DNA from: Cyclobacteriaceae bacterium
GTDB lineage: Bacteria; Bacteroidota; Bacteroidia; Cytophagales; Cyclobacteriaceae
Direction of reading: 5' to 3'
Assembly (NCBI GenBank): GCA_026989535.1
Contig: JALSJD010000151.1
Location: forward strand, 1-58,972
DNA length: 58,972 nucleotides
Each line of letters opens with the position of its first letter. Within the stretch, counting starts at the first letter, position 1. The notes under the pieces were generated by a model, which did no database searches, had not been told where the DNA came from, and worked only from the letters and a program-made list of their open reading frames with translations. Shown one piece after another: positions 1-58,972 of this stretch. The translations under genes were made by a program, and so were the position numbers.

Positions 1-111
1 GCTATAACTCACCTCTACAATGGTGGCTTTTTGACGAAAACTCGCTTGGCTAAGCAATCTGTTAATCTTCTTGTTTTGCCTATCTTCCCATTCGTGATCG
101 GTTAATAGGGC
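1..111 (-). pseudogene. istB: IstB-like ATPase fragment (IS21-type element), partial
   Basis: Read on the minus strand from 111 down to 1, these bases give 37 uninterrupted codons with the pattern LLTDHEWEDRQNKKINRLL followed by SQASFRQKATIVEV. This matches the conserved N-terminal stretch of IstB, the AAA+ helper of IS21-family transposition (typical family form: E-W-x-x-R-Q-N-x-K-x-x-R-L-L-x-x-A-x-F-R). The fragment has no start codon in the window: its upstream edge at 111/112 abuts a nitrilase gene fragment, and the other side runs off the window. What is seen is an internal piece of the ORF, so this is a remnant or the truncated edge of an IS21-like element. The family call rests on motif memory, not on a search. 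Confidence 0.75.
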
Positions 112-324
112 GAGGTACTCTCCAGAGGTGGAAGTGTAATTATATCTCCTATGGGAAAAATACTTGCAGCCCCACTGTTCGATAAAGAAGGCATAATAAC
201 AGCCGAAATTGACTTGGAGGAAGTGGTACGAAGCCGAATGGATTTTGATGTTACCGGACATTATAGCCGCAATGATGTTTTTGAATTAACTATTAATAAG
301 CAACCTGAAATTAAAAAAGTGTAG
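112..324 (+). pseudogene. 3' fragment of a nitrilase gene (duplicate of 37665-37877)
   Basis: These 71 codons (70 residues plus TAG) encode the last part of a nitrilase and are nearly identical to the end of the intact gene at 36942-37877. The similarity continues 26 bases past the stop, so the duplicated block is 112-350 against 37665-37903, with 7 differences in 239 bases by eye. Four of the seven lie within nine consecutive codon bases and change N-M-D to D-L-E; another changes Gly to Ala. The catalytic Glu, Lys and Cys are all upstream of the break and missing here, so no active enzyme can be made. The upstream neighbour is an IstB fragment, joined exactly at 111/112. Confidence 0.92.
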
Positions 325-346
325 AACGGTGTTTTGGTTACGCATC

Positions 347-382
347 CTCAGAGTCACCAACCAGTTGGCTGGTGACTCTGAG
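347..382. repeat. Perfect 13-bp-stem hairpin
   Basis: CTCAGAGTCACCA at 347-359 is mirrored by TGGTGACTCTGAG at 370-382 around a 10-base loop. It starts at the point where similarity to the second nitrilase copy ends. There is no T-run behind it, so it is more like a small repeat element than an intrinsic terminator. Confidence 0.6.
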
Positions 383-413
383 TGAGGAAAGGAAAATTAG
401 TATTTTAAGGTAC

Positions 414-558
414 CTATTCAGCCGAAAAAACATAGCCACCACCCGCCAGGTTGGCGGGCAAAGAACCACAAAGTATTAACTTAACACATATAAAATTTTG
501 TGAAACTTGGAGGCTTAGTGCCTTAGTGGCTAAAAAGGTAGCTTTAATGGCTGAATAG
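414..558. repeat. Inverted-repeat-bounded 145-bp element
   Basis: CTATTCAGCC at 414-423 is mirrored by GGCTGAATAG at 549-558. Inside lies a perfect 7-bp-stem hairpin (CCCGCCA 442-448, TGGCGGG 452-458) and a stretch reading GGCTTAGTGCCTTAGTGGC, a phrase resembling dispersed repeats of Bacteroidota genomes. No protein-coding sequence is convincing here; the short minus-strand open frame across 414-674 mainly overlaps the receptor gene and this repeat. Confidence 0.5.
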
Positions 559-576
559 TTACGTTTTAAGTAAAAA

Positions 577-2847
577 CTAATTAAACCTATAGCTAACCGA
601 AAATCCCCCATAATAGTTGATTGGCAAACCCGGGTAATAATAGCGGGGTGGCTTTCCTCCAAAACTTCTGGCATTGATTAATATCATAGAAGCATACTGC
701 TTATCCAGTATATTGTTTACACCTCCATTAATGTCAAGGGTAAGGTTACCCATCTTTTTTTGATAGCCAACTTTGGCATTTAACAACGAGTAAGCTTCGG
801 AATACTTTGAATTGGCATCGTTCATTGGCATTTTTCCTGTATAGTTAAAATTTACATTTCCGTATAAGCCAACTAAAAATGCTACATCTATACCGGCATT
901 AGCAATATGTGCAGGTGTTCCTGTAAGCTTATTACCAGAAAAATCTCCCTTTTCATCATCCACAAACTCCTGAAACTTATAATTAGCAAACGAGTACGCA
1001 ATAAAGCTACCTGCCCTCACCTTGCTCGTTTTAAGCAGGGTATAATTTAGTGTTGTTGAGATTCCGTTATGCAATGTTTTTCCGGCATTTACGCCTACGT
1101 ATTCATCCAGCCCTGTTCTTCGGGCTACCAGCAAATTGTTTATATGCATAGAATATAGTGCCACATCCATAAATAGTTTTCTGTTAAAAAAATAGCCCCG
1201 TGTGCCCGCTTCATAACTAACACCTGTTTCTGGTTTTATTTCAGTATTTATTAACCCGTTAGGCATTAATGTTTCGGCCAAGGTAGGGGTTGAAAACCCG
1301 TGGCTGATGCTTGCATGTACCGATACGTTTTTGTTTAATTTATGGTTAATAGCCAGCCGTGGCGAAACTATCAAATCAAATTTATAATTGCCCGATTGAT
1401 TAATGCTATCTGCAACATATCGGTCGTGCAGGGTAAAATTAGTGTGGTTAAAGTTAATACCAGCTGATAGCAGCGTTTTAGCAGAAAGCGAAATATCTAC
1501 TTGTGCAAACAAATTATAATAGCTTCTGCGCTCATTATTATCTGATAGAATTTCGCCTATTTCTCTATTATTATTTCTATATTTTCTAATATAATACCAA
1601 TCAACAAAATATTCACCTCCCACAGTTGCCTTTAGCCAGTTTTTGGCAAGCAGTTTGTTAAAAGTAAAGCTACTTCTTGCTCCAATTGCCTGCGACTCTT
1701 CAATAAATATTCCAAAAGGAGCAAGTTCATACGCATTTTTAAAGTTTGTAAACACACTCGATTTACTATGAATATTTTTGCTAATATTTATGTCATAACC
1801 CACCCCAAACATGCCTTTATTATAGTCTTCAAACCCTTGTGTATTTACCCAGGTAAAAGCGGCCGAAGTTGGGTTATTTATATAATTGGCACTATCTAGC
1901 GAACTTGGTATAAACGCTTTTAGTTTAATAAAACTGGCTAAAAAACTAAGCCTTCCTTTTCCGTTTTTAGTACCTAGAGCAGTAATAGAGCTTCTGTCAT
2001 ATTCATTATTATCGCGGTAACCATTGCTTTGTGTATTATTATAAACCACCCCTATGCTGCCTTGTTCATCACTATGCTCAAATTTTGCTACGTTTCTAAC
2101 CAACCCAAAAGAACCCACCATTGACGAAGCACTCAAAAAGGTATGCTTACCATCGGGTTCGGCAGAAATTAGATTTATTGTGCCTCCCAAGCCTGCACCA
2201 AATATACTTGACGCAGGGCCTTTGATTACATCTACTCTGTCAATCATACTCAAATCTATATCCTCTATGGTAGTTTCACCATCGCCAGAGGTTAAAGGTA
2301 TTTCGTCTAAATAAGCTCTTATTTTATTGGTTGAATAGAGTGTTCTGGTACCAATACCACGAATGGTAATCCTATTGGTATTTAAAGCACCCGAATGCAT
2401 ATACACCCCCGGAATCCTGTTGAGTGCCGGTGTTATGGCCACTTCATTATCGCGCAGTAAATCTCGTTTTGAGATAACAGTTACATCACCTGCCACATCT
2501 AGTAATTTTACAGGGTTTCTGTAAGCATTTACAACCACTTCTCCTATTTCAAGAGGGTCTGCTTCAAGGGCAATTATAAAAAAGGTTTTATTGGGTAACG
2601 TGATTGTTTTTCTTTCGTATCCCAGAAAATAAACTACCACTTGATGTGGTTGGGCATCAAGTTCAAAATTTCCTGAATTATCGGCTATGGCTAATACTGT
2701 ACTATCGGCAGTGGCAATAAACACTGCACCAGCCAAGGGCTCGTTATTATCTGCATCTACAACTTTTCCTTTTACACGTTCTTGTGCTTGTATGCTTGCC
2801 GCTATCCAGGTAAAATACACCAGAAGCAACCATTTAACTAATGTCAT
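577..2847 (-). CDS. TonB-dependent outer-membrane receptor
   Basis: A 756-residue TonB-dependent receptor that would import a scarce ligand across the outer membrane using TonB energy. Seen in order: a signal peptide ending in SIQAQ (about 1-22); a carboxypeptidase-regulatory-like beta domain (about 24-100, starting VKGKVVDADNNEPLAGA); a plug domain (about 115-235) with the signatures ITIRGIGTRT, VDVIKGPASSIFGAGLGG and TINLIS; and a long beta-barrel ending in an aromatic final strand (SVSYRFN). Length and order fit the CirA/FecA-like class rather than SusC, which is normally around 1000 residues. No SusD partner is adjacent. It follows the amidohydrolase gene by 90 bp on the same strand. The ligand cannot be told from the sequence. 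Confidence 0.92.
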   Translation of the reverse strand: MTLVKWLLLVYFTWIAASIQAQERVKGKVVDADNNEPLAGAVFIATADSTVLAIADNSGNFELDAQPHQVVVYFLGYERKTITLPNKTFFIIALEADPLEIGEVVVNAYRNPVKLLDVAGDVTVISKRDLLRDNEVAITPALNRIPGVYMHSGALNTNRITIRGIGTRTLYSTNKIRAYLDEIPLTSGDGETTIEDIDLSMIDRVDVIKGPASSIFGAGLGGTINLISAEPDGKHTFLSASSMVGSFGLVRNVAKFEHSDEQGSIGVVYNNTQSNGYRDNNEYDRSSITALGTKNGKGRLSFLASFIKLKAFIPSSLDSANYINNPTSAAFTWVNTQGFEDYNKGMFGVGYDINISKNIHSKSSVFTNFKNAYELAPFGIFIEESQAIGARSSFTFNKLLAKNWLKATVGGEYFVDWYYIRKYRNNNREIGEILSDNNERRSYYNLFAQVDISLSAKTLLSAGINFNHTNFTLHDRYVADSINQSGNYKFDLIVSPRLAINHKLNKNVSVHASISHGFSTPTLAETLMPNGLINTEIKPETGVSYEAGTRGYFFNRKLFMDVALYSMHINNLLVARRTGLDEYVGVNAGKTLHNGISTTLNYTLLKTSKVRAGSFIAYSFANYKFQEFVDDEKGDFSGNKLTGTPAHIANAGIDVAFLVGLYGNVNFNYTGKMPMNDANSKYSEAYSLLNAKVGYQKKMGNLTLDINGGVNNILDKQYASMILINARSFGGKPPRYYYPGLPINYYGGFSVSYRFN

Positions 2848-2937
2848 TCGCTAAATGTAAATTTAAAGGGTTAAAACTATCCGCCACAAACCTTACTAAT
2901 TGCGTATGTTGATTGCAAATTAAAGTAATTGGGCATC

Positions 2938-4080
2938 TTATTCATCCGCAGGTTTCCATGCAGTAGAAAAAACCCTTTCGGCATTTAAACGGTAAATTTT
3001 ATCCACCACTTGTTTTGGCAAAGCCAAGCCCTGTACAGGAGTATCCAGTTGAGGCACTGTTACCATCTCATTGGTGTTAAAGTATTTCCAGTCGTTTAAC
3101 CAAACTTCCATCATATACTTTTTCAGCTCTTCCGGCACAGTTTCTGTGCTTTCCTGAAAATCGGTTGCATACAAAATTCTGTCTTGGTATTTTATAAAAA
3201 AATCACGGACTTTTTTTCTGTTTTTCTGAGACTGGTACTGTGTGTGGCTCATTCGCTCTGCCAAGTCCATGCTGGCATTGGGGAAACGATCTAGAAACTT
3301 TGCTTCTTCATCTACACTCCATTCGAGGCTTGCCATATGCACGCCTACAAACGGCAGACTGGAATTTTTGGCCAACATATTATCTCTTGCCTTTATCTGA
3401 TCTTCATAAGAGGGCATATCAGGATGCAGGTACATATGGTATTTAGGATGATCTCTAAAGTAGTTACGGTCGTTATTTACGGTCATAGAGTCAAGTGGCA
3501 GCCAACAATTTTTAGGTTCTCCGGCATGGCTAAGTAATACCTTGCCTTCGTCCTTTATAAATTTAAAAATGGGGTCAAATTTTGGGTCGTCCAGAAAGAT
3601 CAGGTTTCCATCTTTATCTTTGGCTTCCATTCCTATGTTTTTCCATACTTTTACCGAATTGGCTCCATTCTCAAAATCTTCCTTTAATTGTTTAATAACA
3701 AGATTTGACCAATTTGGGTTATCCCAGTCGGTTAAAGTAAATGCTGTACTAAATGCCATCATCTCTGGGTTTTTCTCTAAGAGTTTTTTCCCAATGGCCA
3801 CTTGCTGCTCTACAGGAGGAAAATCTGGTACATCTACGGCAATGTTTAACAGCCCGAAGTTATTGGCACGAGCCAAATTTACTACTGTATTGGTTTCGGC
3901 TTTAATATGAACATGTGTATCAACCTTACGAACGGTTTTAAAATCAGCCATGGTGTAAGTATCGCTAACCTCTGAGGTATTTGTGTTTTCAGAAGTTGTA
4001 CTCTTTTTCTGATTACACTGTATAGTTGTAATAGAAAGTGTGATTAAAATCAGGTTTAAATATACTTTTATCTGTTTCAT
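2938..4080 (-). CDS. Amidohydrolase-family lipoprotein (metal-dependent TIM-barrel hydrolase)
   Basis: A 380-residue protein beginning with a lipoprotein-type signal (hydrophobic stretch then Cys22 in TTIQCN), so probably anchored to a membrane outside the cytoplasm. The mature part has the amidohydrolase-2 layout: DTHVHI near residue 54 supplies the H-x-H metal pair (His56, His58), LSHAGEP and GVHMASLEW supply further histidines, and LYATDFQ supplies the late Asp. The family hydrolyses or decarboxylates small carboxylated or lactone substrates using a divalent metal; the substrate here is unknown. It lies between an outer-membrane protein gene (55 bp upstream) and a TonB-dependent receptor gene, which would fit processing of an imported compound, but that link is inference. 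Confidence 0.8.
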   Translation of the reverse strand: MKQIKVYLNLILITLSITTIQCNQKKSTTSENTNTSEVSDTYTMADFKTVRKVDTHVHIKAETNTVVNLARANNFGLLNIAVDVPDFPPVEQQVAIGKKLLEKNPEMMAFSTAFTLTDWDNPNWSNLVIKQLKEDFENGANSVKVWKNIGMEAKDKDGNLIFLDDPKFDPIFKFIKDEGKVLLSHAGEPKNCWLPLDSMTVNNDRNYFRDHPKYHMYLHPDMPSYEDQIKARDNMLAKNSSLPFVGVHMASLEWSVDEEAKFLDRFPNASMDLAERMSHTQYQSQKNRKKVRDFFIKYQDRILYATDFQESTETVPEELKKYMMEVWLNDWKYFNTNEMVTVPQLDTPVQGLALPKQVVDKIYRLNAERVFSTAWKPADE

Positions 4081-4135
4081 TTATTAGTTGAATTTAAGAT
4101 TTTAATAATTTCAATATTACTTTTAGGTTAAAAAC

Positions 4136-5557
4136 TCACTCTTTTTTCTTATTACCTAATCTATAATTATAACTTAGAATAGCAGAAAACCCTGACAAAT
4201 TAACTTCGGAAGTTAATCTATAAACAGCATCGATACGTTTTTTATAACTAAAGGGTTTACTTGCACTATACCGTAACTCTAAATTAATATTACTTTTATC
4301 TGATACAGCCAGAGCTAAGCCTCCACTCAGTATTAAGTATGATGTCCACCGTTTACCCAGCATTTTTTTATTTTCATTGTTCAACAAAACGTCCTTCTCA
4401 TTAAAGTTAGTGTTGTAATCTCTGTTTTCATATTCGTTAATGATTATAATGGAGTTATTGATAATTTGTCTGGTACTTGATGTTAAAAGATTGAATTCAT
4501 GCTGTAATTGATAATTAGTAACATCTGTTTTATAATAATATCTAAATGCAAAGCCTAAGCCTAAAAAGGGTTTCAACTTTTTATGAGCAAAGAACTCTCT
4601 TTTAAATAATATAGGAAGTGAAAAACTCTGAATTTTGAACAAAGCCTGCTCGTTGCTAAACGACATGTTTTCATGCCAAAATTCTAGCTGAAAAGACGAC
4701 CTCCAATTGTGCGTTACATTGATATAAATTCCTGGAGAGAACATATTGTTTTGGCTTTTTAAGCTATTGGGAGTTGTTATATTATTGTATAATATAACGG
4801 GAGAATTACCCCCTGCTGCTATTCTCAATTCGTTTGTTAAGTACTTAGGGCTATTATACTGCATTGATAACCCTATTTTAAAAATCCATTTAGCATCATT
4901 TACTTTGTCCTCTTTTCTTGAATAAATGATACATTCATAGCTATCGCAAACATTTTGGTGATAATTTTTTGTTATTTCTATTAATGATTTATGATTTAAA
5001 CTTGATTTTTCAATGATTTTAGAAATTTCAGGAGAATCTTTAGTTAAATATTTTAACACTCCTATATACTCTTTTGTTTGTTTTGAGTAATACCTTTTTT
5101 TGTAGAAAAATTCTTTTTCTTCATTAACTAACTCATATAATTTTTCTTCCTTTTCAATAAAATAAAAACCAAAGTTATGTGTGTCTTTATAAAAGTATAA
5201 ATCAACTATACCATTTAGCAAGTATTCCATAAAAATAGTTGTGGAAATGCCATTGATTTTAACAATTTTGCTTGTATAGCATTTTGAGTCTGCAAAAAAA
5301 TATCCTGTTATATCATCAGGCAGGTATTTTACAGGTTTTGAAGTAGTGCTTGCTTTAAACAGGCAAAAGGACGAATTGCTTCTGTTATTTCCGTAGTCTA
5401 TTAAACCAAAAATTGTATCGTTATTATGTGTAATAATGGCTGCTTTTCTGTAATCATATTGTGCGTATCCTTTCGAAAAAGATAAAAGACAGATAATAAT
5501 TACTATAACCTTAAAGCGAAACTGGACAAATACAAAAAAGTAAAAAAGTGCTTTCAC
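4136..5557 (-). CDS. Bacteroidota outer-membrane beta-barrel-like protein of unknown function
   Basis: A 473-residue protein starting at a GTG codon only 10 bp after the stop of the DUF5107-TPR gene, so co-transcribed with it. A hydrophobic signal (VIVIIICLLSFSKGYAQ) ends near residue 33. The N-terminal half has the recurrent Bacteroidota pattern A-x-I-I-T-x-N-x-D-T-I-x-G-x-I-D-Y followed by PDDITGYFF, which I know only from secreted proteins of unknown function. The C-terminal half is rich in alternating hydrophobic and aromatic residues (LELRYSASKPFSYKKR, AILSYNYRLGNKKK), consistent with beta-barrel strands. No catalytic motif is visible. Localisation in the outer membrane is inferred. Confidence 0.65.
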   Translation of the reverse strand: MKALFYFFVFVQFRFKVIVIIICLLSFSKGYAQYDYRKAAIITHNNDTIFGLIDYGNNRSNSSFCLFKASTTSKPVKYLPDDITGYFFADSKCYTSKIVKINGISTTIFMEYLLNGIVDLYFYKDTHNFGFYFIEKEEKLYELVNEEKEFFYKKRYYSKQTKEYIGVLKYLTKDSPEISKIIEKSSLNHKSLIEITKNYHQNVCDSYECIIYSRKEDKVNDAKWIFKIGLSMQYNSPKYLTNELRIAAGGNSPVILYNNITTPNSLKSQNNMFSPGIYINVTHNWRSSFQLEFWHENMSFSNEQALFKIQSFSLPILFKREFFAHKKLKPFLGLGFAFRYYYKTDVTNYQLQHEFNLLTSSTRQIINNSIIIINEYENRDYNTNFNEKDVLLNNENKKMLGKRWTSYLILSGGLALAVSDKSNINLELRYSASKPFSYKKRIDAVYRLTSEVNLSGFSAILSYNYRLGNKKKE

Positions 5558-5567
5558 AAATATTAGA

Positions 5568-8500
5568 TTAATTATTTTTAATAATATCTAGGTAATCTAA
5601 AAGTAATAAAAATGAATTATCTAATGGTTTAGAATTAGCTGTTTGTTTTAGTTTTTTTAGCCACTCGTTTCCGGGGTATCCTTCTTCTTGTGTAGATTTT
5701 ACCCATCGAACATACTCATTTCCTGAGTCTTCTTTTAAAGCACTGTCTGTCAATAGTGTAGCTTCTTTTTCTTTTCCACTTCCTTTTAGAGCCTCCACCT
5801 GTAAGTAAAGCATTGAGTTTTCTATTTGGTCATCTTTTACCTGATAGGCAACTAGCTTTGCACGGTATTCATCAGCTTTTGCCGTATTACCCATTTTTTG
5901 ATAACAATACGAAATAATGGCGTTTTCAAGCCGTTCATCTGCATTAAATGGCTTGCCTGTACCAATGTTTGTTGGCCAAACTGTAGCTTTATTTACATAT
6001 TTAATGGCAGTGCTATACTCTTTCTTTTTAAAAGCTTCAAAAGCAAGTCTGATAGCCGTTTCATGGTAAATCTGCCTTCCTTCAACAGCTCCTTCAAAAG
6101 GTATTACTTCAAATTTATCTAAAAAGGCCATCCCTTTTTTTAACTTTCCTTCTTTAAGCAATGCGTCTGCATATCTCATGCCCAGCATAGAACGCTCGGG
6201 GTTTTTAGCAAAGCTACTCTTGGCATATTTTGCAGCCAATGTGTACTCTTTGTCTTTCATATACTGTTCTATAAGCGCAAGGTTTACATGCCAATCATTT
6301 GGCGCAAGCGATTTTGCTTTGCTCAAGGATGCTTTTACTACACCCTTATCCTCTGAAAATAATTTTGCCTTGGCCAAGTAAAAGGGAGCAAAATCGGGTT
6401 GATCTCCACATTGGTTTATTAACTCCTTTGCCTGCTCGTAAAGGTCTTTTTTCCAAAGCACTAACGAGGCATAATATTTTAGTTGCCAACTGTTATTTGT
6501 TTTTATCAATTCGGTTAGGGCTTCATAGGTTTGAGTTCTATAAGGAAAAACCAACTCTGGAGATTCGTTCAATCCTTGTGTAAGCCACTCATCCCTGTTT
6601 TCAACATCGAGGTAGGCCAATAAGAGCAATAAGGTAACTTGTTTGGGTCCGGCTTTTAGCACAGCAACACTTTCGTTAATACGCCCAAACGTTTTGTATT
6701 TTAGTGCTAACTGTATGTACGATTCTGCTGGCAGTTCATTGGTAATTAAAGTTGTCAGGCTCTTCTGTGGGTTTTTTCCACTTATTATTTGCTCGTTTGT
6801 AACAAAAGCACTGGTGTTATCAAGGGCATAAAGGTTAACCAATATATTGTCTGCCTTAGTTTGTTCGCCTTTTAGTCGGTAAGCTACTGCTTGTATTTCA
6901 AGAGCTACCACATTATACGTATTAAATGCCAAGGCTTTATTCGAAAACTCAATGGCTCGCTCGTACCTGTTTTTTTGCAGGTACAGTTTTGCAAGTTCGG
7001 TATAGCCAGCAGTACGGTATGTAGTAGATTTTGCTGCAATTGAAAACCCGCTTTTTGCATTGGCTGTTTTGCCTAATTTGGCATTAATAATACCAAACAG
7101 GTAATTTGCCTCGGCATCGTACGTATTTATTGCCAATGATTTTAGGGTGTACTGCAATGCCTGTTCGTACTGCATTCTTCGGTAAAAACTAAAGGCCAGC
7201 CTGTTTAATGCCGGTGCATAAGCTGGGTTTAACTGCAAACTTTTAAGGTATAGGTTATGTGCTTTTCTGTTTGCCTGACCGCCACCTGTAAAAGATTGCA
7301 ACTTTTCCAGTTCTATTCCTTTGGTAAACAACCCTTCAGCCGAATCCCAATCAAAGTCTTTATTGGCCTCCAATGGTCGGTCAACAATAACCTCTTCTTT
7401 TTTTGATGAGTAAAACAGTAAATAATTGCCCAATTCAACCGTAAAATCCTGCTTTTCCTCTAATTGTAGTTCTAGTGTGGTCAATTCAAGTGGTTGGAGT
7501 TTTATCACTTTTGTTGAAACTTTTTTACCCCCTGCTTTTACAACTAACTCGGTATTAAGAGGAGTCAGTGCACTTAACCGGATTGCTAACGTTTTGTTTT
7601 TCCTTTCAACATTAAGTACTGCATACTTTGTGGCTGCTACCATTCCTCCTGTTTCTTTTAGAGGAAACCATAACTCTGTTGATAAATCGCTGTCGTAAGG
7701 TATAAATTCTCTATGCTTAAACGGGGTTAAACTACTTTTTGACATGGCCTGATTAAACATGCTACCAGTTTGAAATTCGATATACTGCCCTTTGGTATCT
7801 GTTAATAAGTCTTCCCAAATCATACCTTCATCGGCCAGCCCCCAAATCCATAGTTTTTTGCCGGGCATTTCATCATAATTGCGGATATTGCCAAAACCAA
7901 AATCATCATTATGGTAATACCCTCCCATAAAATTGGCGTACCCATTAAGTACATGGTACGATTTATAGCTGCCAAAATTATTATTATTATAAAACGATAT
8001 TTCTCTGCCGTTTTCAACTGGCCAGTCCCCAACTTCACCTTGATGCCCTATGTAATGGTCTCCGGGATAGATAAATTCTAGGTTTCCATCGGCTTTTGCG
8101 GCTGCATTAGAAAAGTGATAAGACGACACTGGTAAGTTGCCTGTATTAAACCAAGAAGCTCGAGTTTCTACATAAGCTCTATCCTTTTGAAGATTAATTT
8201 CCACATTCCATTTTGTTCCGGTATGCAAATCAATGGCACCAATAACACAAGAAACACTTCCATCTGCATTTTCCTTTATTACATAGTCCTGCGGTGTAGC
8301 GCAGGTAGAGACGTGGCTCATAATGCCAAAGTTAAATTCCAACCCACCGGATGTCCATGCACCACGGTGTGCTACGTCTCTAAACTTAACTACATCGTTA
8401 TAATACAAAAACTCTTTTCCGGTAGATTTTTCAATAGCTCCCCAAATTTTTCCTCCTACATCGGTATTTACATACACTTTAATGTAGTCGTTTTCAAGTA

Positions 8501-8711
8501 CTACCATATTCCATTCTTGCTGTGTAGCGGTATTGGTATATCCATCAAACTTAAAATAGGGGTAATTTTTTTCCATATCCGGCACTGGATTAGGATCAGA
8601 AAACATATATGTTTTCATTAGTATCTTTTTTTCTACTATCGTTGCTTTTTGAGCAAAGCTTAGTTGCACAAAAAACGTAGCTGCCAATATTGAAAATATT
8701 ATGCTCTTCAT
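5568..8711 (-). CDS. Secreted DUF5107 domain plus TPR protein
   Basis: An about 1047-residue secreted protein. The open frame extends to 8777, but the ATG at 8711 begins a clean signal peptide (MKSIIFSILAATFFVQLSFAQ), so I prefer it. Residues about 40-420 look like the DUF5107 fold (GGKIWGAIEKSTGKEF, FNFGIMSHVSTCATPQ, YHFSNAAAKADGNLEFIYPG), which is probably related to mutarotase-like beta-sandwich sugar-binding proteins. From about residue 470 on come tandem helical TPR units (ALNRLAFSFYRRMQYEQALQ, EANYLFGIINAKLGKTANA). DUF5107-TPR proteins are common in Bacteroidota and their biochemical role is not known to me. It heads a short minus-strand run with the outer-membrane protein gene 10 bp downstream; carbohydrate sensing or binding is inference only. 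Confidence 0.82.
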   Translation of the reverse strand: MKSIIFSILAATFFVQLSFAQKATIVEKKILMKTYMFSDPNPVPDMEKNYPYFKFDGYTNTATQQEWNMVVLENDYIKVYVNTDVGGKIWGAIEKSTGKEFLYYNDVVKFRDVAHRGAWTSGGLEFNFGIMSHVSTCATPQDYVIKENADGSVSCVIGAIDLHTGTKWNVEINLQKDRAYVETRASWFNTGNLPVSSYHFSNAAAKADGNLEFIYPGDHYIGHQGEVGDWPVENGREISFYNNNNFGSYKSYHVLNGYANFMGGYYHNDDFGFGNIRNYDEMPGKKLWIWGLADEGMIWEDLLTDTKGQYIEFQTGSMFNQAMSKSSLTPFKHREFIPYDSDLSTELWFPLKETGGMVAATKYAVLNVERKNKTLAIRLSALTPLNTELVVKAGGKKVSTKVIKLQPLELTTLELQLEEKQDFTVELGNYLLFYSSKKEEVIVDRPLEANKDFDWDSAEGLFTKGIELEKLQSFTGGGQANRKAHNLYLKSLQLNPAYAPALNRLAFSFYRRMQYEQALQYTLKSLAINTYDAEANYLFGIINAKLGKTANAKSGFSIAAKSTTYRTAGYTELAKLYLQKNRYERAIEFSNKALAFNTYNVVALEIQAVAYRLKGEQTKADNILVNLYALDNTSAFVTNEQIISGKNPQKSLTTLITNELPAESYIQLALKYKTFGRINESVAVLKAGPKQVTLLLLLAYLDVENRDEWLTQGLNESPELVFPYRTQTYEALTELIKTNNSWQLKYYASLVLWKKDLYEQAKELINQCGDQPDFAPFYLAKAKLFSEDKGVVKASLSKAKSLAPNDWHVNLALIEQYMKDKEYTLAAKYAKSSFAKNPERSMLGMRYADALLKEGKLKKGMAFLDKFEVIPFEGAVEGRQIYHETAIRLAFEAFKKKEYSTAIKYVNKATVWPTNIGTGKPFNADERLENAIISYCYQKMGNTAKADEYRAKLVAYQVKDDQIENSMLYLQVEALKGSGKEKEATLLTDSALKEDSGNEYVRWVKSTQEEGYPGNEWLKKLKQTANSKPLDNSFLLLLDYLDIIKNN

Positions 8712-9048
8712 TAAAAAAGGTTTTGTAAGGAAATAATTAATTATAAAGCTACGTATCGTTTCTAAATTAAGCAACAATCTATTGTTTCATTATTTTTGTT
8801 GCTAGCTAATATTTCAAAAAACATCATTTGTTAACCGAATAGCCATCTACTTCAACCCAGTTAACGCTCGAATAACTTTACTAACGAAGAACCAAAGCTT
8901 GACAAAAAGAAAAAGGAGAAGTCTATTTTAAAGATATTACTGAAAAAATGAGTAAATTGTTTATTCAAATTTGCGCGTCTGATATAACTGACCTGTACCG
9001 CTAATAACTATACTATTTGGTGGGGAGAGAAGTGGAGAAACAAAGTTA

Positions 9049-10023
9049 TTATTTTAATTTAAACTCCATTATTACTGGCAAATGATCCGATGCATCACCA
9101 AAAGAAGTAAGGATTTTAGCACTTTTTAATTCAATATATTTTTCATTATAAAAAATATAATCCAGCCGCTCGGTTGGTGAAACCGATGAAAATGTTTTTT
9201 TATGTACATTAACTGCTGATTTTATGCCTGAAATACCCAAAATGGATTTTATGGCGGCATTATCATGCGAAATGTCACTGTTAAAATCGCCTGTTAAAAG
9301 CACTGGAAAACGGTCTTTATATGTACGATAGAGTTTTACTATATAATTTACATGATTGGTTCTTGTAATTTCATCAAAGGCCTCTAAGTGTACATTTATT
9401 AATACCACGGTTTTGCCATCTATTACTATTTTGCAAACCTGTGCTAGCCTGTCTAAATAAAAAGCATCGCGATAAAAAGGGCTGTTTGCTACTCGGCTCA
9501 ATACAATTCGTTCGGCATCTGCTAGCGGATACTTGCTTAAAATGGATTGTCCTGATAGCATTTCTCCAAATTGAAATTTTATAGGAAAATAAGGATAGGG
9601 CAGGTATTTTAAATCCCAATTTACAGCTTGAAAAACATAATTATAGCCTATTTTTTGAAGCTCTTGTTGCTGATTAACATAATACGATCGTTTTGAATGG
9701 TAATCAATCTCCTGAAAACAAATTATATCGGCTTTAATGCGGTCAAACTCCTGATATACCTTTAGTAAATTATTGTTAAATAATAATTTTGTTTTTGCTA
9801 CAGGCAGGTTATTGGTCATACCACTTAAATAGCCTATATTATACGTTATTATGCTATAAACAGAGTCGTTATCAATTATTTCAGGGTAATCATTCTTTAT
9901 TAATTGTGAGTACTCCTTTTTAGAATAATTAGGCGATGAAGCCCAAAAATAAAAGACAATAAGAACCAATAAAATAATAGCAATTAATGCTAATGCAAGT
10001 TTAAGTAATTTTTTGATATTCAT
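9049..10023 (-). CDS. Endonuclease/exonuclease/phosphatase-family protein, membrane-anchored
   Basis: A 324-residue protein with one N-terminal membrane segment (about 8-28) followed by an EEP-superfamily domain. Visible family signatures are SIITYNIGYLSG (first strand Asn), DIICFQEIDYHSKRS (catalytic Glu), VLINVHLEA (His), VLLTGDFNSD (Asp/Asn pair), and the final FGDASDHLPVIM (Asp-His). All key residues are present, so it is probably an active metal-dependent phosphoesterase. The superfamily covers DNases, sphingomyelinases and inositol phosphatases, and the anchor suggests a substrate outside the cytoplasm. The gene stands alone, with about 340 bp upstream of the DUF5107 gene and 76 bp after the chemoreceptor gene. 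Confidence 0.85.
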   Translation of the reverse strand: MNIKKLLKLALALIAIILLVLIVFYFWASSPNYSKKEYSQLIKNDYPEIIDNDSVYSIITYNIGYLSGMTNNLPVAKTKLLFNNNLLKVYQEFDRIKADIICFQEIDYHSKRSYYVNQQQELQKIGYNYVFQAVNWDLKYLPYPYFPIKFQFGEMLSGQSILSKYPLADAERIVLSRVANSPFYRDAFYLDRLAQVCKIVIDGKTVVLINVHLEAFDEITRTNHVNYIVKLYRTYKDRFPVLLTGDFNSDISHDNAAIKSILGISGIKSAVNVHKKTFSSVSPTERLDYIFYNEKYIELKSAKILTSFGDASDHLPVIMEFKLK

Positions 10024-10099
10024 ATTAAAACAAAAATGAAAAATAAATACTAACGCCTTTCGCCAAATTAAGGTTTTAAAACGTGTTTAGTCGCATTTT

Positions 10100-11734
10100 C
10101 TATTTTTCCTTGGCACTTTTTTTCTTGACAGAAATGTGCTTTTTTTCTAATTTAAAGTACGAAATAGTTTCTTTCAGCATTTCAGCCTGTGCATTTAACT
10201 CTTCAGAACTTGCTGCCATTTCTTCAGCAACAGTGGCATTTTGTTTCACAATTTGGTCAAGCCTCTGAATAGCAATGTTCACTTGCCCTACTCCAGTATT
10301 TTGCTCAATACTAGCGGCTGCAATTTCTCTTACCATGCTAGCATTTTTTTGAATTTGTGGCAGAACCTCATCTAACATTTTTCCTGATTCTTGCGCAATT
10401 TCTACACTTGAGTTAGACACCTCATCTATTTCACTGGCTGCTTGTTGGCTACGCTCAGCTAGTTTTCGTATTTCTCCTGCAACTACTGCAAACCCTTTTC
10501 CGTACTCTCCTGCTCTAGCGGCCTCTACCGCTGCATTTAGTGCCAATAAGTTAGTTTGCTGCGATATTTCGCCAATAATAGAAATTTTCTCATTAATACT
10601 TTCCATAGAAGCAACTGTTCTATTAACAGATTTACTACTTTTAAGAAGGCTTTCTGTAGCGGCCATCGTTCTTTTTTCTGTTTCTTGAGAATTGCCCGTA
10701 TTTTGTTGAATACTGGCAACCATTTGCTCCATTGAAGTTGACACTTCTTCGACTGAGCTTGCTTGCTCGTTAGCTCTTTCTGACACTTGCTGAGAAGCAG
10801 CATTCATTTCTACACTTGCATTCGTTATTTGATGTGTAGCACCATCTACCTGTGTAATCACCTCCTTGAGCTTATTAAGCATATTGTTTATGCTATTTTT
10901 AATTATCTTCAACTCATCGCTTGCATTTACACGTATTTCTTGGGTTAAATCGCCACTAGCAACTAAAGTTATTACTTGTGTAATTTTTTTTAAGGTATTG
11001 GTAAAATGGTTTACATAAAAAAAAGAAGCTATAGAAGACAAAATAACTAAAATTAAGCCCCAAACCCCAATATCAAATATCGCTTCGTTTGCACTTTTTT
11101 GTACAGGACCTAAATCCGATTTAATAATAAACAACCCTCTAAAATCTCCGTCTTTCATGTCTTCCATTTTATAACCCAAAGCATCTTTACCGTTGCCATA
11201 AGGGCTATTCTCAGGTGCACCATGGCAAACCAAGCAATTTTCACTTTCTCGAATATACACGGGCTTCATTACCCATAACTTATTTTCTTCTTTACTCTTA
11301 TAAGTTATAAGTTCTTTTTTTGTCTCTAAAAACTCATTAATAAATTCTAATTCTTTAGCCGTAGCAATATTTTTTTTGCTTCTAGCTACATTCTTTGGGG
11401 TTGCAATTCTAAATTCGTAATTGTCTTTGTCAGAATCTTTTTTTCCTATTCTCCAGGAAGCAATAATAGGAACCTGATTTTTTATTTTATCAACTTCTTT
11501 GTCCGTCAAATTTCCAGCAGGGTGTTCCTCTACTATTTCTTCTATTATACCCTCTAGTAAACCTTGATTGGCAACATAGGTTCGTACAGCTTCCATTCTT
11601 CTTAAAATGGCCAAACTCTTTTCCTCTAGTGCTTGCTCACCCTCCTTCTTTATTTTTAAAGCAGATACTAAAAATGCTACTCCAATTGACAGCAATAGTG
11701 GCACAATTACAAGTATTAGTAACTTTCTTTTCAT
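10100..11734 (-). CDS. Methyl-accepting chemotaxis protein with c-type heme sensor domain
   Basis: A 544-residue chemoreceptor. TM1 is about 5-26 and TM2 about 219-241; between them lies a sensor domain of the DUF3365/Tll0287-like type with the heme-attachment motif Cys167-x-x-Cys170-His171 (NCLVCHGAP). A HAMP domain follows (about 243-295), then a cytoplasmic signalling coiled coil with the hairpin-tip signature [23 protein letters not shown]3365 domains with C-x-x-C-H bind heme c and are thought to sense redox state or small gases. No cheA, cheW or cheY is in this window, so it is an orphan receptor gene. In a type IX secretion bacterium the downstream output could be gliding or something other than flagella; that is inference. 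A perfect palindrome lies 65 bp upstream of the start. Confidence 0.92.
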
Positions 11735-11798
11735 AAATAATATATTAAAAATTTAATTAGTGATATGATTTTTTTGCAAACCACACAATAGTACAATA

Positions 11799-11832
11799 AT
11801 AGACTATTGCCTAATATTAGACAATAGTCTAT
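11799..11832. promoter_or_regulatory. Palindrome between divergent chemoreceptor and sirtuin genes
   Basis: ATAGACTATTG at 11799-11809 is mirrored perfectly by CAATAGTCTAT at 11822-11832, with a 12-base spacer. It sits in the 283-bp divergent region, 65 bp from the chemoreceptor start and about 185 bp from the sirtuin start. An operator or an mRNA hairpin are both possible; no T-run follows. Confidence 0.4.
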
Positions 11833-11978
11833 GCCCATGCTGGAGATAAAAGCTTAAACTTAGAGAACCGCAAAATCGATAATATTCAATTCATACTTTT
11901 AAGTCATTTAGGTAATGATTAAATAGGTTTACTCAACCTTATTTTATAAACACATGCATAATATTAATTTACTAATAA

Positions 11979-11986
11979 TACCTTTG
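11979..11986 (+). promoter_or_regulatory. Possible Bacteroidota -7 box of the sirtuin gene
   Basis: TACCTTTG matches the Bacteroidota sigma-A -7 consensus TAnnTTTG and lies 32 bp before the sirtuin ATG. No clear TTG box is seen at the expected upstream distance, so the call is tentative. Confidence 0.35.
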
Positions 11987-12017
11987 TCCACTCAATAGTC
12001 ATATCTTATACTAAAAT

Positions 12018-12698
12018 ATGAAGCGAATAGTTGTATTAACAGGTGCAGGCATAAGTGCAGAAAGCGGCATTGCTACCTTTAGAGATTCTGGTGGGTTGTG
12101 GGAAGGGCACGATGTAATGGAAGTAGCAACGCCACAAGCTTGGAAAGCCAACCGAAAACTTGTGCTAAATTTTTATAATATGCGCAGAAAAGATGCACTA
12201 AAAGCCAATCCTAACAAAGCACATCAATTACTAGTGGCACTTGAGAAGCATTATGAAGTACAAATTATTACCCAAAATGTAGATAATTTGCACGAACGAG
12301 CTGGCTCAACTCACGTTTTGCATTTACATGGCGAATTGTTTAAAGCGCGAAGCACCCAAAAAGCCAGCCTTATTTATCCTATTGATGGATCAGAATTAAA
12401 TATGGGTGATAAATGTGAGCTTGGCTCGCAGCTACGCCCACATATTGTTTGGTTTGGCGAGGAAGTACCCGAAATGGTTAACGCAGTTAAAATAGTGCAG
12501 AAAGCCGATATTTTAGTAATTATAGGTACTTCAATGGTGGTTTACCCGGCAGCCGGGCTTATTGATTATAGTAGCCCCAAAACCCCCATTTATGTAATCG
12601 ACCCGGGCAACCCAGATATGAATACAGATAGCATTACTTTTATTAATAAAAAAGCAACCGAAGGTGTTCAGGAGCTATATAATTTACTAAATCATTAG
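12018..12698 (+). CDS. cobB: Sirtuin, NAD-dependent deacylase (SIRT5/CobB-like)
   Basis: A 226-residue sirtuin that would remove acyl groups from lysines using NAD. Seen: the NAD loop LTGAGISAESGIATFRDSGG (about 7-26), the QNVDNLHERAGS motif, catalytic His104 in HLHGE, and IIGTSMVVYPAAG. Tyr53 and Arg56 (FYNMRR) match the Tyr-x-x-Arg pair that SIRT5-type enzymes use to bind succinyl or malonyl groups, so desuccinylase activity is plausible. The usual four zinc cysteines are not there; only Cys133 remains in the small domain. The start at ATG 12018 leaves the family's standard N-terminus. The gene converges on the TetR gene, with 37 bp between stops. Confidence 0.93.
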   Translation: MKRIVVLTGAGISAESGIATFRDSGGLWEGHDVMEVATPQAWKANRKLVLNFYNMRRKDALKANPNKAHQLLVALEKHYEVQIITQNVDNLHERAGSTHVLHLHGELFKARSTQKASLIYPIDGSELNMGDKCELGSQLRPHIVWFGEEVPEMVNAVKIVQKADILVIIGTSMVVYPAAGLIDYSSPKTPIYVIDPGNPDMNTDSITFINKKATEGVQELYNLLNH

Positions 12699-12716
12699 AG
12701 AAAGCCAGTGGACACA

Positions 12717-12738
12717 AGCAATTAATAGAGGTGCCTTA
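12717..12738 (-). repeat. Stop-codon-overlapping repeat end (TAAGGnnACCTCTATTAATT family)
   Basis: Read on the minus strand this is TAAGGCACCTCTATTAATTG, one end of a dispersed repeat. Its first three bases (12736-12738) are the TAA stop codon of the TetR gene. Related copies are at 17155-17175, 23909-23930, 29027-29047, 29273-29293, 55471-55487 and 56259-56280. Confidence 0.65.
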
Positions 12739-13368
12739 ACCTTTAATGCCAGGAAAAATAGTGCCCAATACTTGAAAGAAAAACATCGAAACATAATCCA
12801 CTTTTTTTATTCTACATACCACAATTGTTCCGTAAAGTGTAGCTATAAACACTTCGCTCAATTGCTGAGAATTAACGCTTAAAGTAGTCTGTTTTTTAAA
12901 TACAATATCCAACATTTGCTGCTCTACCAATTGGTCGAACGAAATAATTTCATAATTCAGCTCTGCAGCCTCTGGAAAAAACAGTAATCGCTCCGCTGGC
13001 TTAACTGCAATAGGGCTTACATAGCTTGTAGAATCGGTAAAATAATGGATAAGGCCTAAAACCATTGATGGCCTCTTTACATACTCCGCAGCAAAGTATT
13101 GCACAATTACATTCAGTGCTTTCATTCCCTCCAAATTAGATTCGGTTAGTTTTAAAATCAACTTTAGTGTAAGTACGCTTCGATAATAAAGTAATAAATT
13201 TACCTTTGATGTAAAATATTTAAAAAAGGTTACTTTACTTATTCCAACATATTTGCATATTTCCACTACTTGTATTTCAGCAAAATTTCTTCGCTCAGAC
13301 TCTTTTAAGACATATTTTAACGACTCGTATTTAATTCTAGCTGCATTTCTTTCTCGTTTTGTAGGCAT
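12736..13368 (-). CDS. TetR-family transcriptional regulator
   Basis: A 210-residue TetR-type regulator. The N-terminal helix-turn-helix is clear: KYESLKYVLKESERRNFAEI leads into VVEICKYVGISKVTFFKYFTSK (about 31-52), the typical turn plus recognition helix with the F-x-Y-F-x-S-K ending. The C-terminal ligand or dimer domain is divergent and does not reveal the inducer. The gene is divergent from the gamma-glutamyltransferase gene with 79 bp between starts, so it may control itself and that gene. The stop codon lies within a dispersed repeat end. Confidence 0.88.
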   Translation of the reverse strand: MPTKRERNAARIKYESLKYVLKESERRNFAEIQVVEICKYVGISKVTFFKYFTSKVNLLLYYRSVLTLKLILKLTESNLEGMKALNVIVQYFAAEYVKRPSMVLGLIHYFTDSTSYVSPIAVKPAERLLFFPEAAELNYEIISFDQLVEQQMLDIVFKKQTTLSVNSQQLSEVFIATLYGTIVVCRIKKVDYVSMFFFQVLGTIFPGIKG

Positions 13369-13386
13369 AATCTTTACTTAGGTAAA

Positions 13387-13413
13387 CAAATATACAATTT
13401 TGTAGTTAACCAA
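13387..13413 (-). promoter_or_regulatory. Bacteroidota-type promoter of the TetR gene
   Basis: On the minus strand TTG (13413-13411) is followed after 16 bases by TATATTTG (13394-13387), a perfect TAnnTTTG box 18 bp from the start codon. The AT-rich region is shared with the divergent gamma-glutamyltransferase gene. Confidence 0.5.
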
Positions 13414-13447
13414 TTTTTTGTAGTTTCAAGCCCAAATTAAAAATGCT

Positions 13448-15133
13448 ATGCAAAAATCTATTTTTACTTTATTTACACTCTTCCTTTTTTTAAGTTGTAA
13501 TACAAAAAAAGAAAAGCCAGCACAAACTGGTCTTATTACCGAAAATGCCATGGTGGTTACGGCTCATCCTATTGCCTCTCATGTTGGTAAGGCTATATTA
13601 GCCAAAGGGGGCAACGCAGTTGATGCTGCGGTAGCTGTAAAATTTAGCTTGGCCGTAGTTTTTCCTTTTGCGGGTAATATTGGCGGTGGTGGCTTTATGG
13701 TATATCGAGCAAGTGACGGCAGCACCAACACACTAGATTTTAGAGAAATGGCTCCGGCCAAAGCACATAGAAATATGTACCTCGATTCGGCTGATAATGT
13801 AATTAAAGACCTAAGTACTCGTGGTCATTTAGCAGCAGGTGTGCCAGGCTCGGTTGATGGAATGGTGGAAGCGCATAGAAAATATGGGTCGCTTCCTTGG
13901 GCCGAGTTAGTACAGCCATCCATTGATTTGGCTACCATAGGCTTTGCTGTAACCAAACGTGAAGCCGATGGATTTAACCGAATAAACAAATCATTAAAAG
14001 AGCTTAACACTATTGAACCTACTCATTTGCTTAAAGAATGGAACGTAGGAGATACGATATACCACTTAGAGCTGGCAAGCACGCTTGTGCGTATAAGAGA
14101 TAATGGGAGAGCGGGGTTTTATGAAGGTGAAACTGCCACCCTGCTTGTTGAAGAAATGAAAAGAGGTGGAGGTTTTATTACCCAAGAAGATTTAAATAAT
14201 TACCATTCTATCTGGCGTACACCTGTAATTAGTAGCTATAAAGATGCTAAAATCATTACTATGCCTCCGCCTTCAAGTGGAGGCATTGCACTTACTCAAT
14301 TATTGCAAAGTGTTGAAGCGTATGATTTGAAAAAACTTGGCCATAATTCTGCCGAATATGTACATCTTTTAACTGAAGCGGAACGTAGAGTATATGCAGA
14401 TAGAGCCGAGTATTTAGGCGATATGGACTTTTACGATGTACCCATCAAGCAATTAACAACACCTAGCTATAATAAAGAAAGGATGCAGAGTTTCAATCCA
14501 GAGCGAGCTACATCCTCTGATAGCATAGGCAGTGGTAAAATACTATTAGAGAGTGACCAAACTACCCATTTCTCCATTATTGATGCCGAAGGAAATGCCG
14601 TAGCAATAACTACTACACTAAATGGCGCCTTTGGCTCAAGGGTAATAGTTGGCAAAGCAGGATTTTTACTAAACAACGAAATGGATGACTTTAGTGTAAA
14701 ACCTGGTGTTCCTAACATGTTTGGCTTGGTAGGTGGCGAAGCCAATGCCATTGCACCCGGTAAACGAATGCTCTCATCTATGACCCCTACTATTGTAGAG
14801 CAAAATGGCAAACTATTACTTGTTACAGGCTCCCCTGGAGGAGCAACTATTATTACCTCTGTATTTCAATCTATTATAAATGTGCTTGCGTTTAATATGA
14901 CCATGCAAGAATCGGTAAATGCACTTAGAACACATAGCCAATGGCTACCAGATGTAATTATGTACGAAAGAGGAGCACTATCAGAAGAAAATATTAAAAA
15001 ACTTAAAGAAATGGGGCATAAACTACTCGATAGAGGAAACATTGGACGCGTAGATGCAGTTAAAGTATTAGAAAATGGTAAGCTCGAAGGAGCTGCCGAC
15101 CCACGTGGTGATGACTTAGCCTCAGGATTTTAA
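13448..15133 (+). CDS. ggt: Gamma-glutamyltransferase, lipoprotein
   Basis: A 561-residue gamma-glutamyltranspeptidase, which cleaves the gamma-glutamyl bond of glutathione and transfers or hydrolyses the glutamyl group. The N-terminus is a lipoprotein signal (FLFLSC, Cys17), so it is likely membrane-anchored outside the cytoplasm. Seen: ENAMVVTAHPIASHVG and GGNAVDAAVA near the start, GNIGGGGFMV, and the autoprocessing site QTTHFSIID with Thr372 as the expected N-terminal nucleophile of the small subunit. Downstream are ITTTLNGAFGS, LLNNEMDDFS and LVTGSPGGATII, matching the gamma-glutamyl pocket. Full length for the family. It stands divergent from the TetR gene and 85 bp before the DUF2911 pair. 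Confidence 0.95.
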   Translation: MQKSIFTLFTLFLFLSCNTKKEKPAQTGLITENAMVVTAHPIASHVGKAILAKGGNAVDAAVAVKFSLAVVFPFAGNIGGGGFMVYRASDGSTNTLDFREMAPAKAHRNMYLDSADNVIKDLSTRGHLAAGVPGSVDGMVEAHRKYGSLPWAELVQPSIDLATIGFAVTKREADGFNRINKSLKELNTIEPTHLLKEWNVGDTIYHLELASTLVRIRDNGRAGFYEGETATLLVEEMKRGGGFITQEDLNNYHSIWRTPVISSYKDAKIITMPPPSSGGIALTQLLQSVEAYDLKKLGHNSAEYVHLLTEAERRVYADRAEYLGDMDFYDVPIKQLTTPSYNKERMQSFNPERATSSDSIGSGKILLESDQTTHFSIIDAEGNAVAITTTLNGAFGSRVIVGKAGFLLNNEMDDFSVKPGVPNMFGLVGGEANAIAPGKRMLSSMTPTIVEQNGKLLLVTGSPGGATIITSVFQSIINVLAFNMTMQESVNALRTHSQWLPDVIMYERGALSEENIKKLKEMGHKLLDRGNIGRVDAVKVLENGKLEGAADPRGDDLASGF

Positions 15134-15177
15134 TGAGAACAAAACATTAAAAATAAATCAAATTTAAACTACGGAAT

Positions 15178-15189
15178 TCTAACGTTAGA
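15178..15189. promoter_or_regulatory. Perfect 12-bp palindrome before the DUF2911 pair
   Basis: TCTAACGTTAGA is self-complementary and is flanked by a further mirrored CGGAA / TTCCG pair (15172-15176 and 15191-15195). It ends 30 bp before the first DUF2911 start, a position suited to an operator. No terminator T-run follows. Confidence 0.35.
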
Positions 15190-15218
15190 CTTCCGACTAA
15201 TCTAAACAACTATCAATT

Positions 15219-16073
15219 ATGAAAAAAGTTTTATTATTAACAGTGTTAGCCACATTTTACCTTGGAGCTAACGCACAAATTACTACACCGGCTTCCAGCC
15301 CAGAAGGCAGCACCTACTCAAAGGTAGGATTAACAGATATTACCATTGACTATGCTCGACCTAAAGCAAAAGGAAGAAAAATATTTGGTGAGGGAGATGA
15401 TTTTTTGGTGCCATTTGGCAAGCTATGGAGAACAGGTGCAAATTCGGGTTCTATTATCACAATAAGTACCGATATTAAAGTAGAAGGCCAAGATTTACCA
15501 GCTGGAGAATATGTGCTGCTAACTATTCCCGGTAAGGATAACTGGACGGTTATCTTTTACAAAGACACAAGCATTGGTGGTAATATGAGTGCGCATAAAG
15601 AGGAAGATAACCAACTAAAAGTGACTGTAAAACCTACTAAACTTACTGAATCTGTAGAAAATCTTACCTTTAACATTTCGGATATAAGTGAAGATAACAC
15701 AAAAGCAGCTATTCAACTTACTTGGGAAAACACCTCCGTTAAGGTTGGTATCGAAGTTAATTTTGATGAAGCCGTAATGGCCGATATTGCAGCAAAAACA
15801 GTTGTAAATGATCGTAATTATGTAGCTGCAGCCAATTATTATTTTAATAATGATAAGGATTTAGCCCAAGCATTAAAATGGATGGATATGTACTTGGAAA
15901 ATCACCCAAAAGAATTTTGGAATGTACATACTAAAGCTAAAATTCAAGCTAAAATGGGAGATAAAAAAGGAGCAAAAGAAACTGCTAAGCAGTCGCTAGA
16001 ACTAGCAAAAGCAAGCGAACGAGGAGACTTTGGCTATATAAAACGTAACGAAGAATTGATTAAATCTTTATAA
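15219..16073 (+). CDS. Secreted DUF2911 protein with helical C-terminal extension
   Basis: A 284-residue exported protein with a signal peptide ending GANAQ (about 1-20). Residues about 25-175 match DUF2911 by its signatures ITIDYARPKAKGRKIFG, GKLWRTGANSG and LPAGEYVLLTIPG. The remaining ~110 residues (from VMADIAAKTV) are helical and TPR-like (AAANYYFNNDKDLAQALKWM, KAKIQAKMGDKKGAKETA). DUF2911 function is unknown to me. A second, shorter DUF2911 gene follows after one base, so the two form an operon of paralogues, one with and one without the helical tail. Confidence 0.88.
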   Translation: MKKVLLLTVLATFYLGANAQITTPASSPEGSTYSKVGLTDITIDYARPKAKGRKIFGEGDDFLVPFGKLWRTGANSGSIITISTDIKVEGQDLPAGEYVLLTIPGKDNWTVIFYKDTSIGGNMSAHKEEDNQLKVTVKPTKLTESVENLTFNISDISEDNTKAAIQLTWENTSVKVGIEVNFDEAVMADIAAKTVVNDRNYVAAANYYFNNDKDLAQALKWMDMYLENHPKEFWNVHTKAKIQAKMGDKKGAKETAKQSLELAKASERGDFGYIKRNEELIKSL

Positions 16074-16074
16074 G

Positions 16075-16596
16075 ATGAAAAATTTTGCTGCATTAATCCT
16101 TGTAATGGCACTGGTTTCGACCAGTGCCATTGCTCAAAAATTTCAGCCAAGTCCTAAATCGGTGCTTACACAAGTAGTTGGCACTACCGAAATTAAGATT
16201 GACTACCACAGACCAGGCCTCAAAGGTAGAACGCTTGAATCGTTAATTACCAACGGCAAAGTGTGGCGGGCTGGTGCTAACCAAGCCACCGAAATCACTT
16301 TTTCTAAAGATGTAAAAATTGAGGATAAAATAATAACTGCCGGCACCTATAGCTTGTATGCTATTCCAGAAGCAAGTGAGTGGACAATTATTATCAATAG
16401 CAAATTATCGTGGGGCACACAATATAATGAGGCAAAAGATGTAATTAGGTTTAAAGGAAGCGTTTCTAAGGTTAACCAACCCACAGAAACTTTTACGATA
16501 GACATTGCTGATATCAGCAAAGATGGCACTAAAGCCAGTATTGAATTACGATGGGGTAATGTGGTGGTAAAAGCACCTTTTGAAGTGATGATGTAA
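16075..16596 (+). CDS. Secreted DUF2911 protein, short paralogue
   Basis: A 173-residue exported DUF2911 protein with a signal peptide ending TSAIAQ (about 1-20). It shares the paralogue's marks: TEIKIDYHRPGLKGRTL, GKVWRAGANQATEI, TAGTYSLYAIPE and ISKDGTKASIELRWG. It lacks the helical extension of the gene one base upstream. The one-base spacing implies translational coupling. No catalytic residues can be assigned. Confidence 0.88.
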   Translation: MKNFAALILVMALVSTSAIAQKFQPSPKSVLTQVVGTTEIKIDYHRPGLKGRTLESLITNGKVWRAGANQATEITFSKDVKIEDKIITAGTYSLYAIPEASEWTIIINSKLSWGTQYNEAKDVIRFKGSVSKVNQPTETFTIDIADISKDGTKASIELRWGNVVVKAPFEVMM

Positions 16597-16608
16597 AGGG
16601 CAGGGTGC

Positions 16609-16967
16609 ATAACATTTTGTCGTTTTAGTTTAAAACCATTTTGTGTAAGCCCCCTAACCTATATTAAAAAGAAAAGTAAAATAGAAATCGTCATTCCTGC
16701 GCAGGCAGGAATCTGTAGATATGAAAAGAGATTAAACATTATGGCTATAATAAATTTTAATCAGTCTTTATTAGTTGTAACATCCTACAGGGCGGATTCC
16801 TGCCTGCGCAGGAATGACGTAAGTGTTTGTTTTTCTTTGCATGTGCTTAAGCACTTAACCACAGATTCCCGAAGCGTTTATTTGGGGGGCATAATTTTGA
16901 AAAAAAAACTTACTTTTCTTACCTACTTCTAAAATAACAATATAAATAATTAGCGACAAAATGTTAT
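16609..16967. repeat. 14-bp inverted repeats bounding a 359-bp intergenic block
   Basis: ATAACATTTTGTCG at 16609-16622 is mirrored exactly by CGACAAAATGTTAT at 16954-16967, and weaker mirrored similarity (AGAAAAGTAA) continues inward. The block contains the REP-like element 16689-16819. Together with the terminator at 17199-17236 this is most of what I see in the 741-bp gap 16597-17337. A 70-codon minus-strand open frame at 16855-17067 has no recognisable features. Confidence 0.55.
16689..16819. repeat. Inverted-repeat element, family CGTCATTCCTGCGCAGGCAG
   Basis: A 27-base arm at 16689-16715 (starting CGTCATTCCTGCGCAGG) is mirrored at 16793-16819 (ending CGCAGGAATGACG). Related elements occur at 30411-30482, 55916-56047 and 56311-56473. 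The arms are also internally palindromic (CCTGCGCAGG). Confidence 0.85.
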
Positions 16968-17154
16968 ACAGGCTAAAGGGCATCTCTATTAACTCCATTT
17001 TGTTTGCCAACTTGGTCTTTTTTTCAGCTACTGTGTTATCAAAATACTCATTTAGCGATGCTCCCACCGCACAAGCTGGCTCAAAAGTCCACTGGACTTT
17101 CGCCCTGTTTTTGATGCTTTGTATCTAAAAAAACACCTGCGTTCGAATTTCAAA

Positions 17155-17175
17155 AGAAATTAATAGAGGTATCCT
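17155..17175 (-). repeat. Repeat end, TAAGGATACCTCTATTAATT family
   Basis: On the minus strand this reads TAGGATACCTCTATTAATTT, matching the repeat ends near holA and TetR. Here no gene stop codon is adjacent. Confidence 0.55.
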
Positions 17176-17198
17176 AAAAGTAATCTTATTGTTTTGAT

Positions 17199-17236
17199 AG
17201 AGGTCTAAACACCACGTTTAGGCCTCTATTTTTTTT
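17199..17236 (+). terminator. Intrinsic terminator
   Basis: AGAGGTCTAAA (17199-17209) pairs with TTTAGGCCTCT (17217-17227), an 11-bp stem with one G-U pair and a 7-base loop, followed by ATTTTTTTT. It lies 600 bp after the DUF2911 operon and 100 bp before the metalloprotease gene. Confidence 0.7.
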
Positions 17237-17288
17237 ACTTAAATCCACCTCCTAGCATTATTATTTACCATAAATATAATTTTTAGCC

Positions 17289-17316
17289 TTGGCTCAATTC
17301 AATTGTGTTATTCTTG
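17289..17316 (+). promoter_or_regulatory. Likely promoter of the zinc metalloprotease gene
   Basis: TTG (17289-17291), a 17-base spacer, then TATTCTTG (17309-17316), seven of eight matches to TAnnTTTG. The start codon is 22 bp downstream. The intrinsic terminator just upstream isolates this transcription unit. Confidence 0.45.
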
Positions 17317-17337
17317 AGCTAAATTAAAATCTTAATA

Positions 17338-19827
17338 ATGAAGCATATACTCCTCTTATTGTTAGCTCTAAGCATCGTATTTGGCGCAGAAGCACAAAAA
17401 AAGAAAAAACGGAAATCAAAAGAAGCTGCTCCTACGGAGAAAAAAGAAGAAAAACCCAAAGACAAGAATGGGATTAAACCTTATGGAGAAGTAATAACCA
17501 AAGAGGCAAAATCCGATCAAGGTCTATTTACCATCCATCAAATTAAGGGCAAATATTTCTACGAAATACCCGATAGCCTTTTAGGAAGAGAAATGCTAAT
17601 GGTTACAAGAATAGCCAAAACAGCCTCGGGCATAGGCTTTGGTGGCGGAAAAGCAAACACACAAGTACTACGGTGGCAAAAACAAGATGACCAAATTTTA
17701 TTACGCGTGGTATCGCACGATGTTGTAGCCGCAGATTCTTTGCCTATACACGAAGCTGTTGTTAACTCCAATTTTGAACCGGTACTCTATGCCTTTCCTA
17801 TTAAAGCGATTTCGAAAGACTCTACCAGAACTGTTATTGAAGTAACTCCTTTGTTTAAAAAAGATGTAAAACCATTGGGTTTTCCTCAAAGCAGAAGAAA
17901 ACAGTATAAAATAACCAAATTAGACGGGGACAGAACTTATATTGAAACGATGAGGAGTTATCCTCTTAATATAGAAACTAGGAGTGTAAAAACCTATGCG
18001 GCAAGCAACCCTCCATCCAATAAAAATACAGGTTTAGTATCGGTAGAAATGAGCAACTCGATGGTGTTGCTACCTAAAGAGCCAATGAAACGTAGAAATT
18101 TCGATCAGCGTGTAGGATGGTTTGCAAGAGGCCAAGTTGATTATGGGTTAGAAAACCACGAAAGCCATACGGTAAAATACCTCGATCGTTGGCGTTTAGA
18201 AGTGCGTGAGGAGGACATGGAAAAATTTAAACGAGGAGAGTTGGTTGTGCCTAAAAAGCAGATTGTATATTACATAGATAGGGCTACCCCTAAAAAATGG
18301 CGACAATATATAAAAGAGGGTATTGAAGATTGGCAAGTAGCTTTTGAAGCTGCAGGATTTAAAGAGGCCATTATTGCCAAAGACCCTCCAACTAAGGAAG
18401 AAGACCCCAATTGGAGCCCTGAAGATGTACGCTATTCGGTTGTACGCTATTTGGCATCTCCTATTCCTAATGCAAACGGCCCACATGTGAGCGACCCAAG
18501 GTCTGGTGAAATTTTAGAGTCGGATATAAACTGGTATCATAATGTAATGACCTTGCTACGAAACTGGTATTTTATTCAAACAGCAGCCATTAACCCAAGC
18601 GCACAAACTACTGCCTTAAAAGATGAGGTTATGGGAAGATTAATCCGTTTTGTATCGGCTCACGAAGTAGGCCACACATTAGGGCTACCACATAATATGG
18701 GGGCAAGTTCCGCTTATCCGGTTGACTCTTTGAGGTCTGCCAGTTTTACGAAAAAATTTGGAACGGCTCCTTCTATTATGGACTATGCCCGATTTAATTA
18801 TGTAGCGCAACCAGGTGATAAAGATGTTGCCCTAATGCCAAATATTGGCATTTATGATAAATATGCCATTTCGTGGGGTTACCGACCTATTTTAGAAGCC
18901 AAAACCGCTGATGATGAGAAAACGACTTTAGACAAGTGGATATTGGAACATGAGGGCGATCCACTGTACCGTTTTGGAAGCCAACAATTTGGCGTAATAG
19001 ACCCCAGCTCACAAACAGAAGATTTAGGCAACGATGCCATTAAAGCAAGTAATTATGGCATTGCTAACTTAAAAATAATTGTTCCTAAATTAATTGAGTG
19101 GACTGCCGAAGAGGGGAAAGATTATACTAATTTAAAAACGATGTATGGGCAGGTATTATCGCAATATAACCGCTATATGGGTCATGTTACTAGCAACATT
19201 GGGGGTGTATATCAAATTTATAAAACATCTAATCAAGCAGGGCCTGTTTACACGCACGTTGCTAAATCTCACCAAAAAGCCTGTTTAAAATTTGTTAATC
19301 AAGAGCTATTTGCTACGCCTACCTGGCTTATTGATGCCCAAATTTTTAACAAGGTAGAATTTGCAGGCTCTGTTGAACGGTTAGGAGGATACCAAATTCG
19401 CACATTAACCAACATTCTTGATTTTGGTAGAATGGAACGAATGATTGAGAACGAGGCACTAAATGGCAAAAAAGCGTATTCACTATCTGAAATGATGACA
19501 GACCTTAGAAAAGGTGTATGGTCTGAATTGGGTAGAGGCAGAACCATTGATGTGTATCGCAGAAATTTACAACGCTCCTATCTAGCCCGAATGCAAGAAT
19601 TAATGACTGAAGAGCAAAAGCCAGTTCCTGAGCAATTTAAAAAGTATGTAAAACGTACAAATGTGAATGTAGAAATGTCGGATATAAGACCTGTGGTTCG
19701 CTACCAATTAAAGACTTTAAAAAACGAGATTAATGCAGCCATCCCTAGAACCTCCAACCGTATGTCGAAATACCACTTGCAAGATGCCGTGGTTAGAATT
19801 AATAATATTTTAAATCCTAAAAACTAA
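17338..19827 (+). CDS. Secreted zinc-dependent metalloprotease (DUF5117/DUF4953-type)
   Basis: An 829-residue exported protease. Signal peptide about 1-19 (IVFGAEAQ), then a short Lys-rich stretch. The long N-terminal region (about 45-300) fits the DUF5118/DUF5117 domains that accompany this family. The active site HEVGHTLGLPHN begins at His442 and gives the metzincin-type H-E-x-x-H-x-x-G-x-x-H with His442, His446, His452 and Glu443; PSIMDYARFNYV follows as the Met-turn. These proteins are common in Bacteroidota and their substrates are unknown. The gene has its own promoter and an upstream terminator, so it is probably monocistronic. Confidence 0.92.
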   Translation: MKHILLLLLALSIVFGAEAQKKKKRKSKEAAPTEKKEEKPKDKNGIKPYGEVITKEAKSDQGLFTIHQIKGKYFYEIPDSLLGREMLMVTRIAKTASGIGFGGGKANTQVLRWQKQDDQILLRVVSHDVVAADSLPIHEAVVNSNFEPVLYAFPIKAISKDSTRTVIEVTPLFKKDVKPLGFPQSRRKQYKITKLDGDRTYIETMRSYPLNIETRSVKTYAASNPPSNKNTGLVSVEMSNSMVLLPKEPMKRRNFDQRVGWFARGQVDYGLENHESHTVKYLDRWRLEVREEDMEKFKRGELVVPKKQIVYYIDRATPKKWRQYIKEGIEDWQVAFEAAGFKEAIIAKDPPTKEEDPNWSPEDVRYSVVRYLASPIPNANGPHVSDPRSGEILESDINWYHNVMTLLRNWYFIQTAAINPSAQTTALKDEVMGRLIRFVSAHEVGHTLGLPHNMGASSAYPVDSLRSASFTKKFGTAPSIMDYARFNYVAQPGDKDVALMPNIGIYDKYAISWGYRPILEAKTADDEKTTLDKWILEHEGDPLYRFGSQQFGVIDPSSQTEDLGNDAIKASNYGIANLKIIVPKLIEWTAEEGKDYTNLKTMYGQVLSQYNRYMGHVTSNIGGVYQIYKTSNQAGPVYTHVAKSHQKACLKFVNQELFATPTWLIDAQIFNKVEFAGSVERLGGYQIRTLTNILDFGRMERMIENEALNGKKAYSLSEMMTDLRKGVWSELGRGRTIDVYRRNLQRSYLARMQELMTEEQKPVPEQFKKYVKRTNVNVEMSDIRPVVRYQLKTLKNEINAAIPRTSNRMSKYHLQDAVVRINNILNPKN

Positions 19828-19841
19828 GTTTAGAAAGATAT

Positions 19842-20012
19842 AACTAAGAGTCCACTCCGAAAACAGACAATTTTCAAAAAAGAGTTATTTTGGAGTAGAT
19901 TTTCATTTTTTGAGATTCGTTGATGCCTGGGCATCAACGGATTAAAAAAGGTGAAAATATGCCCAAAAGAAACTTTTTTGGTTTTAGGTGTTTTCGGAGT
20001 GGACTCAACTAA
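19842..20012. mobile_element. MITE-like palindromic element, copy A, with AACTAA target duplication
   Basis: The element is 19848-20006 (159 bp) between direct repeats AACTAA (19842-19847 and 20007-20012). Its ends are an 18-bp inverted repeat GAGTCCACTCCGAAAACA, and nearly the whole element folds as one long imperfect hairpin with a central perfect hairpin (CGTTGATGCC / GGCATCAACG). Copy B, in opposite orientation, is at 38290-38447; a diverged copy C is at 34811-34979. No coding capacity. Confidence 0.85.
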
Positions 20013-20028
20013 CTAGGCTAGAGACGAA

Positions 20029-20078
20029 CGTCATTACCGAGCGTAAGACTCGGTAATCTCTGGGCTCAGCCGAGCCCA
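20029..20078. repeat. REP-like double hairpin
   Basis: ATTACCGAG / CTCGGTAAT form a perfect 9-bp stem (20032-20056), followed by TGGGCTC / GAGCCCA. The same module, inverted and with extra central sequence, is at 24000-24080, and a reduced one is at 55505-55533. Confidence 0.65.
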
Positions 20079-20099
20079 AATTTCAAAATTTAACCCTCC

Positions 20100-20405
20100 T
20101 TATTTATTTTTCTTTAAATAAATAAGGACCACCCCATTTTTACCTTCTTCTCCATAAAGCTTTGTTGCACCCTCGCCCTTTAACCCGCTAATACTTTCAA
20201 TGTTATTTTTATCAACTGTTTTTAAGGATTCAACTCGCCTCTTTCTATTTTTATCCTCAATATAGTAAATTGGCTGCCCTCCAATTTCAGGCCCATCTAC
20301 TTTTAGTACCACTCGTTGAGTACCAAAATTCGAGCAAAGCCTGTACCATACTCTAGTCGGTATGCTTAAATGGCAGGTAATTGGAATGCGTAATAGATTA
20401 TTCAT
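20100..20405 (-). CDS. Small TonB-receptor-plug-like protein, possibly a fragment
   Basis: 101 residues. The C-terminal half resembles the end of a TonB-dependent receptor plug or the tail of BlaR-type TonB proteins: NNIESISGLKGEGATKLYG then EEGKNGVVLIYLKKNK. The N-terminal 30 residues show neither a signal peptide nor a known domain. It may be a free-standing plug-like module or the leftover of a larger gene. It lies 305 bp beyond the end of the TonB operon on the same strand, with a small opposite-strand open frame in between. Confidence 0.5.
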   Translation of the reverse strand: MNNLLRIPITCHLSIPTRVWYRLCSNFGTQRVVLKVDGPEIGGQPIYYIEDKNRKRRVESLKTVDKNNIESISGLKGEGATKLYGEEGKNGVVLIYLKKNK

Positions 20406-20531
20406 GAATTATTCAGGTTAGGCAGAACTAGAATTTGCAATAAAGCGAGGTTACCTAACTTGGGCTTTTCCTATTTATAATTAAACCCAAAACATCTATT
20501 TTAACTATTTTAAAAAAGATAATTTTTACCA

Positions 20532-20702
20532 ATGGACAATCAAGTAATATTGAAAGATAAAACCAAGGAAGGATTAAAAATTAGAGCCCAACGGCTTGCT
20601 TTGATTGAAAAATTACGATTAATGGGGTTTAGTGAACAAGAAATAGAATACAATTTTTCTAAGTCCGAGAAAGAGGTTTCTACTTCGTTTTCAGGCAATT
20701 GA
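20532..20702 (+). CDS. Small unknown protein (56 residues)
   Basis: An ATG at 20532 opens 56 codons ending in TGA at 20700-20702, eight bases before the stop of the convergent tonB-like gene. The protein is charged and helical (TKEGLKIRAQRLALIEKLRL, GFSEQEIEYNFSKSEKE) with no membrane segment. I do not recognise it. Regular amino-acid composition and a close fit between neighbours favour a real gene; the size keeps confidence low. Confidence 0.4.
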   Translation: MDNQVILKDKTKEGLKIRAQRLALIEKLRLMGFSEQEIEYNFSKSEKEVSTSFSGN

Positions 20703-20710
20703 TAAGGAGG

Positions 20711-21619
20711 TTATTTTGCCTTAATTTTAAAAGTAATGATCCCCGTTGACGTACTTGCTACAGAAGATCCAGCGGTTTTAGAAAAGGTGAGTTTCATCAC
20801 CTCATCTCTGTAAATTTTTTCTACAGTTGGGCTTACGCCACTTTCAACCGTTTTTACACGAATAATATTTCCTTTGTCATCTATCACCACCTGAAAAACA
20901 AGCTTTCCACTTTCAGAAGAAGTATCTTTAGGATTAGGCTTAGCATCCCACATCCAACCACTCATTTGGAGAGCAGCTCCTCCGCCCCCACCTGCATTAC
21001 CATACAAGGCACGAGAATCAACTGTCCCATCTTTATCACCTTGATCGCCTACCGCATTGGCTTGGTCTCCTTGATTCGCATTTTGGGCGGTATTGGCTTT
21101 GCCCTCTTTGCCGCCTGCCCCTGTTTTATTAGTTGGATAAAGCACAGGCGGTAATTTAGGGGTCTCTTCTTTCTTCTCCTCAGGCTTTTTTACTTCTTCT
21201 TTTTTAGTTTCGGGTACAGGGGTTTCTTTTACCACATCGGGCGATTCTTGGGTATTAGTTACCTCATTCACCACTTCGTCTGTGGGTGCTTCTGTAGATT
21301 CGGTAGGGGCACTAATAGGTTCAGCCGTTACCGGAACTTGATCTTCAACTACTTCCTCTGGCACTTCCTCCATACCATCAGGAGCCGCATTTTCTTCCGA
21401 ATCAGTATCAGCAGGGGTAGTAAAAGGCTCGGGTTGATCTTCTCCTGTGCCTGCATCATCCAATCCAAAGTTTAATTCTATCCCAATTTCGGGCAGTGGA
21501 GGGTCGGGAGCTCGCCAAGCTACCATAAATAAGAAAAGTAAAAATAGCACTACGTGAACCCCTACCGAAATAATGGCCCCCACCTGCTTATTTTTCTTTT
21601 CTTTATCCGTTTGTTGCAT
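20711..21619 (-). CDS. tonB: TonB-like energy transducer
   Basis: A 302-residue TonB-type protein linking the ExbB-ExbD motor to outer-membrane receptors. One N-terminal membrane segment (about 13-34, VGAIISVGVHVVLFLLFLFM) is followed by a long Pro/Glu/Lys-rich periplasmic spacer (about 60-165) and a Gly/Asn-rich stretch. A C-terminal domain of about 85 residues ends it (LVFQVVIDDKGNIIRVKTVE, then IITFKIKAK), which resembles TonB_C but is divergent. Its ATG shares one base with the exbD stop (TAATG), so translation is coupled. This is the last gene of the operon. Confidence 0.82.
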   Translation of the reverse strand: MQQTDKEKKNKQVGAIISVGVHVVLFLLFLFMVAWRAPDPPLPEIGIELNFGLDDAGTGEDQPEPFTTPADTDSEENAAPDGMEEVPEEVVEDQVPVTAEPISAPTESTEAPTDEVVNEVTNTQESPDVVKETPVPETKKEEVKKPEEKKEETPKLPPVLYPTNKTGAGGKEGKANTAQNANQGDQANAVGDQGDKDGTVDSRALYGNAGGGGGAALQMSGWMWDAKPNPKDTSSESGKLVFQVVIDDKGNIIRVKTVESGVSPTVEKIYRDEVMKLTFSKTAGSSVASTSTGIITFKIKAK

Positions 21620-22011
21620 TATTTACTCGGTTTGGTAGCAATAGATACTTTGGCATTTAGCGAAGCGGCAATACCAGCTACCTTCACAAGGTATTCGGTA
21701 GGCACTGATTTATCTACATGAAGCGTAATAATGGCTTCACTCCCACTAACTTCTCTAGCCAGTTCACGTTCTAAGTTAGATGCTACCACTCGCCTATTAT
21801 TTATAAAATATTTTAAATCCTTGGTAATCGTTACCGAGGTTTTTTGCATCACTATTTTAGATTTTTTAGTGGTGGGTAAATTTACAGGCAAACCAGAAGG
21901 TGTTATAAATGAACTGGTTAGCATAAAAAATATTAATAGCAGAAAAATAATATCCGTCATAGACGAAACACTAAAGCTACTATCAATTTTATGTTTAGAC
22001 TCTAACCCCAT
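21619..22011 (-). CDS. exbD: ExbD/TolR-family biopolymer transporter
   Basis: An ExbD/TolR subunit of about 130 residues. The open frame extends to 22047, but the ATG at 22011 starts one base after the exbB stop and gives the family's normal N-terminus (MGLESKHKIDSSFSVSSMTD). Asp in SMTDIIFLLLIFFML is the conserved membrane carboxylate needed for proton-driven motion. The periplasmic part (ITLHVDKSVPTEYLVKVAGI) matches the ExbD fold. It lies between exbB and tonB with overlaps or one-base gaps, a classic co-assembled motor operon. Confidence 0.9.
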   Translation of the reverse strand: MGLESKHKIDSSFSVSSMTDIIFLLLIFFMLTSSFITPSGLPVNLPTTKKSKIVMQKTSVTITKDLKYFINNRRVVASNLERELAREVSGSEAIITLHVDKSVPTEYLVKVAGIAASLNAKVSIATKPSK

Positions 22012-22012
22012 T

Positions 22013-22696
22013 TTATTTTGGCTCTTGCAATAAATCGATAAACTCAATAGATGAATACTCCATAGTATGCACTGCTTTTTGCAGCCTAGTAACTAAATAA
22101 TTATAGCCTAAATAGGCAATAATACCCACTAATAACCCCGCAGCAGTGGTAACCATTGCTTCGTAAATACCTGCCGAAAGCAATTTGGGACTTACAGCCC
22201 CCTCTTCTTGCGCAATCGACATAAAGGCTTGTATCATACCAATAACAGTGCCTAAAAAGCCCAGCATAGGCGCAGCACCTGATACCGTTGCCAGCAAAGG
22301 CAAGTTGCGCTCTAATTTATAGAGCTCAATTTTGCCTACATTCTCAATGGATACCTCAATGTTTTTTAGCGGATGACCTATCCTATTCAATCCCTTTTCA
22401 ATCATTCGCGAAGCAGGGGTATCAACTTCTGCACACGCAAGTTTAGCTCCATTTACATCGCCATTGCTTACCAGCGATTTTACCTTATCCATAAAACCCT
22501 CGGGTGTAATAAGTGCTTGCTTAAGCGTTCTAATACGCTCTACAAAAACATACACTGCCACAAGCGAAAGTAATGCAATAGGAATCATCATGACTCCTCC
22601 CTTAAACAAAAGGTCGATTACTTGAACCGACCCTGATTCAGCTGCTGTTGAGAGTGTATCAACAGCAGCTGTTGTAGTTATTTGAACTAAAATCAT
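22013..22696 (-). CDS. exbB: MotA/TolQ/ExbB proton channel protein
   Basis: A 227-residue proton-channel subunit with three membrane segments: about 36-54 (MIPIALLSLVAVYVFVER), about 130-155 (LLATVSGAAPMLGFLGTVIG), and about 175-200 (AMVTTAAGLLVGIIAYLGYN). The G-x-x-G-T-V-x-G-M-I motif and the Thr in MVTTAAGLLVG are hallmarks of the family. The short N-terminal leader is a plausible periplasmic tail. The start is one base after the SPOR gene stop. It would form the pentameric motor with ExbD and drive the TonB-like protein encoded downstream. Confidence 0.92.
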   Translation of the reverse strand: MILVQITTTAAVDTLSTAAESGSVQVIDLLFKGGVMMIPIALLSLVAVYVFVERIRTLKQALITPEGFMDKVKSLVSNGDVNGAKLACAEVDTPASRMIEKGLNRIGHPLKNIEVSIENVGKIELYKLERNLPLLATVSGAAPMLGFLGTVIGMIQAFMSIAQEEGAVSPKLLSAGIYEAMVTTAAGLLVGIIAYLGYNYLVTRLQKAVHTMEYSSIEFIDLLQEPK

Positions 22697-22697
22697 A

Positions 22698-23492
22698 TCA
22701 ATATTTCAAAATCCATTTACCGACTCCAAACTCTTCTGCTAAATCGTTTAAAGCAGCTTGTGCTTCATCCATTGAGTCATAGCCTCCAATAGCCACACGC
22801 TGCATTTTCTTTTTAGAATACGGAGGTATTAAAAAGCTTGGTGTGCCTTCTTGAGCAACTTTATTGCCAAAGTCTTTGGCAAAATCCTCATCCACAAAAC
22901 TTTCGAGCACAATGTAATAACGACCAGATCTTTCGCTTAGTATTTGCACACCAGCATTTGCTTGTTCTTGTGTCTCAGCAGCCAATTGTGCCTCTTCTGC
23001 GGCAGCGGCAGCAGCATCTGCTTTCATTTTACGAGCAGCTTCCTCCTCAGCCGCTTTTTGCTTATCTAACTGCTCTTGTTTAGCTTTTTCAGCTGCGGCA
23101 ATTTCCTTTTGTTGCTTTTGGTAAAACCCAAAGTACCAAACAAGGGCAGCAATTAGCAGTACAACAATTATTCCACCAATAATTTTAGGCGCATTTGAGC
23201 TTTCTTCTTCCATTTGGTAACGAAGGGTCGGCTTCTCTTCCTCAATTTCTTGTGCTAGTTCTTCTTCTGGTTCATGTTGGTCATCAGCCGATGGTTCGGA
23301 AGCATAAGCTGATTCGGCTTCCTCTGTTTCAGGTTCGGCCTCTTCCTCAGAGCTTGCTTCTTCTGTTTCAGAGGTGTCTTCCTCTAATGGTTTATAATCA
23401 AGATCTGGCAAACCAAAGCTGTCATCAGCATCGTTTACATCATCTTGTCCTTGTGGGTTTAATTCTTCGTCCTTAGGATCCTTTTCGTCCAT
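22698..23492 (-). CDS. SPOR-domain membrane protein
   Basis: A 264-residue protein with an acidic Glu/Asp-rich N-terminus (about 1-95), one membrane segment (about 104-124, IIGGIIVVLLIAALVWYFGF), a long Lys/Ala/Glu coiled-coil (about 126-175) and a C-terminal SPOR domain (about 185-264: GRYYIVLESFVDEDFAKDFG, VAIGGYDSMDEAQAALNDL). SPOR domains bind denuded peptidoglycan glycan strands, often at division sites. It is the first gene of the exbB-exbD-tonB operon, suggesting it links the motor to the cell wall; that role is inference. Confidence 0.85.
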   Translation of the reverse strand: MDEKDPKDEELNPQGQDDVNDADDSFGLPDLDYKPLEEDTSETEEASSEEEAEPETEEAESAYASEPSADDQHEPEEELAQEIEEEKPTLRYQMEEESSNAPKIIGGIIVVLLIAALVWYFGFYQKQQKEIAAAEKAKQEQLDKQKAAEEEAARKMKADAAAAAAEEAQLAAETQEQANAGVQILSERSGRYYIVLESFVDEDFAKDFGNKVAQEGTPSFLIPPYSKKKMQRVAIGGYDSMDEAQAALNDLAEEFGVGKWILKY

Positions 23493-23532
23493 TGTTTAGG
23501 GATTATGGTTTGCTATAATAAATTAAAAATAG

Positions 23533-23540
23533 CAAAACTA
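23533..23540 (-). promoter_or_regulatory. Possible -7 box of the SPOR-exbB-exbD-tonB operon
   Basis: On the minus strand TAGTTTTG matches TAnnTTTG and lies 41 bp from the first start codon of the operon. No good TTG box is seen upstream of it. Confidence 0.3.
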
Positions 23541-23770
23541 AATCGAATAGTAAAACCCTTGTAACTCTTTAATGCGTTAAACTGCAAAAACGGCTTAAAA
23601 CGCATTGAAATAGAGGGTTAAAAAATCAGTTTCTATTAAACTTGGGGTATTTCTTAGCCCAAACTCAGTCCATCAATGGGCGTGTCCCTATTATCTATTT
23701 TGATAATATTACCATCCGAATAAAAACTCACTAATGCCCATTTAATAAAAAAAACAGAAATTAACCACTT

Positions 23771-23789
23771 TACCGGATTTATTCCGGTA
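23771..23789. repeat. Small perfect hairpin in a 632-bp gap
   Basis: TACCGGA / TCCGGTA with a 5-base loop. The gap 23493-24124 also holds a repeat end at 23909-23930 (AACCTCTATTAAT) and the REP-like module at 24000-24080. The 62-codon open frame at 23803-23991 shows no protein-like features. Confidence 0.45.
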
Positions 23790-23908
23790 TCCCCCTTTTA
23801 ATCTAACGGAGAGCCCCCTGAACCTGACCAGTGGGCGGACAGGAGATGGAATAGTTTTTTTGTTTTAAATGGAGGGGGTGTTTTTGAGAATACAAAAAAA
23901 TCGCCTTA

Positions 23909-23930
23909 AGGGAACCTCTATTAATAAGTA
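23909..23930 (+). repeat. Repeat end, TAAGGnnACCTCTATTAATT family
   Basis: TTAAGGGAACCTCTATTAAT matches the dispersed repeat end. It is more than 400 bp from the nearest coding sequence on this side. Confidence 0.5.
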
Positions 23931-23999
23931 CTCGGATGACAGTATGTTGATAACGAACACTAACTATGCAGGGTGGAAATTGTAAAGCCAATTGCTAAA

Positions 24000-24080
24000 T
24001 GGGCTCGGTTGAGCCCAAAGATTACCAGGTCTGGCCTGCCCTCCGTACAACTTCGGGAGGCGGGCGCCCGATAATGACGA
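24000..24080. repeat. REP-like module, inverted copy of 20029-20078
   Basis: TGGGCTC / GAGCCCA (24000-24017) followed by GATTACCAGG and, after about 45 bases with its own GCCCTCC / GGGAGGC hairpin, ATAATGACG. Read on the minus strand the order matches the module at 20029-20078, with extra central sequence. Confidence 0.55.
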
Positions 24081-24124
24081 GCATCCCGAATAGCTATCGA
24101 GATAATATTTGTTATATGATAAGG

Positions 24125-25783
24125 TTATAAAGTAATGCTAACTCCGACCAATGCCTGAAAGCCTTTGGCTGGATAATTATAAAAATATTGATATCTATTG
24201 CCTAAAATATTTTGCATTCGAACAAAAGCGGAAAAAGTTGAGTTTATTTTATAAGAGGTCGAAATATTCATATCTAAAATTGAGTTTAATTTTATTTCCG
24301 AAGCTGAATTAGTATCAAATGCATAAATACCATCGAGGTAAGCTAACGATAGCTCTGCATCAAATCTATTTTCTAAATTAAATTTGGCTTTAAAACCAAC
24401 ATCAACTTTGGGTAAATGGAAAGCATTATCAAGGGTTTTAAAATTAAAAATTAAATACTTACCATAAACTGACAGTAGTAAGTTTTTGGATGTAATAAAA
24501 TCAAATTGACCATTTAGGGTATGAATTAAATTATTCTCAGTGCGGTAATCGATGTAAAAGGTAGATTGATCGGTTGTATTATTTACATATTGCCCAAAAA
24601 CCTTATACAAGGCCGCATGGTAACCCAAACTAAAATCTACTTTAGGCGCTAATTTTCCATTTATTTCTACAAAAGCATCAATGGGCTTAACTTCGTTATT
24701 TATAACCGTAGAGCCTCCTAAATAGGGGTTTCTATCAAACCGTGTTCTGGCTGATTGCCACGTAACATCGCCCTTTATTCCTGCTGAAATTCGTTGACCC
24801 GAAGCCATCGTATAGCGAGCAACAATATGTGGCATAATGTACAGTTTACTATCGTAATTATTAATAGAATCTTTGGTGCCATATATACCAGCTCCCAGTT
24901 CAAAATCAAAGGCATCCATTGAGTAAACACCAATGGGCTTAACCATATACAAAGACCTGCCTGCGGTACTCGTAGCATAATTTTGGCTGGCTACGTGCAA
25001 ATCTCCAAGAATCTTTATCTTTAAGTTATCCGAAGCTATAATACCCGTATTAATATTGGCATAAAAATCGCTTTCTTTCCAATCTAAGTTTTTAGCACCA
25101 AAAAAATAGCTGCCGGCATTTACCTGGTAGTAAAAATCATTTTTAGCATCGTTATCGGTTATGCTTATGGCCATTGAATAGGTCGATAAGTTCTGTTCAA
25201 TGCTTTGCGATTCTGGTATTGGCATAGCTGCATCGTAGCCATACAAATGAAATTTATCAAATTTAGCTCCTACACTTGCCCCCAGTGTGGCTTTGTTCAA
25301 AAACACCTTACCGCTTACATACCCATCGGTATTGCTTAAACCTGAATTACGATTATCTACAGGCCCTCTGGCGGATGAAAAATGGCGAAAATGAAGCGCT
25401 ACTGCATATTCATCATTTCGTCTGGAGGCTACATCTGCCTGCACATACGGTGACACGTAGCTACCAAAACCCAGTTTAAAATTGCCCCAATAGGTTTTAT
25501 CAAGTGCTTCCGATTTCATCGTACGAGGCCTTAACTTAATGGGTATTTTAGGCAGTTCAATGTTAATATCTTTAGGCATATATTTTATCGCCATTGTATC
25601 TATGCCTACCGGGTCAACTGTAATCGAACTAAATCTTCTGGAAACAGTTGGTAGGGTTAATTGTTTATCTTTCTCGATTACAATTTCTTCACTTTTAATA
25701 GCGCCTTTTGGGTTTTCCCAATCTACTTGTGCCGCTCCATAAAAGGGTAGTACAGCCAATATAATTACGATTAATTTATTCAT
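24125..25783 (-). CDS. Outer-membrane beta-barrel protein coupled to a TPR protein
   Basis: A 552-residue exported protein with signal peptide about 1-18 (LPFYGAAQ). After a proline- and lysine-rich leader, the rest alternates aromatic and polar residues in barrel-strand fashion (GNFKLGFGSYVSPYVQADV, NLLLSVYGKYLIFNFKT) and ends in a barrel-type strand (FQALVGVSITL). It resembles the barrel of TonB-dependent receptors without a plug. Its start overlaps the 3' end of the upstream 1011-residue TPR gene by 8 bp, so the two are translated together and probably work together in the outer membrane. Function not recognised. Confidence 0.72.
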   Translation of the reverse strand: MNKLIVIILAVLPFYGAAQVDWENPKGAIKSEEIVIEKDKQLTLPTVSRRFSSITVDPVGIDTMAIKYMPKDINIELPKIPIKLRPRTMKSEALDKTYWGNFKLGFGSYVSPYVQADVASRRNDEYAVALHFRHFSSARGPVDNRNSGLSNTDGYVSGKVFLNKATLGASVGAKFDKFHLYGYDAAMPIPESQSIEQNLSTYSMAISITDNDAKNDFYYQVNAGSYFFGAKNLDWKESDFYANINTGIIASDNLKIKILGDLHVASQNYATSTAGRSLYMVKPIGVYSMDAFDFELGAGIYGTKDSINNYDSKLYIMPHIVARYTMASGQRISAGIKGDVTWQSARTRFDRNPYLGGSTVINNEVKPIDAFVEINGKLAPKVDFSLGYHAALYKVFGQYVNNTTDQSTFYIDYRTENNLIHTLNGQFDFITSKNLLLSVYGKYLIFNFKTLDNAFHLPKVDVGFKAKFNLENRFDAELSLAYLDGIYAFDTNSASEIKLNSILDMNISTSYKINSTFSAFVRMQNILGNRYQYFYNYPAKGFQALVGVSITL

Positions 25784-28700
25784 CTGGAATGGAGTCTTTA
25801 ATGATTACCTGAATCGTGTCTGTTTCTAATTTAGTGCCTTTCTCTAGCACTAAAAGGTCTTTTAATCGTTGCTCGGCCTGTGCTTTGGTTAAGCGAGAGG
25901 TCGTATTTTCAATAATGGATTCTAAGGTAGCTTTGGCCTGAAAATACTCTTCTTTGCCTGCAAAATTATCAGCAATTAACAAAAATGATTTATCGAGCCA
26001 CTTGGTGTAATTGCCATATTTTTGAGGCACCATGTAGAGTACCTCGTTAGAGTCATCATAGTCTTTGGATAGGTGCTTTATTTCTCCCAATAAGTATTGT
26101 GCTTCTGCTCCGCTTTCATCGTTGGCAATGGCGGTGGTTTGCATTAAGCTAATTGCTGCATTTTCGTAATCGCCTATGGCAAAATATGCTTTTCCTTCAA
26201 ATAGGTTAGCCGAAACCAAAAATTCATTCCGTGCGCCATCACTATTCAACAATTGTTTTGCAAATACGTGAACAGAATCGTACCTGCTATTAAAGTAATG
26301 TGATTTCATTAACCCATTAATGGCTCTATATTGCTGGTTTACACTAACAGCATTTTTATTTAATTGATGAAAGTATTTTATAGCCACAGAGTACTGATTA
26401 GCATCGAATTCTAAATCTGCTATGCGCTCATACACCTTGTGCATCTGGTCGTAGTTATCATTTTTTACCACCTGATAATAAAATTTAAGTGCCTCCCTTA
26501 ATTTTTGCTGCCTCAAGAGCGATTCAGCCAGTATAAATTTAGCTTCGGCAACATTGGGGTCGTCAGGGTAATTAGAGATAAAACCTTTAAAGCCCTCTTC
26601 GGCTTTGGCATAAAGCCCGTCATTATAATAGCCACGTATGGCATCAAACTCTACTCCTTCCAGTCCTTCAATATCTGGGTTTGCATTTTTAAATCGGGTG
26701 AGCGTATTATTAAAATCGACAGAGCGGCCATCGAGCGAATACGCTTGTTGCAAACCAAGCAACACATTTTTAACACTTGGGTGGTAAGGGTATTTTTTTA
26801 AGAATAACTCATAATCTGCAATGGTGCTTTTGTACTGTTTACGATTAAAGTTCGCCAAAGCCCTCTTTTCTAAACTATAAGGCAAATACTTACTGCGCGG
26901 GTGCTCTGTAATAAGTTTAGAAAATGATTTAATGGCCAAATCGTAAGAGCCCATTTCCAGGTACACGGTTGCTTTTTCAAAAACGGCATCATCTACATAG
27001 GGTGATGATTTATATACTGTTATCACTCGGTTTAGCTTAGTAATGGCCTCCTCGTATTTACTTTGAATATGATAAATCACACCAATTTGATAATAAGCAT
27101 AATCTTTTTCTCTAAATACACCGTTTACCGCTTGTGTGTAATGAGTTAATGCTGTACCATATTTTTTGCTCACATATTCGCAGTCGGCCAATCGCACCAA
27201 CGCCCTGCCGTATTTAGCATCTTTTTTATCTGCTAAGTTTATAAAAGTGTTAAACTGTTGCAGTGCTTCACTGTATTTTTCCTGATTATAGAGTGCATAA
27301 CCAAGCCCAAATCGGGCTAATAACATTTCATCAGACTTGGGTGAAAGCCTGCTATTAATTACCCGCTTATAATAAGGTTCTGATTCGGCATATTTGCGAC
27401 CTAAGGAATATGCTTCTGCTGTATATAATTCTGCCTTGGCCTTAAAAAGTTCATCTACTCCATTATCAATCGATTTTTGAAAGTTAGCCACAGCCAAACG
27501 AAACTTGCGTTTATTATACTGCTCTACCCCTAATAAATAAGTAGCTTTTTGAAACGCTTTTTGCACCTCCCCTTTAATAGCCGGCAAGCTTTCGATATAA
27601 GTAATTGCGGCTTGGTAATCATTGGTTTGCACCAAGGCTTTGGCTAATAAACTAGAGGCTTGTTCGGTATGCACCGAATTAGGGTATTCGATTGAGAATT
27701 GCTGCAATAGCTCAATACATTGGGTGGTTCTGCCTAATTGAAAAGAAAGCCGGGCCGCTAAGTACTTAGCCTCCTCTGCTATTTCTTTGTTTTCAACATG
27801 TTCTATTTGAAGAAAGGCACCAAGTGCATATAGTTTTTCATTTTGGGTTAGATATACGTTGCCTAATAGGTAAGAGGCGGCAATTTCGGTATCGTTGGTG
27901 TTGCCTGCAATGTTTTTAAGCAAGCCGATAGCCTCGGTATAATTGCCTGCTTCGGATAAGCATACCCCATAATTATACGCAGTTTCAGCACTTAATTTAC
28001 TACTCCCTTTTTTATAGTAAATAATGGCTTTTTTAAATTGATGGGTATAAAAATAGGCTTCTGCCAAAAATATTGCGATTTGGCTATTCTTACTAATGGC
28101 ATCATTTGAATCCATTAGAGGCGCAACATGCTGTATTAGTGCTTCGTAATCTCCTTTTTTGTAATACACCGATGCCAACATTAAGGTAACTGAGTTCTTA
28201 AAATTAGGGTCGGCAGCCGCTCGCTTTAAATCTTCGATGGCAGCATCGTATTCATTATTATTAAACTCAATAAACCCGGCATAATAGGAACTTAGAATTT
28301 GATACTTCCCTTTCTTAGATTTTAAACCATTAAACTGTGGCAGGGCTTGATCAAAATCGCGTTGCGAAAAATAACTATACCCTAGTTTATAGGCCAGCTC
28401 CTGTTTTTGTTGCTTATCTAACACAGTAGGGTTTACCTCTTTAAAATGCGCAACGGCCTTTTTAAAACTTTTATCTTGAAAAAAATAATTGCCAAGCTCA
28501 AAATGAGCCATCAAGGCCGATTGCGAAGAAGGATAATCCTCAATGTATTTGTTAATAAGCGTTTCTCCATCTAAATGATATAAGCTTAATGCACATTTGG
28601 CAATATTATACTCTGCTCGCTCTTTATATTTTGTTTCGTTAGTTTCTAAATAACGCTCAAAATACTGCCTTGCACTCCCAAACTCTGATTTAGACATCAT

Positions 28701-28811
28701 ATCTAACCCTTCGCTAAAAAGCTCTTCTGGCAACGATTGTTGCAGCGTAGCTTGCCCAAAGCTAGCAAGTGAAACCAATAATAGAAAGATAAAAAAATTA
28801 CTTCGCATCAT
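25776..28811 (-). CDS. Exported 1011-residue TPR protein
   Basis: A signal peptide (about 1-20, FLLLVSLASFGQ) followed by about 25 tetratricopeptide-like helical pairs across almost the whole length. Examples are FSEGLDMMSKSEFGSARQYF, AIEDLKRAAADPNFKNSVTL and LPYSLEKRALANFNRKQYKS. Such proteins resemble YbgF/BamD-type periplasmic scaffolds. The 8-bp overlap with the downstream barrel gene implies a fixed ratio and probably a complex at the inner face of the outer membrane. No enzyme motif is visible. Confidence 0.85.
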   Translation of the reverse strand: MMRSNFFIFLLLVSLASFGQATLQQSLPEELFSEGLDMMSKSEFGSARQYFERYLETNETKYKERAEYNIAKCALSLYHLDGETLINKYIEDYPSSQSALMAHFELGNYFFQDKSFKKAVAHFKEVNPTVLDKQQKQELAYKLGYSYFSQRDFDQALPQFNGLKSKKGKYQILSSYYAGFIEFNNNEYDAAIEDLKRAAADPNFKNSVTLMLASVYYKKGDYEALIQHVAPLMDSNDAISKNSQIAIFLAEAYFYTHQFKKAIIYYKKGSSKLSAETAYNYGVCLSEAGNYTEAIGLLKNIAGNTNDTEIAASYLLGNVYLTQNEKLYALGAFLQIEHVENKEIAEEAKYLAARLSFQLGRTTQCIELLQQFSIEYPNSVHTEQASSLLAKALVQTNDYQAAITYIESLPAIKGEVQKAFQKATYLLGVEQYNKRKFRLAVANFQKSIDNGVDELFKAKAELYTAEAYSLGRKYAESEPYYKRVINSRLSPKSDEMLLARFGLGYALYNQEKYSEALQQFNTFINLADKKDAKYGRALVRLADCEYVSKKYGTALTHYTQAVNGVFREKDYAYYQIGVIYHIQSKYEEAITKLNRVITVYKSSPYVDDAVFEKATVYLEMGSYDLAIKSFSKLITEHPRSKYLPYSLEKRALANFNRKQYKSTIADYELFLKKYPYHPSVKNVLLGLQQAYSLDGRSVDFNNTLTRFKNANPDIEGLEGVEFDAIRGYYNDGLYAKAEEGFKGFISNYPDDPNVAEAKFILAESLLRQQKLREALKFYYQVVKNDNYDQMHKVYERIADLEFDANQYSVAIKYFHQLNKNAVSVNQQYRAINGLMKSHYFNSRYDSVHVFAKQLLNSDGARNEFLVSANLFEGKAYFAIGDYENAAISLMQTTAIANDESGAEAQYLLGEIKHLSKDYDDSNEVLYMVPQKYGNYTKWLDKSFLLIADNFAGKEEYFQAKATLESIIENTTSRLTKAQAEQRLKDLLVLEKGTKLETDTIQVIIKDSIPDE

Positions 28812-29026
28812 ATTTATTTAATGTGAGTGTCGGAATAAGGAAAACAAAAAAACCTTAACCACGTCACCCAAAGACCTATTTTCAATTTTATATTGGTATA
28901 TTAAAGTAGGTCGTGGAGTCTCATTTAGATAGATTCCACGGCTCTCCCCACCCTAAAGCTTTGCTAGAGCCTCTGAATGACGATTTTGTTATTTTTTTAA
29001 TATTCTTAAGCCGAACTCACGTTATT

Positions 29027-29293
29027 TAAGGACACCTCTATTAATTGCTTGTACCCTCTGGCTTTTTCTGAGGTTTGTAATCGAGGCGTGGTTTCAAAGG
29101 CAGGCTGGTTGCCTGACTAGAAAGCACAACGAAGAGTACGAGCCTCATAAAAAACCCTTTGGGTTAGATTAAAGCACTTATCTGCTTCGTTATAATCGAC
29201 AAAAAGGCAACCAGCCTTCCTTGTCGATTCTGCCTTGCATCTAAGCACTTTATTTCTAACAGAGGGCAAAATCAATTAATAGAGGTATCCTTA
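29027..29293. mobile_element. 267-bp element with 21-bp terminal inverted repeats
   Basis: The left end at 29027-29047 (TAAGGACACCTCTATTAATT then G) is mirrored by the right end at 29273-29293 with 20 of 21 matches. Inside is a second inverted pair, AGGCTGGTTGCCT around 29103-29115 and AGGCAACCAGCCT around 29204-29216. There is no coding capacity. The right end supplies the TAA stop of holA (29291-29293). About 50 bases of the right end recur at 56233-56280. Gap 28812-29026 holds only a short hairpin-like stretch around 28911-28940. Confidence 0.75.
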
Positions 29294-30307
29294 ATGTAAT
29301 AACTCAAACACAAGCTGTTTTAGTATAACTCCGTCTTTTAATTGATTTGATTCCACTCCTTTTATAGCTAAATCTGCTTTATGCAAAAAACTAATGTTCT
29401 GAATTACTTTACCATACGAATAATTACGCGCTGCAGAAATATAATCCTTCACAAAAAAAGGAGCGATTTTTAACGTAGAAGCCAATGCCCCTTGTGATTT
29501 ATCTTTGGCGGCATGTGTTTTTAAAATCTTAGCGAACATATTGTATAAAAACGCAATTATTGGAATGGGGTGATGTTCTTTAGGATTTGCACCAAAATAG
29601 TTAACAATTTGATTTGCTTTTAATACGTCTTTAGAAATTAATGCCCGCTGTAGCTCAAACACATTATAGTCTTTATTAATACCTACATATTTATCAATAT
29701 GAGTATCATCAATTAGTGTGTTTTTATCAACGTTTATAAGCAGCTTATTAATCTCATTTGTTAAGCGTTCCAAATTAGTGCCAATATGGTCGGCCAACAT
29801 TTGAATGGCCTTATCTGTTGCTTTTATGCCGTTGGAGGCTAAATATGATTTTATCCACTCAATAAGTTTGTACTCTCTAATAGGATCTGATGTTAGAAAA
29901 ACCGCTTCTTTCTTTAACCTTTTAGCCAATTTAGTAGTGCCTGTAATTTTTGAATATTTATGGCAAAAAACTAAAATAGTAGAAGGCACTGGGTTTTTGC
30001 AGTATGCTTCCAGCATATCTCTACCAGCTTCACTTTTAAAATCTTGGAGATACTGCGCTTCTTTTACCAGCACTAATTGTTTCTCGGCCATCATCGGAAA
30101 GCGCTTGGCATTACCTAATACTTGCGCCATCGTACTGTCCTTACCGTACATAACCGTTTGGTTAAATCCTTTTTCGGGCTCAGGAATAGCATTCTTCTCA
30201 ATGCAATCAGCAATTTGATCGATGTAAAAAGGTTCTTCCCCTTGCAAAAAGTAAAGAGGGGCATATTCCTTTTTTTTGAGCGAATTTAAAATTTCGGTTT
30301 CAGTCAT
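29291..30307 (-). CDS. holA: DNA polymerase III subunit delta
   Basis: A 338-residue clamp-loader delta subunit, which opens the sliding clamp so it can be placed on primed DNA. Seen: the N-terminal AAA-like domain (PLYFLQGEEPFYIDQIADCI, RFPMMAEKQLVLVKEAQYL), the middle domain (LADHIGTNLERLTNEINKLL) and the C-terminal collar helices (ARNYSYGKVIQNISFLHKAD), all typical of HolA. Length is normal for the family. The stop codon is formed by the end of the repeat element that lies downstream. Confidence 0.93.
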   Translation of the reverse strand: MTETEILNSLKKKEYAPLYFLQGEEPFYIDQIADCIEKNAIPEPEKGFNQTVMYGKDSTMAQVLGNAKRFPMMAEKQLVLVKEAQYLQDFKSEAGRDMLEAYCKNPVPSTILVFCHKYSKITGTTKLAKRLKKEAVFLTSDPIREYKLIEWIKSYLASNGIKATDKAIQMLADHIGTNLERLTNEINKLLINVDKNTLIDDTHIDKYVGINKDYNVFELQRALISKDVLKANQIVNYFGANPKEHHPIPIIAFLYNMFAKILKTHAAKDKSQGALASTLKIAPFFVKDYISAARNYSYGKVIQNISFLHKADLAIKGVESNQLKDGVILKQLVFELLH

Positions 30308-30410
30308 TTAACAACATAATTTGCAAGCAATTATAAACTAATAATTTGTAGAAACCGACAATTCTAAACGTATTCTAAAAAGAGATTTGCTGATACTACG
30401 GAGCAGGAGC

Positions 30411-30482
30411 TTTGCGAAGGCAGGCAGGAATCTGATATTATGAAGCAGAAACAAAGGGATTCCTTCCTGCGAAGGAATGACG
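30411..30482. repeat. Inverted-repeat element, CGTCATTCCTGCGCAGG family (short copy)
   Basis: GCGAAGGCAGGCAGGAATC (within 30411-30434) is mirrored by GGATTCCTTCCTGCGAAGG and AATGACG (30457-30482). It is the most compact and most diverged of the four copies, with CTGCGAAGG in place of CTGCGCAGG. It sits between holA and the patatin gene. Confidence 0.7.
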
Positions 30483-30568
30483 ATCATGATTTAATTAGAA
30501 GTGACGAATAAATTCGGATTAAACCAGAACCCCACCTTTTTTCGCTATAATTATAACAAATAACACTT

Positions 30569-32806
30569 GTGAAAGAGAAACTGTTCAATTCAATGCCCGT
30601 TAGGCTACTGTTTAATAACATTAGGCGAAACCATATTTTGCTTTTAGCTTGGTTTGTACTTTTTAGTGCTGTTACCGGCCATTTAGGTAGTTTCCTTGGT
30701 GTTCCTTACCTGTTTCTCGACCCCGAATACCTGCAAAAGGTTAACTTTTTAAGCTTTTTGTTAATGGGTGTGGCCATTAGTGGCTTTAGTGTGGCCTTTC
30801 ATATTGCCTCATATATTGTGGTAAGCCACAGGTATTCCTTTTTAGCGCATCATAAAAAACCATTTTTAACCTTTAGCATCAATAATAGCCTTATCCCTTT
30901 TGCTTTTTTAATTACTTATATCTGGCATATTATTGAGTTTCAGGCATCTAACGAATTTACCACTCCCACTAAAATTAGTATTGATATAGCCGGTCTTTTA
31001 ACAGGTTATATATTAATGATTATTATCATCTATACTTATTTTATTTTTACCAATAAAGATATTTTTAAAATCCTTTCTTCCAGAGTGGATGAAAAGTTAA
31101 AAGTAACGGTACCTGCAACCAGAGCCAAAGCCATGGAAAAGCTCAGAGGGTCATCTACTCGAATACAATATGTTAAATATTTTATTACCCCTAAATTAAA
31201 AATAGAAAAAGTTAAATTCATTGCCTTTCATAAGCACGAACTCACCAAAGTGTTTGACCAGAACCATCTTAATTTGGTTTTTATAGAGCTTTTTATTTTT
31301 ATACTACTTTTAATCATTGGCATTTTTAGAGAGTATGAAATTTTTCAGATTCCGGCAGCAGCAAGTGCCGTTTTACTGCTTACAATCATCATTATGTTTG
31401 CGGGAGCTTTTTCGTACTGGTTTGGCTCTTGGGCACCCACTATTATTATTTCTATGATACTTATCTTAAATATATTTTTAAAACAAGGGTATTTTAATAT
31501 TACCTACAAAGCCTTGGGGCTCGATTATCAGGTGCAGCCTGCGCAATACGATTTAGAAGCTATTAATAAGTGCAATAGCGACTCTATTTTGCTTGGGGAT
31601 TATAACCGTACTATCCAAATTTTAACCAACTGGCGGGCAAAATTTGGTAACAAAAAACCTAAAATGCTATTGGTGTGTGCCAGTGGTGGTGGCCAAAGAT
31701 CGGCACTCTGGACCTTTAATGTGCTCCAAACAATTGACAGCCTCACTAATGGTAAGTTTACAAAACACACACAATTAATAACCGGAGCATCGGGGGGTAT
31801 TATTGGAGCCGCTTATTTTAGAGAACTAAAATTACAACAACAAAAAAATCAACTAAATCCTTACGCTAAAGAATTTTTAGCCAATATAAGTAAGGATAAT
31901 CTAAACCCCATTATTTTTAGCTTGCTGGTAAACGACCTATTTATTAGGTATCAAACGTTTGAATATCAAGGAAAAACATACTTAAAAGACCGTGGGTATT
32001 CTTTTGAAGAACAGCTAAACAAAAACACAAAAGGCGTACTTGACAAACCTTTAATCAGCTATCGAAAACCTGAATTTGAATCTCAGATTCCGATGCTGAT
32101 TATTACACCTACTATTATTAATGATGGCCGTAAACTGTTCATATCCCCCCAGCATATTTCCTTTATGAATTCCGGCTTATCAAAACAAAAAAGAGCCTAT
32201 AATAAACTTGCCGAAGGCATTGATTTTAGGCATTTTTTCAGGCATCAGAATGCAGACAGCCTCCGTTTTTTAAGTGCCTTGCGAATGAATGCTTCTTTTC
32301 CGTACATCACACCCAATATAACCTTGCCAAGCGAACCTCCACTCGAAATTATGGATGCTGGCATTACCGATAATTTTGGCATAGCCGATGCCTTGCGTTT
32401 TTTATATGCGTATAAAAAATGGATTGCCGAAAACACGGCAGGTGTTGTCATTGTATCCATTCGTGATTCTGAAAAAGAAATCGAGATTGAATCTCGTAAA
32501 AACCAATCGTTTATAGAAAAACTTATAACGCCAATTCAAAGTGTGTATGATAATTATGCCAACCTGCAAAGCGTGGCCAACGATAGCAATATAGAATATG
32601 CCCAATCCTGGTTTAGAAATGAGTTGGATGTTGTTACATTTCAATACATCCCCACCTTTGACCCCAAAACCCAATCATCCAACGATGTAAAAAGAGCTTC
32701 GCTTAACTGGCGGTTAACAAGCAAGGAAAAGCAAAATGTAATTTACAGTATTAGTTCGGGCTCTAACCAAAAAGCTATAAAGGAGGTTCAAAGGCTATTG
32801 AAATAG
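30569..32806 (+). CDS. Membrane-bound patatin-like phospholipase
   Basis: A 745-residue protein with an N-terminal membrane part (segments at about 20-40, 55-80, 100-125, 140-160, 245-265, 275-300 and 305-325) and a C-terminal patatin domain. The nucleophile elbow GASGG has Ser408, the oxyanion loop is CASGGGQRSALW, and the dyad Asp is Asp596 in DAGITDN. All catalytic parts are present, so acyl-hydrolase action on membrane lipids is likely. The longest reading uses GTG at 30569; an ATG at 30593 (MPVRLLFNNIRR) is an equally good start. A short piece of a MITE-like repeat end begins on the last base of the stop codon. Confidence 0.85.
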   Translation: MKEKLFNSMPVRLLFNNIRRNHILLLAWFVLFSAVTGHLGSFLGVPYLFLDPEYLQKVNFLSFLLMGVAISGFSVAFHIASYIVVSHRYSFLAHHKKPFLTFSINNSLIPFAFLITYIWHIIEFQASNEFTTPTKISIDIAGLLTGYILMIIIIYTYFIFTNKDIFKILSSRVDEKLKVTVPATRAKAMEKLRGSSTRIQYVKYFITPKLKIEKVKFIAFHKHELTKVFDQNHLNLVFIELFIFILLLIIGIFREYEIFQIPAAASAVLLLTIIIMFAGAFSYWFGSWAPTIIISMILILNIFLKQGYFNITYKALGLDYQVQPAQYDLEAINKCNSDSILLGDYNRTIQILTNWRAKFGNKKPKMLLVCASGGGQRSALWTFNVLQTIDSLTNGKFTKHTQLITGASGGIIGAAYFRELKLQQQKNQLNPYAKEFLANISKDNLNPIIFSLLVNDLFIRYQTFEYQGKTYLKDRGYSFEEQLNKNTKGVLDKPLISYRKPEFESQIPMLIITPTIINDGRKLFISPQHISFMNSGLSKQKRAYNKLAEGIDFRHFFRHQNADSLRFLSALRMNASFPYITPNITLPSEPPLEIMDAGITDNFGIADALRFLYAYKKWIAENTAGVVIVSIRDSEKEIEIESRKNQSFIEKLITPIQSVYDNYANLQSVANDSNIEYAQSWFRNELDVVTFQYIPTFDPKTQSSNDVKRASLNWRLTSKEKQNVIYSISSGSNQKAIKEVQRLLK

Positions 32807-32820
32807 TGTCTCTAAGAAAA
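32806..32820 (+). repeat. Solo end of the MITE-like family
   Basis: GTGTCTCTAAGAAAA is identical to the first 15 bases of copy C at 34811-34979. No partner end is found in the following 200 bp, so it is an orphan end. It starts on the last base of the patatin stop codon. Confidence 0.55.
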
Positions 32821-33014
32821 AAGGTTTTTTTTATAAAATTATAGATATATTTGTTATTTAGTGTTCATCTATAAACTCGGTGTATGCTGAAAAATATCAA
32901 CCTTTCCAACTCAAGCAGTGGGTTTATTAGCAACCTTTGGTCAATAGCCTCGCACTTTGTTACCTATACTCTTCTTCTATAAATATTGTGCTTAATGTTG
33001 TAAAACCAAATACA

Positions 33015-33506
33015 ATGAAAGTATTTATTAAAAGCATATACATTTTTTTATTTTCTGTAAATTTTACAGCAATGGCTCAAAATTCAAATTACACGTCCAC
33101 GAACATGATAATCACAGAAAATATAAAACTTTATCAAGAAAACATAACCTATCCTTATATAGCCTCTGAAAAAAGAAAGACAGAGGTACTTAAAAATATG
33201 AACAGGTAAAAAAAAGGCATAACTAAAAATCAGGTAATAAAGTTAATGACTTACCCTGATGAGGTTAATGTAACATACAAAGTCAAGAAATCTACATCAG
33301 AAAATAATGTGGCTGTTTTTTCAATGGTTTACAAACAAGCAATATTTTTTGAAAACGATAAGCAATATGCAGAAGCTGTAAAACTATATAACATATTAAT
33401 TGCAAATAAAGAATACGCAAAATACTACATTACCTTTGGAGTATGCCTTCAAAAATTAAAACACTGGGAACAATCCTATAAAATGGTAGAGAAAGGCCTT
33501 AATTAA
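33015..33506 (+). pseudogene. Exported protein gene interrupted by an in-frame TAA
   Basis: ATG at 33015 starts a signal peptide (IYIFLFSVNFTAMAQ) and a 64-residue open frame ending in TAA at 33207-33209. The same frame continues at once after the stop: KKGITKNQVIKLMTYPDEVN, which looks like the G-x-T-x-x-Q-V-x-x-x-x-x-x-P-D-E motif of BamE/SmpA-like proteins. TPR-like helices (KQYAEAVKLYNILIANKEYA) follow to the stop at 33506. Because the frame is unchanged, one base substitution explains the break. Residues 33246-33506 could be made as a separate product only by internal starts, which would lack a signal peptide. Confidence 0.65.
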
Positions 33507-33514
33507 AGGTGTTC

Positions 33515-34663
33515 TTAAAAACTAATATCGAAGTCAAGCCTGATACGATTACCGGTTTCAGTGGCTATCGCATTGTTTTCTAAGCGTTTAACAAGCGACT
33601 CTACCATATAGGCCCTTAGCATAACAGTAAACTTAGGTGTGAGCGTGTAAGCCAACCTAAACTCATGGCCGCTATAATTAGTGTTTCTGTTCCTATCTAC
33701 GTTTCCCCAACGCACCCAATCATCTTCCCCATAATAATCTACCACCGAGTACTTTTGTTTATAGGCATAATAATAACCCAGTAGCCAATCTCCTTTGTTT
33801 TTTAATTGACCAATTTGTATATGCCCAACAAAACCTGTTTTTTGATCTTTGTAATGGTCTGCAATAGCAGGGTTGCTACTGTAGTCTTCAATGTTAACAA
33901 CATAATCAACCCCCAACTCAAGAGGTAGCTTATAGCTAATTTTAGCACGTACCCCTGTTATAATAAATTTATAGTCAATTCGTGCAGTACCGCCCAAATG
34001 TTCAGGTTTTTCAAATATATTATTCATTTGGTTGTAGGCTGTGGCTATGTCAAACGTAACCTTATCACTGGCTTTAAGAACAGCTGCCAATTGAGCCATA
34101 ACCATTATGCCATCAACATATTCTACCACCTGCTCGTGATTGGTTACATAATATCCTAGAGTTGGGTTAATTTTAAGGTTACCGTGTGATATTTTACCTC
34201 CAATGGTTACTCCTTCGGGGTTTACATCATCATCCCAAAACAGCTCGTTCTGTTTCCAAAATGGGTAACTGTTTTTACCTACCCAACCCCAAAGCCACTT
34301 ATAATTGGCTTTTAAATAAGCTCTGCTTATGTTAAATGGTGCAGAAGTAAAACCATTATAGCCTACATTTATATGAGGCGATTGTATATTATTGGCAACT
34401 CCGGTTCTAGCTTTTCCACCAAATTGAATGTACTCATTTAGTTGATAGGTAAATCCAAGTCTAAGCCTAAAACGCATTCGAAACCGATCGGTTCTATAAG
34501 TTCCATCATCAAATCTCGAATTCCAATCCTGTTCGAACCTGTAACGAAAATCACCATTGATTTTAAACTTTTTTTCAAAAGGTTCCTGTATTTGTGCAAA
34601 AACAGAAGTTTTTAAAACCAGCACAAATAGCATTGCAAAACACATATTTCTATTAATCCTCAT
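33515..34663 (-). CDS. Porin-like outer-membrane protein
   Basis: A 382-residue exported protein with signal peptide about 1-23 (LVLKTSVFAQ). The rest alternates charged and aromatic residues in strand-like runs (KINGDFRYRFEQDWNSRF, RMRFRLRLGFTYQLNEYIQF, HEFRLAYTLTPKFTVMLRAY) and ends in a Phe-terminated strand (RIRLDFDISF), the mark of an outer-membrane barrel. It resembles porins of the alginate-export or putative-porin type. It converges on the broken gene with 8 bp between, and is likely a single-gene unit. Confidence 0.75.
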   Translation of the reverse strand: MRINRNMCFAMLFVLVLKTSVFAQIQEPFEKKFKINGDFRYRFEQDWNSRFDDGTYRTDRFRMRFRLRLGFTYQLNEYIQFGGKARTGVANNIQSPHINVGYNGFTSAPFNISRAYLKANYKWLWGWVGKNSYPFWKQNELFWDDDVNPEGVTIGGKISHGNLKINPTLGYYVTNHEQVVEYVDGIMVMAQLAAVLKASDKVTFDIATAYNQMNNIFEKPEHLGGTARIDYKFIITGVRAKISYKLPLELGVDYVVNIEDYSSNPAIADHYKDQKTGFVGHIQIGQLKNKGDWLLGYYYAYKQKYSVVDYYGEDDWVRWGNVDRNRNTNYSGHEFRLAYTLTPKFTVMLRAYMVESLVKRLENNAIATETGNRIRLDFDISF

Positions 34664-34804
34664 AATAATTTTTTTTAGTTTTTTAAAATTAATTTTTGCT
34701 GCGGTTTTACATATCCTGATTAATTCAAGAACAATCTATTAAACATTTCAGTTACCTGCCATTTAGGAAGAAGGGAATAAAAACCCCACTGTTAAATTGA
34801 CATG

Positions 34805-34985
34805 TAGGTAGTGTCTCTAAGAAAACACATCGAAATTGAAACAGTTTCTTTTGGCGACTTTTCCATTTTTTTCTAATCGATTGATCCGCCAACCTGGCGG
34901 ATCAACTCATAGAAAGAAAATGAAAATCTCATCCAAAATAATCCTGTTTGACAAAAATCGTCTGTTTTCTTAGAGACACTAGGTA
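34805..34985. mobile_element. MITE-like palindromic element, copy C, with TAGGTA target duplication
   Basis: The element is 34811-34979 (169 bp) between direct repeats TAGGTA (34805-34810 and 34980-34985). The ends are a perfect 17-bp inverted repeat GTGTCTCTAAGAAAACA and the centre is a perfect hairpin (TTGATCCGCCA / TGGCGGATCAA). Read on the minus strand, internal blocks match copies A and B (AAAACAGAC, TTATTTTGGA, ATTTTCATTTT, CAAAAGAAAC, GTGTTTTC), while both ends differ. The rest of the 609-bp gap 34664-35272 shows nothing else I can name. Confidence 0.8.
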
Positions 34986-35272
34986 AATTTTAAATCGAAT
35001 TTTACTGCATATATAAATATATTAGTAATTTTACGAAACTAAATAAGTTTAATTAGTAATGAAGTGAAAGTTATTTTATTTTTTAAAGTAATTAAAAATA
35101 GTTACTTTTTTTAAAATCGTAAGCGTTTTTTGCACCTGTGGTAAAACCAAGTGTTTAAGCCTATTAGTTTTTACTTATTAAAGCATTGCAACTGGTGATT
35201 AACTGGTTGATTATCAATTTAAAACCCGATAGGTTTACAGATATAATGAACTATTATCTTTCAATAATTTAA

Positions 35273-35518
35273 ATGCCCAATTTAACAACATCTAAAAAAG
35301 CCTGGTATTGGAAAATATGCGTAGCAGTAGTTTTTCTACTGGTAATTATTTGTTTTTCTCCGCTAGTGCTCCTACCTAAAGAATTAGAACCTTTTGCAGG
35401 TTATCTTCCTCGCACATTATGGACCAGCTTATTGGTATATATAGTATTGTTTTTGTGTACCATTATAGGTGCTATAGTTTACCCTTATAATCAAAACCCT
35501 GATAAGAAGCAAAAATGA
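35273..35518 (+). CDS. Small membrane protein, DUF3311-like symporter partner
   Basis: An 81-residue protein with two membrane segments (about 13-32, WKICVAVVFLLVIICFSPLV; about 48-68, LWTSLLVYIVLFLCTIIGAI). Small proteins of this kind commonly precede sodium/solute symporters and are thought to assist them. Its stop overlaps the symporter start by 4 bp (ATGA), so the two are translated together. It is the first gene of a three-gene operon with the symporter and nitrilase. Confidence 0.75.
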   Translation: MPNLTTSKKAWYWKICVAVVFLLVIICFSPLVLLPKELEPFAGYLPRTLWTSLLVYIVLFLCTIIGAIVYPYNQNPDKKQK

Positions 35519-36945
35519 ATTACTGGTTAATAATAGTTGGCGTAATATACCTAGGTACGCTTATTACCCTGAGTTATACTTCGTTTAAAAAAACAAAGAC
35601 TGCTGAAGATTATATATTAGGCGGAAGCAATTTTGGTTTTATAATAGGCATGCTTACGTTTGCCGCTACCTTATTTAGCACCTTTACATTTATGGGAATG
35701 CCCGATTTCTTTAGAAATCATGGCATTGGCTCCTGGATATTTTTGGCGGTATCAGATGCCATCATGTTTTTTGGCATTATTTGGTTTGGCACCAAACTTA
35801 GAGCCAAAACCAAAACACTAAATTATCAGGGAATTTCCGGGATGCTAATTAAACTATACAAAAATCCTTGGGCAGGGTATATTTATGTAATTGGGGCCTT
35901 TTGCTTTCTTATTCCTTATGTGTCCATTCAAATCCAAGGGGTATCTATTTTCTTAACTGCTATGTTTCCTACAGCAATGCCTTCCTGGGGGTGGTCTTTA
36001 AGTATAGTTGTTATAATGATATTGTACAGCGAATTTGGAGGGCTTAGAGCCATTGTTTATATTGATGTTTTTCAAGGTGTTTTATTATTGGTTATTATTT
36101 GGGTTATTGCCTATGGTTGCATTGTACAATCAGGAGGTGTAGGAGAAATAATAAGGCAGGTAACCGTGCAACAACCAGATCTTATGTCGGTACCTGGTCC
36201 CAAAGGTCTGTTTACGACCCAATTTCTAATTGTATCTATGATATCTATTGTACTTATACCTGTTACTCAGCCCCAGGTGCTAACCCGATTAATTATAATA
36301 AAGAGCGAAAAAACATTGCGTTTGATGTCAGTAGGCTTAGGAATTTTTGCGTTTACCTTAATCTCAGCCACCTTATTTATAGGCTTTTACGGAGCACTTA
36401 ACTATACGGGGGCTTCTCCCGAGGATTTTCTGGCAGGAGTTTTATTGCACGAGCAAACAGATGTTGTAGCCGCCTTAGTAGTAGTAGGGCTTTTAGCAGC
36501 AGCTACTTCAACTGCCGATTCGCAACTTTTTGCGTTAGGAGCTGAAATTAGGTCTGTTTTATTATACCATGGCAGGTCATCTGTTAACTATACAAGGGTG
36601 GGCATCTTAGTTTTTGGTTTGGCCTCTTTGGTATTTTCTATTATAAGCGGTAATCAGCTAGTGCTTTTAGCTCGAGTAAGCCTTACAGGTACTGCCTTGC
36701 TTGCCCCAATGATTATTTCTGCCATAGTTAGGCACTCACCTCCAGGTAAGGTAATAGTTGTGGCAACAGGATTTGCGCTTGTCCTTTTTCTTTTGTCGCT
36801 AGTAGCGTTTATTCCAGATATAATTGGTATTATAAGACTCGATTTATTATTGCTTATTTCTTTAGGATTAACAGCATTAATAGAAGGAAAATTAAGTGTT
36901 GGTATAGGTAAACCAACAGGCGCCAATAAAACAGAAGAAATATGA
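35515..36945 (+). CDS. Sodium/solute symporter (SSS family)
   Basis: A 476-residue transporter with about 13 hydrophobic segments. Family marks are AEDYILGGSNFGFIIGMLTF near the N-terminus, SEFGGLRAIVYIDVFQGVLL in the middle, and AAATSTADSQLFALGAEIRS, the sodium-site helix of the SSS fold. The family moves sugars, amino acids, pantothenate and organic acids with sodium. The gene overlaps both neighbours by 4 bp, and the nitrilase that follows suggests that the substrate is a nitrile, an amide or the acid made from one; that is inference. Confidence 0.92.
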   Translation: MNYWLIIVGVIYLGTLITLSYTSFKKTKTAEDYILGGSNFGFIIGMLTFAATLFSTFTFMGMPDFFRNHGIGSWIFLAVSDAIMFFGIIWFGTKLRAKTKTLNYQGISGMLIKLYKNPWAGYIYVIGAFCFLIPYVSIQIQGVSIFLTAMFPTAMPSWGWSLSIVVIMILYSEFGGLRAIVYIDVFQGVLLLVIIWVIAYGCIVQSGGVGEIIRQVTVQQPDLMSVPGPKGLFTTQFLIVSMISIVLIPVTQPQVLTRLIIIKSEKTLRLMSVGLGIFAFTLISATLFIGFYGALNYTGASPEDFLAGVLLHEQTDVVAALVVVGLLAAATSTADSQLFALGAEIRSVLLYHGRSSVNYTRVGILVFGLASLVFSIISGNQLVLLARVSLTGTALLAPMIISAIVRHSPPGKVIVVATGFALVLFLLSLVAFIPDIIGIIRLDLLLLISLGLTALIEGKLSVGIGKPTGANKTEEI

Positions 36946-37877
36946 CAAAAAAAAACAAATTTAAAGTGGCTTGCATCCAGGCCACTCCGGTAATTTTTAA
37001 TGTAGAAAAAACCATTGAAAAAACCATTTCTTTAATTGAGAAAGCTGCTGCACAGGGTTGCGAACTTATTGTTTTTCCGGAAACATTTATTCCTGGGTAT
37101 CCTGCCGGGCTTAGTTTTGGCACTGTTATAGGAAACAGAAGCGAGGCAGGAAGAGACCAGTTTAAAGAATATTGGCAAAACAGCATTGAAGTACCCAGTA
37201 AGCACACCGAAAAACTTGGCTTATCTGCAAAAAAACATAAAGTGTTTTTAGCAATTGGAGTAACCGAACGCGACCTTATAAACAAAACACTTTATTGTAC
37301 CTTACTTTATTTTGGGCCCGATGGCAGTTTGCTTGGAAAACACCGTAAGCTTAAACCAACTGCTGCGGAAAGACTGGTATGGGGCGATGGAGATGGTTCT
37401 ACATTAGTAACTTACGATACCAAATTAGGGAAAATTGGAGGTTTAATATGCTGGGAGAATTATATGCCACTGGCCAGAATGGCTATGTATAACAAAGGCG
37501 TGGAAATATACCTAGCTCCTACGGCCGACTCCAGAGATGCCTGGCAATTAACTATGGGGCATATTGCAACAGAAGGAAGGTGTTTTGTAATTGGTTGTAA
37601 CCAATATTTTACAAAGAGTGATTTTCCTAAACATTTACAATCTGAGATTGCCAAAGATAGACCAGAGGTACTCTCCAGAGGTGGAAGTGTAATTATATCT
37701 CCTATGGGAAAAATACTTGCAGGCCCACTGTTCGATAAAGAAGGCATAATAACAGCCGAAATTAATATGGACGAAGTGGTGCGAAGCCGAATGGATTTTG
37801 ATGTTACCGGACATTATAGTCGCAATGATGTTTTTGAATTAACTATTAATAAGCAACCTGAAATTAAAAAAGTGTAG
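36942..37877 (+). CDS. Nitrilase-family hydrolase
   Basis: A 311-residue carbon-nitrogen hydrolase, acting on nitriles or amides to yield acids and ammonia. The catalytic triad is complete: Glu47 in VFPETFIPGYP, Lys136 in GKHRKLKPT and Cys170 in GGLICWENYMPL. The Cys-Trp-Glu-x-x pattern with AERLVWGDGDG is closer to true nitrilases (aryl-aceto or cyanoalanine type) than to amidases. Its ATG overlaps the symporter stop by 4 bp. The last 213 coding bases and 26 more are duplicated at 112-350. No terminator is evident. Confidence 0.92.
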   Translation: MTKKNKFKVACIQATPVIFNVEKTIEKTISLIEKAAAQGCELIVFPETFIPGYPAGLSFGTVIGNRSEAGRDQFKEYWQNSIEVPSKHTEKLGLSAKKHKVFLAIGVTERDLINKTLYCTLLYFGPDGSLLGKHRKLKPTAAERLVWGDGDGSTLVTYDTKLGKIGGLICWENYMPLARMAMYNKGVEIYLAPTADSRDAWQLTMGHIATEGRCFVIGCNQYFTKSDFPKHLQSEIAKDRPEVLSRGGSVIISPMGKILAGPLFDKEGIITAEINMDEVVRSRMDFDVTGHYSRNDVFELTINKQPEIKKV

Positions 37878-38056
37878 AACGGTGTTTTGGTTACGCATCC
37901 TCACTCGTAGAGGACTATTTTCCTGACTTCAACGGGTAGTGGCATGCAAAGTGAGCATATAGCGAATATAGGCATATTTTTTCTGTTTTTAAAAACGTAG
38001 TGCCTAATAATGCTTTATATTCGTATGTATGAAATACTATTTCTGCCTTTGCCACT

Positions 38057-38219
38057 ATGTTCATCCGCATCAAAACATCGCCCAATAGTCCGAAGAAAGC
38101 TGTACAGATAGTAGAGTCGTTTCGAGAAGAAAAAAGTCCGTCAAAAGATACTCCTCCATGTGGGTACAGCCTTTGATGAAAAGGAGCTCAAGGAAAACGG
38201 TTTCAGCAAAAGACCTTAA
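38057..38219 (+). pseudogene. N-terminal fragment of an IS1634/IS4-type transposase, frameshifted
   Basis: From ATG 38057: MFIRIKTSPNSPKKAVQIVE SFREEK, which matches the usual start of IS1634-family transposases. The frame then shifts, and a neighbouring frame continues with VRQKILLHVGTAFDEKELKE up to TAA near 38219. The catalytic part is absent, so this is a dead remnant. A MITE-like palindrome begins 70 bp further on. Nothing recognisable lies between 37904 and 38056. Confidence 0.75.
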
Positions 38220-38283
38220 CCTGCATTATTCATCGTGCGCATAAATTTAAAAATTAGTAGTGTATAAGATTTTAGAATTAGAG

Positions 38284-38453
38284 AAATATGAGCCCACTCC
38301 GAAAACACCTAAAACCAAAAAAGTTTCTTTTGGGCATATTTTCACCTTTTTTAATCCGTTAATACCCAGGCATCACCGAATCTCAAAAAATGAAAATATA
38401 CCCAAAATAACTCTTTTTTGAAAATTGTCTGTTTTTGGAGTGGACTCATATAT
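38284..38453. mobile_element. MITE-like palindromic element, copy B
   Basis: The element is 38290-38447 (158 bp), almost identical to copy A (19848-20006) but in the opposite orientation. The ends are GAGCCCACTCCGAAAACA and a slightly changed mirror. Flanks AAATAT (38284-38289) and ATATAT (38448-38453) agree at five of six bases, consistent with an eroded 6-bp target duplication. The central hairpin has decayed (CGTTAATACC / GGCATCACCG). The rest of the gap to 38626 holds nothing I can assign. Confidence 0.82.
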
Positions 38454-38626
38454 AAAAATTTCATGCACTTTGTAAGCATATTTTCTAAAAATAGAGGCGG
38501 ATTTTATTTTTTTAAACAGAAAATACACTATTTTTAATAATTAGACGCATTTGTCCCGAGGTTGTTATCTTTTCCTCGACTTCAGAGTCTCTCAAAGAGG
38601 GCTCTAAAGAAATAAAAAACACAACC

Positions 38627-40036
38627 CTACCTGTTCTTAATTTTTAACTTATTTTTTAAATCAGCGACTGCTTCTCTAAAGTGGGTATCTACATCTATCG
38701 AGTCGTTTACGGCTTGCACTGCGTGTATCACTGTGCTGTGGTCGCGCCCACCAAAATGGTAGCCAATAGATTTTAACGAATGATTGGTGTACTCCTTCGA
38801 AAAATACATTGCCACTTGGCGAGCAATAACAATTTCCTTTTTACGAGTCTTTGCCTTTAAATCATCCTGCTTGAGGTGGTAATATTCAGCCACTGTTTTT
38901 TGAATGTAATCAACACCAACTTCCGTCTCAATATCGTGCACAATGTTTTTCATTGTTTGTTTGGCCAGCTCCAAATCAATTTCGCGCTTATTAAGTGATG
39001 AGTGTGCAATTAACGAAATAAGTACGCCTTCAAGTTCACGCACATTGGTATCTACCGTATAAGCCAAGTATTCAATCACATCATCAGGAATAATAATACC
39101 TTCGGCCTCCATTTTATTATGAATAATGGCCATTCGGGTTTCAAAATCCGGCTGTTGCAAATCGGCTGTTAGTCCCCACTTAAACCGACTCAGCAACCGT
39201 TCTTCCAACCCTTGCAAGTCTTTAGGAGGTCGATCACTCGTCATAATTATTTGCTTACCCGATTGGTGTAAATGATTAAAAATATGAAAAAACATTTCTT
39301 GTGTTTTTTCCTTTTTAGCAAAAAACTGCACATCATCAATAATCAGCACATCTACTTGCAGGTAAAAATTTTGAAAACTCTGTACTTCGTTATTCTGAAC
39401 CGATTTTATAAACTGATTGATAAATTTTTCAGAAGAAACATACAGTACAAACTTATCTGTAAGATTTGCTTTAATCTCGTTGCCAATGGCGTGCACCAAA
39501 TGTGTTTTGCCAAGACCTACTCCCCCATAAATAAATAAAGGATTAAAAGAAGTGGTTCCGGGTTTTTTAGCCACTGCAAAACCGGCAGAACGTCCAAGTC
39601 GGTTGCAATCGCCTTCTACATAGGTTTCAAAACTATAAATGCTATTTAGTTGCGAATCAGAAGGCCGATCCAGTGCATCTAACTCAAATGGATTAATAGG
39701 CTGTTTCCTATTATCTCCTTTAGGAGCGTTTTTATTTACATTGGGCAGGTTAACGGTGTATGGCGAAGAGTTCTTGGCTCCTTGGTCAACAACAACTGAG
39801 TATTCCAGTTTTGCTTTTTCTCCAATAGTTGCCACCAAAGACTCCTTTAAGATATGTACATAATTTTCTTCAATCCATTCGTAAAAAAACTGGCTGGGCA
39901 CCTGAATGGTTAACACACTATTTTCCAACTTAACCGCCTTAATAGGGTTAAACCAAGTATTAAAACTCTGTTCTGCCACCTTGTTTTTAATGAGCTTAAG
40001 GCACTGCTCCCATACAGAAATACAATCAATTTGCAT
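38627..40036 (-). CDS. dnaA: Chromosomal replication initiator protein DnaA
   Basis: A 469-residue DnaA, which binds DnaA boxes and melts the origin. Domain I is about 1-85 (WEQCLKLIKNKVAEQSFNTW), followed by a linker. The AAA+ domain has Walker A GGVGLGKTHLVHAIG, Walker B VDVLIIDDVQFFAKK and sensor MTSDRPPKDLQGLEERLLSR. The C-terminal DNA-binding domain carries the signature GGRDHSTVIHAVQAV. Length is normal. The flanking gaps contain no cluster of TTATCCACA-like boxes, so the origin is probably not here. Confidence 0.97.
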   Translation of the reverse strand: MQIDCISVWEQCLKLIKNKVAEQSFNTWFNPIKAVKLENSVLTIQVPSQFFYEWIEENYVHILKESLVATIGEKAKLEYSVVVDQGAKNSSPYTVNLPNVNKNAPKGDNRKQPINPFELDALDRPSDSQLNSIYSFETYVEGDCNRLGRSAGFAVAKKPGTTSFNPLFIYGGVGLGKTHLVHAIGNEIKANLTDKFVLYVSSEKFINQFIKSVQNNEVQSFQNFYLQVDVLIIDDVQFFAKKEKTQEMFFHIFNHLHQSGKQIIMTSDRPPKDLQGLEERLLSRFKWGLTADLQQPDFETRMAIIHNKMEAEGIIIPDDVIEYLAYTVDTNVRELEGVLISLIAHSSLNKREIDLELAKQTMKNIVHDIETEVGVDYIQKTVAEYYHLKQDDLKAKTRKKEIVIARQVAMYFSKEYTNHSLKSIGYHFGGRDHSTVIHAVQAVNDSIDVDTHFREAVADLKNKLKIKNR

Positions 40037-40213
40037 TAACTAAAACGAATAAGAGGAAAACTATTTTTATTTGCAGGGGTTCAAAGTTGAGTAAAAATAA
40101 TGGAACAAAAAAGGAGGCACCTAACTGTATGCCTTAAAAAGATGGATAAGTTCAAATCTTAACGATATTCATACTCTTTCTAAATAATATCTACTAAGAT
40201 TAGAGATTTAAAC

Positions 40214-40221
40214 TAACTTTG
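40214..40221 (+). promoter_or_regulatory. -7 box of the methylmalonyl-CoA mutase gene
   Basis: TAACTTTG is a perfect TAnnTTTG and overlaps the TTG codon at 40219. A transcript starting here would begin after that TTG, which favours the ATG at 40243 as the true start. Confidence 0.4.
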
Positions 40222-40242
40222 AAATACCAAGTAATTACACTA

Positions 40243-43200
40243 ATGAAGTATAAGAATCTCCCACTTCTGCCCGATTTTAATCCAAGTTCAAAAAAAGCAT
40301 GGGCGGATAAAGCAACCCATGACCTTAAGGGTAAAACCATTGCATCGCTTACTACAAAATTTGAGGACAATATTGAAGTAGCACCTTATTATGCCAAAGA
40401 GGACTTAAGTGAACTTAATTATTTAAAAAATTATGAAAACGCATTGGCCAACCAAGCTACAATAGACGGAGAAGCCAGGGAATGGGTTAACTACCAAAAG
40501 GTTGTAGTTGATGAAGAAGAAATTGCCAATAAAACAGCCTTAGAAGCCTTAAGATTAGGAGCAACAGGTATTATTTTTCAGTTAAAAGATAAGGTTAGGT
40601 TCGAGATTTTATTAAAAAACATCCACCTTGAGGCGTGCGCCATTTCATTTGAGGGAAATACACAACTCAAAGACTACCTTTTGTATGCAAGGCATCAAGT
40701 TGATGTTTCCAAACTAACCGGATTTGCAGCTACCAATGGCGCTGAGGAGTTAGTAAATTTAAAATCTACTATAATAATCTCTACTAAAAAAACAGCAGTA
40801 AATCAGCTTACAAACATTGCCAAGGAAACACAGCAATTTGTAAAAAGTGAAACTGATTTTAATAAGGTGCTATTTAAACTAGAAATAGGCACCAACTATT
40901 TTTTAGAAATAGCAAAGCTTAGAGCACTTCGGGTTGTTATTACAGAATTACTATGCACCAATGGTATTAAAATCGACCCTGCCAACATTCAAATACTAGC
41001 CGTTTCTGAGCGATGGAAAAACAAAGAGCTAGCACCTCACGAAAATATATTAAAAGGATCAACCGCTGCAATGGCCGCTATTATTGGTGGCTGCAATGCC
41101 CTTTACATTGCCCCTGAGCACCCAAGCGAAACCTTGAGCAATCGTACCGCTCGCAATATTTCTACCCTATTAAAAGAAGAGTCTTTTTTTAATAAAGTAG
41201 TTGATCCTGCGGCAGGAGCCTATTATATTGAAAATTTAACACATAAGTTGGTGCAAGAGGTGCTTAATAAGCTTGGCATCAAAAGAACGGAGAGAAAGCT
41301 CACTCCCCCTATTGCAAGTGCGCCAAAAGGATGGATGAGCAATGAAAAAGTAGAAGTATCTCCTTGGTATAATAAATCGGATATTGCCAATTTCGAACAC
41401 CTCGATTTTCAGGCAGGCCTCCCTCCGTATTTGCGCGGCCCTTATACAACCATGTACGCTACACGACCTTGGACTATTAGGCAATATGCCGGCTTTTCAA
41501 CTGCCAAAGAATCAAATGCTTTTTACCGAAGAAATTTGGCCGCTGGCCAAAAAGGGCTCTCCGTTGCCTTCGATTTAGCCACCCATCGTGGGTACGACTC
41601 TGATCATCCACGCGTGGTAGGAGATGTAGGAAAAGCTGGCGTTGCAATTGATTCTGTATTAGATATGGAAGTACTTTTTAAAGATATTCCGTTGGATCAA
41701 ATGTCGGTTTCGATGACGATGAACGGAGCCGTTTTACCCATTTTAGCATTTTATATTGTGGCGGCTGAAGAAAGTGGGGTAAGTAAAGAAAAACTTACAG
41801 GAACCATTCAAAACGATATTTTAAAGGAGTTTATGGTACGTAATACCTACGTGTATCCTCCTGCGCCCTCTATGAAAATAATCTCTGATATTTTTGAATA
41901 TACCTCTAAGTATATGCCCAAGTTTAACTCCATTAGTATTAGTGGGTATCATATTCAAGAGGCGGGTGGCACAGCAGATATTGAGCTTGCTTATACACTG
42001 GCCGATGGCTTGGAGTATTTACGAACAGGCATAAAAGCAGGGCTGGATATTGACACTTTTGCACCAAGGCTCTCTTTCTTTTGGGGCATTGGTATGAATC
42101 ATTTTATGGAAATTGCCAAAATGAGGGCTGGCCGAATGCTTTGGGCTAAAATTGTAAAACAATTTAATCCAAAAAACCCAAAATCAATGGCTTTACGAAC
42201 CCACAGCCAAACTTCAGGCTGGAGTTTAACCGAACAAGACCCTTATAATAATGTGGTGCGTACGTGTGTAGAGGCGATGGCTGCCGTACTTGGGCACACC
42301 CAATCGTTGCACACCAATGCACTTGACGAAGCCATTGCTTTGCCCACCGACTACTCTGCCAAAATTGCCCGAAACACACAAAAATATTTGCAAACCGAAA
42401 CCAGCGTTACCAAAGTAGCCGACCCTTGGGGTGGTTCTTATTATGTAGAGTCGCTCACAAATGATTTAATGCACAGGGCTTGGGAACTGATTCAGGAAAT
42501 TGAAGCAGCCGGAGGCATGGCCAAAGCTATTGAAACAGGTTTGCCCAAAATGAAAATTGAAGCAGCCGCTGCACGTAAACAAGCTCGAATTGATGCCAAT
42601 AAAGATATTATTGTAGGAGTAAACAAGTACCAAGTAAAAGATAAAACCGAACTTGAATTATTAGAAATTGATAACACTGCTGTAAGAGAGGAGCAAATCG
42701 CTAAATTACACCAACTTAAGGCAGAGCGAAATACCAATAACGTAAATAAGGCTTTACAAGAATTAGCTATGGCAGCTAAAACCAATAAAGGCAATTTGTT
42801 AGAGTTAGCGGTTAAAGCAGCCAAACAACGTGCCACATTAGGTGAAATTACACAAGCAATGGAAGATTCGTTTGGCCGATACTCAGCCTCTATAAAATCT
42901 ATTTCTGGCGTATATTCAAAAGAAGCAAAAATGGATAAGCAATTTAACGAAGCATTAGTGCTTTCTAACAAATTTGCAACGTTAGAAGGCAGAAGGCCCC
43001 GAATTTTAGTAGCAAAAATGGGGCAAGATGGCCATGATAGAGGAGCAAAAGTGATTGCAACCTCCTTTGCAGACATTGGTTTTGATGTAGATATTGGCCC
43101 ATTATTTCAAACCCCCGAAGAAGTAGCAAAACAAGCCGTTGAGAACGATGTTCATATTGTGGGAGCTTCAAGCTTGGCAGCAGGGCATAAAACGCTAATT

Positions 43201-43380
43201 CCTCAACTAATTCAAGCTTTAAAAAAATATAACCGCGAAGACATTATGGTAGTAGCCGGAGGTGTTATACCCCCTAAAGATTATGATTATCTATTCAAAA
43301 AAGGAGTTTCGGCAGTTTTTGGACCCGGCACAGTAATATCGCAATCGGCCATAGAAATACTAAATAAGCTTATGGAATAA
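40243..43380 (+). CDS. Methylmalonyl-CoA mutase, small (MutA-like) and large (MutB) subunits fused
   Basis: About 1045 residues from the ATG at 40243; a TTG at 40219 would add eight residues but lies inside a -7 box. Residues about 1-350 are MutA-like ([49 protein letters not shown]). The last ~690 are a full Mut[21 protein letters not shown], catalytic [20 protein letters not shown], and the cobalamin domain with D-x-H-x-x-G starting at Asp929 ([11 protein letters not shown]). The enzyme interconverts (R)-methylmalonyl-CoA and succinyl-CoA with adenosylcobalamin. Normally these are two genes; here the MutA part lacks its degenerate cobalamin domain and runs straight into MutB near [11 protein letters not shown]. 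Only the MutB half should be catalytic. Confidence 0.93.
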
Positions 43381-43468
43381 AACCATTAACCTAAGTTTAT
43401 TAATAAACTTACATAAATTCTAAGTTTGTTTTTATAAATTTTGCCTCTAAATTGAGTATTTTTATGGG

Positions 43469-46400
43469 ATGAAAAACGCATACCAAAAACCGCTACTCTT
43501 ACTCATTGCATTTTTAGTGCTATTTAGTGCTCAAAGCATAGCCCAAAACTGGGATAAAATGTTATTGAAAATAAACACCACTTACGAAACTGGTGATTAT
43601 ATTAAAACCAAAAAATACTTAGTTAAGCTCAAGAAAAAGACCTCTAAAAAACTTGGCAAAGAAAATAAATATGTAGTTGAGTATTACCTCTTATCTGCTC
43701 GAAACAATTTAGCTCAGGGAATGCTGTCAGATTTTTCGACTGATATTAAAAAAGCCCTCGCCATGAGCGAAAAGGTCTTTACAGCAAACTCTGAAGACCA
43801 TATAAGTTATATGAACCGGGTTACTTCCTTGCTTATTTTAAATGGAGAAATTTTAAAAGCCTTTAACTTAGCTACAGAAGCACAAGCTAAAATGGAGGGT
43901 CTCCAAGCCTCGGAACGATTAGAGGCACTCACTAAGTTAAACTTAAGTGCGGCATATTCAGGTATGGGCTTTTATACAAAATCCATTGCGTATATTGATG
44001 AAAACAAAGACTACTTTTTAGGCAGAGCTATTACCAAAGAATCTTATGTTGACCCCAAAACCGGAAAGCTTAAAACAAAGAGGCTACCACAGAAAGAAGT
44101 TAATCAAAGGTTAGATGAATATGCGCAGTTGCTCAATTTAAGAGCCAATACCTATCGCTTAATGGGTAATTTTAAAAAGGCAGATACAGAATTTGAATTA
44201 GCAGGTGATTGGATTGATGACAATCTTGGAAAAGCCAGCATAAGGTATATTGAGAACCAATTGCAACATGGCAATCTGTTATCAGAAAATGGGGCGAACC
44301 AAAAAGTTACCAGAGAGTATTTCGAAACTGCTTTAAGTAAACTTAAAAAAGACCATAGCGAAGCGCATTATTTGGCATTGCAAGTGTACGAAAGCTTACT
44401 AAAAAATTATTTAGCTAGTAATGACAATTCTAAATTTAATAATTTAAAATCAGAATATGAACGGGTTATTAAAAAGTATTTTAATAAAAAAAGCTTGGTT
44501 TATATCCGTTTGCAAACTGTAGATTATAGCAGAAAACTTGACAAGAAGAACCCTAAAGGAATTGAAAGCTCTTGTTTAGCACTATTAACAGATTTAAAAA
44601 AAATACCGGCTATTCATAAACAACGAATTGAGTTGTATGAATATGCCTATCGAGCCGCCATCTTAAACAACTCTTATAAAAACGCAGATTCGTACCTAGA
44701 TAAAATTTTGGAGCAAAAAGACGGTCTTTATGGCTCTAATGCCCCAGAATATCATTTAACAAAAACAGAAGTAGCCAATTTTTACATAGATTATACTGAT
44801 AAAATAAATGAAGCAGGAGAAATTTATACTGCTTCTTTTGAAAAAATTGTAGCTCCTCAAATTAACTCAGGGCATATTAGTTATGTTAGAATCCAGAATC
44901 ATTTAAGTAAGTATTACGAATTATCCGATGATTTTGAGAAAGCAAAAGCATCGTTGGAAGATGCCCTTTTAGCTACCAGAGTAAAGTATAATACCACCGA
45001 TATTGCCTATGGAAGCGAGCTTGTAAAAATTGCAGACCTACAAATAAAAATAGGGGAGTATAAAGAAGCAAAAAAAAATATTGGTATTGCGCAAGACATT
45101 TTAGTAACACTTAAAAAGGATAAAGAGCAGCTGGTAGAATACGTACTTGCACTTGAAACCAATGCAAAATTAAGTGCAATGAAAGGCGATTATGAAAGTG
45201 CTAAAGATGACATTATCCGTTCTCAAAAATTACTTTCAAAAGCTACTAATTTAGTGGGCTATGACAATTTAATCTCTACTGTAAACTTAGCCGACATTTA
45301 TGTAAAATATGGACGAATTTCTAAAACAAGAGAAGCATTAGAAACTGTAATTAGTGATTATGAATCGTTATTTGGCCTTGAAAGTAATCGGCTTATCATA
45401 CCTCTATTAAGCTATGGTAACTTGCAATTGGTAAATGGAGAATATACCGATGCTGAAAAAAGCACTAGAAGGGCATTAAACATTGCAATAGCACAGTTTG
45501 GCGAAAACTCTTCGAGAACTGCTTTTTGCAAAAAACAACTTGCCGCTATTTATACTTCATTAGGCGATTATACCAAAGCTCTTGAAAATATCAACTCTAC
45601 CCTTAGTATTCAAAAATCAGTTTATGGCACTGAACATATAGAAGTAGCCAAATCGTTATCGCAGCTGGCGCTTATTAAGTTTTATAAAAATGAGCCACCC
45701 AAAACCATTGAACCCATTTTTGATGAGTCGAAAAAAATAATTGCAGCTAAAATAGGAAACAGGACACCAATGTACGCTGATGTAGTTAAAGGTTTATCTA
45801 TTATTTACATCGAGCAAAATAGGTTTGACGATGCATTCAATTCATTATCGCTAGCCGAAAGTATTTGGAAGCTAAGAATAAAAAACAAGAAAAACCTAAA
45901 CCTCGCAAGCATTTATTCCTTAACAGGAGATCTTTATTATCAACAAAAAAACTACGAAAAAGCAGAGGAAAAATACAATCAGGCAAAAAAACTGTACGAA
46001 GGTTTTTTTAGCGATAAACATCCTGACTATGTACAAGTACTTTCGAAACTATCGAAAGTATATTATATGCAAGGAGATAAGCGAAAGGCTAAGAAAACTA
46101 GCCAAGAGGTTATCTATAATTATAATGCATTTATCAAAATTTATTTCCCTGCATTAAGTGAGCGTGAAAAATCAGAGTATTGGAATAAAATAAAAACCGA
46201 TTTCGAATTTTTTAATACCATTGCCATTGAGTTTAAAGATGAAGATCCGGAGCTAATTGAACAGGTGTATAATAATGCACTTTCGACTAAAGCCATCTTA
46301 TTAAATTCATCTATAAAAATTAGAAGATCCATATTAAATGGCAATGATGAGGAGCTTAAGAAAAATTATATGGACTGGTTAGCCAAAAAAGAATTTTTAA

Positions 46401-47707
46401 CTACTGTTTTATCTATGAGTACAGATCAGTTGTATGAAAATGAGATTGACCCTGCACTTTTAATCGATGAAGTGGAACAATTGGAGAAGCAGCTGAGTGA
46501 AGGATCCGAATTATTTAGCAATAGCAATGATAAAAATAAAATTGCTTGGCAAAATGTTCAAGATGTATTAAACCGAGACGAAGTAGCCATTGAAATGGTA
46601 AGGTTTAGGTATTTTGACCATATTTTCACAGATTCTATTATTTACATGGGCGTTTATGTTAAAAATGCCAAAACACAAAAAATGCCAGGTATGTTTGTTA
46701 TCAATAACGGAAAAGACTTAGAGGGTAAGTATTTTAAAGTATATAGAAACAGCATTATTTACCGCATTAAAGATAGGTATTCGAATAAGCAGTACTGGAA
46801 ACCTATCATAGATGTAGTTGGAAACACTTCTTCGATTTATTTATCTGCTGATGGTGTTTATAACCAAATTAATTTAGAAGCCATACCAACCTCAGAAGGC
46901 AAGTATGTATTAGATAATTCGAATATCGTTTTGGTAAGCAACACGAAAGACATCTTCTTAAATGAACTAAACAAATCGAAGAATAAGGCATCAAACAGTG
47001 CTTCGATGTTCGGTAACCCCATTTATTATGTAGATGCCTCAAAGCCTAAAAAAGGAGGCATTGGGCAATTACCCGGTACCGAAAAGGAGGTGAATGCACT
47101 TATTCAATTATTAGATAAAAATGGATGGACTACCTCTGAAAACTTAGAATACGAAGCCACAGAGCGTGCTATTAAAGATGTAAAGAGTCCGAAAATATTT
47201 CATGTGGCAACCCATGGTTTTTTTACTCCCGCTCAGCAAGTTGCCCAAAATGCAGCTTCTGGTCAAAAAGAGGCTACCGCTTTAGAAAATCCACTTTTGA
47301 GAACAGGACTACTATTAACCGGAGCAGGCGATTTACTTAATAAAACGGAATATAATTATAATGAAGAAGATGGTATTTTAACGGCTTATGAAGCTATGAA
47401 TATGAATCTTGATAATACCGATTTAGTTGTGCTTAGTGCCTGCGAAACAGGCCTTGGAGAAACCAAAATGGGTGAAGGCGTGTATGGTTTACAACGAGCC
47501 TTTATGGTGGCAGGGGCTAAAACATTAATTATGAGTATGTTTAAAGTAGATGATACAGCTACCCAAAAGCTAATGGTTAATTTTTATCAAAAATGGTTAA
47601 CCACAGGCAATAAACGTCAATCGTTTGTAGAAGCTAAAAAAGAATTACGTAACGAATACGAAGACCCCATTTATTGGGGAGCCTTTATTATGATTGGGCT
47701 GGAATAG
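43469..47707 (+). CDS. Exported TPR-CHAT protein (caspase-like protease fold)
   Basis: A 1412-residue protein with signal peptide about 1-26 (LVLFSAQSIAQ), about 950 residues of TPR-type helices (SLGDYTKALENINSTLSIQ, DLYYQQKNYEKAEEKYNQA) and a C-terminal CHAT domain. The catalytic dyad of the caspase-like fold is intact: His1249 in FHVATHGFF and Cys1325 in VVLSACETGLG. Other CHAT marks are LSADGVYNQINLEAIP and GVYGLQRAFMVAGAKTLIMS. TPR-CHAT proteins in other bacteria include cytoplasmic proteases of defence systems, but this one appears exported. It follows the mutase gene by 88 bp. Substrate unknown. Confidence 0.9.
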   Translation: MKNAYQKPLLLLIAFLVLFSAQSIAQNWDKMLLKINTTYETGDYIKTKKYLVKLKKKTSKKLGKENKYVVEYYLLSARNNLAQGMLSDFSTDIKKALAMSEKVFTANSEDHISYMNRVTSLLILNGEILKAFNLATEAQAKMEGLQASERLEALTKLNLSAAYSGMGFYTKSIAYIDENKDYFLGRAITKESYVDPKTGKLKTKRLPQKEVNQRLDEYAQLLNLRANTYRLMGNFKKADTEFELAGDWIDDNLGKASIRYIENQLQHGNLLSENGANQKVTREYFETALSKLKKDHSEAHYLALQVYESLLKNYLASNDNSKFNNLKSEYERVIKKYFNKKSLVYIRLQTVDYSRKLDKKNPKGIESSCLALLTDLKKIPAIHKQRIELYEYAYRAAILNNSYKNADSYLDKILEQKDGLYGSNAPEYHLTKTEVANFYIDYTDKINEAGEIYTASFEKIVAPQINSGHISYVRIQNHLSKYYELSDDFEKAKASLEDALLATRVKYNTTDIAYGSELVKIADLQIKIGEYKEAKKNIGIAQDILVTLKKDKEQLVEYVLALETNAKLSAMKGDYESAKDDIIRSQKLLSKATNLVGYDNLISTVNLADIYVKYGRISKTREALETVISDYESLFGLESNRLIIPLLSYGNLQLVNGEYTDAEKSTRRALNIAIAQFGENSSRTAFCKKQLAAIYTSLGDYTKALENINSTLSIQKSVYGTEHIEVAKSLSQLALIKFYKNEPPKTIEPIFDESKKIIAAKIGNRTPMYADVVKGLSIIYIEQNRFDDAFNSLSLAESIWKLRIKNKKNLNLASIYSLTGDLYYQQKNYEKAEEKYNQAKKLYEGFFSDKHPDYVQVLSKLSKVYYMQGDKRKAKKTSQEVIYNYNAFIKIYFPALSEREKSEYWNKIKTDFEFFNTIAIEFKDEDPELIEQVYNNALSTKAILLNSSIKIRRSILNGNDEELKKNYMDWLAKKEFLTTVLSMSTDQLYENEIDPALLIDEVEQLEKQLSEGSELFSNSNDKNKIAWQNVQDVLNRDEVAIEMVRFRYFDHIFTDSIIYMGVYVKNAKTQKMPGMFVINNGKDLEGKYFKVYRNSIIYRIKDRYSNKQYWKPIIDVVGNTSSIYLSADGVYNQINLEAIPTSEGKYVLDNSNIVLVSNTKDIFLNELNKSKNKASNSASMFGNPIYYVDASKPKKGGIGQLPGTEKEVNALIQLLDKNGWTTSENLEYEATERAIKDVKSPKIFHVATHGFFTPAQQVAQNAASGQKEATALENPLLRTGLLLTGAGDLLNKTEYNYNEEDGILTAYEAMNMNLDNTDLVVLSACETGLGETKMGEGVYGLQRAFMVAGAKTLIMSMFKVDDTATQKLMVNFYQKWLTTGNKRQSFVEAKKELRNEYEDPIYWGAFIMIGLE

Positions 47708-47788
47708 GTTTTAAAGTTTCTACCCTGTATAATCAGTGCTCGTTATCAAAATAAATGCCCATTGATTGACGGAAATTAACCTAACCTG

Positions 47789-47824
47789 CATCATTCACAA
47801 ACAAATCCACAATTAGGGTATATT
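47789..47824 (+). repeat. Duplicate of the S9 peptidase gene 3' end (36 bp)
   Basis: These 36 bases match 49178-49213, which encode a stretch near the end of the S9 peptidase on the minus strand, with two differences. The block lies on the far side of the ATPase gene. A half copy of the palindrome motif, TGACGGAAATTA, is at 47767-47778. Confidence 0.75.
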
Positions 47825-47828
47825 AAAA

Positions 47829-47864
47829 ATGTAATTTCCGTCATGATCATGACGGAAATTACAT
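47829..47864. repeat. Perfect 36-bp palindrome, left of ATPase gene
   Basis: The left half is ATGTAATTTCCGTCATGA and the right half is its exact reverse complement. It begins 62 bp before the ATPase gene's 47927 start is reached through two direct repeats of a 26-base unit (TGACGGAAATTA...GCGTCA at 47850-47875 and 47882-47907). These repeats could be operator, promoter or recombination sites. Confidence 0.85.
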
Positions 47865-47926
47865 AAATAGCGTCATTAAATTGACGGAAATTATGTATAT
47901 TGCGTCAATTATTAATAAGTATTTTT

Positions 47927-49075
47927 ATGAAACCCATTAATAAATACCTTAAAAGAGCAATTGAGCCAATATTATTAGACCATTTGGTTCCTAATAAAGC
48001 TATTTTACTAATTGGGGCTCGAAGGGTTGGAAAAACGGAACTTATCAAACAAATAGCCACTATGGTTAAGGGTAACCCTATTTTGCTTCATGGGGGCAAC
48101 GATGAAACCCTTGATCTTTTACATGAAAAAACCACAACTAATTACAAACGCCTCCTTGGCAATGAAAAACTACTAATTATAGACGAGGCGCAAGAAGTGC
48201 CTTATATTGGAGCTAAAATTAAGCTAATGCTCGATACCATTGAGGGCATTATGGTAATTGCAACGGGTTCTTCTGCATTTGATTTAACCAATAAATTAGG
48301 CGAACCGCTTGTTGGTAGAAAAGCTACTTTTCACCTTTATCCTTTTGCTCAAATGGAATTTTCTACTATTGAAAACTACCCGCAAACTAAATCAAAATTA
48401 AAAGAAAGACTTGTTTTGGGTACTTACCCAGAACTCGAGCACATACATACACTTAATAAAAAGATAGACTATTTAAAAGAAATAATTAATTCCTATTTAC
48501 TAAAAGATATTTTAGCCTTTGAGGGTATTAAAAATAGAGAGGTGATTTTATCATTATTACGTAAAATTGCTTTTAGAGTAGGTAGTGAAATTTCCATTGA
48601 AGGGCTGGGTAACGAACTTGGCATAAGTAAAAACACCGTTGATAAATACCTTGAGCTGCTTTCTAAGGTATTCGTGATTCATAAAGTTACTGGCTTTAGC
48701 CGCAATTTAGATAACGAAATTACCAAAATGAACAAATGGTATTTTTTTGACAACGGTATTCGTAATGCACTTATATCTAACTTTAATATGCTTGATTTAC
48801 GTGATGATGTGGGGGCATTATGGGAGAATTATTTAATCTCAGAGCGATTAAAATACTTATCATATACTCGTTCGCATGCAAGCCACTATTTCTGGCGTAC
48901 GCACCGTAAACAAGAAATTGATTGGGTAGAAGAAAAGGATGGACAATTGTTTGCTTATGAAATTAAATGGAGAACCAATAAAACACCTTTAGCTCCTAGT
49001 GCTTGGGTGAAGGCTTACCCTAAAGCTAGCTTTCAGGTAATTACTCCTGATAATTATATGGATTTTATTACTTGA
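47927..49075 (+). CDS. AAA_14/DUF4143-type ATPase with C-terminal nuclease-like domain
   Basis: A 382-residue protein starting at ATG 47927; a TTG at 47900 would lie inside the repeat. Seen: Walker A LIGARRVGKTEL (about 27-38), Walker B LLIIDEAQEVP, sensor VIATGSSAFDL, then a winged-helix part (LGNELGISKNTVDKYLELLS). The C-terminal DUF4143-type domain carries EIDWVEEKDGQLFAYEIKW, which fits an E/D-x(n)-E-x-K nuclease core. Such ATPases are widespread and patchily distributed in bacteria, function unclear. It is flanked on both sides by near-identical 36-bp palindromes and duplicated DNA, so it looks inserted. Confidence 0.88.
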   Translation: MKPINKYLKRAIEPILLDHLVPNKAILLIGARRVGKTELIKQIATMVKGNPILLHGGNDETLDLLHEKTTTNYKRLLGNEKLLIIDEAQEVPYIGAKIKLMLDTIEGIMVIATGSSAFDLTNKLGEPLVGRKATFHLYPFAQMEFSTIENYPQTKSKLKERLVLGTYPELEHIHTLNKKIDYLKEIINSYLLKDILAFEGIKNREVILSLLRKIAFRVGSEISIEGLGNELGISKNTVDKYLELLSKVFVIHKVTGFSRNLDNEITKMNKWYFFDNGIRNALISNFNMLDLRDDVGALWENYLISERLKYLSYTRSHASHYFWRTHRKQEIDWVEEKDGQLFAYEIKWRTNKTPLAPSAWVKAYPKASFQVITPDNYMDFIT

Positions 49076-49094
49076 CTGGTACGTTGCTTTAAAA

Positions 49095-49130
49095 ATGTAA
49101 TTTCCGTCATGATGGTGACGGAAATTACAT
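49095..49130. repeat. 36-bp palindrome, right of ATPase gene
   Basis: The same sequence as the left palindrome except for two central bases (ATGATGGTGAC instead of ATGATCATGAC), leaving 15-bp perfect arms. It overlaps a third copy of the 26-base unit at 49116-49141. The distance between the two palindromes is 1266 bp, start to start. Confidence 0.85.
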
Positions 49131-49148
49131 GAATAGCGTCAGTTATAT

Positions 49149-52100
49149 CTAATTCTTAGCTGCCAAATTCTCTTTCTCATCATTCACAAACAAAGCCACA
49201 ATTAGGGCATATTGCTTGGCTAGGTTACGGATGTAATCGAACCTGCCAGCTTGCCCTCCGTGCCCAGAATGCAATCGGGTGAGAAGTAGAATCTCGTTAT
49301 CATTAGTTTTTGTAGCTCTTAGCTTGGCTACCATTTTAGCAGGCTCCCAATACCCTACTTGCTGGTCGCTTAGGCCAGTAGTAAATAGCAAAGTGGGGTA
49401 CTCTTGCGCAGTAACATTATCGTAAGGCGAGTAGGATTTTATATATTTAAACTGTTTTTTAATGTTGGGGTTTCCCCATTCCTCGTATTCCCCAGTGGTA
49501 AGAGGTAGCTTATCATCAAGCATCGTGTTTATTACATCTACAAAAGGCACATCTAACACAATAAGCTTGTATAAATCGGGTGCCATATTGGCCACAGCCC
49601 CCATCAGCAAGCCACCCGCACTTGCCCCTTCAGCTACAATATTCCCTTTAAGGGCATATTCTTCCTCAATTAAATAGTGGGTGCAATCGATAAAATCATA
49701 AAATGTGTTTTTCTTATTTAACAATTTGCCGTCTTCGTACCAGTAATACCCCTTATCGGATCCTCCTCGTATATGTGGAATGGCTACTGTAAAGCCTCTT
49801 TCGAGCAATGGGTAAAAGTTGAGATTAAAACCAACAGACATAGAAGAGCCGTAAGAACCATAACTGGTTATATATACTTTTCGTTTAGGGAGATCCAATT
49901 TTTTTCTAAAATATTTTTTATAGATAATTGTCATTGGAATCTCTTCGCCATCGCGAGCTTTTACCATTACACGGGCCACTTTTAGCCCCCAGGAGCTAAC
50001 AGGATAGGGTAATTTTTGCTTTTTAAGCACTGTTTTTTCCTCTTTGGGTATATTATAAGAATAGGTTGTAAGCGGTGTTTTAGCCGTGCTATAGTTTATG
50101 CGAATGGAATCAATATCATATGCTCGAGAAATAGAAGCATTTACATGGTGTATTTCTTTTTTAAACTTTACCGTATGCTTTTTACCTGTTGCCCTTTCAA
50201 TCATCCGAATCCTATTTTGGGCATTATCTTTATCGGTAACCACATAGTATTTTTTTAATATATCAAACCCTACAAGCATATGATCTTTGTCTTCGGGTAA
50301 TATTACTTTCCAATTCGATTTGTTAATATTGCTGGTATCTACCGAAACCACCTTGTAGTTTTTGGCATTTTCGTTGGTTGTAAAATAAAATCGATCATCT
50401 ACCTGATAAGTGGAATACATAATTCCCTGCGTGCGAGGATAAATAATTTTTAAGTTTGGAGTTTCTTCATCAATTCTAAAATAATAAGTTTCTGAAGTAG
50501 TAGAGCTTGAAGTTGAAAGGAAGACAATATCCCGGGTTTTATTTTTAGAAACATAGATGTCAAATTTAGGGTCATTCTCTACATACAACACTTTATCTTC
50601 TTTTTGAGGTGTATTTAAAATATGAATTTTAACCATATACGACCGGTTTGTTTTCTTTTCCTGCACCGTATAAAGAACAGATTTATTATCAATCCATACA
50701 AAATCTGACCCGTTCATAATCGAGTCTTGCAGTATTTTGCCCGATGTTAAGTTTTTAAATTTTAAAGTAACCTTACTGCTACCTGTGGTATTTTCGAAAA
50801 ATGCGATTAAATTATCGTTAGGACTGGGAGTAGGGAAACCAGCAGAATAATAATCGTATTTTTTTGCCAGTGCTCTGGTGTCAAGTAGAATTTCTCGGTT
50901 GGTGCTGTCTAAATTTGTTCTAAAATAAACAGGGTATTCTTCTTCAAATCCATATTCGGTATAATATTTATATCCTCTAATTTGTGTGGGTAAAGAGGTG
51001 TATTCTTTCTCTATATGGCTTAGCATTTCTCTATATAAAATCCGCTCTTGTTTTCGTAAAGGGATAAAGTAATTTTTTGCATACTTATTTTCGGCATCTA
51101 TGTACTCCATTACTTCATTATTATAGAGAGGGGCACTAGTATCTTTAAGCCAGGCATAATTATCGGTATAGGTTTTACCGTGGATGGAGTAATTATGCGG
51201 AATAGTTTTTGCAACAGGAGGCCTTAGAGTAGTATCTTTTCTATGCTTATCTTCAAATTGTTTTTCTAATGGTTTTTTTAATTCCATTTCTGCCCTTACT
51301 TCTTTTGAGATTTTAAATTGAGGATGTTCTTTCATATAACTTACCCAAAATTCATTATTGTAGGCAAGTGGAAGGTCGTATAATTGATTAAAATCTGAGT
51401 TAATAAAAAGGCTATCTTTAGGAAAAGGTTTTACTCGTTTAGGGAGATTGTTTTCGATAAATAACTCTGCTACTGCTGAATACGGAGTAGTTTCGTTTTC
51501 AATGGTATCTTTAAAGATAAACTCATCCTCCATTCGTACATAAGCTAAGCTGTACTTGTTATTAAATTTTTTGTACTCCAAGTTAATTTTATAATCAAAG
51601 TGTTTAAGTGCCATCACCTTGTATGTGCAGATGTACTTTTTTAAATAAAGAGGAACGCTTACCGTAATTTTTCTTACAGCATAATCATCCTGATTTATGA
51701 AAATATCACCTTCAAGAAAATACTTCATATTCTTCCATAATTTTAATGGAGTCTTTTTATCAGCTACTTTCTCAATTTCTTCTTTTTTAAATTTCGATTT
51801 AAAATGCAGTACATACTCCCACTCATTTTTGTCGTTTTCCTTTTCAGTTACTGTGTAAATAAATTTATCCTTTTTTTTAAACCACATAAATTCTTCTAAA
51901 TATTTAATCCGGTCTCTTCCTATAAGGTTTAGCGGTCCGCCTTCAATATTTGCATTCATTCGCTCCCGGGTAAGGTTATCGCTCGATCTGGAATCAACAA
52001 CTTTTGCTTCTTCTTTTTTTAAGGTACTTCTAAAAAAATGAAGCCGATGAAGCCTGTTGCCTGCATAATAAGACGAATAACCCGTAGTTAATATATTATA

Positions 52101-52640
52101 TCCTCCATTATCAAATTCTTTCCATTTATGATGTTGTCCATCGTAAGGAAGCAAGTTTAATTGTACCACAGCATCGGAATACTTAATATACACCCCATTT
52201 TCTTTTAATAATTCGCGGTAATACCCGTTGGCCAATACAGTGTCTTGCTCATAATTATTGGGTATATTTTTAATCACTTTTCGAAGCAAAGCTTTGGGGC
52301 TAATCATTTTTTCGGGCTCAATCACCACTACATCTAAAATTTTAGTGTCTGGTTTCAGCTTTATTGCCACAGGTGAGGCTAATTTATTAGCGCTTATTTC
52401 TTGCGTTACATACCCAACGTAGGAAAATACAAGCAATTCATTTTGTAAGGTTTTGGGTACTGTTAGCCTAAAATAACCATCGCTGTTGGTTACGGTGCCT
52501 AGTGCTTTGCCTTTAATTTGCACATAGGCATAAGGTAGCAATGTGCCTGATTTGGCATCGGTAATGGTTCCTTTAAGTGTTAAATTTTGAGCATAGCAAA
52601 GCCAGGGTGATAATAGAATTCCAATAAGAAGTTTTTTCAT
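49149..52640 (-). CDS. S9 prolyl-oligopeptidase-type peptidase fused to an N-terminal carboxypeptidase-regulatory-like module
   Basis: A 1163-residue exported protein (signal about 1-17, PWLCYAQ). Residues about 20-97 are a carboxypeptidase-regulatory-like domain (LKGTITDAKSGTLLPYAYVQ), then about 330 residues as in Bacteroidota surface proteins of unknown function (ISPKALLRKVIKNIPNNYEQ). From about 470 the chain is an oligopeptidase B-like S9A enzyme with propeller (YSIHGKTYTDNYAWLKD) and catalytic domain. Ser1007 is in GASAGG, Asp in GLSDQQVGYW and His in LHSGHGG, all intact. It cleaves short peptides, probably after basic residues. The fusion is unusual. Part of its 3' coding end is duplicated beyond the ATPase gene. 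Confidence 0.88.
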   Translation of the reverse strand: MKKLLIGILLSPWLCYAQNLTLKGTITDAKSGTLLPYAYVQIKGKALGTVTNSDGYFRLTVPKTLQNELLVFSYVGYVTQEISANKLASPVAIKLKPDTKILDVVVIEPEKMISPKALLRKVIKNIPNNYEQDTVLANGYYRELLKENGVYIKYSDAVVQLNLLPYDGQHHKWKEFDNGGYNILTTGYSSYYAGNRLHRLHFFRSTLKKEEAKVVDSRSSDNLTRERMNANIEGGPLNLIGRDRIKYLEEFMWFKKKDKFIYTVTEKENDKNEWEYVLHFKSKFKKEEIEKVADKKTPLKLWKNMKYFLEGDIFINQDDYAVRKITVSVPLYLKKYICTYKVMALKHFDYKINLEYKKFNNKYSLAYVRMEDEFIFKDTIENETTPYSAVAELFIENNLPKRVKPFPKDSLFINSDFNQLYDLPLAYNNEFWVSYMKEHPQFKISKEVRAEMELKKPLEKQFEDKHRKDTTLRPPVAKTIPHNYSIHGKTYTDNYAWLKDTSAPLYNNEVMEYIDAENKYAKNYFIPLRKQERILYREMLSHIEKEYTSLPTQIRGYKYYTEYGFEEEYPVYFRTNLDSTNREILLDTRALAKKYDYYSAGFPTPSPNDNLIAFFENTTGSSKVTLKFKNLTSGKILQDSIMNGSDFVWIDNKSVLYTVQEKKTNRSYMVKIHILNTPQKEDKVLYVENDPKFDIYVSKNKTRDIVFLSTSSSTTSETYYFRIDEETPNLKIIYPRTQGIMYSTYQVDDRFYFTTNENAKNYKVVSVDTSNINKSNWKVILPEDKDHMLVGFDILKKYYVVTDKDNAQNRIRMIERATGKKHTVKFKKEIHHVNASISRAYDIDSIRINYSTAKTPLTTYSYNIPKEEKTVLKKQKLPYPVSSWGLKVARVMVKARDGEEIPMTIIYKKYFRKKLDLPKRKVYITSYGSYGSSMSVGFNLNFYPLLERGFTVAIPHIRGGSDKGYYWYEDGKLLNKKNTFYDFIDCTHYLIEEEYALKGNIVAEGASAGGLLMGAVANMAPDLYKLIVLDVPFVDVINTMLDDKLPLTTGEYEEWGNPNIKKQFKYIKSYSPYDNVTAQEYPTLLFTTGLSDQQVGYWEPAKMVAKLRATKTNDNEILLLTRLHSGHGGQAGRFDYIRNLAKQYALIVALFVNDEKENLAAKN

Positions 52641-52789
52641 GTAGATGGCTCTTGTTTATATTTTTTGCAGTTGAACACAAGTTGTTACATTCAACGCTAA
52701 AAGTCAATGTATATTCTTTAAATAACCTAATTATTGAGTTGAATGGCATTTATAAGCGACCAATTTCATCTTTAAAATTTTAACTTTTT

Positions 52790-52823
52790 AAAGTGTTGAC
52801 TAAACAACACTTTGCTATTTTTG
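52790..52823 (+). promoter_or_regulatory. valS promoter with overlapping inverted repeat
   Basis: TTG (52796-52798), 17 bases, then TATTTTTG (52816-52823): a complete Bacteroidota promoter 28 bp before the ATG. A perfect 9-bp inverted repeat (AAAGTGTTG 52790-52798, CAACACTTT 52805-52813) covers the upstream box and spacer, so a bound repressor or activator is possible. Confidence 0.6.
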
Positions 52824-52851
52824 CACTTGCGTTAAGATTAAGCATTATAAA

Positions 52852-55473
52852 ATGACACTGTCAACCAAATACAACCCCAGAGAAGTAGAAGATAAATGGT
52901 ATAAAGACTGGATGGACAAAGGCTATTTTAAGAGTAGCCCCAATCCTGATAAAGAGGCTTATACCATTGTGATACCCCCACCCAATGTTACGGGTGTGCT
53001 GCATATGGGGCATATGCTTAATAATACCTTGCAAGATGTGCTTATTCGCAAGGCCAGAATGCAAGGCAAAGAAGCACTCTGGGTACCCGGTACCGACCAC
53101 GCCTCCATTGCCACCGAAGCCAAAGTGGTGGCTATGCTAAAAGCCCAAGGCATTGATAAAAAAGATATTACCCGAGAAGAGTTTTTAGACCACGCCATGG
53201 AGTGGAAAGAAAAATATGGGGGTATTATTTTGGAGCAGCTTAAAAAATTGGGGGCTTCGTGCGATTGGGACAGAACCAAGTTTACCATGGACGAAGACCT
53301 GTCTAAATCGGTGATTAAGGTATTTGTTGATTTATATAAAAAAGGCTACATCTACCGGGGCATACGAATGGTAAACTGGGATCCTCAGAGCCAAACGGCC
53401 TTGGCCGATGATGAGGTAATTCATAAAGAAGTAAATTCTAAATTATACCACGTTCAGTATAAAATTAAAGGAGAGGATGGGTATGTAACCATCGCTACTA
53501 CACGGCCAGAAACCATTTTGGGCGATACAGCCGTTTGCGTAAACCCAAATGATGAGCGATACCAACATTTAAAAGGCAAGCAGGTAGTTGTGCCTTTGGT
53601 AAACCGTGAAGTACCTATTATTCAGGATGAATACGTGGCTATGGATTTTGGCACAGGCTGTTTAAAAGTTACACCTGCCCACGATATTAATGATTATGAA
53701 TTGGGGATGAAGCACAACCTTAAATCGATTGACATTTTTAATGATGATGGAACGGTAAGCGAAAAGGGAGAACTTTTTATTGGCGAAGATCGATTTGTGG
53801 TTCGCAGCAAAATGGCCAAGCAATTAAAAGCAGAAGGTCATTTGGTAAAAGTGGAGGAATACGTAAATAATGTGGGTTTTTCAGAACGTACCGATGCCGT
53901 GGTAGAGCCTAAGCTTTCTACCCAGTGGTTTGTTAAAATGGAAGAGCTAACCAAGCCTGCTTATAAAGCAGTAATGGAAGATGAAGTGCAGTTAGTGCCG
54001 CCAAAGTTTAAAAATATGTACCGCCATTGGATGGAGAATGTGCGCGACTGGTGCATATCTCGTCAGTTGTGGTGGGGGCATCAAATACCGGCTTGGTACT
54101 TACCAACAGGCGAAATTGTAGTGGGCGAAACCGAAGTTGAAGCATTGGTAGAAGCCCAAAAGATAAATGCAACTATTACGTTGTCAGACTTAACTCGTGA
54201 CGAAGATGTGCTTGATACTTGGTTCTCCTCTGGCCTTTGGCCCATATCGGTTTTTGATGGAATCAATAACCCCGATAACGAAGATATTAAGTATTATTAC
54301 CCCACCAATGATTTAGTAACAGCCCCCGAAATTCTGTTCTTTTGGGTAGCACGTATGATAATGTTCGGCTATGAGTACCGAGGAGAGAAACCGTTTAATA
54401 ATGTATATCTAACTGGTATTGTGCGTGATAAGCAAGGGCGTAAAATGTCTAAATCGTTGGGCAACTCACCCGACCCTATTAAGTTAATGGAACAATATGG
54501 GGCTGATGGAGTGCGCACAGGCATGTTGTTTAGCTCTCCTGCTGGCAACGATTTACCTTTTGATGAAAAGCTTTGTGAGCAAGGACGCAACTTTTCCAAT
54601 AAAATTTGGAATGCCTACCGTTTGCTTAATGGATGGGAAGTTGATGCTAGTTTGGATGGTGCACAAAATAAAATAGCCATTGATTGGTTCGAATCGAAAT
54701 ATAATGCGGCCTTAACAGAAATTGAAGATCACTTTACTAAATTCCGAATTTCGGATGCATTAATGACCACCTATAAATTGGTGTGGGGCGATTTTTGCAG
54801 TTGGTATTTAGAAATGATTAAACCTGAATATGGAAAGCCCATAGATTGGGATACCTATATTGCTACTACTGCTTTTTTAGAAAATGTATTAAAAATCCTC
54901 CATCCTTTTATGCCGTTTATTTCCGAAGAAATATGGCATTTATTAGTAGATAGAAAAGAAGACGAATCTATTATGGTAGCTGATTGGCCAACTAGTGGAC
55001 CAACAAACCAGGCCTTATTAGAAAAAGCTGATTTTGCGTTTGAAGTTACTTCTCAAATAAGAAACCTGCGCAACTCAAAAGGAATTTCACCTAAAGAAAC
55101 ATTTAAACTCTTGTACAAAGCTGATAACGGCTTAGCCTTTGCCGGTTTTGAAAGGATGGTTAGTAAATTGGCTAATCTTAGCGAGCTATCTGCCATTAAC
55201 ACCAACCCTGAAACGGCCTTTAGTTTTGTAATTAAAGGCGATGAGTACTTTGTGCCTGTAAAAGGTGGGGTTGATGTGGAGAAAGAAAGAGAATCTCTCC
55301 AAAAAGAACTAGACTATTCCAAAGGATTTATCATTTCTGTAAACAAAAAGCTAGGCAACGAGCGCTTTGTAAATAATGCACCTGAGCAAGTAATAGCTAA
55401 TGAGCGTAAAAAACTAGCCGATGCGGAGGCCAAAGTGAAGGCATTAGAGGAGCAGTTAGCTACCATATGTTAG
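52852..55473 (+). CDS. valS: Valyl-tRNA synthetase
   Basis: An 873-residue class I aminoacyl-tRNA synthetase that charges tRNA-Val and edits threonine. Seen: the HIGH motif as [12 protein letters not shown] (about 46), the editing domain ([20 protein letters not shown]), [12 protein letters not shown], the anticodon-binding domain, and the ValRS-specific C-terminal coiled coil ([20 protein letters not shown]). Length is as usual. It has its own promoter. The TAG stop is immediately followed by CCTCTATTAAT, the dispersed repeat end. Confidence 0.98.
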
Positions 55474-55487
55474 CCTCTATTAATAGG
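55471..55487 (+). repeat. Repeat end at the valS stop codon
   Basis: TAGCCTCTATTAATAGG matches the family TAAGGnnACCTCTATTAATT with a shorter start. The first three bases are the valS TAG stop. Confidence 0.5.
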
Positions 55488-55504
55488 CATACCTCAATTC
55501 TTTT

Positions 55505-55533
55505 ACGTCATTGCTGGGTGTCCCGGCAATCTC
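55505..55533. repeat. Short REP-like hairpin
   Basis: ACGTCATTGCTGGG with CCCGGCAATCTC forms ATTGC(T/C)GGG stems and resembles the CGTCATTACCGAG / CTCGGTAATCTC modules at 20029 and 24000. Confidence 0.45.
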
Positions 55534-55682
55534 ACTCGTTAACCAACGGGTAAGTACCAAGTTATACCATATTAACCCAACCTGAAAATAGAATATCATA
55601 AGTTGCTCATTTTTAGAATGTTGCGTTTTAATTTTTCATCTCTACTGAATCGATCAATCTAGGCAATAATCATCTAGAGAAA

Positions 55683-55726
55683 CTCGTAGTGCGATTTTTC
55701 TACGCAGGCTATATTCGCACTACGAG
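55683..55726. repeat. Perfect 12-bp-stem hairpin
   Basis: CTCGTAGTGCGA (55683-55694) is mirrored by TCGCACTACGAG (55715-55726) around a 20-base loop. No T-run follows, so termination is doubtful. Confidence 0.55.
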
Positions 55727-55830
55727 GGTGAATGAGGTACCAATATCTTAAACTTTTTTGTAAGATGCTGGTTATCAGCAGGTTTGTTTTTGGTGAAGAT
55801 TGACCTGGTTTTATAACTTTTCAAGTTGGA

Positions 55831-56055
55831 TTAGGAACTGTAAAAAAACCACCCTTTGTTGGAGTTTGCTCCAACAAAAGTTGATTATTGTTAGGTTGTG
55901 CTTGCTACCCCACACCGTCATTCCTGCGCAGGCAGGAATCCGTAAATATCAGAAAGCTGCAATGAGAATGAAAACATTAAAACTTAGTCATTGCGGTCTT
56001 TTTTGCAATATTCTGTAGGGCAGATTCCTGCCTGCGCAGGAATGACGTGCCACGA
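55831..56055. repeat. Repeat unit, first copy, containing an inverted-repeat element
   Basis: Starts TTAGGAACTGTAAAAAAACC, includes the hairpin TTTGTTGGA / TCCAACAAA and the inverted-repeat element 55916-56047 (CGTCATTCCTGCGCAGG family). A second copy is at 56140-56482. No gene is seen in the 1056-bp gap 55474-56529. Confidence 0.8.
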
Positions 56056-56139
56056 GTATTCATGGTTCGGTAGAGGGTGTTTTGCGTAACATCATTAGAT
56101 ATGAATAAAGGTAGGTAAGCAGGACGATTTAAATATAGC

Positions 56140-56482
56140 TTAGGAACTGTAAAAAAAACTACCCTTTGTTGGAGTTTGATCCAACAAAATTGATAGTTGA
56201 TTATTGTTGGTCAAAAGACCAACAACGGGGTGGCGCTTTATTTCTAACAGAGGAAAAAATTAATTAATAGAGGTGTCCTAAATTACTGGTGTTACGCATA
56301 AACCCCACACCGTCATTCCTGCGCAGGCCTTGCTTCGCCATAGCTTTGCGAAGGCAAGCAGGAATCCGTAAATATCAGAAAGCTGCAATGAGAATGAAAA
56401 CATTAAAACTTAGTCATTGCGGTCTTTTTTGCAATATTCTGTAGGGCAGATTCCTGCCTGCGCAGGGATGACGCCACGAGCA
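56140..56482. repeat. Repeat unit, second copy, with insertions
   Basis: Repeats the unit at 55831-56055 with few changes but with about 90 extra bases (around 56210-56300) that carry the right end of the 29027-29293 element (TTTATTTCTAACAGAGG and ATTAATAGAGG). A further ~30-base insert, around 56329-56358, splits the left arm of its inverted-repeat element (56311-56473). Confidence 0.75.
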
Positions 56483-56529
56483 CTAAAAACAAGTTCGACT
56501 TAACCCGACACTAGAGGGTTAACACGACA

Positions 56530-57588
56530 CTAATTTTTACGGAAAATATTAGCCCCAATGCTCGATTTTCTGTTAAAAGTAGGGCAGGGCAATATTTTAT
56601 TTTTTCTACTTATTCTCTTTGGGTGTGTAACCAATTGAAATTCATAAATAAGCGACACTTCGTGTGCGCCACCTGTTCTTGCAGAAAGCTCTGAAATGGT
56701 AAAATCGTAGCTATAGCCAAACTCGAAGTAGCTAAATAGTAAGCCCATCGTAAATATGGCAGCATCGCTGGTTGGCTGGTCATTAAAATCTTTAATAAAA
56801 GGAACCCCTCTGTAATATAAACCTACCACCACTGGTGCAACTGTGTAGCTAAGCCCAATATCTAATTGGTGTGTGCCACCTTGAAAACGATACATAAACG
56901 AAGGTGCTACCGAAGAAATTTGTTGCGTACGGTGATTATCACCATAGATTGGAATACGCACCCCACCTGTTACAACAATCTTCATTGGCCAAGGGCTATC
57001 GCCATCAATTATAGAGGCATTGGGTTGGTTTAAATGATAAACGGAAGCCCCAATCCAGCTTTTAGAATTATACATTAATAGACCTGCTCCTGTGTCAAAA
57101 ATTTGAACCCGATTTAACCTAGCCACATTGGGGTCTAAGGAAGGAGGTATATTTCCTGCTCCATAATCCAGTTGGTCTCCAAATAATAATTTATTAGCAT
57201 CAAACGAGTTCCAGGAGTACCCAAAGTACAACCCTGGTGAAAGCACCCAATTACCCACCATTATTTTATAAGAATAATTAAACCGAGCCGTTGTATTTTT
57301 AAGCTCCGCAGAGCCTGCTTTATCGGCTATAATTTGCACACCAAAGCCACTTTTAAGTTCAGGTCTCCAAAAATCGTACGAAAAAGCCATGGTTTGAAAA
57401 GCTTGTGGCAGATTAGGCCATTGGATTCTGCCATTAAAAATAACCCTGTGCATTGCTGTTGAGCCGGTAAAGCCTGGGTTAACACTCATGGGTGCCGCAT
57501 TAAATTGAGAAAATGAAGGATCTATTTGTGCTTTTACACCCAAAGCGGCTAATACTATTAATCCAAATGCACTAATTATTTTTCTCAT
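56530..57588 (-). CDS. PorP/SprF-family type IX secretion outer-membrane protein
   Basis: About 352 residues. The open frame reaches 57606, but the ATG at 57588 gives the better signal peptide (MRKIISAFGLIVLAALGVKA). The mature start IDPSFSQFNAAPMSVNPGF is the classic PorP/SprF opening, followed by an outer-membrane barrel (GLYFGYSWNSFDANKLLFG, FSYFEFGYSYDFTISELSA) and the usual HEVSLIYEF near the end. SprF-type proteins are needed for surface display of partner adhesins exported by the type IX system. The gene directly follows the PKD protein gene with a 19-bp gap, matching the known SprB-SprF arrangement. Confidence 0.92.
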   Translation of the reverse strand: MRKIISAFGLIVLAALGVKAQIDPSFSQFNAAPMSVNPGFTGSTAMHRVIFNGRIQWPNLPQAFQTMAFSYDFWRPELKSGFGVQIIADKAGSAELKNTTARFNYSYKIMVGNWVLSPGLYFGYSWNSFDANKLLFGDQLDYGAGNIPPSLDPNVARLNRVQIFDTGAGLLMYNSKSWIGASVYHLNQPNASIIDGDSPWPMKIVVTGGVRIPIYGDNHRTQQISSVAPSFMYRFQGGTHQLDIGLSYTVAPVVVGLYYRGVPFIKDFNDQPTSDAAIFTMGLLFSYFEFGYSYDFTISELSARTGGAHEVSLIYEFQLVTHPKRISRKNKILPCPTFNRKSSIGANIFRKN

Positions 57589-57607
57589 CTTTACAAATAT
57601 ATACATT

Positions 57608-58972
57608 CTATCTAATCAAATTAATATCGCCTACTATGGTGGTTTGTTCACCCGAAAGATACACCAACTCTAGTTTATACACATACACACCCATTGCCAT
57701 TAATTTACCAGTATTAAAGTTTCGCCCATTCCATCCTACAGTTTTGTCATTGCTCTCGAATAATAAATGGCCCCAACGATCAAATACCTGCATCATAAAA
57801 CCATCGTCTCTTACCCCTTTAATTCGTGGTAAGAACACCGTATTAGAGCCGCCTGCCCCACCGCCTCCAATAGTGCCATCTCCGCCAATACCAGAACCCG
57901 GGAAGAACCCATTAGGGATTTCTGAAGAACCTGACTCTACCACCGTTACGGCTTGCTCTAATATAGTAGTATCTCTACAACCTGTTGCAGAGTTAATGGC
58001 AATTAAGGTTACATCATACACCCCTGGGTCGGTATATTGGAATGAAGGCTCAAATTCATCGGAATCAAATATGCCATCTCCATCAAAATCCCACTGAAAC
58101 TCATCGGCCAACCTACTTAAATTAGAAGTAAACATAAGCTGATCTGGTAAAAACACGACCTCTGGCCTTACGCTAAGCGATGCAGTTGGTATATCATAAA
58201 TTTCAATATACCCAAGTTTTGTTTCTGTGTCTTTTATTCCTAAAGGGTTACTGCCTTCCAAGGTAACATTAATAATTCCGGGTGCAAAGAAAGTAAATTC
58301 AGGATTTTCAGCAGTAGAGACACCTATGGTAGTACCAGTTTCATCCACAAATGTCCAAACATAGGTATTAGGGTCAACCGAGGTGCTTAAATTAGTAAAC
58401 TGAACTGTTAGAGGCATACACCCTTCGGTAATATCAACCTCAAAATCAACTATCGGCACGGTTGGTTCTACCGTAATGGGTACAATTTTAACAGACTCAC
58501 AAACTCCACTTGGGTCGCGTACTGTTAGTTTAAGCTCGTATATTCCAAAGGCTGCATAGGTGTGCGAACCGGGGTCGATATTAGTAGTAGATTGCCCATC
58601 TCCCCACTCCCAAAGGGTTATCCAAGAAGAGCCGTTTAAAGTTGTGTTGGTTACCGTTATTTCAGGATCATTAATTGATACCGTTGTACCCGGTGCTACG
58701 GTAAAGTCAGCCACTACTTCAGGGTAAACGGTAATTTCTGTAATAACTTCATCGCTACATGTATTACGGGTACCCTGGTACACCACTTCGTAAATAATGT
58801 TTGAGGTAGTAGTATTACTTAAGGTATAAGATACCGGAAATGAGGTTTGAATGTCATTTTCTACTGCAGTGCCTTGCGCTCTCCAGAACCATTTACTCGA
58901 TAAAACACCTTGCGAATTATTACTAAAATTAATCGTAAGCGGGCTACAACCATCGGTTACACTTGGTGTTAC
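57608..58972 (-). CDS. PKD-repeat protein with type IX secretion C-terminal domain, 5' end outside window
   Basis: 454 codons are visible and the frame stays open to the window end. PKD-type beta-sandwich repeats are seen (WEWGDGQSTTNIDPGSHTYA, CMPLTVQFTNLS, FQWDFDGDGIFDSDEFEPSF), then a Gly-rich linker and the gliding-motility-associated C-terminal domain, type B sorting (MMQVFDRWGHLLFESNDKTV, GWNGRNFNTG, MGVYVYKLEL). It should be exported by the type IX machinery and shown on the surface, as an adhesin or similar, with the PorP/SprF partner encoded next. Full length is unknown because the start lies beyond 58972. Confidence 0.92.
   Translation of the reverse strand, partial: VTPSVTDGCSPLTINFSNNSQGVLSSKWFWRAQGTAVENDIQTSFPVSYTLSNTTTSNIIYEVVYQGTRNTCSDEVITEITVYPEVVADFTVAPGTTVSINDPEITVTNTTLNGSSWITLWEWGDGQSTTNIDPGSHTYAAFGIYELKLTVRDPSGVCESVKIVPITVEPTVPIVDFEVDITEGCMPLTVQFTNLSTSVDPNTYVWTFVDETGTTIGVSTAENPEFTFFAPGIINVTLEGSNPLGIKDTETKLGYIEIYDIPTASLSVRPEVVFLPDQLMFTSNLSRLADEFQWDFDGDGIFDSDEFEPSFQYTDPGVYDVTLIAINSATGCRDTTILEQAVTVVESGSSEIPNGFFPGSGIGGDGTIGGGGAGGSNTVFLPRIKGVRDDGFMMQVFDRWGHLLFESNDKTVGWNGRNFNTGKLMAMGVYVYKLELVYLSGEQTTIVGDINLIR

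Follow-up and report, generated by a model that had tools for sequence, protein, structure and literature searches.

Results

Site lattice and gene at the locus

The window (the whole stretch of 58,972 nucleotides that was analysed) carries an ATPase-nuclease gene which is accompanied on both sides by repeated sites (Table 1). An earlier note on this DNA had described one AAA_14/DUF4143 gene with a nuclease-like C-terminus, framed by a perfect 36-bp palindrome, a near-identical second palindrome and a 26-base unit occurring twice before and once after the gene, and this description was confirmed throughout. The first palindrome has two 18-nt arms and no loop, and the 26-base unit TGACGGAAATTA...GCGTCA is found in one orientation throughout, its third copy at 49116-49141. 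Palindromes and 26-base units are alternative pairings of half-sites in one alternating 16-bp lattice. The half-site comprises 10 bp (TGACGGAAAT type), its orientation flips every 16 bp, like-oriented copies are 32 bp apart, and the dyads of the lattice are centred on 6-bp spacers. Five half-sites lie 5' of the ATPase start and three 3' of its stop, the latter within a 53-bp copy of the upstream lattice. A 36-bp fragment matching the 3' terminus of the neighbouring S9-peptidase gene was found left of the lattice. The left neighbour of the locus (43469-47707) encodes a 1412-aa TPR-CHAT protein, CHAT being a caspase-like domain.

In the 3.82-Mb assembly TGACGGAAATTA was counted six times, every time at the window locus; with at most one mismatch, seven matches were obtained within the window, compared to 0.45 expected. 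A genome-wide search for the full-site pattern (at most one mismatch) returned three places, all at the window gene, and none for the backwards control. The copy count proposed in the earlier note thus places the full sites at one locus only and none around other genes, and the palindromes scattered around unrelated genes that would have spoken against its reading are not seen in the assembly. Being confined to a single locus, the palindrome does not show the genome-wide dispersal of REP- or MITE-like elements, and the 6-bp spacing together with the alternating half-sites rules out a CRISPR-like array. A homing endonuclease gene splits its own recognition site; here complete sites adjoin the gene.

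Table 1 Features of the lattice and the ATPase-nuclease gene in the window.
Feature	Position	Strand	Remarks
Lone half-site left of the lattice	47767-47778	+	from the search of the window for TGACGGAAATTA, at most one mismatch
36-bp copy of the S9-peptidase gene 3' end	47789-47824		94% identical; native end at 49178-49213, judged from sister species
Perfect 36-bp palindrome	47829-47864		two outward-facing half-sites, 6-bp spacer between them
Upstream lattice	47834-47907		five half-sites of 10 bp at 16-bp intervals, orientation alternating
Upstream half-sites	47834-47843, 47850-47859, 47866-47875, 47882-47891, 47898-47907	-, +, -, +, -	
Full 26-bp site 1	47850-47875	+	two inward-facing half-sites
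Full 26-bp site 2	47882-47907	+	from the genome-wide full-site pattern search
ATPase-nuclease gene	47927-49075	+	382 aa; ATG at 47927; AAA_14/STAND-like ATPase, winged helix, DUF4143 with PD-(D/E)XK motif; PADLOC PDC-S01
Walker A (GARRVGKT)	48014-48037	+	Walker residues conserved in the family
Walker B (D86-E87)	48182-48187	+	Walker residues conserved in the family
S234-K235-N236 codons	48626-48634	+	recognition-helix tip in the winged helix; half-site base 5 covaries with 234, base 7 with 235 and base 6 with 236
Nuclease motif D332...E345-x-K347 (with E306)	48920-48967	+	each residue kept in 97-100% of 118 members
53-bp copy of the upstream lattice	49089-49141		94% identical; contains the downstream half-sites
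Second palindrome	49095-49130		15-nt arms, 6-nt centre
Downstream lattice copy	49100-49141		half-sites 49100-49109 (-), 49116-49125 (+), 49132-49141 (-)

Domain architecture of the protein

Pfam assigned AAA_14 (E 6e-24) and DUF4143 (E 2e-40) to the window gene, and PADLOC profile PDLC04789 (PDC-S01) matched residues 8-380 over profile positions 3-373 of 375 (E 1.4e-150). As in PDC-S01, one gene combines an ATPase with a PD-(D/E)XK domain whose catalytic residues are conserved; over 118 family members the Walker and nuclease residues (E306, D332, E345, K347) are conserved to 96-100%. A sequence search of solved structures gave no close relative of the window protein. Residues 2-284 of the AlphaFold model, compared with known structures, resemble most closely the archaeal ATPases 2qen/2fna (Z 17.1 for 2qen), followed by plant and animal NLR/STAND cores (RPP1 15.4, CED-4 14.8), Orc/Cdc6 and MuB/TnsC. 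The model thereby shows the NBD-HD-WHD core fold of STAND proteins. The repeat sensor at the C-terminus of STAND proteins is missing: no Pfam repeat family was detected, and the C-terminus is DUF4143/nuclease-like. Structure matches of the C-terminal part alone were mostly PD-(D/E)XK nucleases (Can2, McrC, Hjc, TnsA, EcoRV) with a best Z of 7.0, and Foldseek returned no match for this part at E 0.001, so that the nuclease-like C-terminus combines a conserved motif with modest support for the fold. In the model (pLDDT 91) residues 234-236 occupy the N-terminus of the recognition helix within the winged-helix domain. At three positions the window protein departs from residues that are 92% conserved in the family (Q217R, E226G and R262D; codons at 48575, 48602 and 48710), and because these near-invariant residues differ the protein may be in early decay.

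Conservation of the lattice in the family

For comparison, a set of 118 distinct family members was assembled, including that of the window (38-100% identity, one duplicate protein dropped), by searching 59 and 395 genomes and by a peptide-pattern search of a genome collection; the lowest-scoring rows of one search as well as fragments and remote matches (L040-L052) were left out. When the 160 bp preceding the start were matched against themselves, 32 was the best lag in 68/118 members at a threshold of at least 18/22 matches, and at least 15/22 matches at this period were reached by 100 of the 118, the window among them. At the latter threshold a lag of 64 was found in 35 loci and a lag of 33 in nine, lags other than 31-33 and 64 occurred in 1.6 loci on average, and the lag-32 controls were flat (1/115 far upstream, 0/117 far downstream). 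A clear 32-bp repeat is absent in 18/118 members. The period is constant and the repeated sequence is mostly different between members, for which the TGACGGAATT, TCACTTAATT, TTCACCAAAA and TCGAAAAATT types are examples. With a first site model, seeded with the window-like motif TGACGG and compared with simple shuffles, the alternating 16-bp half-site arrangement outscored the best of 118 shuffled sequences in 76/118 loci. Positions 10-13 of the half-site model are mostly AATT and position 8 has almost no common letter; single family copies contain several half-sites, up to about ten. A copy of the lattice 3' of the gene was detected in only 7 of 92 testable loci including the window (at least 21/24 matches; reversed-unit control at most 18). 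A lattice-like site behind the genes of L084-L086 was not counted, as pieces of this region recur elsewhere in the genus.

Repeats or palindromes upstream of the start are also found outside the clade, at p ≤ 0.05 in 9/14 members with 0/14 in the control (L042 has no entry in this count). Six plasmid-borne members from outside Bacteroidota were examined by two tests with uncorrected p values: those of Treponema (32 bp, p 0.01, first test only), Agrobacterium (22 bp, p 0.04), Thermus (palindrome, p 0.04) and Wolbachia (inverted repeat, p 0.01) were positive in one test each, those of Lactobacillus and Desulfosarcina in neither. Four paralogues of the window's own genome that stand outside the clade (L020, L021, L023, L025) show other upstream geometries: a long palindrome that abuts the start, repeat periods of 33 bp and 22 bp, and an inverted repeat with 20-bp arms. 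Furthermore, two tandem same-strand AAA_14/DUF4143 genes of different clades (L018, G000:C107 1494-4106) have separate types of upstream repeat, an inverted repeat and 32-bp repeats.

Covariation of recognition helix and half-site

Protein columns and half-site bases were compared over all pairs of the 88/118 loci with a lattice score above 0, the 30 loci scoring 0 or less being left out. After correction for overall identity, the columns most strongly associated with half-site positions 5-9 were 236, 234 and 235 (r 0.48, 0.39 and 0.33), against a standard deviation of 0.07 over the columns and a highest value of 0.25 in 300 label permutations. Residue 234 pairs with base 5, residue 236 with base 6 and residue 235 with base 7. 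In these 88 loci N236 goes with A (52/52), D234 with C (31/32), S234 with G (34/38) and K235 with C (62/63); no single base belongs to N234 or R235. The window protein, with the triplet SKN and the half-site bases GAC, agrees with this code. A second read-out, in which positions 5-9 carried no motif weight in site finding, used 106/135 loci; 29 loci with a score of at most 4 and five identical or overlapping P0003 loci were left out. It gave the same leading columns (236, r 0.53; 235, r 0.36; 234, r 0.33), and its training loci yielded N236-A in 49/49, D234-C in 31/38, S234-G in 33/38 and K235-C in 55/58 cases. Among 17 further loci the lattice was readable in 11, and in these the code was correct in 8/8, 9/9 and 8/8 cases where it applied, although many of them are SKN relatives; the other six, with weak lattices, are the SKT group (L252-L259) and L269.

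Since the label-permutation test ignores the tree, disjoint closest pairs were analysed in addition. In 53 such pairs base 6 changes in 17/20 with a changed residue 236 versus 5/33 with an unchanged one (Fisher p 1e-6, the best of 317 columns); the corresponding values are p 0.001 for 235 and base 7 and p 0.02 for 234 and base 5. An avoidance of equal codes within genomes was considered and dropped, as 1/40 same-genome pairs shared the helix triplet with 3.2 expected (P 0.17, not significant). One locus (L155, G086:C10) holds two adjacent clade ATPases on opposite strands with the helix triplets DSK and NKV.

These results provide strong computational evidence that each family protein reads the lattice next to its own promoter. 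Given this covariation, the full sites found only at the gene and the sharing of lattice and gene between differing flanks (see below), the ATPase of the window very probably recognises these half-site sequences. The earlier suggestion that the ATPase may recognise its own ends is thereby upheld as far as recognition is concerned; the repeats, which precede the start in most members and have so few downstream copies, are not mainly ends.

Promoter and neighbouring genes

TAnnTTTG, the -7 box of the Bacteroidota type, occurs within 100 bp 5' of the start in 81/118 members, compared to four in a control stretch from -400 to -300. Measured from the lattice end, box positions range from 57 bp inside it to 48 bp outside and cluster near -15, 0 and +10 to +16, as would fit an operator that overlaps or adjoins the promoter. 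An exact box is not present before the ATG of the window gene. The lattice may repress expression, activation being the alternative, and autorepression, assembly and defence are inferred. The RNA of a Thermus AAA_14/DUF4143 gene (TT_P0211) rose 6.6-fold in the presence of a plasmid, only with Argonaute present, according to PMC4406477, which also labels the gene a predicted transposase. This rise would fit induction by an invader, with the reservation that the Thermus gene is a distant relative.

The window gene is followed 73 bp further on by the convergent S9 gene, and the co-directional partner gene of a toxin-antitoxin pair is missing at the locus. In 37/136 loci a co-directional ORF of at least 80 aa starts within 200 bp; the nearest 22 are by eye mutually unrelated except inside the L252/L255 group. 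Consequently, a constant operon partner was rejected, only this group having large ATPase-like genes within 20 bp, which we take to be KAP- and OLD-like. On Bacteroides/Phocaeicola plasmids (L183, L184) a clade member adjoins the RteC gene of an element that carries tet(Q); near-identical copies and relatives have other ATPase-like genes behind them at a distance of no more than 20 bp.

History and possible transfer of the locus

In the genus of the window one genome (G004) has the same S9 gene with two sites and a truncated form of the ATPase gene next to it, the downstream copy being absent, and a second (G002) keeps a decayed remnant approximately 2.6 kb from the S9 gene. The locus is, judged by these sequences, common to the genus and decaying in the sister species, and because remnants persist at or near the same S9 gene no recent jump is seen. 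Three clade paralogues in the window's genome have other site sequences, and the several genome copies typical of a transposable element are missing, the sites being restricted to one locus. The 36-bp S9 copy was considered as a target-site duplication and rejected; since the right copy looks native, with similar tails in sister species, a local duplication is likelier. The similar divergence of the lattice copy and the S9 fragment suggests that both may stem from one local duplication event.

Among other members the flanks can differ. Two same-genus pairs, L191/L192 (82%) and L187/L189 (79%), share lattice and gene, and the surrounding 12-19 kb share nothing more or only short repeats. In a Bacteroidales group homology breaks at start-85/-89 on the left or at end+1/+10 on the right: besides the gene, one member has the left-hand 1.5 kb in common and another the right-hand 1.5 kb. 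L085 and L086 have start-106 to end+105 in common at 93.6% with a backbone of 75-83%, and two genomes of the genus of L085 contain both neighbour genes with the cassette absent. This pair was abandoned as proof of a jump, because both loci sit between the same two neighbour genes (L086 with extra genes on either side) and the flanks of L084/L086 are 90% identical versus 93.9% for the cassette; the arrangement also suits a single old insertion to which neighbours were added later. The search for empty sites called for in the earlier note thus produced cassette-free neighbourhoods and no clean target-site duplication, and the 36-bp copy in the window does not coincide with defined ends. The same approach retrieved only dispersed repeats in the genus of G063, and the G305 region considered as an empty site for L154 is rearranged and repeat-rich. 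Flank queries matched short dispersed repeats about 50 times each in G329 and G305, and a repeat of about 330 bp at dozens of places in G063, G146 and G210. Family members were detected in 244 of 72,556 plasmid records (E 1e-10), and a search of viral contigs with P0003 gave no relatives. Above the Pfam cut-off the window gene contains only AAA_14 and DUF4143 and no transposase or recombinase domain.

Discussion

The locus is probably best described as a stand-alone ATPase-nuclease gene whose private operator is read by its own protein. This protein would consist of an ATPase core of the NLR/Orc-like kind (NBD, helical domain and winged helix) followed by a nuclease of the PD-(D/E)XK type. As the covariation suggests, the S234-K235-N236 tip would recognise the bases G, A and C (positions 5-7) in every half-site of the lattice preceding its gene. 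The constant spacing points to molecules that bind adjacent alternating half-sites, 16 bp corresponding to approximately 1.5 helical turns, and would bring like-oriented sites, 32 bp apart, to one face of the DNA. The occupied lattice could cover or abut the promoter and thus hold expression down; an invader or a change in nucleotide state might then remove the protein, whereupon the gene would be induced and the nuclease would act. Lattice and gene would travel together, as the shared breakpoints indicate, if the protein were uncontrollable without its own sites, and the three downstream half-sites of the window would derive from the upstream lattice by local copying. A further-reaching version, to which we give a small share of belief, assumes that the lattice seeds an ATP-dependent assembly of an NLR-like DNA-reading nuclease: promoter DNA would serve as 'self' tag and sensor at once, competing DNA or a phage factor would release the protein, and each 1.3-kb cassette would have its own code. 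If this were true, many independent switches could coexist in a genome and spread as such cassettes.

The earlier note had regarded the locus as a self-contained mobile or selfish unit, and a minimal mobile element consisting of lattice and gene, mobilised by the ATPase-nuclease with the lattices as recognised ends, has to be weighed accordingly. The same-genus pairs with differing flanks, the Bacteroidales breakpoints where other pairs keep a 1.5-kb homologous flank, the cassette shared by L085 and L086 with its cassette-free relatives, the lattice copies behind some genes and the plasmid-borne members all agree with such an element. Transposase domain and demonstrated target-site duplication are missing, however, the downstream copy is rare, the full sites are confined to one genomic locus and this locus is shared with the sister species; L085/L086 keep both neighbour genes, which one old insertion also explains, and shared limits would be expected for any route of acquisition if promoter and gene form the smallest useful piece. 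Because downstream copies are found in so few loci and the truncated gene of a sister species still adjoins the S9-peptidase gene, the mobile-unit reading is supported only in part, by lattice and gene being common to related loci whose flanks are unrelated, and as a whole we consider it unlikely. Still less probable is a lattice acting as a tether that silences a harmful nuclease, whose release upon loss of the locus would make the gene a one-gene addiction module with a DNA antidote. Conserved nuclease residues, the lack of a constant partner gene, several half-sites per copy and the likeness of the model to NLR/STAND cores would suit this idea, yet loss appears to be frequent, with a remnant and a truncated gene in the window's own genus. 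Palindromes that are AT-rich and close to start and stop could also represent RNA-level structures such as leader hairpins and terminators, or chance low-complexity DNA; given the covariation of half-site bases with recognition-helix residues, the period of 32 bp that stays constant despite sequence change and the flat far-flank controls, this is very improbable. The interpretation moves from an element with ends to an ATPase-nuclease whose private operator, read by the protein itself, travels along with the gene.

For this self-read operator the pairing of helix and promoter across the clade offers a handle on the control of common, unexplained genes suspected of an anti-phage role. Three residues predict the binding sites of further clade members, and the function of PDC-S01 genes becomes open to direct experiment.

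Comparison with known systems

The nearest known system is PDC-S01, which we take to be COG1373 in its AAA_14/DUF4143 form and which shares with the window protein the PDLC04789 match and the layout of ATPase and PD-(D/E)XK domain in a single gene. Published reports describe it as a very abundant single-gene candidate in which an ATPase is fused to PD-(D/E)XK (PMC12988326; PMC13356809). With 29,494 detections in bacteria and 9,986 in archaea it is said to rank fourth in frequency among the defence types of prokaryotes, and most PDCs still await experimental proof (PMC12988326). Searches of the open literature gave no account of sites upstream of PDC-S01-type genes, of their regulation by their own products or of a code in the winged helix.

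Regulators such as the WYL family (BrxR/CapW) and RptR control the transcription of defence loci, in a manner similar to the regulation proposed here; there the regulator is a separate protein, whereas in the window regulator and suspected effector would be one polypeptide. Orc1/Cdc6 combine an ATPase with a winged helix and match the fold of the model, and iteron-binding Rep proteins use arrays of sites; the window gene differs from both in its fused nuclease-like domain and in the position of the sites before its own start. The folds of Tn7 TnsA (PD-(D/E)XK) and TnsC (AAA+) both have relatives in the single window protein, which, unlike Tn7, comes without a TnsB-like transposase domain and proven ends. 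With the STAND ATPases (NLRs, CED-4, Avs) and 2qen/2fna the model shares its core fold; STAND ATPases end in a repeat sensor and the window protein in a nuclease-like domain. The winged helix is a regulatory domain in NLR/STAND proteins, whereas that of the window protein appears to read DNA.
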